Origin: Planctomyces sp.
GTDB lineage: Bacteria; Planctomycetota; Planctomycetia; Planctomycetales; Planctomycetaceae
DNA: 64,000 bases
Assembly (NCBI GenBank): GCA_013822855.1
Contig: PNLE01000001.1
Coordinates: 1 to 64,000 of the forward strand
Direction of reading: 5' to 3'
The notes under the pieces are model-generated. The model had not been told where the DNA came from. It did not search any database and saw only the letters and a list, made by a program, of their open reading frames with translations. Within the stretch, counting starts at the first letter, position 1. Each line of letters starts with the position of its first letter. Position numbers and translations under genes: made by a program. Positions 1 through 64,000 of this stretch are shown here, one piece after another.

Positions 1-670
1 CTCCCAGACCACCGCCACCGCCTCCAGTGATGTATGTCTCATTGTTGGCAACTCCTCCATTGCCACCAACGGCGCGGTTGCCAACAAGTGTTACCGTGTC
101 AAGCGTGACATTCGCCCCAGATCGTGCGAAAACCGCTCCCCCAGCCCCCATTCCGCCCCCACCGGAACTGTAGGAGCCGTTCCCACCATCTCCCCCTTTG
201 GCCAACCCATTTTGGATGGTCAGGTTGCTGATGGTGACGGTCCCCGCGTTCACAAAGAACGGGCGGTAAGCGTCGTTGCCACTGACGGAATTTCCGACGC
301 CACCGTTAATGGTGACTGAATCACTGATGAATAATCCGCCGGTGGTCAGCGTGATGGTGCCCAGATTATTGGCAATGTTGATGACATCGGCCCCGCCTGT
401 GGCTTCCGCATCCAAAATGGCCTGACGAAGCGACCCGGCACCGCTGTCGTTGTTGTTCGTCACCGTGAAGGTTTCGGCCTGAGCGCTACCCGCACTCCCC
501 GCCACCAGTAGCGTCGCCGCATAGAGCCAGTGCCGCCAGCGCTTCTTGCGGGGCACGGGGGGGATGACACCCGGTCGGCATGGTCGCCGTGTCGCTTTGC
601 CGGCCGTCGAAACAGCCTGCGCTGAAGTCGAGTCCGTACCTTGATCCGCGCGACGTGATGACGTTGCCAA
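1..670 (-). CDS. Beta-helix surface/secreted protein, N-terminal part (runs off window start)
   Basis: Translating the minus strand from a TTG at 670 gives at least 223 open codons with no stop before the window edge. A GGGAGG ribosome site lies about 5 bases before that TTG. The first 38 residues are a basic, Ala/Ser/Thr-rich extension. Then comes a signal peptide (RKKRWRHWLYAATLLVAGS, cleavage likely after GSAQA). The mature start contains FTVTNNNDSGAGSLRQAI, a motif typical of right-handed beta-helix or polymorphic autotransporter-like surface proteins. Downstream are T/V/I-rich strands (VTISNLTIQNG, VTLDTVTLVGNRAVGG) with Gly-rich turns, the usual look of parallel beta-helix repeats. A GTG at 556 is an alternative start just before the signal peptide. 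Likely exported to the cell surface; ligand unknown. Confidence 0.75.
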   Translation of the reverse strand, partial: MATSSRRADQGTDSTSAQAVSTAGKATRRPCRPGVIPPVPRKKRWRHWLYAATLLVAGSAGSAQAETFTVTNNNDSGAGSLRQAILDAEATGGADVINIANNLGTITLTTGGLFISDSVTINGGVGNSVSGNDAYRPFFVNAGTVTISNLTIQNGLAKGGDGGNGSYSSGGGGMGAGGAVFARSGANVTLDTVTLVGNRAVGGNGGVANNETYITGGGGGGLG

Positions 671-1107
671 TCCGCACCTCCCTGTGGTTGATCGCCGTTC
701 AAAAGAGCGGCCATCCTTGCCGCTCCGGCCCGTGGCAATCCTGCCAGCAGCGTCAGATCGTCAATTCCCCACAAGTACCTGAGAGACAATGAAGTGCATT
801 GCTAACGATTTGTGCCACCCTTAATGCACAACCAGAAGAATCCCACTCTTCATTCATCTCACACATCTCGCGAAGAGGCGGCCAAGTCCTCTTTGCGGCA
901 TTCACCTTGCCTTCCTCGTTCGCACATCAAATCCACATCTTGGCAGCCGACACCAAAGCGTCTCCGTTGCGAGTCCATCCTCAAATACACCAGAATGCTT
1001 CCCTCCGGCGGAGACTGCCGGGCCGCCAATAATCTCGGGCGAAACATCTCCCAGTCACAGCTCGAGTCCCAGCCCAGCCCACTCTTGACGATCCCACGGA
1101 TCCCCGC
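671..1107. other. Intergenic region between divergent genes
   Basis: 437 bases separating the minus-strand surface protein from the plus-strand histidine kinase. The only open frames use TTG or GTG starts, have no ribosome site and encode low-complexity Ser/Pro/Arg-rich sequence. I see no RNA gene or clear hairpin. Promoters for both flanking genes should lie here, but no -35/-10 pair stands out. Confidence 0.5.
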
Positions 1108-2856
1108 ATGCTGACATCGCAGCTCTTCTGGAGAATCTTCGCGATCTATGCGGGCCTCACTCTTTGCACGGCGTTTGCCTTCGCCCTCACACTCAACGCG
1201 GGTTACAGAGAATTGGCCTATCCGCAGGTGGAAGCCCGGCTGCGAGACAATGCCAATGTCATCATCACGCAGCTCAAGAAAGTGCCTGCGGATGATCGCT
1301 GGGATTTTCTCCGCACCATCAACTCATCATCGGAAACACACTTCGAAGTTCTCACTCGACTGGAGGCGAAGGAACTCGAAACGAAGGATGCTGAACTGGC
1401 GATGGTTCTGAAAGGCCAAGCGGGCTCTTCACGCCGAACTGTTGCCTCTTCGCTATTCCAGTTCTACGCCATGGGCTTCGATGCCCAGGGGCAGGGACTC
1501 GTTTTGCGACTGAGCACGCCACTTGAAAGTGTGAGCGAAAACTTCTCCTGGATCTCGGCCCGGCTGTGGGCGACCGCTATCACGCTCGTGCTTGTCGGCC
1601 TCGTGGTGACCTACGTCGTTGTCGCCCGGATCATCGAACCACTTGACCGGCTCACCCTTGCCGCCGAGCAGATGGCGCTCGGCCAACCCCCCAAGGGCTT
1701 GAACTTCGAAAGCCGCAACGAGATCGGCACTCTGGCCCGCACCCTGCGAACCATGGATCGCCAGTTGGCCCAGCGTTTCAGCGAGCTTGAATCTCAAAGC
1801 CGCGAACTCGAGGAGAAGCACGAGCAGCTGGCGACCGTCCTCCGCTCGATGATTGAAGGGGTGATCGCCGTCGATCGCTCCGAACAGATCCTCTTCGCCA
1901 ACGACACAGTCCTGCGGCTCCTGGATGTGCAGCCGCAAAGCTTCATGAAGCGGCCGATCTGGGAAGCTGTGCGTCATCCCCAGGTGCAAAGAATCATTCG
2001 CGATGCTCTCAGCGGCAAAGCTTCGGAGCGTGTCGAGTTCGATGTCGCCCGCACCCAGCGAACCATCGCCATGGTCGCTTCGCCACTCCCCGGACATCCC
2101 GCCACCGGAGCCGTCCTGGTGCTGCACGATGTCACCGATCTGCGGCGACTGGAGAACCTGCGGCGCGAGTTCGTTTCCAACGTCTCACACGAACTGAAGA
2201 CGCCGCTCACGTCCATCAGCGCCTACGCCGAGACCTTGCTCGGGGGAGCGATGGAGGATGAGGAGACCTGCCGCACTTTCCTCCAACGCATTGAGGAGCA
2301 GGCCGAGCGGCTGAACACATTGATCGGCGACCTCATCGCTCTCGCCAGGTTGGAATCGGCGGAGCAGTCGTTCGACCTGGAATGCGTCAACGCCAGCCAT
2401 GTGCTCCGTAAGTGCATCGACGAGCATCAGGGAGTGGCCGCCAGCAAGGAGATCACCCTCCAGGTGGAGGCTCCCGCGACGGACATCGAGGTCATTGCCG
2501 ACAGCGATGGGCTGCGGACAATCGTCGACAACCTGCTCGACAACGCCATCAATTACACTCCCGCCGGCGGCCAGGTCACAATCCGCTGGGGGACGGAAGG
2601 GGAGTGGTCGCGGATCGACATCGAAGACACCGGCGTCGGCATCCCACGGGAACATCAAACGCGCATATTTGAACGCTTCTACCGCGTCGACAAAGCCCGA
2701 TCCCGAGAAGTGGGCGGGACGGGACTGGGCCTGTCGATCGTCAAGCACCTTTGCCAAGTCTTCGGCGGCAGCATCCGGGTCGCCAGCCAAGTGGGCGTCG
2801 GGAGTCGGTTTACAGTGCTGCTCAAGGGAAATCACGAAGCATTGGTGGGGCGGTGA
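1108..2856 (+). CDS. phoR: Phosphate-regulon sensor histidine kinase PhoR
   Basis: A 582-residue membrane sensor kinase. A first membrane helix spans about residues 8-29, followed by a roughly 120-residue extracytoplasmic region. The second helix is at about 153-174 (LWATAITLVLVGLVVTYVV), then HAMP, a coiled linker and a PAS domain at about 240-340. HisKA follows with phospho-acceptor His361 in FVSNVSHELKTPLTSI. The HATPase domain has its N box at DNLLDNAINYTP and G boxes at DTGVGIP and GGTGLGLSIV. It sits immediately upstream of pstSCAB-phoU, with a PhoB-type regulator at the other end of the cluster, so PhoR is the natural call. It would phosphorylate PhoB under phosphate limitation, restrained by Pst and PhoU. 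No clear ribosome site precedes the ATG. Confidence 0.86.
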   Translation: MLTSQLFWRIFAIYAGLTLCTAFAFALTLNAGYRELAYPQVEARLRDNANVIITQLKKVPADDRWDFLRTINSSSETHFEVLTRLEAKELETKDAELAMVLKGQAGSSRRTVASSLFQFYAMGFDAQGQGLVLRLSTPLESVSENFSWISARLWATAITLVLVGLVVTYVVVARIIEPLDRLTLAAEQMALGQPPKGLNFESRNEIGTLARTLRTMDRQLAQRFSELESQSRELEEKHEQLATVLRSMIEGVIAVDRSEQILFANDTVLRLLDVQPQSFMKRPIWEAVRHPQVQRIIRDALSGKASERVEFDVARTQRTIAMVASPLPGHPATGAVLVLHDVTDLRRLENLRREFVSNVSHELKTPLTSISAYAETLLGGAMEDEETCRTFLQRIEEQAERLNTLIGDLIALARLESAEQSFDLECVNASHVLRKCIDEHQGVAASKEITLQVEAPATDIEVIADSDGLRTIVDNLLDNAINYTPAGGQVTIRWGTEGEWSRIDIEDTGVGIPREHQTRIFERFYRVDKARSREVGGTGLGLSIVKHLCQVFGGSIRVASQVGVGSRFTVLLKGNHEALVGR

Positions 2857-2989
2857 ACTTGTGTGTATTTCCCTTAACCATGAGGCGGGTTTTTACACCA
2901 AGAATTATTTCCATACAAAGTTGCCTGTGGAGGGGGCGAGGGCGGTGGGAATTGAACGCAAGCCTATGTGCCACTTAAATTAAGCGAAT

Positions 2990-3055
2990 CTTCACAATTG
3001 GCGAGTTGGAATTTTCACAGAGAGACCTTAGGCTCCCCTCGTCTTCACAATTGTG
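2990..3055 (+). promoter_or_regulatory. Candidate PhoB-binding repeats upstream of pstS
   Basis: The 255-base gap between phoR and pstS holds two identical 11-mers CTTCACAATTG (2990-3000 and 3043-3053), with a third TTCACA core at 3014-3019. The second copy lies in the palindrome CACAATTGTG (3046-3055). TTCACA-like direct repeats recall Pho-box half-sites, but the spacings (23 and 30 bases) are not the canonical 11. PhoB binding is inferred only from position before pstS. Confidence 0.4.
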
Positions 3056-3111
3056 TGGACAGCAACTTCTCGATTCAGACCAGACACCTGATGGATTTCC
3101 CGGAGACTTTG

Positions 3112-4134
3112 ATGTCCACGATGCGTTTCCCCTCGCTGTTGGCGCTGTTCCTTTCATTCGGCCTGACTTGTGCCGGTTGTGTGCAGAAAGCTCCGACGGC
3201 AGGTGGTGCTGGCGACTCGGGGGCAGCCACCACAACTCCTGCTGAAGGAATGGCTGCTGGTACATCGACCACGCCAGCCAATGTCACGGGCACGATTGCC
3301 ATCGATGGCTCCAGCACGGTCTACCCCATTTCCCAGGCCGTCGCGGAAGAATTCGAAACCAAGTTTCCTGAGGTCAAGCTGACCGTCGCCATGTCCGGCA
3401 CCGGCGGTGGTTTCAAGAAGTTCATCGCCGAGGAAATTGATGTCACCGGTGCCAGCCGGCCCATCACTGAGAAGGAAGCCGCCGAGTGCAAGGCGAAGGG
3501 GATCGAATATGTGGAATTCCAGGTCGCCATCGATGGTTTGACCGTCGTCGTCAATCCGTCCAACAATTGGGCTGAATGTATGACGGTCGCTGAACTCAAG
3601 AAGATTTGGGAACCGGACAGCAAAATCACCAAGTGGAGCGAAGTCCGCGAAGGCTGGCCGGAGGAGCCGATTCAGCTCTTCGGTGCCGATACCGCCTCGG
3701 GAACATTCGATTACTTCACCGAAGTCATCAACGGCAAATCGAAGTCGAGCCGTTCCGATTACACGGCCAACTCGAACGACAACATCCTGGTGCAGGGCGT
3801 GGTCGATTCCAAAGGGGCTTTGGGTTACTTTGGCTACGCCTACTTCGCCGAAAACGCCGGCAAGCTGAAAGCAGTGAAAATCTCGGATGGTAAGGATGCT
3901 GTCTGCGTCGAACCCACACCCGAGACCATTGAATCCGGTGCCTACACACCTCTCTCCCGGCCACTTTTCGTCTACACCACCAAGGCCAAGCTCAAGCGAC
4001 CCGAGATCGCCGAGTTCGTCAAGTTTCTCCTCTCGGCGGAAGGCGATAAACTGGTGAGTGAAGTCAAATACATCAAGGTTCCCGAATCCGTGAAGAAAAC
4101 GATGACCGATCGACTCGCGGAAGCATTGAAGTAG
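3112..4134 (+). CDS. pstS: Phosphate ABC transporter substrate-binding protein PstS
   Basis: A 340-residue phosphate-binding protein that delivers phosphate to PstCA outside the cytoplasmic membrane. The start at 3112 follows CGGAG at a good distance; the frame is open further upstream but without a signal-like N-terminus. MSTMRFPSLLALFLSFGL is a signal peptide. Cys near residue 22 (TCAGC) fits a lipoprotein site, although the -3 residue is Cys and not Leu. Phosphate-binding motifs are visible: IDGSSTVYPIS, MSGTGGG, DVTGASRPI and DTASGTFDYF. The family resembles the cyanobacterial SphX-like branch. It is followed by pstC, pstA and pstB on the same strand. Confidence 0.93.
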   Translation: MSTMRFPSLLALFLSFGLTCAGCVQKAPTAGGAGDSGAATTTPAEGMAAGTSTTPANVTGTIAIDGSSTVYPISQAVAEEFETKFPEVKLTVAMSGTGGGFKKFIAEEIDVTGASRPITEKEAAECKAKGIEYVEFQVAIDGLTVVVNPSNNWAECMTVAELKKIWEPDSKITKWSEVREGWPEEPIQLFGADTASGTFDYFTEVINGKSKSSRSDYTANSNDNILVQGVVDSKGALGYFGYAYFAENAGKLKAVKISDGKDAVCVEPTPETIESGAYTPLSRPLFVYTTKAKLKRPEIAEFVKFLLSAEGDKLVSEVKYIKVPESVKKTMTDRLAEALK

Positions 4135-4281
4135 TCTGCACATGGGGATCTTCTCCAACCGCTCCACAGGATCTTGGTACGCCACTTACGTGTATCGAGG
4201 ACTTTCAGGTGGGCGGTTGGATAAAGTGATTTGAGGAATGTCCGCTGGCTCGCCGGCACCTGTCTTTGGAACCGAACGCGG

Positions 4282-5313
4282 ATGACTGCGGACGATCGAC
4301 AATCGCCAAACGATCCACCTCTTGCTTCCAGCCACGGTTCGGCGGCCAGCGATCTCGTCTATCGATTTACCTGGCAGCGCCTGCGGGAGAACTTCATCCA
4401 GTTCACGCTCTTCATGTGCGCACTCCTTTCCGTGCTCACCACGTTGGCCATCATCTTTGTGCTGGTCAGCGAGGCCGTATTCGGGATCCCACCGGAACGG
4501 GCTTTCTTCCAGGAAATCAGTCTCTCGCAATTCTTTCTGGAAACCCGCTGGGCACCTCAGTATTCGCCAGCGTTCTTCGGCATCTGGCCGCTGGTGTGTG
4601 GCACGTTCCTGATCGCGGCGATTGCTGGCTTGATCGGCTTGCCGACCGGCCTCCTTTCCGCCATCTATCTGAGCGAATACGCCTCCCCGCGGGTGCGATC
4701 AATCGCTAAACCCACGTTGGAACTTCTCGCCGGTGTTCCGACAGTCGTTTACGGCTACTTTGGGCTGCGAATTGTCACCCCCTACTTCATCCGACCCATG
4801 CTCCGGCCAGCCGATGTCTTCGGCATTGATTGGCTTTGGAACATCCCGGTGGATGGCTTCAACGCCCTGAGTGGAGGCATTGTCGTGGGCCTGATGATCA
4901 TCCCCACGGTTTGCTCACTGAGCGAAGACGTGTTGCGGGCCGTTCCCCGCACCTTGCGGGAAGCGGGCTACGCCCTGGGCTCGACGAAGTTTGATGTCTG
5001 CGTGCGGGTCGTTGTCCCTTCCGCGTTGTCCGGGATCATCGCGGCTTTCCTTCTGGCGATCTCCCGTGCTGTGGGAGAAACGATGGCGGTGACCATCGCA
5101 GCTGGCCAGAAGCCGACACTCACCCTCAACCCGCTCAGCCAGATCGAGACGATGACCGCCTATGTGGTCAACGTGATGTCAGGCGACACCCCCGTCGGTA
5201 CGATCGAATACAAAAGTCTCTACGCGGTGGCTCTCGTCCTGTTCCTCACCACGCTGGTGATGAACTTGATCTCGCAAATGGTGCTGGCCCGTTATCGTGA
5301 GGTCTACCAATGA
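4282..5313 (+). CDS. pstC: Phosphate ABC transporter permease PstC
   Basis: A 343-residue inner-membrane permease of the PstCA channel. A hydrophobic helix at about residues 40-65 is followed by a loop and then the binding-protein-dependent transport domain. The EAA-type ATPase contact loop is seen in [20 protein letters not shown], and [22 protein letters not shown] is the typical following helix. The frame is open upstream to a TTG at 4231, but the ATG at 4282 gives a more usual N-terminus; neither has a strong ribosome site. Its stop overlaps the pstA start by four bases (ATGA), implying translational coupling. Confidence 0.92.
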
Positions 5314-6392
5314 GCGAGACCCCCACGCCGCGCAGGCCATTGTCACCACTTCCCGAAAAGCCCCCCATTCCAACGACATCTCCTACCACATTTGTGGGGG
5401 GCGGATTAGTTGAAGAGAGCTTTGATCTCGCCCTCGCAAGGCGTCACCGTAACGGACGCATCTTTGAATGGGTCTGCTGGTTGGCGACTTGGGGCTCCGT
5501 GTTGATCCTGGGTGTGCTCATCGCGGCCATGGCGTGGCAGGCTTTTGGCTGGCTCACACCCAAGTTCCTCGTTTCGATGCCCAAACGCAATCCGGCCGAG
5601 GCGGGGATTCTGCCCGGTATTGTCGGCACGTTCTGGCTGATCCTCCTCACTGCCATTCTCTCCGTTCCCTTGGGTGTCGGAGCCGCGATCTATCTCGAAG
5701 AGTATGCCAAGCCGACACTTCTCACACGGTTCATCCAGTTGAATATTGCCAACCTGGCGGGTGTCCCTTCGATCGTTTACGGCATTTTGGGCTTCACGGC
5801 GTTCGTCCGTATGTTTGGTCTTGCCCGCAGTGAATATCTCATCAGCTTCGGGATCGGCACTTTTCAGTTGACGCTTCCCTTCGGTCGCACCGTCATCTCC
5901 GGAGCTTTGACCCTCGCCCTCTTGAGCTTGCCGGTGGTGATCATCGCCAGCCAGGAGGCACTCCGTTCTGTTCCCCCCAGTCTCCGGCATGCCTCCCTCG
6001 CGCTGGGTGCGACGAAGTGGCAGACCATTCGATATCAAATTATTCCGTCCGCACTCCCCGGGATGATGACGGGCGTGATCCTCGCGATGTCGCGGGCGAT
6101 CGGCGAGACGGCTCCGCTGGTGGCGATCGGGGCCGCGACCTATATCACCTTCACCCCCGGACGCATCGGCTCCCTGTCGGAAGTTGTCACCCGGCCTGAT
6201 AAACTGGCTCAGGTGCCATTCGATTCCTTCACGACGATCCCCATGCAGATCTACGGTTGGATCAACGAAGCCAAGCCCGATTTCCAGCATGTCGCCGCCG
6301 CCGCTATCCTTGTGCTGCTGGCGATCCTGCTGATCTCGAACGGCTTGGCCATCTACATCCGCCAACACTTCCAGAAGAAGATTCGCTGGTAG
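5310..6392 (+). CDS. pstA: Phosphate ABC transporter permease PstA
   Basis: A 360-residue second permease half, partner of PstC. About 45 Pro/Thr-rich cytoplasmic residues precede the first helix ([20 protein letters not shown]). The permease core includes [16 protein letters not shown], a PstA hallmark. The EAA-like loop is [20 protein letters not shown], followed by [22 protein letters not shown]. It overlaps pstC by four bases and ends 10 bases before pstB, so pstC-pstA-pstB are almost certainly cotranscribed. The sequence looks intact. Confidence 0.93.
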
Positions 6393-6402
6393 GCATTTCC
6401 CA

Positions 6403-7308
6403 ATGAGTTTGATTCCCCGCCCGGCCAGCTTCGCATCGGCCGCGAACCCATCGCCGACGGAAACAGCCGCCAGCCCGGAGGCCTCGCCGCTTAGCGGGTC
6501 GCACCCTGTCGCGGCCAATGCCGGAGGGGCCAACACGTCGGGCGGAGCCTCCACGCCGCTCAAGATTGAGACCCGCCGGATGAACTTCTTCTACGGAAGT
6601 CACCAGGCTCTCTTCGACATCAATCTCCGCATTCCCGAGCGGGCAGTGACGGCACTCATCGGCCCCTCCGGCTGCGGAAAGAGTACCTACCTGCGGGCCC
6701 TCAACCGCATGAACGACATCATCGAGGGGACGCGGCACACCGGTGACGTTCTGCTAGATTCCCACGACATCTACGCCCCCAATATCGATGTCGTTGCTCT
6801 CCGCAAACGCGTGGGCATGGTCTTTCAGAAGTCCACGCCTTTTCCCAAGTCGATCTTCGAGAACGTCGCCTATGGCATGCGGATCGCTGGCATCCGCAAC
6901 CGGACGTTCATCCAGGAAACCGTCGAACGGTGTTTGCAGCAGTCGGCCCTCTGGAACGAAGTGAAGGACCGACTCAAGGATTCGGCGATGGCCCTTTCGG
7001 GTGGCCAGCAGCAAAGGCTTTGCATTGCCCGCGCGTTGGCCACCAATCCCGAAGTCTTGCTGATGGACGAACCCGCCTCGGCACTCGATCCCGCCTCGAC
7101 CGCCCGTATCGAGGATCTGATCATCGAGCTCAAGCAGAACTACACGATCGTCATCGTCACCCACAACATGCAGCAGGCGGCACGCATCAGCGAATTCACC
7201 GCCTTCTTCTGCCAGGGTCGGCTTGTCGAAGTCGGACTCACCAAACAGCTCTTCTTCAAACCACGCGAGAAAGAGACCGAAGACTACATCACCGGCCGCT
7301 TTGGTTGA
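6403..7308 (+). CDS. pstB: Phosphate ABC transporter ATPase PstB
   Basis: A 301-residue ATPase that powers PstCA. Walker A is GPSGCGKST, the ABC signature is [16 protein letters not shown], Walker B is [13 protein letters not shown], and the switch His is in [15 protein letters not shown]. The core starts near residue 50 ([18 protein letters not shown]). It is preceded by an unusual Ala/Ser/Pro-rich N-terminal extension of about 45 residues that standard PstB proteins of about 255 residues lack. ATG at 6403 is the first in-frame ATG after pstA. An internal start nearer the core cannot be excluded. Confidence 0.93.
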
Positions 7309-7402
7309 TCCACTTCCCGCGGATAGGCATTGTTAAGATTCCCGCCAAGACTGCCGGATTCTCCTCCGGTTTGGAATTCGAGCGAACCGACGAGGAAGTT
7401 TC

Positions 7403-8095
7403 ATGGCCATTCACTTGATCCGAGATCTGGACGCTCTCCACCGCAGCGTGCTGACGATGTGCGCCCGTGTTGAGGAACTCATCGACTCGTCCGTGGATGC
7501 CCTCCATCGCCGGGATTATGAACGCGCGGAGTTGATCCCGTCCCAGGACGACGAGATCGACCGGATGGATGTCCGCATTGAGGAGGAATGCCTCAAGCTG
7601 CTGGCGCTGCATCAGCCTGTCGCCATCGACCTCCGCCGCATCACGACAGTGATGAAGATCTCGGGGGAGTTGGAACGCGTCGCCGATCTCGGGGCCAACA
7701 TCGCCGAAAGGGCGCTGTCGATCATTCGCTGCGGCGAGGTGCATGTCCCGGACGATCTGCGGGAGATGTCCAACCTTGCCCTGGGAATGCTTCATCGCAG
7801 CATCGACGCCTACGTCAATCTCGATGTCCGCATGGCACGGGATGTCTGCCTGATGGACGACCGGGTCGACGAACTCAACCGCACCATCATCCAGGAACTG
7901 ATCCAGCAGATGCAGCGGCAGCCGGAGCTCATCGAGCCGCTGATGCATCTTTTCAGCGCCTGTCGCCAGATCGAACGGGTCGCCGACCACGCCACGAATA
8001 TCGCCGAGGATGTAGTCTATCTTGTCGAGGGGGAGATCATTCGCCATCGCAACAGGGACGGCGCGCCCTATGGCAATCCACCCGCCAGTGTGTGA
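7403..8095 (+). CDS. phoU: Phosphate signalling protein PhoU
   Basis: A 230-residue all-helical protein with two PhoU repeats. The first contains PVAIDLRRITTVMKISGELERVADLGANIAE (shown in part: LERVADLGANIAE). The second contains IERVADHATNIAEDVVYLVEG. These carry the metal-binding E/D-xx-x-D signature of the family. PhoU links the Pst transporter to PhoR and keeps PhoB off when phosphate is plentiful. It lies 94 bases after pstB on the same strand. About 275 noncoding bases then separate it from phoB, so phoB may have its own promoter. Confidence 0.92.
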   Translation: MAIHLIRDLDALHRSVLTMCARVEELIDSSVDALHRRDYERAELIPSQDDEIDRMDVRIEEECLKLLALHQPVAIDLRRITTVMKISGELERVADLGANIAERALSIIRCGEVHVPDDLREMSNLALGMLHRSIDAYVNLDVRMARDVCLMDDRVDELNRTIIQELIQQMQRQPELIEPLMHLFSACRQIERVADHATNIAEDVVYLVEGEIIRHRNRDGAPYGNPPASV

Positions 8096-8203
8096 GGCTT
8101 CATGTCGAGGCGGAAGAGATCATGAACTTCGTGTGAATAACGCCAATCCCGTTCCCCGGTGCGGGTCACGGCCATCCCCCTGTAGCTATTCTTACGCGAA
8201 AAT

Positions 8204-8229
8204 CACCTCCGCGAATTTAGCGAGAGGTG
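8204..8229 (+). terminator. Hairpin downstream of phoU
   Basis: CACCTCCGC (8204-8212) pairs with GCG and GAGGTG (8220-8229) around loop GAATTTA, with one bulged A. It lies 109 bases after the phoU stop. No U-run follows, so it could be a Rho-assisted end, an mRNA-stabilising hairpin or an attenuator. Confidence 0.35.
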
Positions 8230-8307
8230 TCGGGATATAAGAAACCTGATCCACCAGCTTCGGCTTAACGCGTCGCGGTGGTCTAGCACACAGTCCGATG
8301 GACGGTG

Positions 8308-8326
8308 CCGTTGGTCTGACCAACGG
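8308..8326. promoter_or_regulatory. Perfect 19-bp palindrome upstream of phoB
   Basis: CCGTTGGTCTGACCAACGG has two 9-base arms around one central T, and ends 45 bases before the phoB ATG. A second, shorter palindrome GTCCGATGGAC lies just upstream (8293-8303). AGTTTTG follows, so it could be a weak terminator. The near-zero loop makes a dimeric repressor or activator site more natural. The binding protein is unknown. Confidence 0.45.
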
Positions 8327-8371
8327 AGTTTTGAAACGAACTCCAGTTCCCTTCCTGATCACCGAGGTTGT

Positions 8372-9079
8372 ATGGCCAAGCCGAAGATTCTTCTGATCGA
8401 AGACGAGCGGTCATTGATTGATATCCTGACATACAACCTCGAGAAAGAGGGATTCGAGGTCACATCGGCTTCGGACGGTCAGGATGGCCTCCGCCGTGCC
8501 CAGGCGATGACTCCCGATCTGGTCATCCTCGACCTGATGCTCCCGGTGATCGACGGCCTCGAAGTTTGCCGCCAACTCCGGGGCGACCCCAAGCTGCCGA
8601 ATGTTCGCATTTTGATGCTCACCGCACGGGCCGAGGAGGTCGACGAAATCGTCGGCTTCAACATGGGAGCAGACGATTACGTCGCCAAGCCCTTCAAGGT
8701 CAAACCGCTGATCCATCGCATCAAGGCACTCCTCCGCCGGTCGCAGGCCGGGGAACAATCGCGGGATGTCATCGTCACCCGCGGCATCGAAATCGACCGC
8801 ATCAACCACACCGCCCGCCTCAACAGCGAAGAGCTGCATCTCACCCCCACCGAGTTCCGCCTGCTCTGGACTCTCGCCCGCTCGCCCGGCCGCCCCTTTG
8901 GAAGAAATGAACTGATGGATCGCTGCCGCGGCGAGGACGCCAACGCCCTCGAGCGCACGATCGATGTCCACGTCCGCTCGCTGCGTCAGAAACTGGGCGC
9001 GCTGGCCGATGTCGTCGAAACGGTTCGAGGCGTCGGTTATCGCTTCCGTGCCGAGAACGCCGACGTCGCCGCCGAGTAG
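8372..9079 (+). CDS. phoB: Response regulator PhoB (OmpR/PhoB family)
   Basis: A 235-residue two-component regulator. The receiver domain (1-120) has acidic residues in LLIEDERS, phospho-acceptor Asp54 in LVILDLMLP, conserved Thr in LMLTARAEE, and Lys in DDYVAKPF. The C-terminal winged helix (about 130-230) is of the OmpR/PhoB type, with LTPTEFRLLWTLARSPGRPF, ERTIDVHVRSLRQKLG and VRGVGYRFR. GAGG sits 5 bases before the ATG. It is the likely partner of PhoR at 1108-2856 despite six genes between them. A strong hairpin closes the unit at 9171. Confidence 0.9.
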   Translation: MAKPKILLIEDERSLIDILTYNLEKEGFEVTSASDGQDGLRRAQAMTPDLVILDLMLPVIDGLEVCRQLRGDPKLPNVRILMLTARAEEVDEIVGFNMGADDYVAKPFKVKPLIHRIKALLRRSQAGEQSRDVIVTRGIEIDRINHTARLNSEELHLTPTEFRLLWTLARSPGRPFGRNELMDRCRGEDANALERTIDVHVRSLRQKLGALADVVETVRGVGYRFRAENADVAAE

Positions 9080-9170
9080 ACAAACCTTCATGCCGACCTT
9101 CGTCCAGCGCACCGATGTGTTCTGGGGATGATGTCGGTCGATCGGAATATAGCGATTGCGCCTCGAGTCA

Positions 9171-9196
9171 GGGCCCTGTGGATTTCCACAGGGCCC
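9171..9196 (+). terminator. Strong hairpin terminator after phoB
   Basis: A perfect inverted repeat with arms GGGCCCTGTGG (9171-9181) and CCACAGGGCCC (9186-9196) around loop ATTT, 91 bases after the phoB stop. The following GTTCCGTTTCC is T-rich but not a clean U-run. It is the probable end of the phosphate regulon transcript. Confidence 0.65.
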
Positions 9197-9428
9197 GTTC
9201 CGTTTCCATGACGGCATTTTTTATGTGCTATGTTCCCCATGAGTCGATGGTTCCTGGCGGCATTTCCACATGTGGTCGGGGACACGACTTCCCATTGCCG
9301 GAAACAGACTGTCATCGCCCGGTCGGAAGAGTCGGTCGGGCAAGCGGCTGCTGTTTGTCCCTTCGACGGAATGATCACGAAGGGCCGGCGGCGGGATAAC
9401 ATCGCGCGTCCGACCCGACAGGCATGTC

Positions 9429-10976
9429 ATGCGGAACCAGTCTGAATCACGACTCACCGAAGAGGAGCTGTTCGAAGCCGTCGAACAGCTCATGGAGTCG
9501 TCGTCGGCTGAAACACCCGGCGACGACTTTGCCGATGACTCGATGTCGCCGCAATACGAAATGACGCACGACGCCATCCATGATGTCCTCCCCGATGAGG
9601 CCGACGAAACCGGCCTCGGTGCCAGCAATCGGGATGAAAATGGTCTAGACGACAACGAACTTCCCGCTGCCCGGGAAACGTTTGGCGAGCCTCGTACCTC
9701 GAGACGGGATCTTTCTCCTATCGACATCGAAGCGTGGGCCGATCCCGCTGGCAGCCCACCCGCGATGCTGCAGGATTTCGCAGTCAGCGATGATGGCCGT
9801 CGGGGACATATCCGTTCACCCCGCGACAACACTTCTCCGATCACCCTCGATCAAGCGATCGAGAGCTTTGAGACACGTCGGCCTGCTGGTGATGCCCCGA
9901 ACCGTGAACTCCGCCGCACGGATCGAACTCGCGACCGCTCGCGATCCCACGAACATCGGCCAGTCGCCGAATCCTCCCACAATGCTGCTGCGGAACATTT
10001 CAAGGCTGCGGCTCTGGCCCGCATCCAGAATCTTGAAGCTGATCTCGATAACAAAAACACACTCATCCAGGCGCTGACCGAGCGTCTGGAACAAGCCGCC
10101 GAACAGTTGGATCGACTCCACCGCACGGGTGCCGATCGCAAGGTGGTCAGCTCCTCCTTCGGAGCCAGCGTGGATCGGCATGCCACGCTTACCGCCGATA
10201 TGCAGCGGTTCCTCGAACAGTGGGATGCGATGCAACCCGCCGTCCTCCTGGGGCAACTCGACAGTCGGTTGGCCGACATCCGCGACTATCTCTCCGAACA
10301 GTTTGAACAGCTGCGGGGTCAACGATCCTTCTATGCTGCGTCCGGCTCCCATACCTCGCTGGAATCGGCGGTCGACGAGACGCTCCAATCACTCCTGGAT
10401 CCCCGCCCCACCGATTCGATCAATGATGAACCCGAAGGCAACGCCGTCCTTTGGGAGAGCCTCAAGGCTCAGATGCTGGAGGCCGAAGCGGAGCCTTCCC
10501 GTCATCATGGACATGAAGAAACCTCTTCTTTGGAATCGCTGGTTGAGACCGATTTCGTCGAACCCGAGGTGCCGCTTCCGTTCAATCTGGAGGATTGCCA
10601 ACAGCATGAGTTCGAGGCTGCGATCAACCAGCGGGATGCCTATATCAGTTGGTTGATCCGGCGTTTGCGGGCCCGAGAGATCTCCGGCGGCCCACCCAAC
10701 TGGGCGGTGCTTGAGAACGCGCCTGAAGAACTGGTGTTCGAACTTCGCTCCCTCCAAACCCGGCTGGAGGAACACCTCCGCCTGGCCGAGGTCGAACTTT
10801 CCCTGGAGCGCGCCCGCTGCGCCCGCGATCTGGCCCGTGTTCGCCAGCAGCAGGAATCGGCTGGCGACCGACGCGATCCCTCCGCTTCAGGAAACGAATC
10901 GACCCCCACGGTGGCCACCAGCAAATCCGCCGAGCGCCGCTGGCGAAGATTCCTCGGGACAACCCCGAAGGATTAG
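9429..10976 (+). CDS. Hypothetical acidic coiled-coil protein
   Basis: 515 residues that I do not recognise. The first 190 residues are acidic, Asp/Glu/Ser/Pro-rich and probably disordered. A coiled coil at about 195-240 (RIQNLEADLDNKNTLIQALT) and another near the C-terminus, at about 435-480 (LRSLQTRLEEHLRLAEVELS), flank a Gln/Glu-rich middle section. No signal peptide or membrane helix is visible, and the C-terminus is basic (RRWRRFLG). Codon use and frame integrity look like a real gene. It starts 233 bases after the phoB hairpin, so it is probably a separate unit. A scaffold or cell-organisation role is possible from its shape alone. Confidence 0.7.
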   Translation: MRNQSESRLTEEELFEAVEQLMESSSAETPGDDFADDSMSPQYEMTHDAIHDVLPDEADETGLGASNRDENGLDDNELPAARETFGEPRTSRRDLSPIDIEAWADPAGSPPAMLQDFAVSDDGRRGHIRSPRDNTSPITLDQAIESFETRRPAGDAPNRELRRTDRTRDRSRSHEHRPVAESSHNAAAEHFKAAALARIQNLEADLDNKNTLIQALTERLEQAAEQLDRLHRTGADRKVVSSSFGASVDRHATLTADMQRFLEQWDAMQPAVLLGQLDSRLADIRDYLSEQFEQLRGQRSFYAASGSHTSLESAVDETLQSLLDPRPTDSINDEPEGNAVLWESLKAQMLEAEAEPSRHHGHEETSSLESLVETDFVEPEVPLPFNLEDCQQHEFEAAINQRDAYISWLIRRLRAREISGGPPNWAVLENAPEELVFELRSLQTRLEEHLRLAEVELSLERARCARDLARVRQQQESAGDRRDPSASGNESTPTVATSKSAERRWRRFLGTTPKD

Positions 10977-11300
10977 TGCTCGATCATTCCATCTCAAAGT
11001 ATTCGTAGCCTTCGAATGTCATGATTTCAGCCTTGCGCAGGCATGCCTTCTCGGACTCCTCCATTGATAGCCATTTCATTTAGATGGTCGGTGCTGCGGT
11101 CTTGGCATGACGACTCAAGCTCGGGATCACGCGAGTTCCATCAACAATCCTTTTTGTAAGCTTTTCCTTCAGACCTCAAACAATCGATCAACCTGCCAAC
11201 CGACTTTGCCGATAGTAATGTTTGAGACCATTCCAATCATTGCGTCACGGGCGAATCGGCGGAAGCTGCCGTTTGCCGGTGTCTCTCGGGGGCACAGGCC
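10977..11300. other. Intergenic region upstream of porin gene
   Basis: 324 bases with several stop codons in all frames and mixed AT-rich patches (for example around 11150-11180, TTTTTGTAAGCTTTTCC). Probably the promoter region of the porin; no clear -35/-10 pair or hairpin is seen. Confidence 0.45.
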
Positions 11301-12917
11301 ATGGCCTGCTCAATCGGCCATCGATCGATCAGACGGATCGCGGCACCCCTCGTTGCCGCCTGGCTGATACTTTGCCCGGTGCCTGCCCGTGCGCAGGAAG
11401 GGGCCACGCCTTCATCGATTGCCAGCGGTGGCCTTTCCGCACTCCCACCGGCCATTCCGACCACACCATTGATTCAACCTGCCCAGTACACCGTCGATCC
11501 TGCCACCGATTATCAATCCGCTCCCACCGCCCCCATTTATCAGTCTCCCTACGGCCCGGAGTACAGTCCCTACCGCGCTGAAACTTCGCAACAGGCCTAC
11601 CAGTCTTTGGCCTCCCACTACGACGATCTCGCCACCGGTCCCAAACAGTACGCCGACTATGCCCCAGAGGGTTTCTATCCCCTCGATTATCAGGAAGCAC
11701 CGGGAGCAAACCCCTACCAGCCGCTTTCTCCCGCACCGGCAATCAACCCCGAAGACTTCGACAGGTTGGTCATCCGCGGACCGGTTCCCGGCTCTTTTCT
11801 CGTACCCGGAACGGGAACCGCCTTTCGCTTCAGCGGCTTCGTCCGCATGGGTGCCAACTACGACTTCGATCCCATCGGCACGCCCGATCTCTTCGTGACG
11901 CGGACGATCCCCGTACCGCAAACCGTGGGTCAAAACGTCAATTACAGTGCCCGGCCAACCCGCATCAGCCTCGATACATGGACTCCCACGGACTACAACG
12001 ACTGGGTTGTCCATACGTTCGTGCAGTTCGATTTCCTCAGTGGCAATCCGCCGGCCGTGGGTTCCTCCAGCAACCCCCGGCTGCGATTCGCCTTCATCGA
12101 CTTCGGCTATTTCCGAGTGGGCCAGGATACCACGGTCTTCATGGATCCCAGTGTCTTTCCCCGCACGGCGGACTTCCAAGGCCCCAACGGGATCGTCAAC
12201 TCGCGCCAGGGCCTGGGCCGTGTCACAATTCCCATTGGCGACAACGCGTTCGTCGCCGCCGCTCTGGAGCAACCCTTCTCGGACATCACCACCGATAACC
12301 TGGGCGTGAACGTCCAGGACATCCCCGACTTCACTGCCCATATTCGCTATCAGCGTGATCTCTGGCATGTTCAAGCGGCATCGATCGTCCGGTCGATCGG
12401 CTTTCGTGAAACCGGCGACGAAGTCACACGCCGCGCGGGCTGGGGTGTGAATCTCACCGGCAGTGTCCATCCTTGGGCAGTGCTCACGGGAACCAATCCT
12501 CTCCGCGATCCCGATCCCACACCTCTCTCCCGCAGCCGAGTCCTGTTGCAGTTCGCCGTTGGCTCGGGGATCGGTCGCTACATTCAGGACACCAGCGGCA
12601 TTGGTTTGGATGGAGCCATCACGGCCAACGGCGGCTTCGAGACTTTGGGCATCAACAGCATGACTGCTTCCTACGAGCACTGGTGGGCCAACCGCTGGAT
12701 GACAAACGTCACCTATTCGAACGTCAATGTCGACAGCAGCAACGCCATGCCGGGGAGCAGCTTCGCCGGCTCGGATTACGTGGCCACCAGCCTCTGGTAC
12801 ATTCCCGTCCGGAACATGTCGCTGGGGATCGAATATCTCTGGGGCCGCCGCGAGAACCAGGACGGCCAATCAGGCCGCGCGGACCGCATCCAGACCGCCT
12901 TTCAATACAACTTCTGA
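11301..12917 (+). CDS. DcaP-like outer-membrane porin
   Basis: A 538-residue outer-membrane beta-barrel protein. The signal peptide is about residues 1-32 (LVAAWLILCPVPARAQEG), followed by about 120 Pro/Tyr/Ala-rich residues. The barrel begins near FRFSGFVRMGANYDFD. DcaP-family features include LDTWTPT, the conserved strand PRLRFAFIDFGYFRVGQ, DFQGPNGIVNSRQG, and a C-terminal strand ending in aromatic FQYNF, the usual barrel assembly signal. DcaP-type porins are trimeric channels, some taking up dicarboxylates or peptides. The extended Tyr/Pro-rich N-terminal region is atypical. It lies near the phosphate regulon and just before an SLC13 transporter, so its substrate could be phosphate or carboxylates; neither is shown. 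Confidence 0.78.
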   Translation: MACSIGHRSIRRIAAPLVAAWLILCPVPARAQEGATPSSIASGGLSALPPAIPTTPLIQPAQYTVDPATDYQSAPTAPIYQSPYGPEYSPYRAETSQQAYQSLASHYDDLATGPKQYADYAPEGFYPLDYQEAPGANPYQPLSPAPAINPEDFDRLVIRGPVPGSFLVPGTGTAFRFSGFVRMGANYDFDPIGTPDLFVTRTIPVPQTVGQNVNYSARPTRISLDTWTPTDYNDWVVHTFVQFDFLSGNPPAVGSSSNPRLRFAFIDFGYFRVGQDTTVFMDPSVFPRTADFQGPNGIVNSRQGLGRVTIPIGDNAFVAAALEQPFSDITTDNLGVNVQDIPDFTAHIRYQRDLWHVQAASIVRSIGFRETGDEVTRRAGWGVNLTGSVHPWAVLTGTNPLRDPDPTPLSRSRVLLQFAVGSGIGRYIQDTSGIGLDGAITANGGFETLGINSMTASYEHWWANRWMTNVTYSNVNVDSSNAMPGSSFAGSDYVATSLWYIPVRNMSLGIEYLWGRRENQDGQSGRADRIQTAFQYNF

Positions 12918-13146
12918 TCCGTGCGAGTCTGCGGGTTGAACGGATGGTGAGAACACTGCGGTGGTTGGCACCGTTCGAGGCGGCGGCTGTCCTTCCAACC
13001 CTTCGAAATTCCGGCAAATTCCGTTCGGGCATCTTCCCGTATGACAGTGGCCGGGTGTAGAACGTGGATTATTGGGTGCTCTCCATTTCGATGAGCACTC
13101 GAACGATGTCCAGTCCTCTCCCCGTCTTGCCCTCGCCGGATCCCTT

Positions 13147-15021
13147 ATGACGTTCGAACTCGGGATGGTTCTCGCGCTGCTGGCTTCCGCGATCATCATG
13201 TTCGCGATCGACAAGCCGCGGATGGACATCGTCGCGCTCCTGATGCTGACGCTCCTGCCGCTCACGGGCGTCATCACCATGAACGACGCCCTGCGGGGGT
13301 TCGCGGACGCGAACATCGTCCTCATCGCGGCCCTGTTCGTCATCGGCGACGGGTTGGTGAGAACGGGGGTCGCCCGCAGCCTGGGCGACTGGCTCAGTGC
13401 CCGCGCGGGGAGTAATGAGACCAAACTGCTCGTTCTGCTCATGCTTGTCGTCTGTGGCCTGGGTTCGACCATGAGTTCCACAGCAGTGACGGCGATCTTC
13501 ATCCCCGTCGTCCTCCGCATCTGCCAAAGCACCGGCACCCCCCCCAGCCGGTTGATGATGCCGCTGAGCTGTGCCGCCCTGATCAGCGGGATGATGACCC
13601 TCGTCGCGACTGCCCCCAATCTGGTCGTCAACAGCGAACTGATCCGCTTCGCCGAACTCCATTCCACGGACAGCACCGGCTTTCGCTTTTTCAGCTTCGC
13701 CCCCTTCGGCGTCCCCATTCTGATCTGCGCCATCGCCTACATGTATTTCGCCCGCCACTGGCTTCCCGCTGGCAATAGCCCCGCCTCCATGACCGGCAGC
13801 CAGCGGCCGACCCTCGCGGGTTGGGTCGAACAATATCAATTGGCCGCGCGCGAGCAACGGGTTCGCATCACAGCGGCCTCGCCACTGGTCGGCAAAACTG
13901 TGGAAGAAGTCGGCTTGAGGAACTCCGCCAGCGCCAGCCTCGTGGCCATCGAACGCGAGCGTTCAGTGCTCCAGCCCACATCGAAGACGATGCTGCAAGC
14001 CGGGGACATCCTCCTTGTCGATTTCTACGGTCCCCCGACAGATTCCGACGCCCTCCGCGAAAAGTATGTCCTCGATGCCCTGCCGCTCACGGGGATCTAC
14101 TTCACCGATCGCGCCCAGGAGATCGGCATGATCGAAGTGATCATCCCCGCCGACTCCGAACTGGTCGGTCAATCGCTTCTTTCCAGCGAGTTCCGCAGCC
14201 GCACGGGTCTGACTGCCATCGGGTTGAGACGCGGCAAGTCGGCCGTCACCGAAGATCTGCGGAACGAAACACTCAAGATCGGTGACACGCTGCTCATCAT
14301 CGGCACCTGGAAAGCCATCCGGCATTTGAAGAGCGATGGCAACCTCGTCATCCCCCTCCAGTTGCCCACGGAATACGACGACCTGCTCCCCGCGCATGGG
14401 AAGGCACCACAGGCGGTGGCCTGCCTGCTGCTGGTCATCGGCCTGATGGTCAGCGGGATCGTGCCCAACGTCCAGGCGGCCCTCATCGGCTGCCTGCTGA
14501 TGGGACTGTTCCGCTGCATCACCATCGAGACGGCCTACCGCTGCATCGACTGGAAGACGCTGGTGCTGATCGTCGGCATGTTGCCGTTTTCCATTGCCCT
14601 GCAGAACACCGGTGGTGTCGAACTGGCCGCGGACGGCTTGATGGTGGTCACCGATGGCCTCGGGCCGCGCGGTGTGCTGGCACTTTTGTTCCTCATCACG
14701 GCCGTTCTGGGGATGTTCATCTCGAACACAGCGACGGCCGTTCTGATGGCACCGGTGGCGTTGGCGATGGCTGCCGACATGCAGGCTTCGCCGTATCCAT
14801 TTGCCATGATCGTCGCGCTCGCCGCCTCGACCGCCTTCATGACTCCTGTCTCCTCCCCCGTCAACACGCTGGTCGTCACCCCGGGAAACTATTCGTTCGG
14901 AGACTTCGTCAAAGTGGGGGTTCCCTTGAGTATCATCGTGCTCGTCATCAGCGTGGCGATGGTTCCTTGGCTGTTGCCGCTCTATCCGACTGCTGGTTTG
15001 CCAATTCCCATCTCACCTTGA
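13147..15021 (+). CDS. SLC13-family anion/Na+ symporter with RCK-C (TrkA-C) domains
   Basis: A 624-residue inner-membrane transporter of the divalent anion:Na+ symporter family. Helices 1-5 (residues 1-210) include VCGLGSTMSSTAVTAIFIPV, matching the family's SNT-type loop. The middle soluble region holds two TrkA-C/RCK-C domains, at about 237-305 and 328-398. The second membrane half includes FLITAVLGMFISNTATAVLM and ASTAFMTPVSSPVNTLVVTP, the conserved SNTATA and PV-N binding elements. Substrates in the family include sulfate, dicarboxylates and citrate; the RCK-C insertion is common in the sulfate-like branch. ATG at 13147 is chosen because the sequence before it is not hydrophobic. Confidence 0.85.
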   Translation: MTFELGMVLALLASAIIMFAIDKPRMDIVALLMLTLLPLTGVITMNDALRGFADANIVLIAALFVIGDGLVRTGVARSLGDWLSARAGSNETKLLVLLMLVVCGLGSTMSSTAVTAIFIPVVLRICQSTGTPPSRLMMPLSCAALISGMMTLVATAPNLVVNSELIRFAELHSTDSTGFRFFSFAPFGVPILICAIAYMYFARHWLPAGNSPASMTGSQRPTLAGWVEQYQLAAREQRVRITAASPLVGKTVEEVGLRNSASASLVAIERERSVLQPTSKTMLQAGDILLVDFYGPPTDSDALREKYVLDALPLTGIYFTDRAQEIGMIEVIIPADSELVGQSLLSSEFRSRTGLTAIGLRRGKSAVTEDLRNETLKIGDTLLIIGTWKAIRHLKSDGNLVIPLQLPTEYDDLLPAHGKAPQAVACLLLVIGLMVSGIVPNVQAALIGCLLMGLFRCITIETAYRCIDWKTLVLIVGMLPFSIALQNTGGVELAADGLMVVTDGLGPRGVLALLFLITAVLGMFISNTATAVLMAPVALAMAADMQASPYPFAMIVALAASTAFMTPVSSPVNTLVVTPGNYSFGDFVKVGVPLSIIVLVISVAMVPWLLPLYPTAGLPIPISP

Positions 15022-15127
15022 CGCACCCCGCTTGTGGAAAGCATCGGCCAAGGACTCGGCCAGGCTCGTCCTCATGTCCGTCTGGTTTTTGGAATCTCTG
15101 TGACTGGTGCACTTCAAGGCAGACGCG

Positions 15128-16687
15128 ATGAATCAGGCTCCCGAAACGAGTCCTCCCAGCCCCGTTGAAAACCGCCCTTCGCTCATGCAGCGGGTGCTCG
15201 ACTTCGTCGAAGTCGTCGGCAATCGCGTGCCCCATCCGGCGGTGATTTTCCTGATGCTCATCGCCATCGTCGTCGTCCTCTCGCATGTGATGGAAATGAT
15301 GGGCGTCACGGTCAACTACCAGGTGATCAATGAAGATACCTACGAACTGGAGACTGAAACCACCAAAGCCAACAGCCTGTTGACGGCCAGCGGCATCCGC
15401 TTCATCTACGCTTCGCTCATCTCGAACTTCATGGGGTTCTCAGCCGTCGGGCTGATGATTGTGGCGATGATCGGCGCGGGTGTCGCGGAAGAGGCCGGAC
15501 TGGTTCAGGCCCTCATCCGCAAGTTGGTGATCCTCTCGCCGCGGGCGATTCTCGTCTACATCCTCGTCTTCGTGGGGATCCTGTCGAGCGTGGGAGCCGA
15601 CGCCGGTTATCTCGTTCTCATTCCCCTGGCGGGGACGGCTTTCCTCAGTATTGGCCGCCATCCCCTTGCCGGTCTGGCGGCGGGGTTCGCGGCAGTGGCG
15701 GGGGCCTTCACGGTCAACATGCTCATCAAGCCGCTCGATGCAGTGCTGACGGAATTCACCAACGACGCCATCCATCTGGTGGATCCTTCCCGGTCGATCG
15801 GTCTGACGGCCAACCTCTGGTTCTCGCTGGTCTCGGTGCCCTTCCTGACGGTCATCATCACGCTGGTCACCGAACGGATCATCGAACCCCGCCTGGGGAC
15901 TTACACCGGTGAAAAGCCGGAGGAAACAGGCGGCGCGTTGACTCCCGCCGAATCCAAGGGGTTGCTTTACGCGGGCTTCGCCCTCCTGGGAGTGCTGGTC
16001 TTCTTCGGTCTGCTCACCTTGCCACCGGGAGCACCGCTGCGTGACCCCGCTTCGGGTGCGATCATCGGCAACTCCCCCTTCATGCAGGGGCTGATCGCCG
16101 TGATCATGGTTCTCTTCCTCGCCACGGGGATCGCCTATGGGATTGGTGCCGGGACGATTACCAAGACGAACGACGTGATCAACGCGATCACCAAGGCGAT
16201 CAGCGGGCTGGGCGGAACAATTTTCCTGCTGCTGATCATCAGCCAGTTCGTGGCCTACTTCAACCACACGAACATGGGGACGATCCTTGCGATCAAAATG
16301 GCGAACGTCCTCAAGGATGCGAACGTCGGCCCCATCTGGCTATTGCTGGGATTGATCGGGGTCGTGGCGCTGCTGGATTTCCTCATCACGGGTGCGATCG
16401 CCAAATGGGCCATTTTCGCGCCAATCTTTGTTCCTGTGCTGGTCAAGCTGGGTGTCGATCCCGAGGCGGCTCTCGCCGCGTATCGCATCGGTGATTCGCC
16501 CGTCAACATGATCACACCGCTCAACGTCTATTTCGCGATGGTGGTCGGGTTCGCCCAAAAGTACGACAAGAACGCGGGAGTGGGAACGATTGTCTCGCTG
16601 ATGCTGCCCTATGTGTTCGTCATTTTCTTCGCGTGGACGCTCCTCTTCGTCGCTTGGTATCTCATCGGCTTGCCTTGGGGAATCTAG
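15128..16687 (+). CDS. abgT: AbgT-family transporter
   Basis: A 519-residue membrane protein of the AbgT family. Family members import p-aminobenzoyl-glutamate in E. coli, and others export sulfonamides. Family landmarks are RVLDFVEVVGNRVPHPAVIF near the N-terminus, GVAEEAGLVQALIR, SSVGADAGYLVLIPLAG, AAVAGAFTVNMLIKPLDAVL, the NHTNMGTILA helix, and DSPVNMITPLNVYFA near the C-terminus. ATG at 15128 follows AAGG; a GTG seven codons upstream is the alternative. The next gene is an M20 peptidase, matching the known pairing of AbgT with M20 amidohydrolases (AbgA/AbgB). This suggests import and cleavage of an amide or peptide substrate. Confidence 0.88.
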   Translation: MNQAPETSPPSPVENRPSLMQRVLDFVEVVGNRVPHPAVIFLMLIAIVVVLSHVMEMMGVTVNYQVINEDTYELETETTKANSLLTASGIRFIYASLISNFMGFSAVGLMIVAMIGAGVAEEAGLVQALIRKLVILSPRAILVYILVFVGILSSVGADAGYLVLIPLAGTAFLSIGRHPLAGLAAGFAAVAGAFTVNMLIKPLDAVLTEFTNDAIHLVDPSRSIGLTANLWFSLVSVPFLTVIITLVTERIIEPRLGTYTGEKPEETGGALTPAESKGLLYAGFALLGVLVFFGLLTLPPGAPLRDPASGAIIGNSPFMQGLIAVIMVLFLATGIAYGIGAGTITKTNDVINAITKAISGLGGTIFLLLIISQFVAYFNHTNMGTILAIKMANVLKDANVGPIWLLLGLIGVVALLDFLITGAIAKWAIFAPIFVPVLVKLGVDPEAALAAYRIGDSPVNMITPLNVYFAMVVGFAQKYDKNAGVGTIVSLMLPYVFVIFFAWTLLFVAWYLIGLPWGI

Positions 16688-16829
16688 GTTGACTGACAAG
16701 GGCAATCCCACGTGATTTAAACGGTCGAAGTTGTCGTGGATTTCCGCTCTCGGAGTCGCTTGTTGCTGGTGCTCATTCATCTGTCATTTTCTATCGATCA
16801 ACCGGCTTGTTTCTGACGAGGATTCCTCC

Positions 16830-18038
16830 ATGTCCACCAACAATTCATCGCTCAATGCCGACTCCGCTATTGAACTGCTCCTGCGGCTGTTGAAGGTTCC
16901 CGGCCTCAGTGGTCAGGAGCAGGCGATCTCCGACACCGTACGTGGCGAACTCATCGCCGTGGGTGTCCCCGTCGAAAGCATCCAGACGGACGACGCGCCA
17001 ACACGGATCGACCTTCCCTGCGAACTGGGCAACCTGTACGTCACCTTGCCGGGCACGACAACCGGCCCGCGCATCGTCCTTTCCACACATCTCGACACCG
17101 TTCCCATCTGTGCCGGTGCCCAGCCGATCCGTGAAGGAAACCGGATCCGGACGAACGGCACCACCGGTTTGGGTGGCGACAACCGCACGGGGTGCGCCGT
17201 CCTCATCGCCACGGTCGCCACTCTGCTCAAACACAAGCTGCCTCACCCGCCCCTGACACTCCTCTTCACGGTCCGTGAGGAGAGCGGGATTCAAGGGGCC
17301 CGCCACCTCAATCCGGCGGCCCTCTCCGGGGCCGAGATGTGTTTCAACTTCGACAGCAAAGTACCGGCGGATCTCATCACGGGGGCCGTCGGCCAGGAAA
17401 GTTTCACCGTCGAGATCGGTGGACTCGCCTCCCATGCGGGAGTCGCTCCAGAGAAGGGAATCTCGGCCACATTGGTGGCCTCGCTGGCCCTCGCCGATCT
17501 CCATGCGCACAGCTGGTTCGGCAAGGTTCAACAGCCCGAGGGAAAGGGCACCAGCAACATCGGTGTCTTCGGTGGAAAGATGGGACTGGCGGCGGGTGAT
17601 GCGACCAATGTCGTCACCGACTACGTGCTTCTCAAAGGAGAGTCCCGCAGCGCCGATGAAGCGTTCACGACCAAAATCACCCAGGCTTATCGAGCCGCCT
17701 TCGAGCGGGCCGTGGAACAGGTGACGAGTGCCGATGGGCAGAAGGCGACGCTGAAATTCACCTCCCACGCCGCCTACCCGCCGTTCAACCTCGCCGACGA
17801 TGACCCGGTCGTTCAGCGGGCTATTCTGGCGGCGAAATCGCTGGGTCTTGAACCAACAACCAACTTCTCGAATGGCGGCCTCGATGCCAATTGGCTGGTC
17901 AAGCATGGCCTCCCCACTGTGACCATGGGGGCCGGCCAACATGAGATTCACACGGTGAAGGAGTTCATCGACCTGGATCAGTTCATCGAGGGCTGTCAAT
18001 TGGCTCTCGCGATCGCCACACTGGCCTCGAATGACTGA
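16830..18038 (+). CDS. M20-family metallopeptidase (PepT-like)
   Basis: A 402-residue dinuclear zinc peptidase. Expected ligands are visible: His87 and Asp89 in STHLDTVP, bridging Asp117 in LGGDNRTG, catalytic Glu150 and ligand Glu151 in TVREESG, Asp175 in FNFDSK, and the C-terminal His in QHEIHTVKEF. The dimerisation lid lies in the middle (GLASHAGVAPEKG). It resembles peptidase T and related exopeptidases more than AbgA/AbgB. ATG at 16830 follows CGAGG at good spacing; the upstream frame is not family-like. It is cytoplasmic. Lying downstream of abgT, it probably hydrolyses what AbgT imports. Confidence 0.88.
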   Translation: MSTNNSSLNADSAIELLLRLLKVPGLSGQEQAISDTVRGELIAVGVPVESIQTDDAPTRIDLPCELGNLYVTLPGTTTGPRIVLSTHLDTVPICAGAQPIREGNRIRTNGTTGLGGDNRTGCAVLIATVATLLKHKLPHPPLTLLFTVREESGIQGARHLNPAALSGAEMCFNFDSKVPADLITGAVGQESFTVEIGGLASHAGVAPEKGISATLVASLALADLHAHSWFGKVQQPEGKGTSNIGVFGGKMGLAAGDATNVVTDYVLLKGESRSADEAFTTKITQAYRAAFERAVEQVTSADGQKATLKFTSHAAYPPFNLADDDPVVQRAILAAKSLGLEPTTNFSNGGLDANWLVKHGLPTVTMGAGQHEIHTVKEFIDLDQFIEGCQLALAIATLASND

Positions 18039-18135
18039 ATGTCGGTTGAACGGCGGCCGCCGAACCGGTCGCCGACGTCAAATCAACGTTGCAGTCGGCA
18101 TTGTTTGGATTCTGGAAACCACTAAGGAACATCGC

Positions 18136-18642
18136 ATGGCATCTCTGGTTGTAATCGGCTACGAAAACGAACTGACCGCTGAAGAAGTGCGTCTGGCGCT
18201 GCTCAAGATGCAGAAGGAATATCTGGTCGATCTGGCCGACGCAGTGGTCGCCGTCCGCGACGACAAGGGCAAGGTCAAACTGCGTCAGATGTACGACCTC
18301 ACCACCGCCGGCGCTTTGAGCGGCGGCTTCTGGGGCACACTGGTCGGCATGATCTTCCTGAACCCGCTCTTCGGCCTGGCTGTCGGCGCGGGTGCCGGTG
18401 CCCTTTCGGGTTCACTCACGGACGTCGGCATCAACGACAACTTCATGAAGCAACTGGGTGAAACACTCAAGCCCGGGACCGCAGCCCTCTTCGTGCTGAT
18501 CCGTCACATGACGGCCGACAAGGTGCTGGCCGAAATCGAAAAATTCGGCGGCACGCTCATCCAGACCAGCCTCTCGCACGAGAGCGAGGAAAAGCTTCGC
18601 GCTGGCCTGGCCGCCGCCACGCCGGTCACACCGGCCACATAG
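18136..18642 (+). CDS. DUF1269 family membrane protein
   Basis: A 168-residue protein matching the DUF1269 pattern. The opening LVVIGYENELTAEEVRLALLK is followed by a ferredoxin-like segment (AVVAVRDDKGKVKLRQ). Then comes a Gly-rich hydrophobic hairpin, GGFWGTLVGMIFLNPLFGLA and VGAGAGALSGSLTDVGIND. The C-terminal half contains LKPGTAALFVLIRHMTADKV and ends in an alpha/beta segment. AAGGA lies 7 bases before ATG 18136. The family is widespread and its function is unknown, though often stress-associated. A hairpin 30 bases downstream ends the transcript. Confidence 0.86.
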   Translation: MASLVVIGYENELTAEEVRLALLKMQKEYLVDLADAVVAVRDDKGKVKLRQMYDLTTAGALSGGFWGTLVGMIFLNPLFGLAVGAGAGALSGSLTDVGINDNFMKQLGETLKPGTAALFVLIRHMTADKVLAEIEKFGGTLIQTSLSHESEEKLRAGLAAATPVTPAT

Positions 18643-18672
18643 TCACACCTCTGGCAACCTGTGGCTGTTTTC

Positions 18673-18705
18673 CACGCGGCCTGCTCATTTATGGCAGGCC
18701 GCGTG
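18673..18705 (+). terminator. Hairpin terminator after DUF1269 gene
   Basis: Perfect 12-base arms CACGCGGCCTGC (18673-18684) and GCAGGCCGCGTG (18694-18705) with loop TCATTTATG, then ATTCATTTCG. It sits 30 bases after the stop codon. The weak U-run makes it a likely but not textbook intrinsic terminator. Confidence 0.65.
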
Positions 18706-18761
18706 ATTCATTTCGTGCTGACTGTCCGGGCTTTCCACCAACGGTTTCCAAGGCACCGCCC

Positions 18762-19241
18762 ATGGATACGAGTTCACTCCGCGACTACGCGACGGTTGTG
18801 GCAGCGATCGTCGCACTCATGGTGTTCATCCTTAATTCGTTCTCGCTGGTACGGAATCGCCGCATCGAGAATCTGGCCCGCTTCATCGAGACCCACGACC
18901 GGCTCTTCTCGCCGGACAGCTATCTCGCCACCAACATCATCGCGCTGGAGAAGGGGGAACTCGTCCGCGATTTTGCAGATGCTGAGATGGAGCGTCGGTT
19001 CTTGCTGATGCTGCTGGAGATCGAGCAGATGGCCCTGTTGGCCAACAACCAGGCCGTTCCCCGGCACACACAGGTCTACATGTTCGGCTCATACGCACGA
19101 CGATTGCAAAAGCTGTTCACCGTCAAGGAGCGGGAGAGCATGTTCTGGGAACTCGCGATCGGCTACCTGGACGAACTTGCCAAGGACACCGACCGCTACG
19201 AAAAGCTCACCCGCAAAGACCGCGAACGCTTCTGGCATTAG
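18762..19241 (+). CDS. Small membrane-anchored protein of unknown function
   Basis: 159 residues with one N-terminal membrane helix at about 8-28 (YATVVAAIVALMVFILNSFS). A helical cytoplasmic domain follows, starting LVRNRRIENLARFIETHDRL and rich in charged and aromatic residues, with ERRFLLMLLEIEQMALLANN in the middle. The overall shape resembles small DUF4760-like proteins, but I cannot assign a family firmly. ATG at 18762 follows a plain, G-poor leader. It is convergent with the MFS gene, its stop being only 24 bases from the MFS stop. Confidence 0.7.
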   Translation: MDTSSLRDYATVVAAIVALMVFILNSFSLVRNRRIENLARFIETHDRLFSPDSYLATNIIALEKGELVRDFADAEMERRFLLMLLEIEQMALLANNQAVPRHTQVYMFGSYARRLQKLFTVKERESMFWELAIGYLDELAKDTDRYEKLTRKDRERFWH

Positions 19242-19265
19242 GCCGTGGGTCTTGGCCGCAAAGCC

Positions 19266-20900
19266 TTACCTGCCGTCGTCCTTCGACTCCTCGTTGATAT
19301 CGCCCGGTCGGTAACTCGGCAGCCAGGTGCAGGGGAAGATCGCCAGAAGCGACAAGCCCGAGAGGATCAGGAAGCCCGTCTTGATAGCCCGGGTGCGGGC
19401 GACGGCGTTGATGGCGAGAGCTTCCGTCACTTCCTCAGGAGTGGCCGAAGTCCCCGCCAGCCGCTCCTTCACCTGCACATCGCTGAAGAAGTTCATGTTC
19501 CCCATGTTGATCTGATCGCGAAGCTCGGCGGAGATGACCGGGTTGTCTGTCTTGCCCGAGACGATGATCGAACTCAAGAGGCCCACAAGCATCGCACCGG
19601 CGAGGGCCGTCCCCACGGCGGCGGCGAGGTTTTGCGTCACCCCGCGCAGCGAGCCGACATCGGCCGCCATCGACTTCGGGGCCGATGTCACCAGCACGTT
19701 GAACAGCAGCGTCACCAGAGCTCCCTGACCCAGCCCGACCGTGATCAGTCCAATGACCACCGGCAGAGCGTTCCAATCATTCCGCACCACGAAGGCCAGC
19801 CAGCCAGTGCCGATCGCGACGATGGTGAACGCGCACTGGGCGATCATCCGCGGGCTATATTTCCCGTACAGCCGCACCACCAGAAAAGCGGTGAAGAAGA
19901 CCGTCAGCATAAAAGGCATCATCGCAACCGAAGTCATGATGCTGCTGCTCCCCTGCACCACTTGGATATAAAGCGGCACCGTGAAGTTGATCGCTCCTTC
20001 CATCCCCACGATCGTGAACAGGGCCGCGACCGCTGCCCACTCGCGGGGCGAGCTGACGACGTCCAACGCCAAGAGCTGCGTGCGGCCGAGTCGTCCCTGA
20101 CGCTGCGTCCAGACGAGGAACGCGAGGCCAATGGTGGTTCCCACAACGATCATCACCGGGGCGGGTGAGACACCCAACACATCGAATGGAGCGGCGGGCC
20201 GTGCGATGAACAGACCCCAAGTGCGGATGTTGTTGAAGCCGAAACTGATGAGGATGATCGCGGTGGCCGAGAGGATCACACCGAACACATCGATCTTCAC
20301 AGCCGGCTTGGGTTCCGACGGCTTGAGGCGTGTGCTGAGGTACAGGATGGCACCGGCGTGCAGAATGAGAATACCGAAGCCGAGCCTCCAATTGATCGTG
20401 GCAACGAAGCCGACGGTGACGAAGGCGAGCACGCCGGCGATGGCTCGGGCCGAGCCGAGCCAGCCGATCGCTTCCGCCTGTTGCCGACCCTTGTAGTGGT
20501 TGGCGATCAGCACGACGAGCGTGGGAACGAGTGCCGCGCCAGCCATCCCGGCGCAGCCCTGGGCGGTGAGCATGATCTCAGCCGTGGGGCTGACGACCAT
20601 CAGGATCATCGCCAAGAGGAAGAGGCCCACCGCGGCTTGGAAAAAGATCTTCGAGCCGAATCGTTGGCCAAGCTTGGCCCCCAACATGATGAAGCCGGAA
20701 ACGCCCAGTGAATAGAGGACAATGGCCGTCCCCACCGTGGTGGGTGGCGTCTGGAAGCTCGAGATCATGCCCCCCATCGAGACGGGGATGGCCGCCACGT
20801 TGAACGACATAAGCGCCTGGCCCATGGCGATCACGATCATCGGGATCCAAGAATCTCGGACTTCGGTGTTGTCGGCGGGCAAGAGCGATTCACTGGCCAT
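19266..20900 (-). CDS. MFS transporter, DHA2 (14-helix) type
   Basis: A 544-residue inner-membrane protein with about 14 hydrophobic helices. The loop 2-3 signature appears as LGAKLGQRFGSKIFFQ, and motif C-like sequence in LGSARAIAGVLAFVTVGFVA. The N-terminal segment IAMGQALMSFNVAAIPVSMG matches the drug:H+ antiporter-2 start. DHA2 proteins export drugs, dyes or metabolites using the proton gradient. A roughly 60-residue soluble insertion before the last helix (ISAELRDQINMGNMNFFSDV) is typical of DHA2. It is transcribed after glsA with a 174-base gap holding a purine tract, so the two may share a transcript. Substrate unknown. Confidence 0.85.
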   Translation of the reverse strand: MASESLLPADNTEVRDSWIPMIVIAMGQALMSFNVAAIPVSMGGMISSFQTPPTTVGTAIVLYSLGVSGFIMLGAKLGQRFGSKIFFQAAVGLFLLAMILMVVSPTAEIMLTAQGCAGMAGAALVPTLVVLIANHYKGRQQAEAIGWLGSARAIAGVLAFVTVGFVATINWRLGFGILILHAGAILYLSTRLKPSEPKPAVKIDVFGVILSATAIILISFGFNNIRTWGLFIARPAAPFDVLGVSPAPVMIVVGTTIGLAFLVWTQRQGRLGRTQLLALDVVSSPREWAAVAALFTIVGMEGAINFTVPLYIQVVQGSSSIMTSVAMMPFMLTVFFTAFLVVRLYGKYSPRMIAQCAFTIVAIGTGWLAFVVRNDWNALPVVIGLITVGLGQGALVTLLFNVLVTSAPKSMAADVGSLRGVTQNLAAAVGTALAGAMLVGLLSSIIVSGKTDNPVISAELRDQINMGNMNFFSDVQVKERLAGTSATPEEVTEALAINAVARTRAIKTGFLILSGLSLLAIFPCTWLPSYRPGDINEESKDDGR

Positions 20901-20974
20901 GGGGGGAAACCTGCTCGTGGTTGGTGGGGAGTTGTTGGTTGATGGTTGGAGGATCGAACTCTCTGATTTCTAAG

Positions 20975-21074
20975 CTTTTTCGCTGCTCTGCTTTTCCGCC
21001 TCTTTGCTCTCCCTCTTCCCTTTGGCTTCTTTCCTTCTCCCCTTCCGACCTTCTCCCCTTGGCTCTCTTCCCCC
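20975..21074 (-). repeat. Purine-rich tract between glsA and the MFS gene
   Basis: About 100 bases that are almost all purine on the minus (coding) strand and pyrimidine on the plus strand, with degenerate repeats of GGGAGAAGG, AAGGAAAGAAG and GGGAAGAGGGAG type. It begins at the glsA stop. It could form triplex (H-DNA) or give an unstructured A/G-rich mRNA linker. No gene is supported in it. Confidence 0.6.
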
Positions 21075-22076
21075 TCACTCCGGTCGCGACACGAACAGAT
21101 CCATGCCCAACTTCTGCGAGAGGAACTGGGCGACGAGCTGTCCTTTGACGCTGTTCCCGGCGGCGTCCAAAGGCGGAGCGAATGTCCCCAGGCCACCCTT
21201 GCCGGGCGCGACCGTCACGATGCCGCCGCCGATGCCGCTCTTGCCGGGCAGGCCGATGTTGTAGAGCCAGTCGCCGGAGGTTTCGTAGAGGCCTGCCGTG
21301 GCCATCACGGCCAGGGCGTAGTGGCAGACGGCCGGGTCGACAACACGCTCCTTGGTAACGGGATTGACGCCGCCGTCGGCCAATGTCGCCCCCATGATGG
21401 CCAGATCGGTGGCGGTCACGTTGAGCGCGCACTGCTTGGTGTAGAGATCGGTCGCCTCGGCCGGTTCCATGTAGATCCGCCCAAAGCTCTGCAGCAGGCG
21501 GGCGATCCCCTGGTTGCGGAAGTTCGTCTCCGAAGCCGAAATGTAGACTTCCTCGTTGACCGAAAGATCGCGACCGGCAAACCGAGAAAGTCCCGTCTGG
21601 ATGAACTTCCATTTGTCGGCGAACGTGTCGCCGGGCACGAGGCTGGTGGTGGCGATGGCACCGGAGTTGACCATTGGATTGGTGCGACCGGCCGCTCCTT
21701 GCTCGATCGCCCCCAGCGAATTGAAGGCCTGCCCCGTGGCATTGACCCCGATTTTTTTGTGCAGCGTCTCCGCCCCCAGCACTTCGCACACCAGCGCGAA
21801 GACGAACGGCTTCGAGACACTCATGATCGTGAATTCATAGCCGCAATCACCGACGCTGTAGACTTCTCCTTTGGTGCTGACGACCGAGATTCCAAAGAGG
21901 TCGCTCGGCACTCGGGCCAATGCGGGATAGACCTGCGAGTTCTCGCCCTGGCTCTCGATTCCGAATCGCTTGTGGGCCTCGTTCACCCATTGCTGGACGA
22001 TTTCGGCGGGCGGCAAATGCCCCGTGGAAACGTACGGCTGGTCGAATGTGTCATTCATGGAGGATGGGGTCGCCAT
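21075..22076 (-). CDS. glsA: Glutaminase A
   Basis: A 333-residue serine-dependent glutaminase converting glutamine to glutamate and ammonia in the cytoplasm. The beta-lactamase-like catalytic motif SVSK is at residues 86-89 (TIMSVSKPF), with Ser86 as nucleophile and Lys89 as base. Other family blocks are NSGAIATTSLV, GRDLSVNEEVYISASETNFR, NVTATDLAIMGATLADGGVNP and the C-terminal GLPGKSGIGGGIVTVAPGKGG (shown in part: GKSGIGGGIVTV). The length is slightly above the usual 310, due to a short N-terminal extension; ATG at 22058 is an alternative. It may be cotranscribed with the MFS gene. The 298 bases to the divergent DUF502 gene hold both promoters. Confidence 0.92.
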   Translation of the reverse strand: MATPSSMNDTFDQPYVSTGHLPPAEIVQQWVNEAHKRFGIESQGENSQVYPALARVPSDLFGISVVSTKGEVYSVGDCGYEFTIMSVSKPFVFALVCEVLGAETLHKKIGVNATGQAFNSLGAIEQGAAGRTNPMVNSGAIATTSLVPGDTFADKWKFIQTGLSRFAGRDLSVNEEVYISASETNFRNQGIARLLQSFGRIYMEPAEATDLYTKQCALNVTATDLAIMGATLADGGVNPVTKERVVDPAVCHYALAVMATAGLYETSGDWLYNIGLPGKSGIGGGIVTVAPGKGGLGTFAPPLDAAGNSVKGQLVAQFLSQKLGMDLFVSRPE

Positions 22077-22374
22077 GCGAATCTCGCTGAGACGGAGGGT
22101 GAATCGAAGGGCCGCTGGATTCGACGAGGGAGTATCGAAGAGTTTTGAGTGATATGTTCACCGCAGACTACGGACGCTTCGGTTGCACAGTCAATCCCTG
22201 CATCCCGACTCCCAGGTAATACGCCCTAACTCCACCGTAACGAATCGGTACGGCATCCTGTGGGGGCATGACAATTGCTTTCTGGAACGATTGACGACGA
22301 CGGAGTCGTATCCCATCGTCTGTCGTGGAAAGCATTCGTCAGCCCCTTACACACTAAGAAGCTCGGGAATCGCC

Positions 22375-23112
22375 ATGCAGAGTCCCCAGACCATTTCTCC
22401 ACAGCCCGCCCCGCCCGATTGGTCGGGGGGGCGAGTCGGGCCGTGGCAGTCGATCAAACGCCGGATGTTCGGCGGACTGATGATGGTGCTGCCGATCCTC
22501 ATCACGATCTGGGTGGTGATCTGGCTCTACTTCGCCTTGCGGCATTACGTGATCGACCCGCTCGCGCTGAATGTCCTCTGGCTTTTCCGAAAAGGCCAAC
22601 CGGGGGTGGAGCTTCCCGAGTGGTTCGAAGTTTACGCGGCGCCGCCCATCGCGGTGTTGTTGGCACTGCTGGTCTGCTACATCCTCGGGTTTTTCGTACA
22701 ATCGAGGCTGCGGGTGTGGATGGATGCGATCCTCCTGCGTGTGCCGTTCATCTCGGTCGTGTACGACGGGGTGCAAAAGATCTTCAAGACGCTCGACACC
22801 CAGACCCAAAAGAAGGGCCCGCAGCGCGTCGTGCTAGTGGGCTTCCCCCATCCTGGCATGAAGGTCCCCGCCTTCGTCACCGCCTCGTGCAAGGACATCG
22901 AGACGGGCCGCACGCTGCTGTGCATCTATGTCCCAACGACGCCCGTCCCCACCTCCGGCTACTTTCTGCTGGTGCCGGAGGACGAGGTGACCGAGCTCAA
23001 CTGGACACCGGAGCAAACCCTGCAAACCATCATCTCCGGCGGTCTGACCGTTCCGCCGGATGTTCGCTATTTCAAGCCGGGAGAAGGGGCCTCACCTGTA
23101 CGCTCCGTGTGA
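22375..23112 (+). CDS. DUF502 family membrane protein
   Basis: A 245-residue membrane protein of the DUF502 family. About 35 cytoplasmic residues precede the first helix (FGGLMMVLPILITIWVVIWL). The second helix is PIAVLLALLVCYILGFFVQS. The family core then follows: VPFISVVYDGVQKIFKTL, a beta-rich domain VVLVGFPHPGMKVPAFVT, and YVPTTPVPTSGYFLLVPEDE, with ISGG near the end. DUF502 proteins are widespread, and their function is not established. ATG at 22375 follows GGGAA; the long upstream frame has no ribosome site. Its stop lies 26 bases from the convergent Hsp70 gene stop. Confidence 0.9.
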   Translation: MQSPQTISPQPAPPDWSGGRVGPWQSIKRRMFGGLMMVLPILITIWVVIWLYFALRHYVIDPLALNVLWLFRKGQPGVELPEWFEVYAAPPIAVLLALLVCYILGFFVQSRLRVWMDAILLRVPFISVVYDGVQKIFKTLDTQTQKKGPQRVVLVGFPHPGMKVPAFVTASCKDIETGRTLLCIYVPTTPVPTSGYFLLVPEDEVTELNWTPEQTLQTIISGGLTVPPDVRYFKPGEGASPVRSV

Positions 23113-23138
23113 AAGAGCAGATTGGTAGTCAGGCCTGT

Positions 23139-24728
23139 CTAATCGAAGTGGAAGCTGTTGACGAGGTTTTGCATTTGATCTACTGAAGCGGTCTCGGCGT
23201 TGGAGCTCCAGTGGATCTGGCAGGAGGCTTCTCGTCCGCCAGTCAACTCCTTGGCGACGACCGTGATCCGGCGTGTCTCGTCATAACGGTAGGTCAGTTC
23301 GACGGGGGAACCGACGGGGAGGTTCGAGGGCAATCCGGTGATCCGGAAATCGCCGATGAACGTGCAGCCGTCGACTTCCTTTGTCTCTCCTTCCAGCAAC
23401 CGGACGAGGATCCCCGCGGGGTTGGGGGTGTTGGTGACGAAGCGCTGTTTGAATTCGCAGGGTAGGGGGGTGTTGCGGGGGATCATGACATGGTTCAGTT
23501 TTTTCGTGCGGTCGCCGGGCGGTGTGATCTCGATTCCCAACGAGTGCGAGTTCACATCGACGGCGTCGACTGATTGAAGCCGGGAGACAACGGCTTTCGA
23601 CTGCCCGAAGACTCGACCGGTCTCTTTGGCCTGCAGAATCCCCGCATGAATTGCCGCCCCTTGGGCAACGGCCAACTGGGGATCGAGGATCCGCACCGGA
23701 GTGCGGCCGCAAAGCTTTTCCAGCATCGCGCTGACGCCGGTCATGTAAGTCGAACCCCCGATGAGCAGCACTTCGTCGAGTGCCTTGGGGTCGACCCCCA
23801 CGCCGTCCAGCACGAACTCGGTCGTGTCCCGTGTTCTTTGCAGAAGGTCGGCCGTGAGACGCTCAAACTCGGCCCGGGTGATGACGGGTTTGACCAGCTT
23901 GTCCTTGTAGGCGAACTGGAGTGCGGCCTGGGGATGGTCGGACAGCGCCCGCTTCACCTCGTCGCATTCGTCGGTCAACGCGAGCCGAGATCGAGGATCA
24001 TCGCGCGGATCCAACCGGTAGTTCAGGCGGAATTGTTCTGCGACATGGTTCACCAGCCGACGCGTCCAATCGAGACCGCCGAGGAAGGTGTCTCCATCCG
24101 TTGCCAGCACACGGAACTGGAGGGCCGAGTAGCGCACGACCGTCACATCGAACGTCCCGCCTCCGAGATCGTAGACAAGGATCGTCTTCTCGCGTTCGGA
24201 TTCGCCTGACATGAGCTTGCCGAGGTCGCCTTGCTGCCAAGCGTATGCCAGAGTCGCAGCCGTCGGCTCGTTGAGCAGGTCGATCACGTTCAAACCGGCG
24301 ATCTGACCTGCGTTCAATGTCGCCCGGCGGCAGGGATCGTTGAAGTAATAGGGGACGGTGATCACCGCGTTGGTGACGGGGCCGCCCAGCCGCGTCTCCG
24401 CATCCTGTTTGAGCTTCATGAGGATCAGTGCGGAGAAAAACTCCGCGCCCAACGACTGCCCGTCGATGACTTTCACATAGTCGGGATTGCCCATCTGTCG
24501 CTTGATGCCGACGACCACACGGTCGGGATTGACCGATTGGATCCAGTCGCCATGCGGGCCGACGACGACCTCGCCGTTGTCGTTGAGGACGATGACCGAG
24601 GGGGTGATCGGTTCGCCGTCGGAGTTGGGAATGATGACCGGCCGGCCATCCTCGGCCATGCTGGCGATGGCCGAGGTGGAGGTTCCCAGATCGATTCCGA
24701 CCGTCAAGCCGTCAACAAACTGCGTCAT
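23139..24728 (-). CDS. Hsp70-family protein lacking the C-terminal lid
   Basis: A 529-residue DnaK-like chaperone. The ATPase domain (1-390) carries the phosphate-1 loop VGIDLGTSTSAIA, the connecting element NAVITVPYYFNDPCRRATLN, the phosphate-2 loop ILVYDLGGGTFDVTVVR, and adenosine motif LLIGGSTYMTGV. The substrate-binding beta domain (about 405-510) contains SLGIEITPPG and NTPLPCEFKQRFVTN. It stops about 110 residues short of canonical DnaK (about 640), losing the helical lid. Such short Hsp70s are common in Planctomycetota. ATG at 24728 follows GGGCGG. No dnaJ or grpE lies nearby. Probable cytoplasmic specialised chaperone. Confidence 0.9.
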   Translation of the reverse strand: MTQFVDGLTVGIDLGTSTSAIASMAEDGRPVIIPNSDGEPITPSVIVLNDNGEVVVGPHGDWIQSVNPDRVVVGIKRQMGNPDYVKVIDGQSLGAEFFSALILMKLKQDAETRLGGPVTNAVITVPYYFNDPCRRATLNAGQIAGLNVIDLLNEPTAATLAYAWQQGDLGKLMSGESEREKTILVYDLGGGTFDVTVVRYSALQFRVLATDGDTFLGGLDWTRRLVNHVAEQFRLNYRLDPRDDPRSRLALTDECDEVKRALSDHPQAALQFAYKDKLVKPVITRAEFERLTADLLQRTRDTTEFVLDGVGVDPKALDEVLLIGGSTYMTGVSAMLEKLCGRTPVRILDPQLAVAQGAAIHAGILQAKETGRVFGQSKAVVSRLQSVDAVDVNSHSLGIEITPPGDRTKKLNHVMIPRNTPLPCEFKQRFVTNTPNPAGILVRLLEGETKEVDGCTFIGDFRITGLPSNLPVGSPVELTYRYDETRRITVVAKELTGGREASCQIHWSSNAETASVDQMQNLVNSFHFD

Positions 24729-25234
24729 GTTTTCCGCCCGTCGAAAGGAACCGACCCAGACATGTTGGTAGAACAAGCCGGTGAAGGAGGGGTGGACTTC
24801 ACCTCGCTGTCGGCCATCTTACTGAAAGGCTGTGAGGAGCGAATCGCTTGGCCGCAACCATTGAGGCTGTTTCACCGATTCTTCACACTCAAAGGGTTGG
24901 TTCATGGGCCTTCCTCGAAGACGAGTCATGCCGGATATCGGTGACTTGGCATTCCTCTGCCATGAATCCTCCCACGCCGTGTTGGTTGGGATGCGTAGAG
25001 AGGGTGCAGGCTTGCGGATGTGGAGAGGGGGGCTCGCTGGTCAGTTGCCATGAAGACCGTTCTGGCTTTTGGTGAGAAACCAAGTTACTCTCAATTAAGA
25101 GAGTTACTGCATTCTCGCAGGAACTCGGTCAGCAAATTGCGAAGTCAGCCTGCAGTGCTCCTTTCTTGATCCCCATCGACCAGATTTCGAACTCTTTCTT
25201 GCGTGCGTTACATCCGAGAGTGGAACATTTGATC
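24729..25234. other. Divergent intergenic region, Hsp70 / HEAT protein
   Basis: 506 bases between divergent genes. Open frames within it lack ribosome sites and family-like sequence. At 25084-25108 an imperfect symmetrical element reads AGTTACTCTC, AATTAA, GAGAGTTACT: arms ACTCTC/GAGAGT flanked by direct repeats AGTTACT. It lies 127 bases before the HEAT protein start and may be an operator. No CIRCE heat-shock element (TTAGCACTC-N9-GAGTGCTAA) is present. Confidence 0.4.
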
Positions 25235-26818
25235 ATGTTTTTTTCGCCCACCCGATGGAAAATCTCGCCGTTTCCCGAGAATCAATCAGCTATTGAGATC
25301 CAGACTTGCTCAAGGGTTGGCTCTTCGTGGTTGGTCAGTGGGGCTGTGGTGTTTGCCCTCTCTGTCTCATTGGCGAGTTCCCCCGTGGTTTTCGCTCAGC
25401 ACTCCGCTCCCAAGGGAGCTGGCAAAGGGGCCAAAACACGGCCCGGTCAGAGTGCTCCGCCGGCCCATGGCAGCGGATCCTCCCCCGCCGGTCACGGATC
25501 ACCCGGTATGAGCGGTCGACCCTTCACGCCGACTGCTCCGGCGGTTCCCAAAGTCCTTCCCGGTTCGGATCGCGACAATCGCGACTGGATTCCGCCCGAT
25601 CCCGAGAAGCTGCCGCCCGACTACCGCGCCCCCGTCAAACCCCTTGAAATGACCCGGCTCGACAAACCACTGGCCACACAGAAGGAACTGGACGAACTCA
25701 AGCGTGAAGTCGGCAAGTATCGAACGGTCATCACGAACGGCGAACTGTCCAGCGACGCCGACAAGAACCTGCTCCGCCGGGGGATCCGCTATCGCCTCGC
25801 ACTCATGACCGATCCGCTCAACCGTGAAAAGCTGCACCAGTTCCGCGAGGATCTGACAGTCCGGGATATGCAGTTCGCCGCGAGGAACAAGACCCGCCCC
25901 GATGACATCCGTTCGTTCCGCACTGCGTTCTGTGAAGAGATCGTCAAGCAGGCGGTGCCACTGCTCGACAACAACTTCTACGTGAGGCTCCAAGTCGCGA
26001 TTCTGTTGGGGGAACTCGATGTGCTTCCCAACGATCCGCGTGGAGGGTTGCAGGTTCAGGCCTTCTCTCCCGCAGCCAAGCCACTCGTCGAAATCTTGAA
26101 GGACACGTCCACGTCACAGCCGGAAGCCATCAAGACTGCGGCCGCGAACAGCTTGCATCGCATTTTGAAAGTCGGTCAGCCCGATTCGAATCTGAAGTCG
26201 GAGATTGCCCAAGCCGCCGTCGATCAGCTGGTTCTCAGCGATACCCACTTCTGGTACCAGATGCGTCTTGTCCAACTTCTTTCCGCCAACGACACGATTT
26301 ACGATCGTGCGGAGCGAAAGCCATACCTGTGGAACACTCTGCTGGGATTGCTCAACGATCCCAAACGTCATTGGCTGGTGCGCGGGGAGGCGGCCCGAGC
26401 CTTGGGACGGATCGCCTACGAGCCGTCCGTACCGGCTGCGAAAATCACTCAATCGCTGGCCAACTTTGGTGTCGAACTTGCAGCCGCCATGAAGACCACA
26501 CCTCAGGATGAGGCCATGCTGCGGTCGGCCTTCGTGAAATTGTATCTCGCATTCCAGCCGTTGGATGATGCCGACAAGGATGCCCTGAAGCGGAACGCGG
26601 GCGGGTTGCTTTCCCACTCGACGCTAGGCCCGCAGGCCAAGCCGGTTTATGACCAGTTGTTGCCCATCGTCAGGGCCGCTATCAAGAAGCAGGCCATCCC
26701 GGTGGACTCGGTGAAGAGTCTGCAGGCGATGGGTGGCGAGAAGCCCGCCGCTCCCGCGACAAACGCCACCACCAGCGTCACCAACTCCGCCACTCCCGCC
26801 ACCGCGGTTCGTAACTGA
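25235..26818 (+). CDS. Secreted HEAT-like repeat protein
   Basis: 527 residues. ATG 25235 opens a basic N-terminus followed by a hydrophobic signal segment (WLVSGAVVFALSVSLASSPV, cleavage likely after VFAQ), so the protein is exported. Residues about 50-130 are Pro/Gly/His-rich. From about 160 on, helical repeats of HEAT/armadillo look appear (VRLQVAILLGELDVLPNDP, EAIKTAAANSLHRILKVGQ, WLVRGEAARALGRIAYEPS). The C-terminal 40 residues are Ala/Thr/Pro-rich. HEAT repeats usually bind proteins; no catalytic residues are seen. It ends 9 bases before the enoyl-CoA hydratase-like gene, so the two may be cotranscribed although no functional link is obvious. Confidence 0.72.
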   Translation: MFFSPTRWKISPFPENQSAIEIQTCSRVGSSWLVSGAVVFALSVSLASSPVVFAQHSAPKGAGKGAKTRPGQSAPPAHGSGSSPAGHGSPGMSGRPFTPTAPAVPKVLPGSDRDNRDWIPPDPEKLPPDYRAPVKPLEMTRLDKPLATQKELDELKREVGKYRTVITNGELSSDADKNLLRRGIRYRLALMTDPLNREKLHQFREDLTVRDMQFAARNKTRPDDIRSFRTAFCEEIVKQAVPLLDNNFYVRLQVAILLGELDVLPNDPRGGLQVQAFSPAAKPLVEILKDTSTSQPEAIKTAAANSLHRILKVGQPDSNLKSEIAQAAVDQLVLSDTHFWYQMRLVQLLSANDTIYDRAERKPYLWNTLLGLLNDPKRHWLVRGEAARALGRIAYEPSVPAAKITQSLANFGVELAAAMKTTPQDEAMLRSAFVKLYLAFQPLDDADKDALKRNAGGLLSHSTLGPQAKPVYDQLLPIVRAAIKKQAIPVDSVKSLQAMGGEKPAAPATNATTSVTNSATPATAVRN

Positions 26819-26827
26819 GCATCTCCC

Positions 26828-27676
26828 TTGACCACCATTCCCCCTGAGGCCGCCGGAGAGGCGACATTATCGCAGCCAGCTGCCGACACATCTTTCTTGA
26901 AGATGGAACGCCGTGGTGCCGCAGCCTGGTTGACACTCGCACGTCCCTCCCGCCGCAACGCTCTGTCGGAGCGGATGCTGGAAGAACTTGAGTTGGCACT
27001 ATTGGCGATTCGTGAGGATCGCTCCCTCCGTGTGGTCGTGCTGGCGGCGGAAGGCCCGGTCTTCTGTGCCGGACACGATCTCTCTGAAATGCGGGGGCGA
27101 TCGGAGGGGGCTTACCGTCATCTCTTTGCCCGCTGCACCCGCGTGATGCTTGGCTTCCGGCGGCTTCCCCAACCCGTCATCGCCCGTATTCAGGGTTTGG
27201 CCACGGCGGCGGGATGCCAACTCGCCGCCGCATGCGATCTGGTGGTGGCGGCCGAAACGGCTGGCTTCGCCACGCCAGGAGTGAAGATCGGGCTCTTTTG
27301 CACCACGCCCATGGTGCCCTTGGTGCGTGTTGTGCCACCCCGAATGGCAATGGAAATGCTCCTCACGGGGCGAGTCGTCCCCGCCGCCGAAGCGAAACAA
27401 TTCGGCTTGGTCAACACCGTGGTTCCCGCGGAGGAACTGGATGCGGCAGTGGGGAAGTATGTCGACGCTATTGCCTCCGCGAGTGCGACAACCATGGAAT
27501 TTGGGAAGCGAGCGTTCTACGAACTCGAACATCTCGCCGAGGCGGAAGCCTACGCGCAGGCCGTAGAAATCATGACAAGCAACGCCCTTGCGAATGATGC
27601 CCAGGAAGGGATCTCGGCATTCATCGAGAAGCGACATCCCCGATGGGATCACACAGCGGCCGTTTTTCCGCAGTGA
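26828..27676 (+). CDS. Enoyl-CoA hydratase/isomerase family protein (ECHDC3-like)
   Basis: A 282-residue crotonase-fold protein. Core motifs are LTLARPSRRNALSERMLEEL, the first oxyanion-loop segment VFCAGHDLSEMRG, and IQGLATAAGCQLAAACDLVV. The pattern closely resembles the ECHDC3 subgroup, which lacks the two Glu residues of true enoyl-CoA hydratase, so hydratase activity is uncertain. The start is TTG at 26828 without a good ribosome site; ATG at 26903 would still give the full crotonase domain. It lies 9 bases after the HEAT-protein stop and 98 before the phosphotransacylase-like gene, suggesting an acyl-CoA metabolic unit. Confidence 0.85.
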   Translation: MTTIPPEAAGEATLSQPAADTSFLKMERRGAAAWLTLARPSRRNALSERMLEELELALLAIREDRSLRVVVLAAEGPVFCAGHDLSEMRGRSEGAYRHLFARCTRVMLGFRRLPQPVIARIQGLATAAGCQLAAACDLVVAAETAGFATPGVKIGLFCTTPMVPLVRVVPPRMAMEMLLTGRVVPAAEAKQFGLVNTVVPAEELDAAVGKYVDAIASASATTMEFGKRAFYELEHLAEAEAYAQAVEIMTSNALANDAQEGISAFIEKRHPRWDHTAAVFPQ

Positions 27677-27774
27677 TGCTCTAGTGTGGTTTCCAGGATG
27701 CGGACTGAGCGCGATGTCGACTCAGTCGGCTGGCTCATCTTTTCCCATTGATTCGCGTGGAGTGATCGTTCGTC

Positions 27775-28722
27775 ATGCCGCTCCCCAAGTTTGAAGAACT
27801 TTTTGCTCGGCTGGATGATCACTGCCCGCAAGTGAGAGTTGTCGCCGCCGGTGGTGCGGATGCCACGGTGCTGGAGGCAATGTCCGCCGCCGCCGAGCGG
27901 GGCTGGATCGAGCCGATGGTTACGGGCCATGCCCCGGCCATTCATCAATTGGCCGATTCGCTTGGTGTTTCGCTCAATCCCTTCCAGGTGATCGATGTCC
28001 ATGAAGCCGAAGTGGATACTCCCGCTCCCGCTATGGCCGCCGTCGCGGAGATCCATGCGGGACGGGCCGCCATTCTCATGAAAGGACAGATCGCCACCCC
28101 CCATCTCATGAAAGCAGTGCTTCAGAAGGAAGGTGGATTGCGAACCGGTCAGGCCATCTGCCAGGTGGTGCTGATGGAGCTCCTTTCGCACGACCGTCGG
28201 TTTCTGATGACCGACACGGGGATCACGATCACACCCACACTCGACCAGAAGAAGCAGATGGTCGAGCACCTTGTGAAGGCGGGAAGGGGACTGGCCTCGA
28301 TGAGTCCCACCGCTTCGCCATTGGATGATGTGTTTCGCATCGGTCTGATGGCGGCGACGGAGAAGGTTTCGGAGGCGATGCCGGACACGCTCGATTGTCC
28401 CGCCCTGTGCGAACTGGCGAATGAAAGCCGCTATGGCCACTGTCTCATCGAAGGGCCGCTCTCGTTCGACATGGCGATGGATGCGGCGGCGACCAGCCGG
28501 AAGGGGCTTGACCGTCGGATCGCGGGCAACGCCGATGCCATGCTGTTTCCGTCGTTGCAAGCGGCGAATTTAACGGTGAAGGCCATCATGTACACGGCCC
28601 ACTGCCGGTTCGGCGGCATGCTGATGGGAACCACGCACCCCGTTGTTTTCATGTCGCGGGCGGATGAGACCGCCACTCGACTGAACTCGCTCGCGCTGGC
28701 GATCTCCACGGCTCTCGCGTGA
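27775..28722 (+). CDS. Phosphate butyryl/acetyltransferase family protein
   Basis: A 315-residue enzyme of the phosphate acetyl/butyryl-transferase family, exchanging CoA and phosphate on acyl groups. Hallmarks are RAAILMKGQIATPHLMKAVL, FLMTDTGITITPTLDQK, YGHCLIEGPLSFDMAMDAAA, AGNADAMLFPSLQAANLTVK, and the C-terminal FGGMLMGTTHPVVFMSRADE. Length and motif order fit phosphate butyryltransferase better than Pta. No butyrate kinase or acetate kinase gene lies in the window. ATG at 27775 follows GGAG somewhat distantly. The crotonase-like gene upstream on the same strand suggests a joint role in short-chain acyl-CoA handling. Confidence 0.85.
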   Translation: MPLPKFEELFARLDDHCPQVRVVAAGGADATVLEAMSAAAERGWIEPMVTGHAPAIHQLADSLGVSLNPFQVIDVHEAEVDTPAPAMAAVAEIHAGRAAILMKGQIATPHLMKAVLQKEGGLRTGQAICQVVLMELLSHDRRFLMTDTGITITPTLDQKKQMVEHLVKAGRGLASMSPTASPLDDVFRIGLMAATEKVSEAMPDTLDCPALCELANESRYGHCLIEGPLSFDMAMDAAATSRKGLDRRIAGNADAMLFPSLQAANLTVKAIMYTAHCRFGGMLMGTTHPVVFMSRADETATRLNSLALAISTALA

Positions 28723-28743
28723 GGTTCATCCCTGGCACCATGC

Positions 28744-30354
28744 CTATGGTATTGTGGCCTTGTCTGCTTTGGCTGCCTTCTTGGCCCTTGTGGGCTGTTC
28801 AGGAACGAGACCCACCTTCGTGTCGCAATCCGGCATCGGGAAGACGTCATTCGGCGAGGTTTGGTCGCTAAGGATTTTTATCGCCTCGGTGATCAGATCC
28901 GGGCGTGACTCCGCAAGGTTTGTCGTCTCCGACTCATCATCGGCGATGTTGTAGACTTCCCATGGCTGGGGGTTCCGAGTCTTGAGACCGCGGCGGAGGA
29001 TTTTGAAGTCGCCCAACCGGACACAGACCTGCCCAGTGTACTCCGCATAAACCCAGACCATGGGTGTCTGGCGCTCAAGCGGTCCGGCCGGAGATTTCCC
29101 CGTCAGCAGTGGCAACAGGCTCGTTCCGTCCAGTCCCTCCGGTTGTGGAATGTTCGCCGCTTCGCAGAGTGTGGGGAACCAGTCGGGGAAGTAGGTGGGT
29201 GCCTCGCAGATCTGGCCCGGGGCGATTGTCCCCGGCCAGGCGACAATCGCGGGAACCCGCAGGCCCCCTTCGTAGATGCTCCCCTTGTAGCCGCGCAGTC
29301 CTCGGGTGCTGTTGAAGAAAACGGGATCGGCTCCGCCGACATGGAAGTACTCGCTGGCGGAGTCGTGGGTCGCGCCGTTGTCGCTGGTGAAGACGATCAA
29401 TGTCTTCTCCAAGAGGCCCGCTTTCTCAAGAGTGGCCACCACTTGGCCAACGTGATCATCGAGGTCATGGATCATCGCAGCATAGGCGGCCCGGGGACGG
29501 GGATGGGGCAGGTAACCCCCTTCGCCGCGATAGACACGATCATCCCATTCCTTTGGAAAGCGCTCGAGCAGCTTTGGTGGGGGCTGCATGGCGACATGCG
29601 GTTCGATGAATGGCAGATAGAGGAAAAAAGGCTGGGTGCGATGGGCTTCGATGAATGCGGTGGCGGCTCCGAGAATTTCCTGGGGTGCGTATTTTTTCCC
29701 CTGGTAAGTCTCCAGCAGCACATCCCCCTCGGGCTGCTTCTTGTGTCCGGGAATGGGTGCTTCGTTGAGCAGCACAGACACGCGATTTTTCCAGAGCGAT
29801 TTGGGAAAGTAACTGTGGGCGATGGCCTGGCAGTTGTAGCCGAAGAATTCGTCGAAACCTTTGCGGTTGGGTTCACCGGTGCTTCCGATCGGGCCGAGGC
29901 CCCACTTTCCGAATGCGCCGGTCGCGTAGCCGGCGCGCTCAAACTCCTGGGCCAGCGTCACGGACTCTTTGCTGAGGGGGTGCTGCCCTTCCGTGAATTG
30001 AGGGATCAGGACCTTGGCCTGCTGGTTGCCGCGAATTTCCGCATGTCCCAGATGTTTGCCAGTCATGAGGACACAGCGGGAGGGGGCGCAGGTGGGGGCA
30101 CCGCTGTAGTGCCGGGTGAGCTTGATTCCGCGAGTGGCCAATCGATCAATGTTCGGCGTGGGAATCTTTTCCTGGCCAAAGCACCCGACTTCACCCCATC
30201 CCAAGTCGTCCGCGAGGATGAAAACGACATTGGGGCGGTCGGGAGCTGCGTCCGCTGCCTGAAGTTGCCCTGTTGCTGCCGAGTCAAGCAATGGGAGAAG
30301 GGTTGCTGCACACAAAATCAGCAAATGGCAAGCCTGCATAAAAACGCTTTTCAT
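28744..30354 (-). CDS. Secreted sulfatase (formylglycine type)
   Basis: A 536-residue arylsulfatase-family hydrolase that removes sulfate esters, probably from polysaccharide or other sulfated substrates outside the cytoplasm. The signal peptide is at about residues 1-30 (ACHLLILCAATLLPLLDSAA). Metal-binding Asp49-Asp50 is in FILADDLGWGEVG. The modification motif C89-A-P-S-R93 would be converted to formylglycine, followed by LMTGKHLGHAEIRGN. A later metal site is IVFTSDNGATHDSASEYFHV. ATG at 30354 is chosen as the first with a signal-like N-terminus; ATG at 30339 is close. No maturase gene is nearby. The gene converges with the phosphotransacylase-like gene, 21 bases apart. Confidence 0.92.
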   Translation of the reverse strand: MKSVFMQACHLLILCAATLLPLLDSAATGQLQAADAAPDRPNVVFILADDLGWGEVGCFGQEKIPTPNIDRLATRGIKLTRHYSGAPTCAPSRCVLMTGKHLGHAEIRGNQQAKVLIPQFTEGQHPLSKESVTLAQEFERAGYATGAFGKWGLGPIGSTGEPNRKGFDEFFGYNCQAIAHSYFPKSLWKNRVSVLLNEAPIPGHKKQPEGDVLLETYQGKKYAPQEILGAATAFIEAHRTQPFFLYLPFIEPHVAMQPPPKLLERFPKEWDDRVYRGEGGYLPHPRPRAAYAAMIHDLDDHVGQVVATLEKAGLLEKTLIVFTSDNGATHDSASEYFHVGGADPVFFNSTRGLRGYKGSIYEGGLRVPAIVAWPGTIAPGQICEAPTYFPDWFPTLCEAANIPQPEGLDGTSLLPLLTGKSPAGPLERQTPMVWVYAEYTGQVCVRLGDFKILRRGLKTRNPQPWEVYNIADDESETTNLAESRPDLITEAIKILSDQTSPNDVFPMPDCDTKVGLVPEQPTRAKKAAKADKATIP

Positions 30355-30854
30355 TAAAAAGCACCCATAACACATGTGCGACAGATTTGAGTTCACGTGA
30401 TGCCCGGAAAGTGGGCAGCGATTATTTCGGGTTTGGCATGACACTGAGGGACTTGTTGACAAAACCCGCCTATTTTATCGCACATTCGTTGAAAGCCGAA
30501 CTTTTCGTGGCCATTGGCCTGTTTCGCATCTCAGAATGCACGAAAATTGCATACATGATTTGGTGGGGGAGGTGTGGATTCCGCAATAACTGAGACGAGT
30601 TTGTGATTCAGTTGATTCCAAAACAAACGATGTTGCGTTTTGTGAACTACCATTGCAGCAGTCTGGGAGGCCACATCCTGGGGATGGGGCAATTCGTTTC
30701 GATCACCTGATCAATAAACCCGTTCCATCAGTCGCCGGATTCGATGCGACATACTGTTTGAACAAGGTTTCAGCGGTCTGGAAACTTGCTGGTGGCAGCC
30801 AGTGTTTCCAATCTCGCCACTTTCACGAACAACTGCCGGAAAAGCCAGAATCTT
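30355..30854. other. Divergent intergenic region before the ligase cluster
   Basis: 500 bases, more AT-rich than its surroundings (for example 30340-30360 and 30460-30480). It should hold promoters for the sulfatase (minus) and the transglutaminase-DUF2126 gene (plus). A TTGACA hexamer is at 30456-30461, but no matching -10 box is at the right distance. No gene or strong hairpin is seen. Confidence 0.45.
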
Positions 30855-33800
30855 ATGACGATCCGCGTCGCTCTCCACCACAAAACGGTTTACACCTACG
30901 ACCGCCTCGTTTCGATGGGGGCGCACATTGTTCGATTGAGGCCCGCGCCCCATTGCCGGACGCCCATCGTCTCCTATTCGCTCAACATCGAGCCGAAGGA
31001 TCACTTCCTCAACTGGCAGCAGGATCCGCACGGAAACCACATCGCCCGGTTGGTCTTTCCCAAACAAACTTCCGAATTCAGTGTCGGCGTCGATCTCATC
31101 GCCGAGATGACGGTAGTGAACCCTTTCGACTTCTTCCTCGAAGAATACGCCGAAGCCTTTCCCTTCACCTACGAATCTTGGCTGAAATCGGAATTGACGG
31201 CTTACCGTACGGAGGAGGAGCCCGGTCCGCTGATGAAGAGCTATCTCGAAACCGTAGAGATGAAGCCCCAGCGGACGATCGATTTCCTGGTCGAGCTCAA
31301 CAAGCAGATCCACCGCGATGTCTGCTATGTGATTCGCATGGAACCTGGCGTGCAGTCTCCCGAGGAGACACTGTCGAAGCGTTCCGGCTCTTGCCGCGAT
31401 TCCGCGTGGCTGCTGGTGAACGTGTTGCGGCATCTGGGTTTGGCGGCACGGTTCGCCTCGGGTTACCTGATTCAGTTGGCCCCCGATCTCAAGGCGCTCG
31501 ACGGCCCTTCGGGCACGGAAGTCGACTTCACCGACCTGCATGCCTGGACTGAAGTTTATCTTCCCGGGGCGGGTTGGGTGGGTCTCGATCCCACTTCGGG
31601 CCTCTTCTGCGGCGAAGGGCATATTCCGCTCGCCTGCACTCCCGAACCATCATCGGCGGCCCCCGTGACCGGAGCGGTCGATCCCTGCGAAACCACGTTC
31701 CAATTCGAAATGGAAGTCGTTCGTGTCCATGAGGATCCCCGCGTCACGAAGCCTTACACCGACGAGCAGTGGCAGCGGATCACGCGGCTAGGGAACGATG
31801 TCGATCGTCATTTGCATGCCGCCGATGTCCGTCTGACAATGGGCGGCGAACCGACCTTCGTCTCGATCGACGACATGGAAGGGGACGAGTGGAACACCGC
31901 CGCCGTCGGACCGACGAAACGCATGCGTGCCGATGTGCTCTCGCGCCGATTGCGTGAACGTTTCGCCCAAGGGGCGTTGCTCCATTACGGTCAAGGGAAG
32001 TGGTATCCCGGCGAGCCGTTGCCGCGCTGGGCCTTCACGCTGATCTCGCGGAAGGATGGTCTGCCCGTCTGGCGTCAGCCCAAGTTGATGGCCGACGAGA
32101 CGACGAAATACGAATTCACCTTTGAAGACGCCCGCCGCTTCATCGAGACGTTGGCGAAGAATCTCGAAGTCACCACCGATACCATCGTCAATGGTTATGA
32201 GGATGTCGCTTACTACGCCATGCGCGAGATGCGGCTCCCCATCAACGTCGAGGTCTTCGACAACAAGCTCAAAGACCGCCAGGAGCGGGAACGGATCGTG
32301 CGTCTGTTCGAGCGGGGGATCGGCAAGCCGACGGGTTGCGTCCTCCCTCTTCGCCGCAATCGGTGGAGCAGCACGCCGCACTGGATGACGGCCGAGTGGT
32401 CCGTCCGCCGGGATCAGTTCTATCTTCTGCCGGGTGATTCGGCGATGGGCTTCCGCCTGCCGCTGGATTCGCTCCCCTACGTCTCGGATGACAAGCTCAG
32501 CCAATTGATGGAGCGGGATCCGATCGAACCGTTGGCCCCCTTGCCGATCCCGAAGCCATTGCGGCGGGCGGCCCAGGCCATGGTTCCCGCAGTCCCGTTG
32601 GGCGTGGCTTCGACCAGTGCCGCCAATCTGTGGTCCGCACAGAGTCTGGGCGATGATCAGCCTCAGGATCGACCGTCGGCGGAGCATTGGGGATTCGGGG
32701 AAGGGGTGGCGATGAAATCCACCGCCCGCAAGTCCACACTTCACGGGGGAGATGGTGGATCCTCTCACTCCGGGTATGCCAGCTTCGATGGTTCCGCTCA
32801 AGCCAATGGCGAGACACATACCAACGGCTCCGGCGGATACGATTCCGTCATTGGCCATAACGGTAACGGGAACGGACATCATGGCAGCGGGCAAAATGGC
32901 AGCCAGGAAAATGGTTATGGCCAGTCGACCTGGGCCGCTCCAGTGCCGGTCATGTTCGACGATGGCTGGGTGCGGACGGCCATTGTGGTCGAGCCGCGTG
33001 AGGGCCGCCTGTTCGTGTTCCTGCCCCCGGTGGAAACGGCGGAATGTTTCCTGGAGTTGATCGCCGCCATCGAAGAGACGGCGACAGAGCTTGCAATGCC
33101 AGTCGCGGTGGAAGGGTATCTCCCACCGTACGATCCGCGCCTGCTGGTGTGGAAGGTCACGCCCGATCCTGGGGTGATCGAAGTCAACACACCTCCCACG
33201 GAAACCTGGAACGAACTCTCCGAACTCACCACGGGCCTATACGAGGAGGCGCGGCTTTCGAGGCTGGGCACCGAAAAGTTCATGCTCGATGGCCGGCACT
33301 CGGGGACGGGCGGCGGCAACCATGTCGTCCTCGGCGGCAAGACGCCAGCCGACAGTCCCTTCCTGCGACGTCCGGATCTGCTCCGCAGCCTCATCTCGTT
33401 CTGGGTCAACCACCCGTCACTCTCGTACCTGTTTTCGGGCCTGTTCATCGGCCCGACGAGCCAGGCACCGCGTGTGGACGAAGGCCGCCGCGACACACTG
33501 TATGAACTGGAACTCGCCTTCGAGCAGATCCCCGATCACACGGCGGTTCCTCCCTGGCTGGTGGATCGCATTTTCCGCAATCTGCTCATCGACGTGACGG
33601 GCAACACACACCGCTCCGAATTCTGCATCGACAAGCTCTATTCGCCCGACAGTTCCACCGGTCGGCTGGGGCTGGTCGAGTTCCGCGGGTTCGAGATGCC
33701 GCCGCATGCCCGCATGAGCCTGACGCAGCAGCTTTTGATCCGTGCCCTCGTGGCCTGGTTCTGGGAAGAGCCTTACCGGCACTCCGTGGTGCATTGGGGC

Positions 33801-34487
33801 ACATCACTCCACGACCGCTTCATGCTGCCGCACTTCCTGGAAGAGGACTTCAAATGCGTGATCGGCGAGCTTCAGAACGCGGGATTCGCGTTCGAGGCCG
33901 AATGGTTCGATCCGCACTTCGAGTTCCGCTGCCAGAAGATCGGCGAGCTTTCCCTGGGTTCGGTTCACGTCGAGTTCCGCACGGCTTTGGAGCCTTGGTA
34001 TGTCCTCGGTGAGGAAGGGGCTCCCGGCGGCACTGCCCGTTATGTCGATTCGTCGGTCGAACGATTGCAGGTGAAGGTCAAGGGGCTGACTCCCGGCCGT
34101 CATGTTCTGACGGTCAATGGCCGCCGGATTCCTTTGCATCCAACGGGCACCGAATCGGAATACGTGGCGGGCGTGCGGTATCGGGCCTGGCAGCCGCCAT
34201 CGTGCCTGCATCCCACGATCGGGATCCATTCGCCGCTGACGTTCGATGTCATCGACACGTGGTTGGAACGCTCCGTGGGCGGGGCCCAGTATCATGTGGT
34301 TCATCCGGGTGGCCGAGGCTACGACGTCTTCCCCGTCAACTCCTACGAGGCGGAAAGCCGCCGCATGAATCGGTTCTTCAAGATGAACCACACGGGGGGA
34401 TCTGTACGGATTCCACCAGAACATACGAACCGGCACTTCCCGTTCACCCTCGATCTTCGCAGGCCGTCGGCACCGATGTTCATGTGA
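30855..34487 (+). CDS. Transglutaminase-like / DUF2126 (GS-like amidoligase) fusion
   Basis: 1210 residues. The N-terminal transglutaminase unit (1-310) starts [16 protein letters not shown]. Its catalytic triad is visible: Cys180 in [10 protein letters not shown], His229 in DLHAWTEVY, Asp245 in VGLDPTSG. The C-terminal part is DUF2126, described in genome-context surveys as a circularly permuted glutamine-synthetase-like ligase. It has [40 protein letters not shown] and [20 protein letters not shown]. Between them, at about residues 590-695, lies a Gly/Asn/His/Ser-rich linker. No signal peptide is seen, so it is probably cytoplasmic. The start at 30855 is set by homology of the transglutaminase N-terminus and a GGAAAAG site. 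It is the first gene of the five-gene cluster. Confidence 0.88.
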
Positions 34488-34571
34488 TGTCGTGAAGGCT
34501 GGCTGGTAGATCATTTGAGTGGTCGATCACCTGTGTGGTCGATCAGATTCGGAAACGTGCCACATGAGCCG

Positions 34572-34604
34572 AAACGTCCCTGTGATTCCCATGGGGCGTT
34601 TTTG
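34572..34604 (+). terminator. Intrinsic terminator after the DUF2126 gene
   Basis: AAACGTCCC (34572-34580) pairs with GGGGCGTTT (34593-34601, one G-U pair) around a 12-base loop, followed by TTTG. It sits 84 bases after the stop. Just upstream is a direct repeat GTGGTCGATCA at 34519-34529 and 34535-34545. Confidence 0.55.
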
Positions 34605-34707
34605 TAATCGGGGCGATCGTCAAGAATACGCAGTTGCACGATCGGTTGATGAACGGATACGGGGTGGCGATCGCAGTGGGAATACATGGGAAGCGGACTC
34701 GATCCTG

Positions 34708-34736
34708 TTGACAGTTTGATGGCCGCTCTTGTATCC
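34708..34736 (+). promoter_or_regulatory. Candidate sigma-70-type promoter for the ATP-grasp fusion
   Basis: A perfect -35 hexamer TTGACA (34708-34713), a spacer of 16 to 17, then TGTATC/GTATCC as a weak -10. It follows the terminator at 34572 and precedes the ATG at 34843 by about 107 bases, supporting separate transcription of the second gene and the ATG start over the upstream TTG at 34729. Confidence 0.35.
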
Positions 34737-34842
34737 ACGCTGTCGCACGCACATCCTTGTGCTCAACAGTGGTGAATTGTTGGATCGCCGGAGCCGAAAT
34801 GGTTCGCAGGCCGCAACCCGTGCGAAAGATCGACAGCGCGAG

Positions 34843-37521
34843 ATGACTCAAGCCCCTGGAACAGTCCTGCGAACCGGCCTGGCTGATGGACTCATTGAAA
34901 GTTATCCCGTCGCGGACGGATCCTACGATGAGTATTTCTCCGCGCCGGGGACGTTGCGTCCGCACACGATGCAGCTGGTCGATGCCCTGCACGAGATGGG
35001 GCCGGTCGAGCTGCTGCGTTGCCGGCAGCAGGCACAGCGGACGATCCATGAAAACAGCGTGACCTACACCTCCCATGGCGACACCGAACGTCGGAATCGT
35101 CCATGGGAGTTCGATGTCATCCCGCTGATCATCCCGCCGGATCAATGGCAGAAACTCTCGCGAGGGCTGTCGCAGCGGGCTTATCTGCTGAACATGATCG
35201 TGCGGGATCTGTACGGCGAGCAGCGTTTGCTCAGCGAGCGGCTGCTCCCGCCACAGCTTCTCTTCGGCAATCCGCTCTACTCCCGAGCGCTGCACGATCT
35301 GCCGGCTCCGGTGCAGCATCAGTGGTTGCAATTGTACGCGGCCGAATTAGCGAGAAATCCCCAGGGGCAATGGATGGTCGTCGCCGACCGGACGGAGGCC
35401 CCTTCGGGAGTAGCGTACGCGCTGGAAAACCGGATCGTCGGTTCCAGCATCTATCCCAAAGTCTTCCGAGATCAAAGAGTTCAGAGACTCGCGCCGTTCT
35501 TCATCGCCCTGCGCGAACTGCTCCAGAAAATGGCTTACGACCACCGCGACAACCCGCGGATCGTCCTGTTGAGTCAGGGACCCTCAAACCCCAATTTCTT
35601 TGAAGATGCGTATCTTGCTCGCTATCTCGGTTACACGCTTGTCGAGGGCGAGGATCTCGCCGTTCGCGACCAGCAGGTGATGCTCAAGACGTTAGGAGGC
35701 TTGCTGCCGGTGGATGTGCTCTTCCGCCGTCTGGACGATCTCGATTGCGATCCTTTGGAATTGAAGAGCGATTCGTTCCGGGGAGTGACGGGGCTCGTGC
35801 AGGCTTTGCGGGCCCGCCAATGCGCCGTCGCCAACGCATTGGGCAGCAGTCTCCTGGAAACGCCCGCGATCATGGCCTACCTGCCGCAGATCGCGCGCAG
35901 CTGGCTGGGGACGGAACTGGAAATCGAATCGGCTCGGACCTGGTGGTGCGGGGATCCCAAATCGCTGGCCTATGTTCGCGAGCATGCCCACAAACTCTGG
36001 ATCCGGCCCGCCTTCGCCCATTCCAACCTCCCTTCCGGTCGACCGGCGGAGATGTCCCAGGCTCAACGGGATTCCCTGCTGGCGGCCTTGAATCACCGGC
36101 CCCACTTGTTCGTCGGCCAAGAGATCGTGCATCGCTCGAAGGCTCCGGTCTTGCTTAACGATTCGTGGCAGTCTTGGCATCTGGGGTTGCGGACGTATCT
36201 TGTGGCATCGAACGCGGGATACATCGCCATGCCGGGTGGGCTGGTCCGCTGTTCGCCCCAATCGCACACGATCGACCATTCGGTTTCGCTGGGGGAAGGG
36301 GCCAAGGATTGCTGGGTGCTCAGCGACGGGCCGGTGCCGCAGATCACTTTGCTTTCACCACCCGGTGCGGCAATCACATTACGGCGCAGTGGTGCCGAAC
36401 TTCCCAGCCGCGTGGCCGACAACATGTTCTGGGTGGGTCGCTTCGCCGAACGTGCAGAGAGCTCGGCTCGGTTATTGCGAACACTCGTCAGCCGTTTGAC
36501 GGGCGAATCGGGCGGCAGCAATGTTCCCGAAGTCGCCGTCCTGATGCGTTGTCTGGCGGAAGGTGGCCAGATTGAACCGAGCTTCGCGTTGCAGGATTTC
36601 CGCAAGCACCTCCCCGCGATCGAGAACCTGCTTCCGCCGGCGATCTTCGACGAACGCGAGCCGTTCAGCCTGAAGGCGACGCTCAGCCAGCTTAACCATG
36701 TCGCTTCTCTGGTTCGCGAGAGACTCTCGCTCGACAGTTGGCGGACGATCAACCGGATCTACCGCGAGTTCCAAAGACGGCGGACGGGTGGGGTGACCGA
36801 TTTCGCGGACGTCCTCCAGCAGCTCAACCGTCTCATTGGCGATCTTTCGGCACTCAGTGGCTTGTCGATGGAAAGCACGACCCGCACGTTGGGTTGGCGC
36901 TTCCTGGATATCGGCCGCCGCATCGAGCGTGCGATGCAGACCATGGTGCTGGGCCGCAATCTGCTGGTGCCGGAGTACATGAACTCCTCGGCAGTGCTTG
37001 AATCGATCGTGGAGGTCGCCGACAGCCTGATCACCTATCGCACGCGATATCTGACCCGCATTCAGTTGCCGCCGGTGTTGGATCTGATTCTCACGGACGA
37101 CACCAATCCCCGTTCGGTCATCTTCCAATTGCAGACTTTGTCCCAGCACATCGATCAACTTCCACGGGATCGATCGGCTCCGTTGAGAACCACCGAGCAG
37201 CGTCTTATTTTGAATGCGATCAGCCAGTTGCAGCTGGTCTCAGCGGAGGAACTGACGCGGGCGAACGATCCCCGTGTCCGTGACCGGATCGATGCCCGGC
37301 TGGGACGTTTGTCGAGGCTGTTGCCCAAGTTGTCGAACGCGATCACCCATCAGTATCTGCTGCATGCCGTCTCGGCCCAGCAACTGACGGATGTTCGGCC
37401 GCGAAAACTGAAATCGAATGAATGGAACGTGTCGCCGCCGAAAGCAAATGGTGTGTCCACACGGGAGAAGTCGAGGCTCAAGGATCCGAACGATGACCAG
37501 ACGGATCCGAACGATGTTTGA
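34843..37521 (+). CDS. Circularly permuted ATP-grasp / alpha-E domain fusion
   Basis: 892 residues. Residues about 1-515 are a circularly permuted ATP-grasp ligase (DUF404/DUF407 type). Blocks include WEFDVIPLIIPPDQWQKLSR, EAPSGVAYALENRIVGSSI, LLSQGPSNPNFFEDAYLARY, LPVDVLFRRLDDLDCDPLEL and IAMPGGLVRCSP. From residue 522 (SRVADNMFWVGRFAERAESS) to about 850 it is an alpha-E helical domain (DUF403), followed by a basic, Asp/Asn-ended tail. The alpha-E start parallels that of the stand-alone protein at 40213 (SRVADAIYWMSRYIERAENL). ATP-grasp enzymes join a carboxylate to an amine using ATP; the substrate is unknown. ATG at 34843 is preferred to TTG 34729, which would add 38 unlike residues. Confidence 0.88.
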   Translation: MTQAPGTVLRTGLADGLIESYPVADGSYDEYFSAPGTLRPHTMQLVDALHEMGPVELLRCRQQAQRTIHENSVTYTSHGDTERRNRPWEFDVIPLIIPPDQWQKLSRGLSQRAYLLNMIVRDLYGEQRLLSERLLPPQLLFGNPLYSRALHDLPAPVQHQWLQLYAAELARNPQGQWMVVADRTEAPSGVAYALENRIVGSSIYPKVFRDQRVQRLAPFFIALRELLQKMAYDHRDNPRIVLLSQGPSNPNFFEDAYLARYLGYTLVEGEDLAVRDQQVMLKTLGGLLPVDVLFRRLDDLDCDPLELKSDSFRGVTGLVQALRARQCAVANALGSSLLETPAIMAYLPQIARSWLGTELEIESARTWWCGDPKSLAYVREHAHKLWIRPAFAHSNLPSGRPAEMSQAQRDSLLAALNHRPHLFVGQEIVHRSKAPVLLNDSWQSWHLGLRTYLVASNAGYIAMPGGLVRCSPQSHTIDHSVSLGEGAKDCWVLSDGPVPQITLLSPPGAAITLRRSGAELPSRVADNMFWVGRFAERAESSARLLRTLVSRLTGESGGSNVPEVAVLMRCLAEGGQIEPSFALQDFRKHLPAIENLLPPAIFDEREPFSLKATLSQLNHVASLVRERLSLDSWRTINRIYREFQRRRTGGVTDFADVLQQLNRLIGDLSALSGLSMESTTRTLGWRFLDIGRRIERAMQTMVLGRNLLVPEYMNSSAVLESIVEVADSLITYRTRYLTRIQLPPVLDLILTDDTNPRSVIFQLQTLSQHIDQLPRDRSAPLRTTEQRLILNAISQLQLVSAEELTRANDPRVRDRIDARLGRLSRLLPKLSNAITHQYLLHAVSAQQLTDVRPRKLKSNEWNVSPPKANGVSTREKSRLKDPNDDQTDPNDV

Positions 37522-37619
37522 TCTCAAACCAGGGAGTATCCCGCCGATGTTGTCGGACTAAGTGCCGCGTTCGGATTGACGGATCTTGAAGGGCTCCCGC
37601 TGAGGCACATGCCGCGTCT

Positions 37620-38534
37620 ATGGAATATCGCATCACCCACATCACCGACTACAGCTACACCGACCCGGTGGCGGTCTGTCACAACGTGGTGCATCTCGCA
37701 CCTCGCAACATGCTGACACAGCGTTGCTTCGAACACCGTGTCGCGGTGAGACCCCGGCCGGCGGCTGTGGTCAGGCGAACCGATTTTTTCGGCAATGTGG
37801 AACATTATTTCGCCATTCAACGTCCCCATCGCCGCCTCGTGGTCAAATCGACCAGCCACATCGAGGTGATTGTCCGACCTCCGGTGATCCCCGGGCTCTC
37901 GCCGCCATGGGAGCATGTGGTGGAACGTCTGTGCCGCGCTGATGGGCATGACTGCCTGGATGCCATGCAGTTCTGCGTCGACTCTCCTTCGATTCACGCT
38001 TTCGCCGGGCTCAGGGAGTATGCGATCCCCTCATTCACTCCAAACAAGCCTATTGTTTCAGCAGTTCTTGATCTCACGGCACGAATTTTTCATGATTTCA
38101 AGTATGACCCTAAAGCGACAACCGTGAACAGTCCCTTGGAGGAGGTTCTCGAAAGTCGCCGTGGTGTCTGTCAAGACTTCGCGCATCTTCAGATCGGCTG
38201 CCTGAGATCGATGGGTCTGGCGGCCCGTTATGTGAGTGGTTACATCCGCACAATGCCACCTCCCGGAAAGGCTCGATTGATTGGTGCCGACGCGTCCCAT
38301 GCCTGGCTCTCGGTTTACTGTGGTGAAACCGGGTGGGTCGATTTCGATCCCACGAACAACACCATGGCCTCAGATCAACACATCACCACGGCCTGGGGAA
38401 GGGACTACACCGACGTTTGTCCGATCAAAGGGGTTTACATTGGCGGTGGACAGCACACGATGGCAATCTCGGTCGATGTCATGCCCGACGAGGAGTTCGA
38501 CACCTCCCCCGGATTCGCGGCGACGGCCGGTTGA
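37620..38534 (+). CDS. Transglutaminase-like cysteine peptidase family protein
   Basis: 304 residues. An N-terminal beta domain (MEYRITHITDYSYTDPVAVC) precedes the transglutaminase core with the full triad: Cys184 in RRGVCQDFAHLQ, His227 in DASHAWLSVY, Asp243 in WVDFDPTNN. The end, GRDYTDVCPIKGVYIGGGQH, is characteristic of this bacterial subgroup, which is genetically linked to ATP-grasp and alpha-E proteins. Members are suspected peptidases or amidases and not cross-linkers. There is no signal peptide, so it is probably cytoplasmic. It is 98 bases after the fusion gene and 75 before the second ATP-grasp gene, fitting one transcription unit. Confidence 0.9.
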   Translation: MEYRITHITDYSYTDPVAVCHNVVHLAPRNMLTQRCFEHRVAVRPRPAAVVRRTDFFGNVEHYFAIQRPHRRLVVKSTSHIEVIVRPPVIPGLSPPWEHVVERLCRADGHDCLDAMQFCVDSPSIHAFAGLREYAIPSFTPNKPIVSAVLDLTARIFHDFKYDPKATTVNSPLEEVLESRRGVCQDFAHLQIGCLRSMGLAARYVSGYIRTMPPPGKARLIGADASHAWLSVYCGETGWVDFDPTNNTMASDQHITTAWGRDYTDVCPIKGVYIGGGQHTMAISVDVMPDEEFDTSPGFAATAG

Positions 38535-38609
38535 CATCACGGCCGGTGGACGGGTTTCAAGCGAAGTATTGGCGACTGTTTCATTGGTATCTCACGCAGG
38601 ACCGCATTC

Positions 38610-40115
38610 ATGAATCCAGCGCTGACGTCCGCACCCGACGTGGCTCTCAACTTCGCCGACTACCAGACCGAAGGTTTTCACGACGAACTGTTCGGCGACG
38701 ACGATTCCCCCAGGCCGGAAGCGGGTCCGCTGATCCAACGCATCAATTCCCTCCCTCCGGGTGAGCTCATGCGTCGGCAGGCCGCCGCCGAGAGGCTGCT
38801 CCTGCAGTTGGGGATCACCTTCAATGTCTATGGGGACAACCAGGGGGCCGAGCGGATCTTCCCGTTCGACATCGTGCCGCGGATCGTCCAGGCCCACGAA
38901 TGGGAGTGGATCGAGAAGGGACTCAAGCAGCGGATCCAGGCACTGAACCTGTTCATCAACGACATCTACCACGACCAGCAGATCATCAAGGATGGCATCA
39001 TCCCCTCCGAGACGTTGCTGGAGGCCACGAGCTATCGTGCTCAATGCCACGGCCTCAACCCGCCGCACGGGATCTGGTGCCATGTCACCGGTACCGATCT
39101 GGTTCGGGGAGGCGACGGCCAGGTCTACGTGCTCGAAGACAACCTGCGGTGCCCGTCCGGTGTGTCGTATGTCCTGCAGAACCGTTCGATCATGAAGAGG
39201 ACTTTTCCCCAGGTCTTCGATATGAGCCGAGTCCGGCCCGTGGGGGATTACCCGCTACGGCTTTTGAGGATGCTCGAACATCTCTCTCCGCGTGATGTCG
39301 CGAACCCGCGGGTGGTGGTTCTGACGCCGGGGGTCTTCAACTCGGCCTACTACGAGCACTCGTTCCTGGCCCAGCAGATGGGGATCGAACTCGTCGAAGG
39401 CCGGGATCTCGTGGTCACGGGCGGGCGGGTCTTCATGCGCACGACGTCGGGCTTGGAACCGGTGGATGTGATCTACCGCCGGATCGACGACGACTTCATC
39501 GACCCCAAAGCCTTCCGCCCCGATTCGATGCTGGGTGTCGAGGGGCTGATGGATGTCTATCGCGCGGGCCGGGTTGCTCTGGCCAACGCGCCGGGGACGG
39601 GTGTGGCCGACGACAAGGTGATCTACGCCTATGTCCCCAAGATCATCAAGTACTACTTGAACGAAGAACCGATCATTCCCAACGTGCCGACCTACATCTG
39701 CGAGAACCCCGAGGAGCGAGAGTATGTGCTGGCCCACCTTGGCGATTTGGTGGTGAAGGCGGCCAACGAGTCGGGAGGCTACGGCATGCTGGTGGGGCCG
39801 CATTCGACCAAGGAGCAGCAGGCCCAATTCGCCGAACTGATCCAGGCGAATCCCCGAAACTACATCGCCCAGCCCACACTGTCGCTCTCGCGCGTGCCAA
39901 CGATCTGCGGCGACCGGTTTGAAGGCCGGCATGTCGATTTGAGGCCATACATCCTCTATGGTAAGGAAATCTTCGTGCTTCCCGGCGGATTGACGCGGGT
40001 CGCACTGCGGAAGGGGTCGCTCGTGGTCAATTCCTCCCAAGGCGGTGGAAGCAAGGACACATGGGTCATCGCGACCACACAGGAACAACTGCAGCCGCAA
40101 TCGACAGCACCTTGA
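38610..40115 (+). CDS. Circularly permuted ATP-grasp protein (DUF404/DUF407 type)
   Basis: 501 residues, the stand-alone counterpart of the first 515 residues of the 34843 gene. Shared or family blocks are RIFPFDIVPRIVQAHEWEWI, DGQVYVLEDNLRCPSGVSYV, VVLTPGVFNSAYYEHSFLAQ, EPVDVIYRRIDDDFIDPKAF, IPNVPTYICENPEEREYVL, LVVKAANESGGYGMLVG and FVLPGGLTRVALRKGSLVVN. The Lys in VVKAANESGGYG and the acidic residues in YRRIDDDF are plausible nucleotide and metal contacts, by family analogy. AGGA lies about 8 bases before the ATG. It lies between its expected partners, a transglutaminase and an alpha-E protein. The ligated substrate is unknown. Confidence 0.92.
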   Translation: MNPALTSAPDVALNFADYQTEGFHDELFGDDDSPRPEAGPLIQRINSLPPGELMRRQAAAERLLLQLGITFNVYGDNQGAERIFPFDIVPRIVQAHEWEWIEKGLKQRIQALNLFINDIYHDQQIIKDGIIPSETLLEATSYRAQCHGLNPPHGIWCHVTGTDLVRGGDGQVYVLEDNLRCPSGVSYVLQNRSIMKRTFPQVFDMSRVRPVGDYPLRLLRMLEHLSPRDVANPRVVVLTPGVFNSAYYEHSFLAQQMGIELVEGRDLVVTGGRVFMRTTSGLEPVDVIYRRIDDDFIDPKAFRPDSMLGVEGLMDVYRAGRVALANAPGTGVADDKVIYAYVPKIIKYYLNEEPIIPNVPTYICENPEEREYVLAHLGDLVVKAANESGGYGMLVGPHSTKEQQAQFAELIQANPRNYIAQPTLSLSRVPTICGDRFEGRHVDLRPYILYGKEIFVLPGGLTRVALRKGSLVVNSSQGGGSKDTWVIATTQEQLQPQSTAP

Positions 40116-40212
40116 GCCTCATTAGCTTGAGCTAAATCAAGACGTACCAGAGTCCATTGATTCGCCATTGCACCACAGACCAAACTCATGTCCGTTAGTC
40201 GGAAGAACCTGA

Positions 40213-41226
40213 ATGCTCAGCCGTGTCGCCGATGCGATCTATTGGATGAGTCGCTATATCGAGCGTGCCGAAAACCTGGCGCGTTTCATGGACGTGACTT
40301 TCAACCTGATGCTGGATCTGCCGCAATCCCATCAGAACGCTTGGCCCCCGTTGGTGTACACGACCGGCGACCACGAATACTTCCGCGAGAAGTACGGCGA
40401 TGCCAACCAGGCGAGCGTCATCGAGTTCCTCGCTTTCGACCCGGACTATCCCGGTTCGATCCGCGCCTGTCTCAAACTCGCGCGGGAGAACGCCCGCTCC
40501 GTCCGCGAGACCATCTCCAGCGAGATGTGGGAGCAGCTGAACCTGTTCTACTACATGGTGCGGGAGGCCTCTTCGAACGAGCGGATCAAGGCGTCGCCGC
40601 TCGATTTTTTCCATGAGGTCAAGCAGGCCTCGCATCTCTTCAAGGGGATCACCGACGCCACGATGTCGCGGGGTGAAGGGTGGAATTTCAGCCGGTTGGG
40701 TCGCCTGCTCGAACGAGCCGACAAGACCTCCCGCATCCTTGATGTGAAGTACTATCTGTTGCTGCCGACGGTGCACGATGTCGGTTCACCGACCGACGAC
40801 CTCCAGTGGCAGGCGGTGCTGAGATCCGTCAGTGCGATGGAGATGTACTCGAAGCAGTTCCATGCCATCACACCTTCGCGGGTCGCCCAGTTCCTGCTCT
40901 TGGATCGTCACTTCCCGCGGGCGATCAACTACTCGGTGATCGGTGTTGAACACGCCCTCCATGCGATTTCCGGCACGCCGATGGACACCTTCCGAAACAC
41001 GGCTGAACAAAGAGTCGGCCAACTCCGTTCTGAGCTCGCCTACACCACGGTGGATGACGTGATCCAGCACGGCCTCCATGAATTCCTCGACCAGTTGCAG
41101 AACAAGCTCAACAAGATCGGCGAGGCGGTGCATGAGACATTCATCGCCGTCCGCCCCATCAACTCGCCCTCCCAGTCACAGTCCCAGGAGAACGGGTACC
41201 AACGACAGTCGATCTTCATCCGCTAA
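40213..41226 (+). CDS. Alpha-E domain protein (DUF403)
   Basis: A 337-residue, almost entirely helical protein starting MLSRVADAIYWMSRYIERAE, the alpha-E signature. Further conserved segments are RENARSVRETISSEMWEQLN, FHEVKQASHLFKGITDATMS, WNFSRLGRLLERADKTSRIL and LDRHFPRAINYSVIG. A Gln/Ser-rich tail follows residue about 315. The domain is found only with circularly permuted ATP-grasp and transglutaminase genes, and has no measured activity that I know of. GGAAGAA precedes the ATG. It closes the five-gene cluster; the next gene is convergent. Confidence 0.92.
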   Translation: MLSRVADAIYWMSRYIERAENLARFMDVTFNLMLDLPQSHQNAWPPLVYTTGDHEYFREKYGDANQASVIEFLAFDPDYPGSIRACLKLARENARSVRETISSEMWEQLNLFYYMVREASSNERIKASPLDFFHEVKQASHLFKGITDATMSRGEGWNFSRLGRLLERADKTSRILDVKYYLLLPTVHDVGSPTDDLQWQAVLRSVSAMEMYSKQFHAITPSRVAQFLLLDRHFPRAINYSVIGVEHALHAISGTPMDTFRNTAEQRVGQLRSELAYTTVDDVIQHGLHEFLDQLQNKLNKIGEAVHETFIAVRPINSPSQSQSQENGYQRQSIFIR

Positions 41227-41383
41227 CCAGATGGATGGAGGGAGCGGTCATGGCGAAAGCAGGCTTGGGATTCATCCTCCGCATTTGCCTCAAGTGAATG
41301 AGTTCGATTGGTGCCAGTCTTCAAAATGGGCCTGAGCGTGGCTTGCAGCGAGAAATCATCTCTCGATGGCCCTTCGAAGAACT

Positions 41384-42994
41384 CTAGCCATCCAGCATGC
41401 GGCGTTTCTGTCGGGACAGTGCACGCAATGCCTGCCAAGCGCAGATGCTCAATGCCGTCTGCGTGCCGAATATTCCCAACAGGAGCATGAAGACAATGTC
41501 GCGGGTGCGTTCGTCGGAGTAGACCGAGGGATAGGGTGGATTGATCCAGCGGACCATGACAGCAAGGATGAACAGGGTGAATGTGCCACCCGTCAACGTG
41601 GCGGCAATCGCGGCCCAAATCTTTTTCTTGCCGATGAACCACCCGAACACCACCGACATGGAGTGGAAGATCCATAAAGGCGTGGTGTGAGGCAGGAGAT
41701 CGACTAAGGTGAAGCCGTGGCTGATCGCCATTCCCAGTCCGATACCAATGGGGAACATGGTGATCCAGAACAGGATCACCGCGTGGCTGAGCATGATGAA
41801 TACGGCGGCTTCCCGAATGCGGACGGGATCCCCCATCGCTCGAATCAGCCGGGTTGCAAGTCCCGGGCCGACCGCGTGAATTGATTCATGGGCCAGAAAG
41901 CGAGCCAGGTCGTCGTGCAGATCCTCCGCTCCCAGGTAACGGTCTTCGGGCAACCTGCTGAGCGACTTCTCGCAGATCCGTGCAAGATCCACCGGAATCT
42001 CTTGACGCAATGAACGCACGGGGGAAATCAACCCGTCGCGAATCGAGGTGAGGATTTCGACGATCGAGACTCCTTGGTGGGGAGGCTTCCCAGTTAATGA
42101 TTCGTAGAGAATGGCACCTAGGCCGAAGATATCGGTCGCGGGACCGCACCCGCGCAGTCCGAACTCCAGCTGTTCGGGGGCCATGTAGTTGGGAGTTCCC
42201 ATGATGACACTGGTTCGGGTTTCAACCGCGGCCGATTCCAGCACCTTCGCTAGACCGAAATCGGTCAAGCGGGGAACATAAGGGAACTCGGCCTCGATGG
42301 AGTCCGCACCTGTGAAGTTGCTCTGGGGAAACAAGAGGACATTTGCCGGCTTCAAGTCCCGGTGCAGAATGCCCGTTTGATGGCTGTAGGAGACAGCCTT
42401 TGCGAGCTGCATCAGCATTCGGGCAGCCTCCCGTGGCGGGAGCGGGCCGTGATTTTGCAGCCAGAGGGCCAGTGTCGGCCCGGTACAAAGGGCGTAAGCG
42501 ATATAGGGTGTCGCCTCGGCTTCTCCCGCCTCGAAAGTGGCGACGATATGCGGGTGATCAAGTCGGGCGGCAGCCCGCGCTTCGAGCAGGAACCGGCGAC
42601 GGGCATCTTCCGTCAACTGGCGGTGTGGCAATGGGATCTTCAAGGCCACATCGCGGTCGAGTTGGACATCACGGGCCTGATAGACGACGGCGAAGCCGCC
42701 GCGTCCCAACAGGCGAATGATCCGGTAACGGCCAACTCTTTCAGGAAGATCGGTTGTCGACTGGGTCGCAGAGTTGGCCGCGCCATCGAGATAGGGCCTC
42801 AGCCCCGCCACAAGCTCCTGCATCTTCCTCAGTGTTTCGGCACCAATTTCAGCTGTCTTTCCGGCGGATCTCCTGAGGAGCAGAGACCGTTTCAGTTCAT
42901 CGGACAGCGACGCCAACGCCTCGATGGAACCAAACTCGGCACTTGACAGCTCTGGTTCTGCGAAGTCGTTTGAATTCTGGCGGTCATCGGTCAT
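41384..42994 (-). CDS. Membrane Ser/Thr protein kinase (PknB-like)
   Basis: 536 residues. About 90 N-terminal regulatory residues precede a complete kinase domain: Gly loop LLGRGGFAVVY, Lys119 in VALKI, catalytic Asp213 in HRDLKPANVL, Asp245 in DFG, activation-loop end GTPNYMAPEQ, and later TDIFGLGAILYESLTG. After a short juxtamembrane segment there are four predicted membrane helices (about 400-520), for example VFIMLSHAVILFWITMFPIG and VFMLLLGIFGTQTALSICAW. There is no extracellular sensor domain. ATG 42994 follows GGAG; an upstream in-frame start at 43045 would add 17 residues. It is convergent with the ligase cluster. Substrates unknown. Confidence 0.9.
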   Translation of the reverse strand: MTDDRQNSNDFAEPELSSAEFGSIEALASLSDELKRSLLLRRSAGKTAEIGAETLRKMQELVAGLRPYLDGAANSATQSTTDLPERVGRYRIIRLLGRGGFAVVYQARDVQLDRDVALKIPLPHRQLTEDARRRFLLEARAAARLDHPHIVATFEAGEAEATPYIAYALCTGPTLALWLQNHGPLPPREAARMLMQLAKAVSYSHQTGILHRDLKPANVLLFPQSNFTGADSIEAEFPYVPRLTDFGLAKVLESAAVETRTSVIMGTPNYMAPEQLEFGLRGCGPATDIFGLGAILYESLTGKPPHQGVSIVEILTSIRDGLISPVRSLRQEIPVDLARICEKSLSRLPEDRYLGAEDLHDDLARFLAHESIHAVGPGLATRLIRAMGDPVRIREAAVFIMLSHAVILFWITMFPIGIGLGMAISHGFTLVDLLPHTTPLWIFHSMSVVFGWFIGKKKIWAAIAATLTGGTFTLFILAVMVRWINPPYPSVYSDERTRDIVFMLLLGIFGTQTALSICAWQALRALSRQKRRMLDG

Positions 42995-43267
42995 GCAGAC
43001 TCCGAGAATGGGTTCGCCAGTTGAATGTTTCGTACGATGCGACATCTCGGCTGAAGGTGGAGAGAGTCGGGAAAAATTCGCTCCAAGCGAGCATAACTTA
43101 TGTGTAGTGGACGTGTCACCAGATCGACTTGGATCACAAGAGGTTGTCGACGGAAGATTTGAGTTCTGATCAAGATGAATCGATCGCTGGCATCAAAGTT
43201 GGCCAACTCGTACCCTGCCAACGACAACAGAACCTGCCATCTCGACATCTATCCCAAGGGGCCACTC

Positions 43268-44323
43268 GTGCCTGTGATTGCCATTGCGAAATTGACGACC
43301 TTTGCAAATGAGTTGTTTCAAGCAGCGGGTGTGGGGGAAACCGATGCGGCCCAGATGGCGGCGAGCCTCGTCGACGCCAACCTCCGGGGGCACGACTCCC
43401 ACGGCGTCATGCGGATAGCCTCGTACATCGATCAGATCCAACAGGGGCGAATCTTCCCAACGGAGCGACTGGAGATCCTCAAGGAGTCGGCCTCGTCGAT
43501 CGTCGCCGACGGTCATTGGGGATTGGGGCTGGTGCTGGCTCATCAACTCGTCGACCGCATGATCGACAAAGCGGCCCACTCGGCGGTCGTCATCGGGACA
43601 CTCCAGCGGTCGTCGCATATTGGACGGCTGGGGGAATACGCTGAAAAATTCGCTGCCAAAGGTCTCGTCTCGATGGCGCTCGCCAACACGCACGGCGCGG
43701 CCCAGCGCGTGGCCCCCGTCGGCGGCAAGCGGCCCCGGTTGGGAACCAACCCGATCTGCATCGGAGTTCCCGGCGGGACGAGCGGCCCGTTCGTCTTTGA
43801 CATCGGCACCAGTGCCACGGCGGAAGGGAAAGTTCGCGTCAAAAAGATCGCAGGGGAAGCCGTACCGCCGGGGTGGATCCTCGACCCCGAAGGCAACCCC
43901 AGCACCGATCCCAACCAGCTCTACGGCAATCCACCCGGCACCATCCTGCCCCTGGGCGGAGACCAGGCCTATAAGGGTTTCGGGCTCGCTTTCATGATCG
44001 AAATGCTCTGCGGCGGGATGTCCGGCGGCCAATGCGCCTATCCCAATCCGCCGGCCCCGATTGGCAACTGCGGGTGGTTCATGGCGATCTCGCCCGACTT
44101 CTTCGCCGGAACGGAACACCTCTTGCAGGAAGTTCGCCAGTTGGAGGAATACGTGCGGAGTGTCCCCAAGATCGATGAATCGAAAACGATCACGCTGCCG
44201 GGTGATCCCGAGCGGGCGGTGCTGGCGGCTCGGTCGTCGACGGGAATTCCCCTCGATGAAGGGAACTGGAAGGCACTCGTTACGCTAGGCGAAAAGCTTG
44301 GAGTAGCGGCGCCTGCCGTTTGA
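43268..44323 (+). CDS. Ldh2/malate-lactate dehydrogenase family oxidoreductase
   Basis: A 351-residue NAD(P)-dependent 2-hydroxyacid dehydrogenase of the YlbC/ComC/malate (Ldh2) family. The catalytic His is in the signature RGHDSHGVMRI (His42/His45). Nucleotide and substrate segments are SMALANTHGAAQRVAPVGGK, LGTNPICIGVPGG, DIGTSATAEGKV and GDQAYKGFGLAFMIEMLCGG. Family substrates include malate, lactate, ureidoglycolate and diketogulonate; none can be chosen here. GTG 43268 follows AAGGGG at ideal spacing and gives the usual N-terminus, so it is preferred to ATG 43175. It is followed on the same strand by a uronate-epimerase-like gene. Confidence 0.87.
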   Translation: MPVIAIAKLTTFANELFQAAGVGETDAAQMAASLVDANLRGHDSHGVMRIASYIDQIQQGRIFPTERLEILKESASSIVADGHWGLGLVLAHQLVDRMIDKAAHSAVVIGTLQRSSHIGRLGEYAEKFAAKGLVSMALANTHGAAQRVAPVGGKRPRLGTNPICIGVPGGTSGPFVFDIGTSATAEGKVRVKKIAGEAVPPGWILDPEGNPSTDPNQLYGNPPGTILPLGGDQAYKGFGLAFMIEMLCGGMSGGQCAYPNPPAPIGNCGWFMAISPDFFAGTEHLLQEVRQLEEYVRSVPKIDESKTITLPGDPERAVLAARSSTGIPLDEGNWKALVTLGEKLGVAAPAV

Positions 44324-44345
44324 ACCAAGTAAGCGGCGAGGGATT

Positions 44346-44363
44346 GGTGCGTTGTCACGCACC
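44346..44363. repeat. Short inverted repeat in ldh-uxaE gap
   Basis: GGTGCGT and ACGCACC arms around TGTC, 22 bases after the ldh-like stop and 41 before the next ATG. No U-run follows, so it is not a typical terminator. Elements of this shape often recur in intergenic DNA; only one copy was noticed here. Confidence 0.45.
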
Positions 44364-44404
44364 CTACAAAAATGCATACGGCATATGAGACAAGAGGTTG
44401 CAGC

Positions 44405-45670
44405 ATGAGTGCGAGTTGTTTGGGGTTGGCACCGAGTTTCGGGTTCGGGGATCGTACGGGGCTGGCCACGCCGGGGCACATCGCGGCCATGAAGGCGAGC
44501 GGTGCCGGGATCCTGCCGATCTTTGCACAGCAATCGATCCGCGAGATGGCCCGCACGGGCCGGACAGCTTCGCAGGTGATGGAGGATGCCTTCCGCGCGG
44601 TGCGGGCCGCTCATTGGGAAGGACCCGTCGGCGCGGACGCCGATCATCTCAAGACGGAGGCCGATGTCGACGTGACGGCCGAAGCCGGCTTTGTCTTCTT
44701 CACGATTGACCCATCCGCCGAAGTCGATCAAAAGGCGGACAATTACTCGTTCGATGAACTCAAGTACCGCTTCCACGACGCCCGCGAGTTCGCGCCGTGG
44801 GTCGATGCGTACGCGGGCAAGCAGGTGAAGCTCTCGACCGGGACCGTCATCGACATGACAGAGCCGGTTATCATGCGTGCCGCTGTGAAGTACGGAAAGG
44901 CGATCCAGCTGGCGATCCGACTGGGACGCTACATCCAGGCTGTGCAGGACCGCGCCGGTCGAGGGTGCGAGATCGAATTGAGCATCGACGAAACCGACCA
45001 GCCGACCACCGCCGCCGAACATTTCATCATCGCCCAGCAACTGCTGACCGCCGGGGTCAGGGTGGTGAGCCTCGCCCCACGATTCATCGGCGAATTCGAA
45101 AAGGGTGTCGATTTCAAGGGAGATCTCATCGCCCTCGAACGCTCACTAGCCGATCATGCGGCCATCGCCAAGGTCGTCGGCCCCTACAAACTGAGCCTGC
45201 ATTCGGGTTCTGACAAGCTGACTGTCTATCGGCAACTGGCCAGGCTCACCGGGGGCATGTTCCATGTCAAAACAGCAGGAACCAGCTACCTCGAAGCCTT
45301 GCGTGTCGTTTCGATCGTGGCACCGGCGGAGTTCCGACAACTCGTGACGTTCGCGCGGGAGCGGTACAACGTCGACCGGGCCACTTATCACGTCTCGGCC
45401 ACTTTGGAGAACGTCCCTTCGGCCGACGATACTCCGGACGACCACCGCCTGAGGCAGCTCTACCTCGAAGACTGGGCCGATGTCTTGCCAGGCCGGGGAT
45501 TCACCGCACCGGGCCGACAAATTCTGCACTGCACCTTCGGCAGCACATTGCAGGATCCCCACTGGGGACCGCTGGTCGCGCAGATCCTGCGGGAACACCC
45601 CGCGGTCTACAGCGATGTCCTCCAGACGCATTTCGTGAAGCATCTGGAAACACTGAAGGCGGGGATGTGA
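44405..45670 (+). CDS. Tagaturonate epimerase family protein (UxaE-like)
   Basis: 421 residues that I match to the UxaE/tagaturonate epimerase family, known from Thermotoga for interconverting D-tagaturonate and D-fructuronate in galacturonate use. Family-like blocks are GLAPSFGFGDRTGLATPGHI, GPVGADADHLKTEADVDVTA, DQKADNYSFDEL, IELSIDETDQPTTAAEHFII, RFIGEFEKGVDFKGDL and YKLSLHSGSDKLTVY. Repeated His/Asp/Glu clusters (ADADHLKTEAD, IDETD, HSGSDK) would suit metal and sugar-acid binding. AGAGG precedes ATG 44405. With the Ldh2-type enzyme upstream, a uronate or sugar-acid pathway is plausible. The identification is from memory of the family, so the exact substrate is uncertain. Confidence 0.72.
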   Translation: MSASCLGLAPSFGFGDRTGLATPGHIAAMKASGAGILPIFAQQSIREMARTGRTASQVMEDAFRAVRAAHWEGPVGADADHLKTEADVDVTAEAGFVFFTIDPSAEVDQKADNYSFDELKYRFHDAREFAPWVDAYAGKQVKLSTGTVIDMTEPVIMRAAVKYGKAIQLAIRLGRYIQAVQDRAGRGCEIELSIDETDQPTTAAEHFIIAQQLLTAGVRVVSLAPRFIGEFEKGVDFKGDLIALERSLADHAAIAKVVGPYKLSLHSGSDKLTVYRQLARLTGGMFHVKTAGTSYLEALRVVSIVAPAEFRQLVTFARERYNVDRATYHVSATLENVPSADDTPDDHRLRQLYLEDWADVLPGRGFTAPGRQILHCTFGSTLQDPHWGPLVAQILREHPAVYSDVLQTHFVKHLETLKAGM

Positions 45671-45717
45671 CGCCCCGCTTCTATCGACCTAGTACGTCCA
45701 AAGAGTGACCATACAGG

Positions 45718-46002
45718 TCACTTGTGGTAGCCCAGAGATGTCATCACGTTGAAGAGTTCTTCAAAGGTGATGAAGCGGCGGCGATGCTCCATTTTGTATT
45801 GATCGACGGCTTGAGCCAGTTCGGCCACTTCCGGCTTCATGGAGCTGGGAGTGGTGGTGAACTGGCGGCGTTCAGGGCCGCCGGGCCGTCCTTCCGGGCG
45901 CGGAGCACGACGATCGGCGAACTGCGAAGCCGTCTCGGGCTGGTAACCGAAGCGTGGCTCGCCAACCGCAGTTGTATCAAGAGAAGTCTGAACAGTGTCC
46001 AT
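45718..46002 (-). CDS. Small conserved planctomycete-type protein
   Basis: 94 residues. The N-terminal 50 are Thr/Pro/Gly/Arg-rich and likely disordered (RRAPRPEGRPGGPERRQF). The C-terminal 40 form a compact helical segment, EVAELAQAVDQYKMEHRRRF followed by ITFEELFNVMTSLGYHK. I recall similar ends, ELA-AIDxYKxxHRRRFITxEExLxVxxSLGYHK, in planctomycete hypothetical proteins. No cysteines, signal or membrane helix. GGAG lies about 8 bases before the ATG. It is transcribed alone, convergent with the uxaE-like gene and divergent from gpsA. The basic HRRRF motif might contact nucleic acid, but that is a guess. Confidence 0.75.
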   Translation of the reverse strand: MDTVQTSLDTTAVGEPRFGYQPETASQFADRRAPRPEGRPGGPERRQFTTTPSSMKPEVAELAQAVDQYKMEHRRRFITFEELFNVMTSLGYHK

Positions 46003-46097
46003 CGAAGATGCTCCAGGCGCGGAGATCGAAGTCTGAGAATAATGGCCAGCCGCAATCTGTCAATTCCCATTCAAAGCTAGGTCGTGTCTGAAGGAAT

Positions 46098-46140
46098 GCA
46101 AATTCCGTATAGGGAAAATCCCTCCCACCTCAGAATTTGC
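46098..46140. promoter_or_regulatory. Nested inverted repeat between small gene and gpsA
   Basis: Outer arms GCAAATTC (46098-46105) and GAATTTGC (46133-46140) enclose an inner hairpin AGGGA-AAA-TCCCT (46111-46123). It lies within the 348-base divergent gap (46003-46350), 96 bases from the small gene's start. It could be an operator or a leader RNA structure on either transcript. Nothing else stands out in the gap. Confidence 0.4.
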
Positions 46141-46350
46141 CGGTGTGTGAGGCGGTTCAGATGATGCCCATCCTCCTCCAACCCTTCGATATCTCAGATC
46201 ACTTGGCACCGAGTGTCCCAGCGAATGGATCTGTGTCGCTTCCCCTCACGCATCATTTCGGTTATCACGCGAAAGGCCAATCAGCATAAAGAGATAGGCC
46301 TGCACCACACTCGTCGGCGAATCACTTTCCCGACGGATTGGAACCCCCGA

Positions 46351-47388
46351 ATGACCACTCGATTGACGATTCTCGGCGGCGGCGCGATGGGGACGGCCTG
46401 CGCTCTTTTGCTCGCCGAACAGGCCAACCAGCAAGTCTCGGTCTGGGTCCGCGATGTGGAATACGGCGCTCTGATGCAGCGATCGCGTGAGAACTCCCGG
46501 CTGCTGCCCGGAACCAGACTGGCGGACAATATCTTGATCACCTCCGACATCCGGGAAGCGGCCCATGACGCCGATTACCTGGTACTGGCGGTTCCCTGCC
46601 AGTTTCTCCGTCATTCACTGACTCAACTTCAAAGGGCCTTGCCGGCGGGTGTTCCCGTCATCAGCGTCATTAAGGGCGTCGAGAACGGAACATTTCAGCG
46701 GCCCAGTCAGATTGTGAGGGAAATACTTGGTCCGCGTTCGGTCGCGATCCTCAGCGGGCCGAGCCATGCGGAGGAGATTGCTCGACGTCTACCCGCGACC
46801 GTTGTCGCTTCCAGCGAAGATCTGGAACTGGCGGGGCGTGTGCAGCAGATGTTCTCCACCGAAAGATTCCGCATCTACACCAATGCCGATACGTTGGGCG
46901 TCGAATTTGCCGGCGCCCTCAAAAATGTGATCGCCATCGCGACCGGCATCAGCGACGGGCTGGGGTTTGGCGACAACGCCAAGTCGGCGTTGATGACTCG
47001 CGGGCTGGTGGAGATGCAGCGTTTCGGTGTCCACTTCGGCGCTAATCCCATGACCTTCACGGGTCTGGCCGGGATGGGGGATCTGATCACCACCTGCGTC
47101 AGCCCTTATGGCCGCAATCGCAAGGTGGGATTTCGACTGGGAACCGGAGAACCGATCGGGAAGATTCTGGAAAGCATGGAAGGGGTGGCTGAAGGGGTGG
47201 CGACCTCCAAGAGTGTCGCCGGGTTGGCGAAGCAGCATGCCCTCGACCTGCCGATCATGCAGCAGGTTTATGAAGTCCTCCACGAAGGAAAAACGCCAGA
47301 ACGAGCCACATTGGCACTGTTGGAGAGGCCCCCCCGCTCAGAGTCTGCCGAGATCGCGGCGATCGTCGAGCAAGTTCCAGAGGTGTAG
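46351..47388 (+). CDS. gpsA: Glycerol-3-phosphate dehydrogenase [NAD(P)+]
   Basis: A 345-residue cytoplasmic enzyme reducing dihydroxyacetone phosphate to sn-glycerol-3-phosphate for phospholipid synthesis. The Rossmann motif is ILGGGAMGTACALLLAE. Other family blocks are VISVIKGVENGTF, VAILSGPSHAEEIARRLPAT, catalytic Lys in FAGALKNVIAIATGISDGLG, DNAKSALMTRGLVEM and TFTGLAGMGDLITTC. ATG at 46351 gives the standard N-terminus; the frame is open upstream but not conserved-looking. Its stop is 23 bases from the convergent short-chain dehydrogenase stop. The sequence appears complete and functional. Confidence 0.94.
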   Translation: MTTRLTILGGGAMGTACALLLAEQANQQVSVWVRDVEYGALMQRSRENSRLLPGTRLADNILITSDIREAAHDADYLVLAVPCQFLRHSLTQLQRALPAGVPVISVIKGVENGTFQRPSQIVREILGPRSVAILSGPSHAEEIARRLPATVVASSEDLELAGRVQQMFSTERFRIYTNADTLGVEFAGALKNVIAIATGISDGLGFGDNAKSALMTRGLVEMQRFGVHFGANPMTFTGLAGMGDLITTCVSPYGRNRKVGFRLGTGEPIGKILESMEGVAEGVATSKSVAGLAKQHALDLPIMQQVYEVLHEGKTPERATLALLERPPRSESAEIAAIVEQVPEV

Positions 47389-47411
47389 TGGAGACCCTCT
47401 TCTGCCGATGA

Positions 47412-48209
47412 CTATTTCTCGGTCTTTTTCGGGCGACGTGGCCGGAAGAACCGCTTGGATTCGTTCACCACCCGCCAGCGGGTTCCGATCCGGACGAGAC
47501 AAGTCAGCAAGTAGTTCCGCCACCCGGGGACGACGTACTGTCGACCTTTATCCATGGTGACGATCGCCTTCCGCACGACCTCCTCCGGGGTCTGAGAGGA
47601 ATGCTTTTGCAGCCAGCCGGTGGCACCGGCGACATCGAAGAAATCCGTTTGTGTGACGCCCGGGCACAGGGCCATCACCACCACGCCGGTCTCGGAAAGT
47701 TCGGCGTGGAGCGCTTCCGAGAAATGCAGCACGTAGGCCTTGCTGGCGGCGTAAGCCCCCATGTAGGCCACAGGCTGAAAGGCAGCCAGCGAAGCGACAT
47801 TCAGCACACCACCGCGATTTCGCTGAATCATGGCTGGTAGAAAGTGGTAGGTCAGGGCGGTCAAAGCTTCGATGTTCAACCGCAGCATCTGCCGGATTCG
47901 ATTCGAATCGGTCTCGAGGATCTCTCCGACCATGCCGAAGCCGGCGCTGTTGACCAGTAGATCGATTTCGATCCCCGCTTGTTCCACCCGCGAGGCGATT
48001 TGTTGGATGGAATTCTCCGCCGTCAGATCCATAGCGATGATCTCGGTGCGGGTCCCATGCAAACGGTGAAGTTCTTCCGAGAGCGACCGCATCAACTCCT
48101 CACGCCGCGCGACCAGCACCAGATGCATCCCGCGGGCCGCCAACTGGCGGGCGAACTCCGCTCCAATGCCCGAAGACGCTCCGGTGATGACTCCCCAGCG
48201 ATCGGTCAT
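47412..48209 (-). CDS. Short-chain dehydrogenase/reductase (SDR)
   Basis: A 265-residue classical SDR. The cofactor motif is VITGASSGIGAEFARQLAAR, the adenine site is MDLTAE, and NSAGFGMVGEI is the NNAG-like element. The catalytic Tyr-Lys pair is in YMGAYAASKAYVLHFSEALH, with the upstream Ser in VLNVASLAAF. An Arg after the Rossmann strand (VARREEL) suggests NADPH preference. The C-terminus is strongly basic (RFFRPRRPKKTEK), with a hydrophobic stretch before it (WRNYLLTCLVRIG), so it may sit at the membrane. A GTG at 48227 is an alternative start. It lies 130 bases after holB on the same strand. Substrate unknown; the family also includes oxidoreductases of lipid metabolism. Confidence 0.87.
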   Translation of the reverse strand: MTDRWGVITGASSGIGAEFARQLAARGMHLVLVARREELMRSLSEELHRLHGTRTEIIAMDLTAENSIQQIASRVEQAGIEIDLLVNSAGFGMVGEILETDSNRIRQMLRLNIEALTALTYHFLPAMIQRNRGGVLNVASLAAFQPVAYMGAYAASKAYVLHFSEALHAELSETGVVVMALCPGVTQTDFFDVAGATGWLQKHSSQTPEEVVRKAIVTMDKGRQYVVPGWRNYLLTCLVRIGTRWRVVNESKRFFRPRRPKKTEK

Positions 48210-48339
48210 GGAAGCCAGACGCGGCACGTTCTCAATCCCGTCGCAATAAAGGGAACCACCTCAAAAACAAATTCAGCATCGAACTGCCATCATTTCATAA
48301 CATGTTTGCCGATCAGACGATAGAGCACACCGGTCTGGC

Positions 48340-49416
48340 TCAGATCAGTTCCGCACGCTTGCGGGAGAGGTCATCGAAGCAGGCCTCAAGGCACAGACTC
48401 AGGTTGGCGTTCTGATGGACGTGCATACCGGCCTCGATCACGCGATCCACCATGACCGCCAAGCCTTCCAATGTTTCGGCATTGGCACCCAGCATGCGGA
48501 CAAATGCCGCCACATCGGGATTGGCCTGAAGCTCTTTGGAACCCGTTTCCCGGCCCGTGTGGCAAAGGCCGCCAATCACTTGCCGAAGGTAGTCGACAAT
48601 GAACTTGAAGACGTGCTGCAGGATCTCCCGCTGGCCCGATGTTTCCGCCGCTATTCCTTCGACCTTCGACATGACGGCTTTGGCCAGGGTATGTCCCTGA
48701 AATCTTCGTTCGCGCAACGTCGATTGAAGCTCGCGTCGAAGTTCCCAAAGGACGGGGTCGAGCAATTGCCTGGCCAAAGCCAAGCTACCATCGCAAAGAA
48801 GACTCACCTCGCGTGCCGCGGCCTCGTCAACGGAGCCATCCGCCGAAAGAAGTGTGATCAAGTCGGTTGAGCCAAGAGGCTGGAAACGCACCAGATGACA
48901 TCGCGAGCGGATCGTCGGCAGAACGGTCTCCAATGTCGCGGCGACGAGAATGAGAATCGCTCTGTCGGGAGGTTCTTCCAACGTTTTAAGGATGGCGTTG
49001 GCCCCGGCATCGTTGAGCAGATGGGCATCGTCGATGATGGCGATCTTCCGACCGCCCGCGAGCGGCTTGATCGAAAGACCGTGACAGAGCCCTTCTTGAC
49101 CCCGGTTCTCTTTCGAGCCGACCAGGAGTTCGATCGGAATCTCCCGCTTCCCCTCGGGGCATTCGACGACCTGGAAGTCGGGATGGGTGCCTGCCAGAAA
49201 TGGACGGCAGCCACCACATTCCCCGCAGGCATCCAATTCGTGATGGGCTCGCTTGAGACAGAACATCGACTGGGCGAACTTCTGCGCGACCAGCCGCTTG
49301 CCGACTCCTTCCGGCCCGACAAAGAGATATCCGTGAGCCAGCCGCCCGCGTGCCGCAGCCCGACTGAGTTGCTCGATCGCGATGGTTTGGCCACGCACTT
49401 CACTCCAGACCGACAT
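48340..49416 (-). CDS. holB: DNA polymerase III delta-prime subunit
   Basis: A 358-residue clamp-loader subunit of the replicative polymerase. AAA+ features are an N-terminal VRGQTIAIEQLSRAAARGRL, Walker A region GYLFVGPEGVGKRLVAQKF, zinc-binding Cys cluster CGECGGCRPF, Walker B-like KIAIIDDAHLLNDAGANAIL, KTLEEPPDRAILILVAATLE, and sensor 1 PTIRSRCHLVRF. It is longer than E. coli HolB and shares the DnaX-like N-terminal half. It could be confused with DnaX, but the length and absence of a tau-like tail favour delta-prime. Its start overlaps the lipoyl-like gene by 17 bases, indicating translational coupling. Confidence 0.9.
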   Translation of the reverse strand: MSVWSEVRGQTIAIEQLSRAAARGRLAHGYLFVGPEGVGKRLVAQKFAQSMFCLKRAHHELDACGECGGCRPFLAGTHPDFQVVECPEGKREIPIELLVGSKENRGQEGLCHGLSIKPLAGGRKIAIIDDAHLLNDAGANAILKTLEEPPDRAILILVAATLETVLPTIRSRCHLVRFQPLGSTDLITLLSADGSVDEAAAREVSLLCDGSLALARQLLDPVLWELRRELQSTLRERRFQGHTLAKAVMSKVEGIAAETSGQREILQHVFKFIVDYLRQVIGGLCHTGRETGSKELQANPDVAAFVRMLGANAETLEGLAVMVDRVIEAGMHVHQNANLSLCLEACFDDLSRKRAELI

Positions 49417-49732
49417 GATCCGATGGCTCCTCTAAGTCGCGATCGATCCGCTTGGTAGATCCTGTTCCCGGTGCACTGAGTGTCAGGAGCAATTGGCCCG
49501 GTCGGATGCTGCTGCCCGTGGTTACCATTAGGCGGTGAACCACTCCCGCACAAGGACTTTCCAGATCCCGGCTGACGCCCTCGATTCCGATCTCGGCCAG
49601 GCGATCCTGGGGACTGATCACGTCCCCCAATTCCACGAGCCAGGCGAACAAGATCAACGGCTCACCGGAAGACCACTCCGGGGCCAGAATTTCTGTCAAA
49701 GAGGCCCCCGGATCTGGTTGTCGCTCCGTCAT
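49400..49732 (-). CDS. Lipoyl/biotinyl-like domain protein without the attachment lysine
   Basis: 110 residues with a single biotinyl/lipoyl-type fold. The pattern LFAWLVELGDVISPQDRLAE (first half hammerhead strands) and ESPCAGVVHRLMVTTGSSIR (second half) matches E2 lipoyl domains. At the hairpin where E2 proteins have an E-T-D-K-A turn, this protein reads IGIEGVSRDLES: Gly replaces the modified Lys. It therefore probably cannot carry lipoate or biotin. AAGAAGG lies about 10 bases before ATG 49732. It overlaps the holB start by 17 bases and follows secDF on the same strand. Function unknown. Confidence 0.75.
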   Translation of the reverse strand: MTERQPDPGASLTEILAPEWSSGEPLILFAWLVELGDVISPQDRLAEIGIEGVSRDLESPCAGVVHRLMVTTGSSIRPGQLLLTLSAPGTGSTKRIDRDLEEPSDHVGLE

Positions 49733-49928
49733 CCGTGAGTTGCCTTCTTTGGGATTCACAGGAGTGGTGGGGGAATCAGGGCTTAAGACCCCGATCCGAA
49801 TGAGACAGTTCATTATGCCGCAGGATCCATCGGCACTCACTCAAGAACGAAGACGGCCACCTCACATCGTTGTGAGGCGGCGGTCTCTGTGCGATTCGCC
49901 ATCAAACAAGTCGGCCCCTGCTGTGGTC

Positions 49929-52925
49929 TCAGGCGGCCACTTTAGCGGGTGCGGGCTGGGGAGCATTGCGGCTGACCAGCCAGTACAGAACAGGGTTGGC
50001 GATGAAGACCGTGCTGTACGTTCCGGCGATGGTGCCGACGATGAAGCTGTAAGCGAATGTATGGATCCCCTCGCCACCGAAGATGTAGAGGATGACGACC
50101 ACGATCAGCACGGTGGTGGCCGTCAGAATCGTCCGCGACATCGTCTGGTTCACACTGAGGTTGATCATGTCATAGGTGATATTGGGGTTCTTGCCCTTGA
50201 TCTCGCGGATACGGTCGAAGATGACGATCGTGTCGTTGAGAGAGTATCCGATGATCGTCAGGATCGCCGCGATGAAACCCATATTGATCTTGAAGTCCTC
50301 GAGGCCCAGGATCGCACCGATCGGTGTCTGGGAAAGCCATGCTCCGACAGCGATGCTTCCCAAGACCACCAACGCATCGTGGGTCAGCGCGGCCACTGCG
50401 GCAAAGCCGAAGTAAAGCTTTTCAAATCGGAACCAGATGTAGACCACGATCGCGATCAGGCTCAATAGAACCGCCGCTAAAGCATTCAGTTGGGTTTCAA
50501 AACCGACCGAAGTGTCGAACGAGTTGAATTCGTCGAAAATCGGCTCGTTCGCCAGTTGTGTGGCGAGGGATTTGAGTGCTGTGGCCAGATCGGCGGGAGG
50601 AACATCGGAGGTGACCCGCGCAACCAATTCGGTGAACTTGCCACTGCCAGCCGCTCCGCCCTCTTTGACACCATCCACCAGGACGAGGCCAATGGGAGAT
50701 TCGAATTTTGGGGCATTCCCCGTTCCCGGAATGGCCTTGAGTTGCTCGGCCAGATACTCGGCGATGGTGGCCTCGGCAACGGCATTCGTGAATGCCAAAG
50801 GCACACGTTGCCCACCGCTGAACCGATCGATGTTGGTTCCCGGCCGGTTGCGGATCGTCTTGGCGTCATCAGGAGTGACGGGCGTGATCTCGCCATAGGT
50901 CATCTCGGCACGACTCAAGGCCATTTCAGGCGCAGCGAAGGCATCGTTGATCAGCGTGCGAACCTGCGGGCGGTCGACGAGGTTTGTCCTGATGCGGAAA
51001 CGGGTTCCCGCATTGGCAGCCTCGCTGTTGATACGAAGTTCTTCAAGCGAAACCGGTGTCGGGAATTTGTCATCCAATTTTTCACGGACAACGGAGGTTT
51101 CCTGCGGCTTCTGGAATTCGAGGGTGACCATTGTGCCGCCGGTGAAGTCGATATCGAGATTCTCCCGACCCCTCAATCCCAGGGTGACAAGCCCAATTAT
51201 GATGACAGTCGCCGAAAACAGGATGGCAGGCACTCGCATGGCCAGGAAATCGACCCCGCTCAGCTTGATAGTGGGCATCATGGCGAGAGTCTTCACAAGC
51301 CGCTTGCGCTCGATAACATCGAAGCAGATTCGGCCGAAGACAAGAATGGCGAACATCGAGGCTGTCAGACCGATGAAGAGCGAAACCGCGAAGCCTTTGA
51401 CTTGGTCGGTGCCGATCATGAAGAGGATCACAGCGGTAATGAGCGAGGTGATGTTGCCGTCGACGATGGCGGAAAGGGCCTTGTCGAAGCCGTTCTGGAT
51501 CGTCATCCGCAAGCTCGCCCCGCGGGCGATTTCTTCCCGGAAACGCTCGTAGATCAGCACGTTGGCATCGACCGCCATACCAATGGTGAGCACCAGCCCC
51601 GCAAGACCCGGGAGGGTGAACGTCGCATCGATGAAGGCCATCGCCCCGACGACGAGGATCAAATTCAACACCAGACACAAATCGGCGATCACGCCGGAAA
51701 CGAGGTAGTAGACCGCCATGAAGATGAAGACGGCCGCGGCGGAGAGGAGAATCGCCAGGATCCCCTTCTGCTGGACATCGGCCCCGAGCAATGGACTGAT
51801 GGTGAATTCGCTGATCGGCGTGGGAACCAGAGGAACCTCGAGAGCACCGGCATTCAATACACCGGACAACTCATCGACTTCCTTGCTATTGAAATCCCCC
51901 GTGATCTGCCCTCCACCGGATGACAGGCGGGCTTTAAGAGATGGTGCCGAGTAGATCTTGCCGTCGAGTAGAATGGCCAAGTGGCGTTCAAACTTGTCGA
52001 CGGGATCGGGGGCGTATTTGGCAGTCAAGGCGTCGAGACGGATCGAACCAGTTGTCGTCATGCGGAACCCGACTGCTGGCCGCCCCGACTGTTGATCAAT
52101 TTCGCGCTCCGCTTTTTGCAAGAGTTTGCCAGTGACCTGCTTATCGGCTGGTTCATGAACTACTAAGAATTGCTGAACATCGACCAGTTCACCTTTGTCA
52201 TTTCGCCGCTTTACGAATCGGATCTGTGTTTGATCACCTTGGCTTTGGCTGACGGTTTTGCCTTCGGCGACATTGCGCCAGCTGGCCACCAGTTTGCCGT
52301 CTTCACGGATATCGTCTATGTTTTCTCCCAACTGATTGGCCCGACTGATCAAGGTCGCATGATCGCGTGCGTTGGCGAGGATGGCGAACTCAAGGCTCCC
52401 CAAGCGGGTGATGAGCCGCTTCTTCTGCTCGACAATATCCTTATCAGCACCAGGGATGATGATTTCGATTCGATCGCGACCGACGCGGCGAATTGTGATT
52501 TCTTCCGCACCGGAGGGATTCAGGCGTTTTCCAATCGCCTGCACGAGGCGTTCCACCATGTCGATGTCAAGAGTCTTGCCGTCGGCCTTCACCGCTTCCG
52601 TATCGATCTGGTAGACGAGGTTGGTCCCACCTGCCAAGTCAATACCTAGTGGAATGGCCTTCCAGATCCCTTCACCGCGCACGCCATGATAAATGAAGGG
52701 CGTCAGTGCCAAAGCCGTTGCAAAGATGACGGTACTCAGCCGGAAGCTGATGTCCTTCATCCGCAGGGCGTTTCCAATGAGCGTCCCCAGCACGAAGGGG
52801 AGCGTCACCACGCACAACGCGATGATTCCCATCAGCCAGATGTCCGTGGACGACGTGGCGGCGGGGACTTCGGTAACCACAGGCGCCGCCTGGAGCAAAG
52901 TCAAACCTGAGAACAAACCTTCCAT
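49929..52925 (-). CDS. secDF: Protein translocase SecDF fusion
   Basis: 998 residues combining SecD and SecF, which use the proton gradient to pull secreted proteins through SecYEG. The N-terminus has two membrane helices before the SecD periplasmic region (PLGIDLAGGTNLVYQIDTEA, near residue 90). The SecD membrane half includes GLVLTIGMAVDANVLIYERF, the conserved DANV proton-path motif. SecF begins near residue 600 with LDIDFTGGTMVTLEFQ, and ends with IGYSLNDTIVIFDRIREIKG and TTVLIVVVILYIFGGEGI. A long periplasmic loop makes it larger than the separate E. coli proteins. tgt and yajC lie upstream on the same strand, the classic order. Confidence 0.95.
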   Translation of the reverse strand: MEGLFSGLTLLQAAPVVTEVPAATSSTDIWLMGIIALCVVTLPFVLGTLIGNALRMKDISFRLSTVIFATALALTPFIYHGVRGEGIWKAIPLGIDLAGGTNLVYQIDTEAVKADGKTLDIDMVERLVQAIGKRLNPSGAEEITIRRVGRDRIEIIIPGADKDIVEQKKRLITRLGSLEFAILANARDHATLISRANQLGENIDDIREDGKLVASWRNVAEGKTVSQSQGDQTQIRFVKRRNDKGELVDVQQFLVVHEPADKQVTGKLLQKAEREIDQQSGRPAVGFRMTTTGSIRLDALTAKYAPDPVDKFERHLAILLDGKIYSAPSLKARLSSGGGQITGDFNSKEVDELSGVLNAGALEVPLVPTPISEFTISPLLGADVQQKGILAILLSAAAVFIFMAVYYLVSGVIADLCLVLNLILVVGAMAFIDATFTLPGLAGLVLTIGMAVDANVLIYERFREEIARGASLRMTIQNGFDKALSAIVDGNITSLITAVILFMIGTDQVKGFAVSLFIGLTASMFAILVFGRICFDVIERKRLVKTLAMMPTIKLSGVDFLAMRVPAILFSATVIIIGLVTLGLRGRENLDIDFTGGTMVTLEFQKPQETSVVREKLDDKFPTPVSLEELRINSEAANAGTRFRIRTNLVDRPQVRTLINDAFAAPEMALSRAEMTYGEITPVTPDDAKTIRNRPGTNIDRFSGGQRVPLAFTNAVAEATIAEYLAEQLKAIPGTGNAPKFESPIGLVLVDGVKEGGAAGSGKFTELVARVTSDVPPADLATALKSLATQLANEPIFDEFNSFDTSVGFETQLNALAAVLLSLIAIVVYIWFRFEKLYFGFAAVAALTHDALVVLGSIAVGAWLSQTPIGAILGLEDFKINMGFIAAILTIIGYSLNDTIVIFDRIREIKGKNPNITYDMINLSVNQTMSRTILTATTVLIVVVILYIFGGEGIHTFAYSFIVGTIAGTYSTVFIANPVLYWLVSRNAPQPAPAKVAA

Positions 52926-53116
52926 TCCGCGTGTTCCTATCAGTTTCTGGCGAACTCTGCTGTTGCCGGGCTTATGTTCGGTGAATTGCTGCTATTGATG
53001 GGTTGAAAGACGGTTCAAAAAACTGTCGGCCTGCTGAAACTTGTTCGCCCGGAGACGGTGACCATCAGCCGCCGAATCCATTTTCCGCGATGTTCGCGGA
53101 GGGTTGGAACAATCGG

Positions 53117-53479
53117 CTAGAGAGGTTTGGCTTCGGTCTGCGGGAGATCTTCGCCGACAACCTCGTGGATGGCACTGCGGCGGAAAGGAATGCGCACGTT
53201 GTCACCGAATTTGAGGGTGATCTCCTTGCCGTCGGAGGAGATGTTGGCCACATGGCCGATCATTCCGCCAATGGTGACGACGCGATCGTTCTTCTTGAGC
53301 CCCTTGATGAGGGCATCCCGCTTGGCCTGCTCTTTTCGCTGGGGCACGACCATCAGGAAATAGAACAGACCGACCACGATGATCATGGGGACGAACATGC
53401 CCCACATCTCGGCTCCAGCGTTGCCCGCTGGTGCGGCCGGTGCCAGCTGTGCGATCGTAAAGCCCGACTGCCAATTCAC
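53117..53479 (-). CDS. yajC: Preprotein translocase subunit YajC
   Basis: A 120-residue single-pass membrane protein that associates with SecDF. After about 22 Ala/Pro-rich residues comes the membrane helix MFVPMIIVVGLFYFLMVVPQ, then the YajC core RKEQAKRDALIKGLKKNDRV and VTIGGMIGHVANI, with a basic-acidic C-terminal domain ending VGEDLPQTEAKPL. Length and motif order match the family. It lies 191 bases upstream of secDF and 208 downstream of tgt, in the conserved tgt-yajC-secD-secF arrangement. Confidence 0.93.
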   Translation of the reverse strand: MNWQSGFTIAQLAPAAPAGNAGAEMWGMFVPMIIVVGLFYFLMVVPQRKEQAKRDALIKGLKKNDRVVTIGGMIGHVANISSDGKEITLKFGDNVRIPFRRSAIHEVVGEDLPQTEAKPL

Positions 53480-53687
53480 TCGAAATCTCCCATCGAACCA
53501 GCACTCCGGCTCCTGCCAGATGCCGATCCGTCACCCTTGGCGCACTCATGATCGTCATCCAAATCAAGTCATACTGGCGAGTGCAAAGCCACTCTCCAAG
53601 ACTGAGTGATGACGAAGGCAAATGCCCCAACTTGTTATGCGGCAAGACTCAGCGCGGAGTCTCCTCGCGGTTCTTGCGGGCCGTATC

Positions 53688-54806
53688 CTAGCCGGACTCC
53701 CCCCACCGGGCAAGTTGATCGACCCGGAAGTCTTGACCACGACCGGCGAGGATGGCTTCCCGCAGGTTTTGCATCAAAGTCTGATAGAACGTGATGTTAT
53801 GGAGAGTCAGCAGGATCGGCCCGAGCATTTCGCCAGCCATGAAGAGGTGCCGGAGGTATCCACGACTGAAACGGCGACAGGCTTGGCAAGGGCAATTCGG
53901 ATCGAGCGGACCGGTGTCCTTAAGGTGCTTGGCATTTTTCAGCCGCACTGCTCCTTGGCTGGTGAAGGCCATGCCGTTGCGTCCATTGCGGGTCGGCATC
54001 ACGCAGTCGAAGAGGTCGATGCCCCTCAGCACCCCTTCAATGAGATCGACGGGGCGGCCCACCCCCATCAGGTACCGTGGCTTCTCCACGGGAAGAACCG
54101 GCGTGGTGAACTCCAACGTCCTGTACATCTCTGGCGGAGGTTCGCCGACACTCAGGCCACCGACCGCGTAGCCGGGAAAGTCGAGCGGTAAGAGTGCTTC
54201 CGCAGAGCGGATCCTCAGAGACTCGATTGTTCCGCCCTGGACAATGCCGAAGAGGGCCTGTTCCGGGTTCTGGTGCGCCTCCCGGCAGCGGGCGGCCCAG
54301 CGCGTGGTGCGATCGACGGCTATGAGAATTTTTTCGTGGGGGGCATCGGCGGGGGGACATTCATCAAGGCACATGATGACGTCCGCCCCGAGCAACTCCT
54401 GGATCCTCATCGCGCGTTCAGGGGTCAGATTCAGCGGGCTGCCATCCAGATGTGAACGGAAGGTGACCCCTTCTTCCGTCATTTTGGAAAGCTTGGCAAG
54501 GCTGAAGATCTGGAAGCCTCCCGAGTCGGTGAGGATCGGGCCGCTCCAGTCGAAAAACCTGTGCAGCCCACCGAGGTCCGCGACGACCTCCGCCCCTGGG
54601 CGAAGCGCGAGATGATAGGTGTTCGCGAGGATCTTTTTCGCACCCGTGGCGACAATCTGGTCGGGGGTCAACCCCTTGACGGTTCCAGCGGTCCCCACGG
54701 GCATGAAGGCGGGAGTCTCAACGACACCATGCGGCGTGGACCAGACGCCCGCCCGCGCCATCGACTGACGATCCGTGGCCACCAGGGAGAAACCAAACTT
54801 CGACAA
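53688..54806 (-). CDS. tgt: Queuine tRNA-ribosyltransferase
   Basis: A 372-residue TIM-barrel enzyme exchanging guanine-34 for preQ1 in Asp, Asn, His and Tyr tRNAs. Motifs are [32 protein letters not shown], the catalytic Asp in [40 protein letters not shown] and the nucleophile region [13 protein letters not shown]. The C-terminal zinc site is [18 protein letters not shown], with a later His. TTG at 54806, right after a GGAGGAGG site, gives the family-length N-terminus. An ATG at 54860 or farther start would add unlike residues. Confidence 0.92.
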
Positions 54807-55138
54807 GCCGCCTCCTCCACATTTCACTTCCCATCGGGCCCGTCGCCAGTGCGATCTCATGCGGCAAGATGAAGGATAGCGGGGAGTACAAAGAAACACG
54901 ACATTCCCGGTACTCGGCACAATCGCCGTCGACGGCAGAATCGCTACAACCCCGTTTCTGCGCCAACACGACTTGTGGTCTTCTTGCGACAGGTCGAATT
55001 GCAGGGAAAACCTCATCACTTCCGATAGTCCGGTCTACGTTGACAAAAGGGAACACTCCAGCGAGTCGCCACGAACCATGGCGGATATCGAACCAGGTTG
55101 TTCACGTTTTCAACGTCCGGCTTCCCGGGAACCGACGA
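54807..55138. other. Divergent intergenic region, tgt / hybrid kinase
   Basis: 332 bases between tgt (minus) and the hybrid histidine kinase (plus). Both flanking frames remain open into it but without conserved-looking sequence. A TTGACA hexamer is at 55040-55045 with no clear -10 partner. No RNA gene or hairpin noticed. Confidence 0.4.
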
Positions 55139-57607
55139 ATGCGATTCGACCTTGATTTCGGTCAGTCCGACCAACTCTTCAAGCAGCACACTTCGGCTTT
55201 CAGGTCGACCGCCAGCGTCAGCGAACCCGCCACCACCCGCTTCTCGCCCGACGCGCGTGAGATTCTGCGTTGGGTCGCCATTTCGACGATCGCCATGCAC
55301 GGCCTCGCGATCCTCAGCGAAACAGGCCCGCGGCACTTGTCCCAGTTATTGGGAGTTTCCCACTGCCTTCATTTGCTGATCTGCGCCGCCATGATTTCGG
55401 TGGTGCGTCGCGAGCCAAAGTTATCGACCTTGACGAGTTGGCTCGCGATCCCCTTGATGTCGCTGCTCTTCACGATCTCGCTGGTCGAGTACTTTCGCCA
55501 CGCTTCGCCCGTGGGTGGGTTGGAACTCGCCGTGACATGCCTGGGCTTGGTGGCCGTCTTTCGACATTGCCAGTCCTTTATGACGGTGGGTCTCCTGGGA
55601 TTGGCGGCAACAGTGCTATACCGCCAGTTCTGGTGCAGTGTGCCCATCCTCGACGACGCCACCGGATACCTGGCGGCGATGATCTTCTCGACGGGGATTT
55701 ATGTCGTCCGTACCCGTCAGCTTCACCAGCAGCAGGCGCAGGAGGATCGACGCTCGCGAGAGCGGTCGCAACTCGAGGACGCACTGCAGCACTTGAGGGT
55801 CAGCGAAGTCAGGTTACGGACGCTCAGCGAATCGGTTCCCATCGGGATCTTCGAAGCGGGTGCGGGAGCCCATTGCCGGTACACGAACAGCGCCTGGCGG
55901 GCGATTGCGGGAATGTCACTCCAGGAAAGCTTGACGCACGAGTGGTTCGAGTTCGTGCACGAGGGCGATCGGGAAGAGGTGCGTCTGGGTTGGCAACGTG
56001 GGCTTGATGAACTCGAAGGCTTCTCGGGGATCTTCCGCAGCCAGAACTCGGATGGAACCACGGGTTGGGTGCAGATCCGCTCAAATCCGGTCTTCTCGGA
56101 CGAAGGAACCACCCATGTGGGTACGATCGAAGACATCACCGAGCGGATCCACGCCGAGGAGGCGCTTAAGCAATACGCTGACGACCTCAAACGAATGAAG
56201 GAACTTGAAGAGCAAAACAGCGCCCACCTGGCCAGCCTCGTACAAGAACTTGGCAAAGCCAAGACGCACGCTGAAGATGCGGCCCGCGCGAAGAGTGAGT
56301 TCCTGGCCAACATGAGCCATGAGATCCGCACGCCGATGACCGCGATTCTCGGGTACACCGAATTGCTGTTGGAGCAACCGGACATCACGGCCCAGGCGGC
56401 GGAATCACTGCAAACCGTTCGCCGAAATGCCGACTTCCTGCTGGAAATCATCAACGACATCCTCGATCTGTCAAAGATCGAGGCCGACAAATTGACGATC
56501 GAAAGCGTGCGTTGTTCGCCCCTCCAGATCGTCAACGACACTTGTGCCCTCATGCGGATCAGGGCGAGCGACAAAGGCCTGCGGCTCGTCGTGCAGACCT
56601 CGCCCGATGTCCCTGAGACTGTCGAAACCGATCCCACCCGATTGAGGCAAATCCTGCTCAACCTGTTGGGCAACGCCGTCAAATTCACGCATGTGGGCGA
56701 TGTCCAGCTGCGGGTGGAATATGTGACGGATTCACAGATCCACATTCAAGGCGAGGGAACCCATACCGTCCAGGGGGGCCTGCGGTTCAGCGTCTGCGAC
56801 ACCGGCATCGGCATGACCGAGGAGCAGATCGGCCGCCTCTTCCAACCGTTCACCCAGGCTGACACCTCGACCACGCGCAAATACGGCGGCACCGGTCTCG
56901 GGCTGACGATCAGCCGGCGGTTGGCGCGCATGATGAACGGCGATATCGAAGTTACCTCCCAGGCGGGAGTCGGCTCAGTCTTCTCGCTCCACATCGACGC
57001 GGTAGAGCCTCACTTCGCTGTCACGAAGGGAGATCATCAGGGCCTCAATGATCCGCTAATCACCGGTCAGTCGGGAGTGAACACGCCAGAAATCTCACCC
57101 GTTGCGCCGCGTGCTGTGAATACCGAGCCGTTGGGTTGCCGGATCCTGCTGGCCGAAGACGGGCCGGACAATCAAAAGTTGATTTCACTCATTCTGCGGA
57201 AGGCCGGGGCGGAGGTCACCGTGGTCGAGAATGGGGAATTAGCCTGCAACGCGGCCTTGGCTGCATTGGATTCCGCGCAATCCTTCGATGTGATCCTGAT
57301 GGACATGCAGATGCCGGTGCTGGACGGCTACCGGGCCACCATGAGGCTGCGTTCTTCGGGTTACTCGGGGCCAATCGTCGCACTGACCGCCCATGCGATG
57401 AGCAGCGATCGGGAGAAGTGTCTCGCCGCCGGATGCAGCGACTACACCACAAAGCCGATCAACAAAGCCCGACTCATCGAACTGATCCGCGAGCAACTGG
57501 TCGCGGGAAAACGGGAAGACAGCAACGGCCGAGAACTCGACAATATACTCTCAATCGGCCATGAACCATTAGTTGGCGAATTGGAAGAAACGCTTTCGGG
57601 AGCTTGA
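55139..57607 (+). CDS. Membrane hybrid histidine kinase with PAS and receiver domains
   Basis: 822 residues. Several membrane helices lie at about 45-195 (for example [20 protein letters not shown] and [14 protein letters not shown]), with no large extracellular domain. A coiled coil leads to a PAS domain at about 225-350 ([20 protein letters not shown]). HisKA has His394 in [13 protein letters not shown]. HATPase has [21 protein letters not shown] and [17 protein letters not shown]. The C-terminal receiver has phospho-acceptor Asp722 in [10 protein letters not shown] and Lys in [10 protein letters not shown]. The start at 55139 follows CGGGA; the frame is open upstream to 54869 but that part looks noncoding. 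No separate partner regulator is adjacent. The signal is unknown. Confidence 0.9.
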
Positions 57608-57663
57608 CGCCACCTGGAATTTCAACGCTCGCAGTTGAAGTCAGTGTTTCAGCCTTGGAGTGC

Positions 57664-58014
57664 TCAGAACTGATCCATGTCGTCCGGTTCCATGGCGACG
57701 GCCGCATCCGGCGAATGATCTGTCCTGGGCAGTGGAATCCTCGGGAGGGTATCCCGCTTCCTGGCTTCGCTGCCAAAAGGGTCGCTCCAACTTCGCGAGG
57801 GCTTGGATGTCTGGCCGATCGAACGGATCTCGTTGCTGGTGGAGCGATCGTTGGGTGCCAGTTCGAGACCGAAGAAGGGAACCCTGGAATTGCTATCCAC
57901 GGAGAAGCTTTTTCTCTGCGTCACACAGCCAGAAAGCAGATACGTGGAGGCGAGAATGGCCACGGCAAGCCGTCGGCAAATAACAGAGCGCGATGATGTG
58001 CTGTTTCGATCCAT
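57664..58014 (-). CDS. Small predicted lipoprotein
   Basis: 116 residues. A basic start (MDRNSTSSRSVICRRL) and hydrophobic core AVAILASTYLLSGC form a lipoprotein signal with a good lipobox, LSGC; Cys30 would be lipidated. The mature part is Ser/Pro/Arg-rich and low complexity, ending in acidic EPDDMDQF, with no recognisable domain. GGAAGC precedes ATG 58014; the frame extends to 58059. It lies just downstream of another small lipoprotein gene on the same strand (97-base gap), so the pair may be an operon. Function unknown. Confidence 0.68.
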   Translation of the reverse strand: MDRNSTSSRSVICRRLAVAILASTYLLSGCVTQRKSFSVDSNSRVPFFGLELAPNDRSTSNEIRSIGQTSKPSRSWSDPFGSEARKRDTLPRIPLPRTDHSPDAAVAMEPDDMDQF

Positions 58015-58111
58015 TTCCGCTGCTTCCATGCGGCGGCAGACCACTGCCTCGTTCAACACAATTCACAGTTCAACGCAATTCACAACTGACGACAAAGCGG
58101 CTTATTGAGGT

Positions 58112-58384
58112 TCACTCAAACCCGAGATCATTGGTGGGAAGAGCTTCTTCAAGGGCCTTGGCGAGACGATCCTTGGGCGGATGATCCGCATCGACCGCTG
58201 GCTGATCGACCGACTTCACCGGTGGTTCACTCTGCGTCGGCAGTCCCGACAGCGTGTTGCCGACCCTTCCGAAGTTGCAACCCTGCGGCACCAGAAGCCC
58301 CCAACTCAGGCATGCCAAAAGCAAAGCATTCCCGCAAAGACGGGCCGACAAACGGTGCATTTCGTGAAGTACGCCTGTTTTCAT
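58112..58384 (-). CDS. Small predicted lipoprotein (second of pair)
   Basis: 90 residues from ATG 58384. The N-terminus MKTGVLHEMHRLSARLCGN leads into ALLLACLSWGLLVPQGC, a signal with a possible lipidation Cys (PQGC is a weak lipobox). The mature part, FGRVGNTLSGLPTQSEPPVK onward, is Pro/Asp-rich and ends acidic (LEEALPTNDLGFE). A start at 58360 is also possible, and the frame is open to 58606. No domain recognised. Its stop is 97 bases before the start of the next lipoprotein gene. Confidence 0.6.
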   Translation of the reverse strand: MKTGVLHEMHRLSARLCGNALLLACLSWGLLVPQGCNFGRVGNTLSGLPTQSEPPVKSVDQPAVDADHPPKDRLAKALEEALPTNDLGFE

Positions 58385-58653
58385 GCGTCGATCTCGAACA
58401 CCGTGTGAAGTGAAATCCATGTGAAATCTGGGCGAGTCAACAAGCCAGAACACTGGCAAACGGAATGAGCGAACGCATCCAGAATTGATCCAGTTCTGAT
58501 TGATAACATTGCTTGCGAAATCGCGGCAAGACCAGTTCTGCGCGGCAGTTATCGCCAGCCCTTGGAGACAATGAACTTTACAGCCATCCCCGGTCGATGC
58601 TACCAAGACTCCGCAACACGGGTCACATGATCTGGTGTTCGGAAAAAACCATC

Positions 58654-58699
58654 ACTTTCCCGGTGCGTGGCTTTATCGCAAGCTATGTTTCGGGAAAGT
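58654..58699. promoter_or_regulatory. Inverted repeat upstream of epimerase gene
   Basis: Arms ACTTTCCCG (58654-58662) and CGGGAAAGT (58691-58699) are separated by 28 bases; the second ends 26 bases before the epimerase ATG. It lies in the 341-base divergent gap (58385-58725), which otherwise shows nothing. It could be a two-site operator or a leader hairpin. Confidence 0.4.
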
Positions 58700-58725
58700 C
58701 ACGTTCTCCAGGAAGTCCTGTTCGC

Positions 58726-59685
<960 letters not shown>

Positions 59686-59837
59686 CGTCATCGACCGGCT
59701 CGTCATCGCACGGCTTACATCCGGTGGACTGATGTTGCCAGAATCGGCGAACTGCACGATGCTTCGCCCTGTTCATTGATTGCCTTGTCCAACGTACTGG
59801 TCAGTGGAATTTCAGCGGTCACTTTCGGGAATATGCG

Positions 59838-61700
<1,863 letters not shown>

Positions 61701-61736
61701 CCCGCCGATGGTGAAGGCTGCCAACATTTCCATAGG

Positions 61737-61776
61737 CTCCCGGCGTTCACGTTGAACGCCGGGAGTTTTCTTTCTT
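61737..61776 (+). terminator. Rho-independent terminator of glmS
   Basis: Perfect 13-base stem, CTCCCGGCGTTCA (61737-61749) with TGAACGCCGGGAG (61753-61765), loop CGT, then TTTTCTTTCTT. It ends the glmS transcript. No A-run precedes the left arm, so it should not act on the convergent gene. Confidence 0.92.
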
Positions 61777-61782
61777 CATCAG

Positions 61783-63180
61783 TCAAAACTCGATTCTCTG
61801 CCCTCGCTTGGGGATGATCGGCAATTCGTCGCTGGCGTGGGCCACGAGTTGGGCCGTGGCTTCTGCGGCGGGTTCCTCACTGTGAACCACCACCGCCTGG
61901 CCGCAGCCGCCGCGTTTGGCGAGTTCCCCGAACCACCAGCGGAAGTCATCGGCGTCGGCGTGTGCCGAAAGTCCCGTCAAACTCTCGATCTCAGCCCGTA
62001 CGGTCACCAGTTTGTTGAGCACCATCACACTGGAACGCTTCTCCTGCAAGCGGCGGCCCAGCGTGTGTTGCGCCTGGAAGCCCATCAGGATGACCGTATT
62101 TTTCTCGTCGTCGAGCGCATGTTTGAGGTGATGGACCACGCGGCCGCTTTCGCACATGCCGCTGGAAGCGACGACCACGAACGGTCCTTCGCGGTGATTG
62201 AGCGAGGCACTCTCCTGCGGCGTGCGGATGAACTGCAATCCAGGGAAGCTGAACGGGTTCTCGTCCGTCTGCCGGATGCGCTGCAGGGCAACATCCATTT
62301 CGTGCTGGTGCCTCATGTAGATCTGCGTCAATTCGCGTGACAGCGGGCTGTCGACGTACATCGGAATCCGCGGGAGCTTCCCCTGATTGTGGAGGTCGTT
62401 GAGGTAATACAGAATGTTCTGCGTGCGTCCCAAGGCAAACGCGGGAATAATCACCCGCCCGCCGCGCGCGGCAGTCTGGCCGATGATGCGGGCCAACTCT
62501 TGTTGCTGTTCGCCCGCATCGGGATGGATGCGGTTGCCATAGGTTCCCTCCGTGATGAGCAGATCGCAGCGCTCGGAGAGTTGCGGGTCGCGCAGGATGG
62601 GCAGCCCCCGGCGACCGATATCTCCCGTGAACAGCACGCGCTTCCAGACGCCTTGCTCTTCGAGATCGAGTTCAACCATCGCCGAACCGAGGATATGGCC
62701 CGCTTCCAGAAACCGGATGCGGACATCCTTCCCGACCTCTTCCAACTTGCCGTAGGGAATGGTCTCGAACAGTTCGCAGACGGCTTTGGCATGCGTCTCG
62801 TCATAGAGCGGTTCGACCGCGCGGTCCTGGGCGGGCGAGAGATGACGCCGCAGATAGTCGGCATCTTCCCGTTGAATCTTGGCGGCGTCGCGGAGCATCA
62901 CTTCGGCGATCTCGGCCGTGGGTGGTGTGCAGAAGATCGGCCCGCGAAAACCGGCCTTGTACAGCCCGGGCAGGTTGCCGCAATGGTCGATGTGGGCATG
63001 CGACAGGATGACCGCATCGACCTCCTTGGGGTGGCACAGGAAGTGGCTGTTCTTCTCGCGCGATTCGGCCCGGTGCCCCTGGAAGAAGCCGCAATCGAGC
63101 AACAGCCGGCGCGAGGCTGTTTCGATCAAATGCTGGCTGCCGGTCACTTCGCCTGCGGCACCCAGGACGGTCAGTTTCAT
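61783..63180 (-). CDS. MBL-fold RNA-processing exonuclease-like (beta-CASP) protein
   Basis: A 465-residue metallo-beta-lactamase/beta-CASP hydrolase. The zinc motif H61-A-H63-I-D65-H66 is in AVILSHAHIDHCGN. Further metal residues are His in EAGHILGSAMVEL and Asp in VLFTGDIGRRG. The beta-CASP insert contains VIIPAFALGRTQNILYYL, YVDSPLSRELTQIY and SSGMCESGRVVHHLKHAL. Motif C and the last His are in LTGLSAHADADDF. The family (COG1236) includes CPSF73-like nucleases and bacterial RNA exonucleases, so it probably cleaves RNA. GAGG lies 7 bases before ATG 63180; the upstream frame is not conserved. It is convergent with glmS. Confidence 0.91.
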   Translation of the reverse strand: MKLTVLGAAGEVTGSQHLIETASRRLLLDCGFFQGHRAESREKNSHFLCHPKEVDAVILSHAHIDHCGNLPGLYKAGFRGPIFCTPPTAEIAEVMLRDAAKIQREDADYLRRHLSPAQDRAVEPLYDETHAKAVCELFETIPYGKLEEVGKDVRIRFLEAGHILGSAMVELDLEEQGVWKRVLFTGDIGRRGLPILRDPQLSERCDLLITEGTYGNRIHPDAGEQQQELARIIGQTAARGGRVIIPAFALGRTQNILYYLNDLHNQGKLPRIPMYVDSPLSRELTQIYMRHQHEMDVALQRIRQTDENPFSFPGLQFIRTPQESASLNHREGPFVVVASSGMCESGRVVHHLKHALDDEKNTVILMGFQAQHTLGRRLQEKRSSVMVLNKLVTVRAEIESLTGLSAHADADDFRWWFGELAKRGGCGQAVVVHSEEPAAEATAQLVAHASDELPIIPKRGQRIEF

Positions 63181-63503
63181 CGGTGAAGGCCTCGGTTCGG
63201 GTGTGGTCATCGACTTTGATGACATTGATCCTGAGGGATGAGCGAAGGCCAGGTCAATGGAACAAGTCGATGTCCGTGGTGAACCTCGATTCATTCTGTC
63301 GCGTCACTTTAAGGAAGCGCCAAACCGAGCATTTGCCGATCTGGGAGCAATTGGGGCGGAACGCAGGGTAGCTTGCATCACACCCTAAGATCAGCGACGA
63401 TACAGGTTTCGATCGTTTCCGCCGCCCATCAAACGCCTGCGGGTTTGTCGCCGGATGTGATGGTTCGCTGAGTATCCTGTCTGCCTTTCGATGAGCATGT
63501 TGA
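63181..63503. other. Divergent intergenic region, metallo-hydrolase / rsfS
   Basis: 323 bases between divergent genes. Frames open in it lack ribosome sites. No hairpin, repeat or promoter pair stands out. Confidence 0.4.
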
Positions 63504-63938
63504 ATGTCACCTAAGAAGATTTACGATGAAGTCACCTATCAGCAGCAATTGGCGCTGCAGCAGCAGGAATCGCTTCGAAACGCCTGCCATTGTGCCCGCC
63601 TGGCGGAGGAGTTCCGCTGCAAGGAGGTGGTCGTCCTCGATCTGACGAAGATCACGCCGATCGCGGACTACTTCGTGATCGCCACCGCGACCAACCTGCG
63701 GCAGACTTCCGCCTTGATCGAGGAAGTCCGCAAGATCTTCAAGCAGCGGCATGAGGCGCTCCCCGCTTTGGAGGGTGGAGACAGCCAGACTTGGATGCTG
63801 CAGGACTTCGGTACGGTCGTGCTGCATGTCTTCGTCACCGAAGCGCGCGAATTGTACGACCTTGAAGGTCTTTGGGCGGATGCGGGCCGCGTGGAATGGA
63901 AGAATTTGATTTCCAGCGGTGCCGTGCAGATCGCGTAG
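63504..63938 (+). CDS. rsfS: Ribosome silencing factor RsfS
   Basis: A 144-residue protein that binds ribosomal protein uL14 and blocks subunit joining in starvation. After a Gln-rich N-terminal stretch (YQQQLALQQQESLRNA, absent from standard RsfS), the core runs AEEFRCKEVVVLDLTKITPI, ADYFVIATATNLRQTSALIE, and GGDSQTWMLQDFGTVVLHVF. It ends with the family signature ARELYDLEGLWADAGRVEW. The motif order and length of the core match the Iojap/RsfS family. After the stop, an ATG at 63955 opens a frame (MAGDNRYWRSRDDSP) to the window end, too short to judge. Confidence 0.93.
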   Translation: MSPKKIYDEVTYQQQLALQQQESLRNACHCARLAEEFRCKEVVVLDLTKITPIADYFVIATATNLRQTSALIEEVRKIFKQRHEALPALEGGDSQTWMLQDFGTVVLHVFVTEARELYDLEGLWADAGRVEWKNLISSGAVQIA

Positions 63939-64000
63939 CTGGCGATCATGTTTCATGGCAGGAGATAACCGGTACTGGCGAAGCCGTGACGATTCTCCAA

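Follow-up and report, generated by a model that had tools for sequence, protein, structure and literature searches.

A lipoyl-type protein without its acceptor lysine and a degenerate LipB homologue are retained together in a class of Planctomycetota

A small stand-alone protein with a lipoyl-type domain (denoted LIP) and a homologue of the octanoyltransferase LipB have degenerated in parallel and are inherited together, with LIP under purifying selection, in the bacterial class represented by the window, a stretch of 64,000 nucleotides from Planctomyces sp. We give about even chances to the proposal that LIP, formerly a substrate of LipB and of the lipoyl synthase LipA, now serves LipA and the pseudo-LipB, in unmodified form, as a docking or regulatory partner. 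The features of the window that bear on LIP are listed below.

49400..49732, (-) strand: LIP (P0001), a stand-alone, lysine-less lipoyl-type domain protein of 110 amino acids; ATG at 49732, stop at 49400-49402
49577..49579, (-) strand: Gly52, encoded by GGC, in the beta-turn at the position of the E2/GcvH lipoyl lysine as placed by the DNA, the turn in the model and the alignment column
48340..49416, (-) strand: holB (DNA polymerase III delta' subunit), a conserved neighbour that overlaps LIP by 17 bases
49400..49416, (-) strand: the 17-base overlap of the LIP stop with the holB start, read from the DNA
49929..52925, (-) strand: secDF (identified by Pfam), upstream of LIP with 196 bases between them

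The LIP frame remains open further upstream to a GTG at 49840 (49733-49840, (-) strand); alignment of the homologues favours the ATG at 49732.

The first-pass annotation had described LIP as a lipoyl-type domain with glycine in place of the lipoylated lysine, and both parts of this description were confirmed. LIP matches the Biotin_lipoyl family (PF00364, Pfam) with an E value of 5.3e-8 (33 bits; cut-off 22.1). Its AlphaFold2 model (pLDDT 87, with high confidence over the domain) contains the strands of a lipoyl domain, and a Foldseek search with this model retrieved BCCP and the lipoyl domains of E2 proteins at target-normalised TM scores up to 0.95. The flattened beta-barrel, or hammerhead, of lipoyl domains is thus present by all three approaches. 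The predicted turn is formed by E51-G52, between strands 44-50 and 53-58, and places Gly52 where lipoylated E2 and GcvH domains carry an exposed lysine ([DE]KA or VKA). The sole lysine of the entire protein is K94, in the tail. The MKM biotinylation motif of biotin carboxyl carrier domains is likewise absent from the turn, the same alignment column containing no lysine. The match to a membrane-fusion hairpin of the HlyD type (Pfam HlyD_3, 25 bits) is confined to the second half of the domain; this assignment was rejected because the structures nearest the predicted fold are lipoyl and biotinyl domains. An E2 fragment or a contig artefact is ruled out by the occurrence of the stand-alone gene across the class.

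Gene content of relatives points to Planctomycetota, and probably to the class Planctomycetia, for the window. An alignment of 31 LIP members (A1) was used to search 199 genomes of the window's class; here and below, counts for class and phylum are based on the kinship labels of the genomes. The alignment search found stand-alone LIP in 135 of them, and two more copies (one frame-disrupted) were located at lipB-like/lipA loci. At the column of the lipoyl lysine, the 147 distinct LIPs of the class have glycine (82), proline (29), glutamate (14), serine (11), alanine (9) or aspartate (2) and never lysine, which is present at that column in all E2 domains caught by the same search. These homologues exclude a local mutation of the lysine. 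The first-pass annotation had also considered a lysine elsewhere at the turn; no such shift was seen, the two residues on either side of the turn being free of lysine in all 147 aligned sequences. Conserved positions include W31, which is invariant (147/147), Asp56 (83%) and a G-[DE]-R motif (positions 42-44; Q42 in the window), the arginine of which is atypical for E2 domains. Between congeners, dN/dS is ~0.1, and LIP is under purifying selection. The class-wide absence of the lysine, the invariance of W31 and the low dN/dS establish that the change is old and that the protein has been kept. The earlier suggestion of a repurposed fold is therefore well supported: the lysine is gone from every homologue in the class, while fold and sequence are constrained. 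Continued attachment of a cofactor to LIP, on a different residue or through other chemistry, is highly improbable. The carrier fold is intact in the prediction and Asp56 is largely conserved, as this alternative would have it, but no column of the alignment exceeds 9% lysine, and the various residues found at the turn share no nucleophile.

Around LIP in the window, Pfam identified HolB, SecDF, YajC, TGT and an SDR. The first-pass annotation had remarked on a 17-base overlap with holB, a position behind secDF and a lack of E1, E2 core or carboxylase genes nearby; the first two are exactly as described, and none of these genes was found by Pfam among the neighbouring genes examined. The claim that LIP is coupled to holB stands in part. 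Either tmk or holB follows LIP at 77 of 139 class loci, but lipA lies directly upstream at 69 of 145, with a LipB homologue before it, and the gene order in many relatives is lipB-like, lipA, LIP, (tmk), holB. This arrangement was already seen in the first relatives read, in which LIP is preceded by lipA (TIGR00510, 352 bits; cut-off 310) and a LipB homologue (PF21948). Both lipA and tmk/holB flank LIP at 51 class loci, and neither does at 45. The identified neighbours are lipB-like, lipA, tmk, holB or secDF genes, and none places LIP in a 2-oxoacid dehydrogenase or glycine cleavage context. Because lipA directly precedes LIP and the LipB homologue precedes lipA, we assign the functional context to lipoate assembly and not to replication. 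In the window's genome, the lipB-like/lipA pair lies on contig 86, apart from LIP, and this separation holds for the genus, which explains why the pair escaped the first-pass annotation. secDF lies upstream of LIP in the window's genus and at none of the other loci checked for it, and occupies the place often taken by lipB-like/lipA in relatives.

These data also bear on a role of LIP in replication or holB expression, either as a clamp-loader accessory or as a leader gene that sets the level of HolB through the overlap. Such a role would account for the overlap in the window and for the frequency of tmk or holB downstream. We nevertheless consider it very unlikely, given that about half of the loci have neither gene downstream, that 15 loci keep lipA without them, that tmk is often interposed between LIP and holB, and that the presence of LIP tracks that of the LipB homologue. 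It is thus likely that holB is not the functional partner of LIP.

Among the class loci with enough flanking sequence, the 45 at which LIP lies apart from both lipA and tmk/holB include L044, L045, L166 and L226. In some relatives, holB is followed by a PSP1-domain gene (L064:5948-6805 (+) and L063:6043-6957 (+)), an arrangement comparable to the tmk-holB-yaaT region of Firmicutes.

The class LipB homologue (c0) resembles LipB octanoyltransferases of known structure both in sequence, matching 2qhs (E value 5e-24) and 1w66, and in predicted fold (TM score of 0.92 to 2qhs). LipB catalysis depends on a Lys/Cys dyad, K135 and C169 in E. coli, and the inactive K135A/C169A variant still binds octanoyl-ACP (PMC9307952). 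Unlike the known enzymes, the class homologue has lost this dyad: the catalytic lysine is present in none of the 80 copies read, being replaced by Q, R, P, L and others, and the cysteine column is mostly occupied by G, D, N or A; many family f3 copies have a cysteine displaced by one column (VRCDG). What is preserved is the predicted fold, together with much of the sequence for substrate binding. The genomes read also encode LplA-like and LipM-like proteins, which we infer to supply the octanoyl groups.

A degenerate LipB that still acts as an octanoyltransferase through other residues, with LIP as its obligatory structural subunit, would explain the co-occurrence of the two proteins, and the preserved fold, the retained binding sequence and the displaced cysteine of some copies are consistent with it. 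We regard this as unlikely, however, because the lysine is missing from every copy read, the cysteine column is unconserved, and LipM-like and LplA-like proteins coexist with it.

One LipB homologue, at L064:2619-3365 (+), scores above the TIGR00214 cut-off (95.5 versus 83.55 bits; NCBIfam) with both catalytic residues missing; the other homologues scanned fall below this cut-off. At L289 (G074), L365 (G337) and L352 (G466), a LipB with an intact dyad and LipA occupy a single open frame of 544-639 residues, and these frames are possibly natural fusions. A LipA-LIP fusion in G466 was ruled out, the two genes being in different frames.

Across the 199 class genomes, LIP and the LipB homologue were found together in 134, LIP alone in one, the homologue alone in 13 and neither in 51 (Fisher p 6e-34, a value that ignores relatedness). 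Restricting the count to degenerate LipB, with G138 and G191 added and G100, whose LipB has the dyad, removed, gave 136, one, ten and 52 genomes, respectively; the ten contain degenerate LipB without detected LIP. LIP is absent from G074, G100 and G218, the three genomes of the class in which a LipB with both dyad residues was found. Of the 51 genomes with neither LIP nor the LipB homologue, 48 have lipA, so that the pair is accessory to LipA and a simple link of LIP to LipA alone is ruled out. Families f1, f3, f5 and f7 and genera g47 and g94 each include genomes with and without the pair, a pattern suggestive of multiple joint losses of LIP and degenerate LipB. In a distance correlation, the partial r of LIP with c0 was 0.42 and that of c0 with HolB was higher (0.57), and this signal is hence not specific to the LIP-c0 pair.

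The loss of active residues and the absence of both proteins from 52 genomes might be taken to mean that LIP and the degenerate LipB are relics decaying after takeover by a LipM-type enzyme. A relic would not be expected to show the low dN/dS, the invariant W31 and the co-retention in 136 genomes described above; this reading is largely refuted by the constraint, and we assign it only a minute probability.

Stand-alone LIP also occurs in other classes of the phylum, where several loci have the order lipB-lipA-LIP-tmk-holB. There, the turn lysine (TDKA or TEKT) is present in 46 of 50 distinct LIPs, and all 24 LipBs examined in genomes with LIP have both the lysine and the cysteine of the dyad. 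The four LIPs without lysine comprise three from family f87 (glutamate) and one from family f99 (asparagine in the member read); no LipB was found in these two families, only hits of the LplA/LipM type. Among the lysine-bearing cases, G311, G340, G433 and G471 had no LipB among the hits read, the weaker hits having been read in part, and the assemblies of the last three are only 81-86% complete. The simplest reading is that LIP retains the lysine wherever a catalytic LipB is available to modify it and loses it when LipB is degenerate or absent, the fold being preserved for another purpose. The first-pass annotation had reasoned that homologues with a normal DKA site would imply a local mutation. 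Such homologues do exist, as TDKA orthologues in other classes, but they do not point to a local event; rather, they show an ancient loss of the lysine throughout the window's class. With the window LIP as query, three distant matches were obtained in related loci, and the two that were read are lysine-bearing domains. A LIP tree computed from ~80 positions, with 70 class members sampled, places the class LIPs in one clade (support 0.90) and the out-of-class LIPs in another (0.71); in the LipB tree, 98 degenerate LipBs form a single clade with a support of 1.0. Lysine-bearing lipoyl domains were also found in very long frames of ~930-1200 residues at L019 (G017) and L029 (G052), and group in the tree with the LIP family and not with other E2 domains.

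LIP has parallels to several known systems. With the E2 lipoyl domain of 2-oxoacid dehydrogenases (PF00364; 1lab, 1qjo, 3crk) it shares the fold, the sequence family and a gap-free turn; it differs in lacking the acceptor lysine, in being a stand-alone protein of 80-110 residues that is not encoded with E1, E2 or E3, and in often having a T-F-[DN]-V motif that follows the turn and a G-[DE]-R motif that precedes it. In the LipM-LipA-LipL pathway of B. subtilis, GcvH serves as a relay for octanoyl and lipoyl groups (PMC10332631) and is, like LIP, a stand-alone lipoyl protein in lipoate assembly. By analogy, the lysine-bearing LIP orthologues of other classes may work in the same way, whereas LIP itself is E2-like and not GcvH-like in sequence and has no lysine in the window's class. 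Similarly, LbpA of the sHdr sulfur-oxidation system (PMC6067878) stands alone as a lipoyl protein and has assembly genes of its own encoded alongside, but LbpA is lipoylated, while LIP lacks the acceptor lysine and its neighbouring LipB is degenerate. According to a survey of LipB, LipM, LipA and ligases across prokaryotes by Tanabe et al. 2023 (PMC10332631), LipB is rarely found together with LipM; the string 'planctomyc' is absent from its main text. No description of a stand-alone lipoyl protein that lacks the lysine and is linked to lipA, or of a lipB-like/lipA/LIP cassette, was found in the open-access papers searched, which is weak evidence of absence.

We propose the following course of events. 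Ancestral LIP would have been a dedicated lipoyl carrier and a substrate of both LipB and LipA, the products of the adjacent genes. In the window's class, LipB has lost its catalytic lysine and mostly its cysteine, and LIP its acceptor lysine, with LipA remaining intact and other transferase- or ligase-type proteins (LipM-like and LplA-like) being present alongside it. LIP would now be free of cofactor, its lipoyl fold docking as a pseudo-substrate on LipA, on the pseudo-LipB or on both; a docking or regulatory role towards LipA is put forward because LipA is the partner present throughout. The pseudo-LipB may still bind octanoyl-ACP, given how much of the substrate-binding sequence, along with the fold, it has retained. 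The pair would thus scaffold, gate or sense the supply of octanoyl groups for lipoyl synthase. The missing lysine of LIP, the parallel loss in LipB, the joint inheritance, the operon, the predicted fold and the purifying selection are observed; the ancestral carrier role of LIP, its binding partners and its regulatory or scaffolding role are presumed. The separation of LIP from lipB-like/lipA in the window's genus, the unspecific distance correlation and the ten genomes with degenerate LipB but no detected LIP count against the model. That the two proteins, having lost their catalytic and acceptor residues in parallel, persist as a catalytically inactive complex by which lipoyl synthase is controlled or chaperoned is, in our estimation, slightly short of an even bet.

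If true, the pair would constitute a pseudoenzyme and the pseudosubstrate that belongs to it; it would be unusual for an enzyme and the protein it modifies to degenerate jointly with both under selection. A testable question follows: do a lipoyl domain that cannot be modified and an inactive octanoyltransferase regulate LipA or assemble it? For the class itself, the annotation of lipB is unreliable, and profile-based surveys of lipoate pathways may count such genomes as users of LipB.
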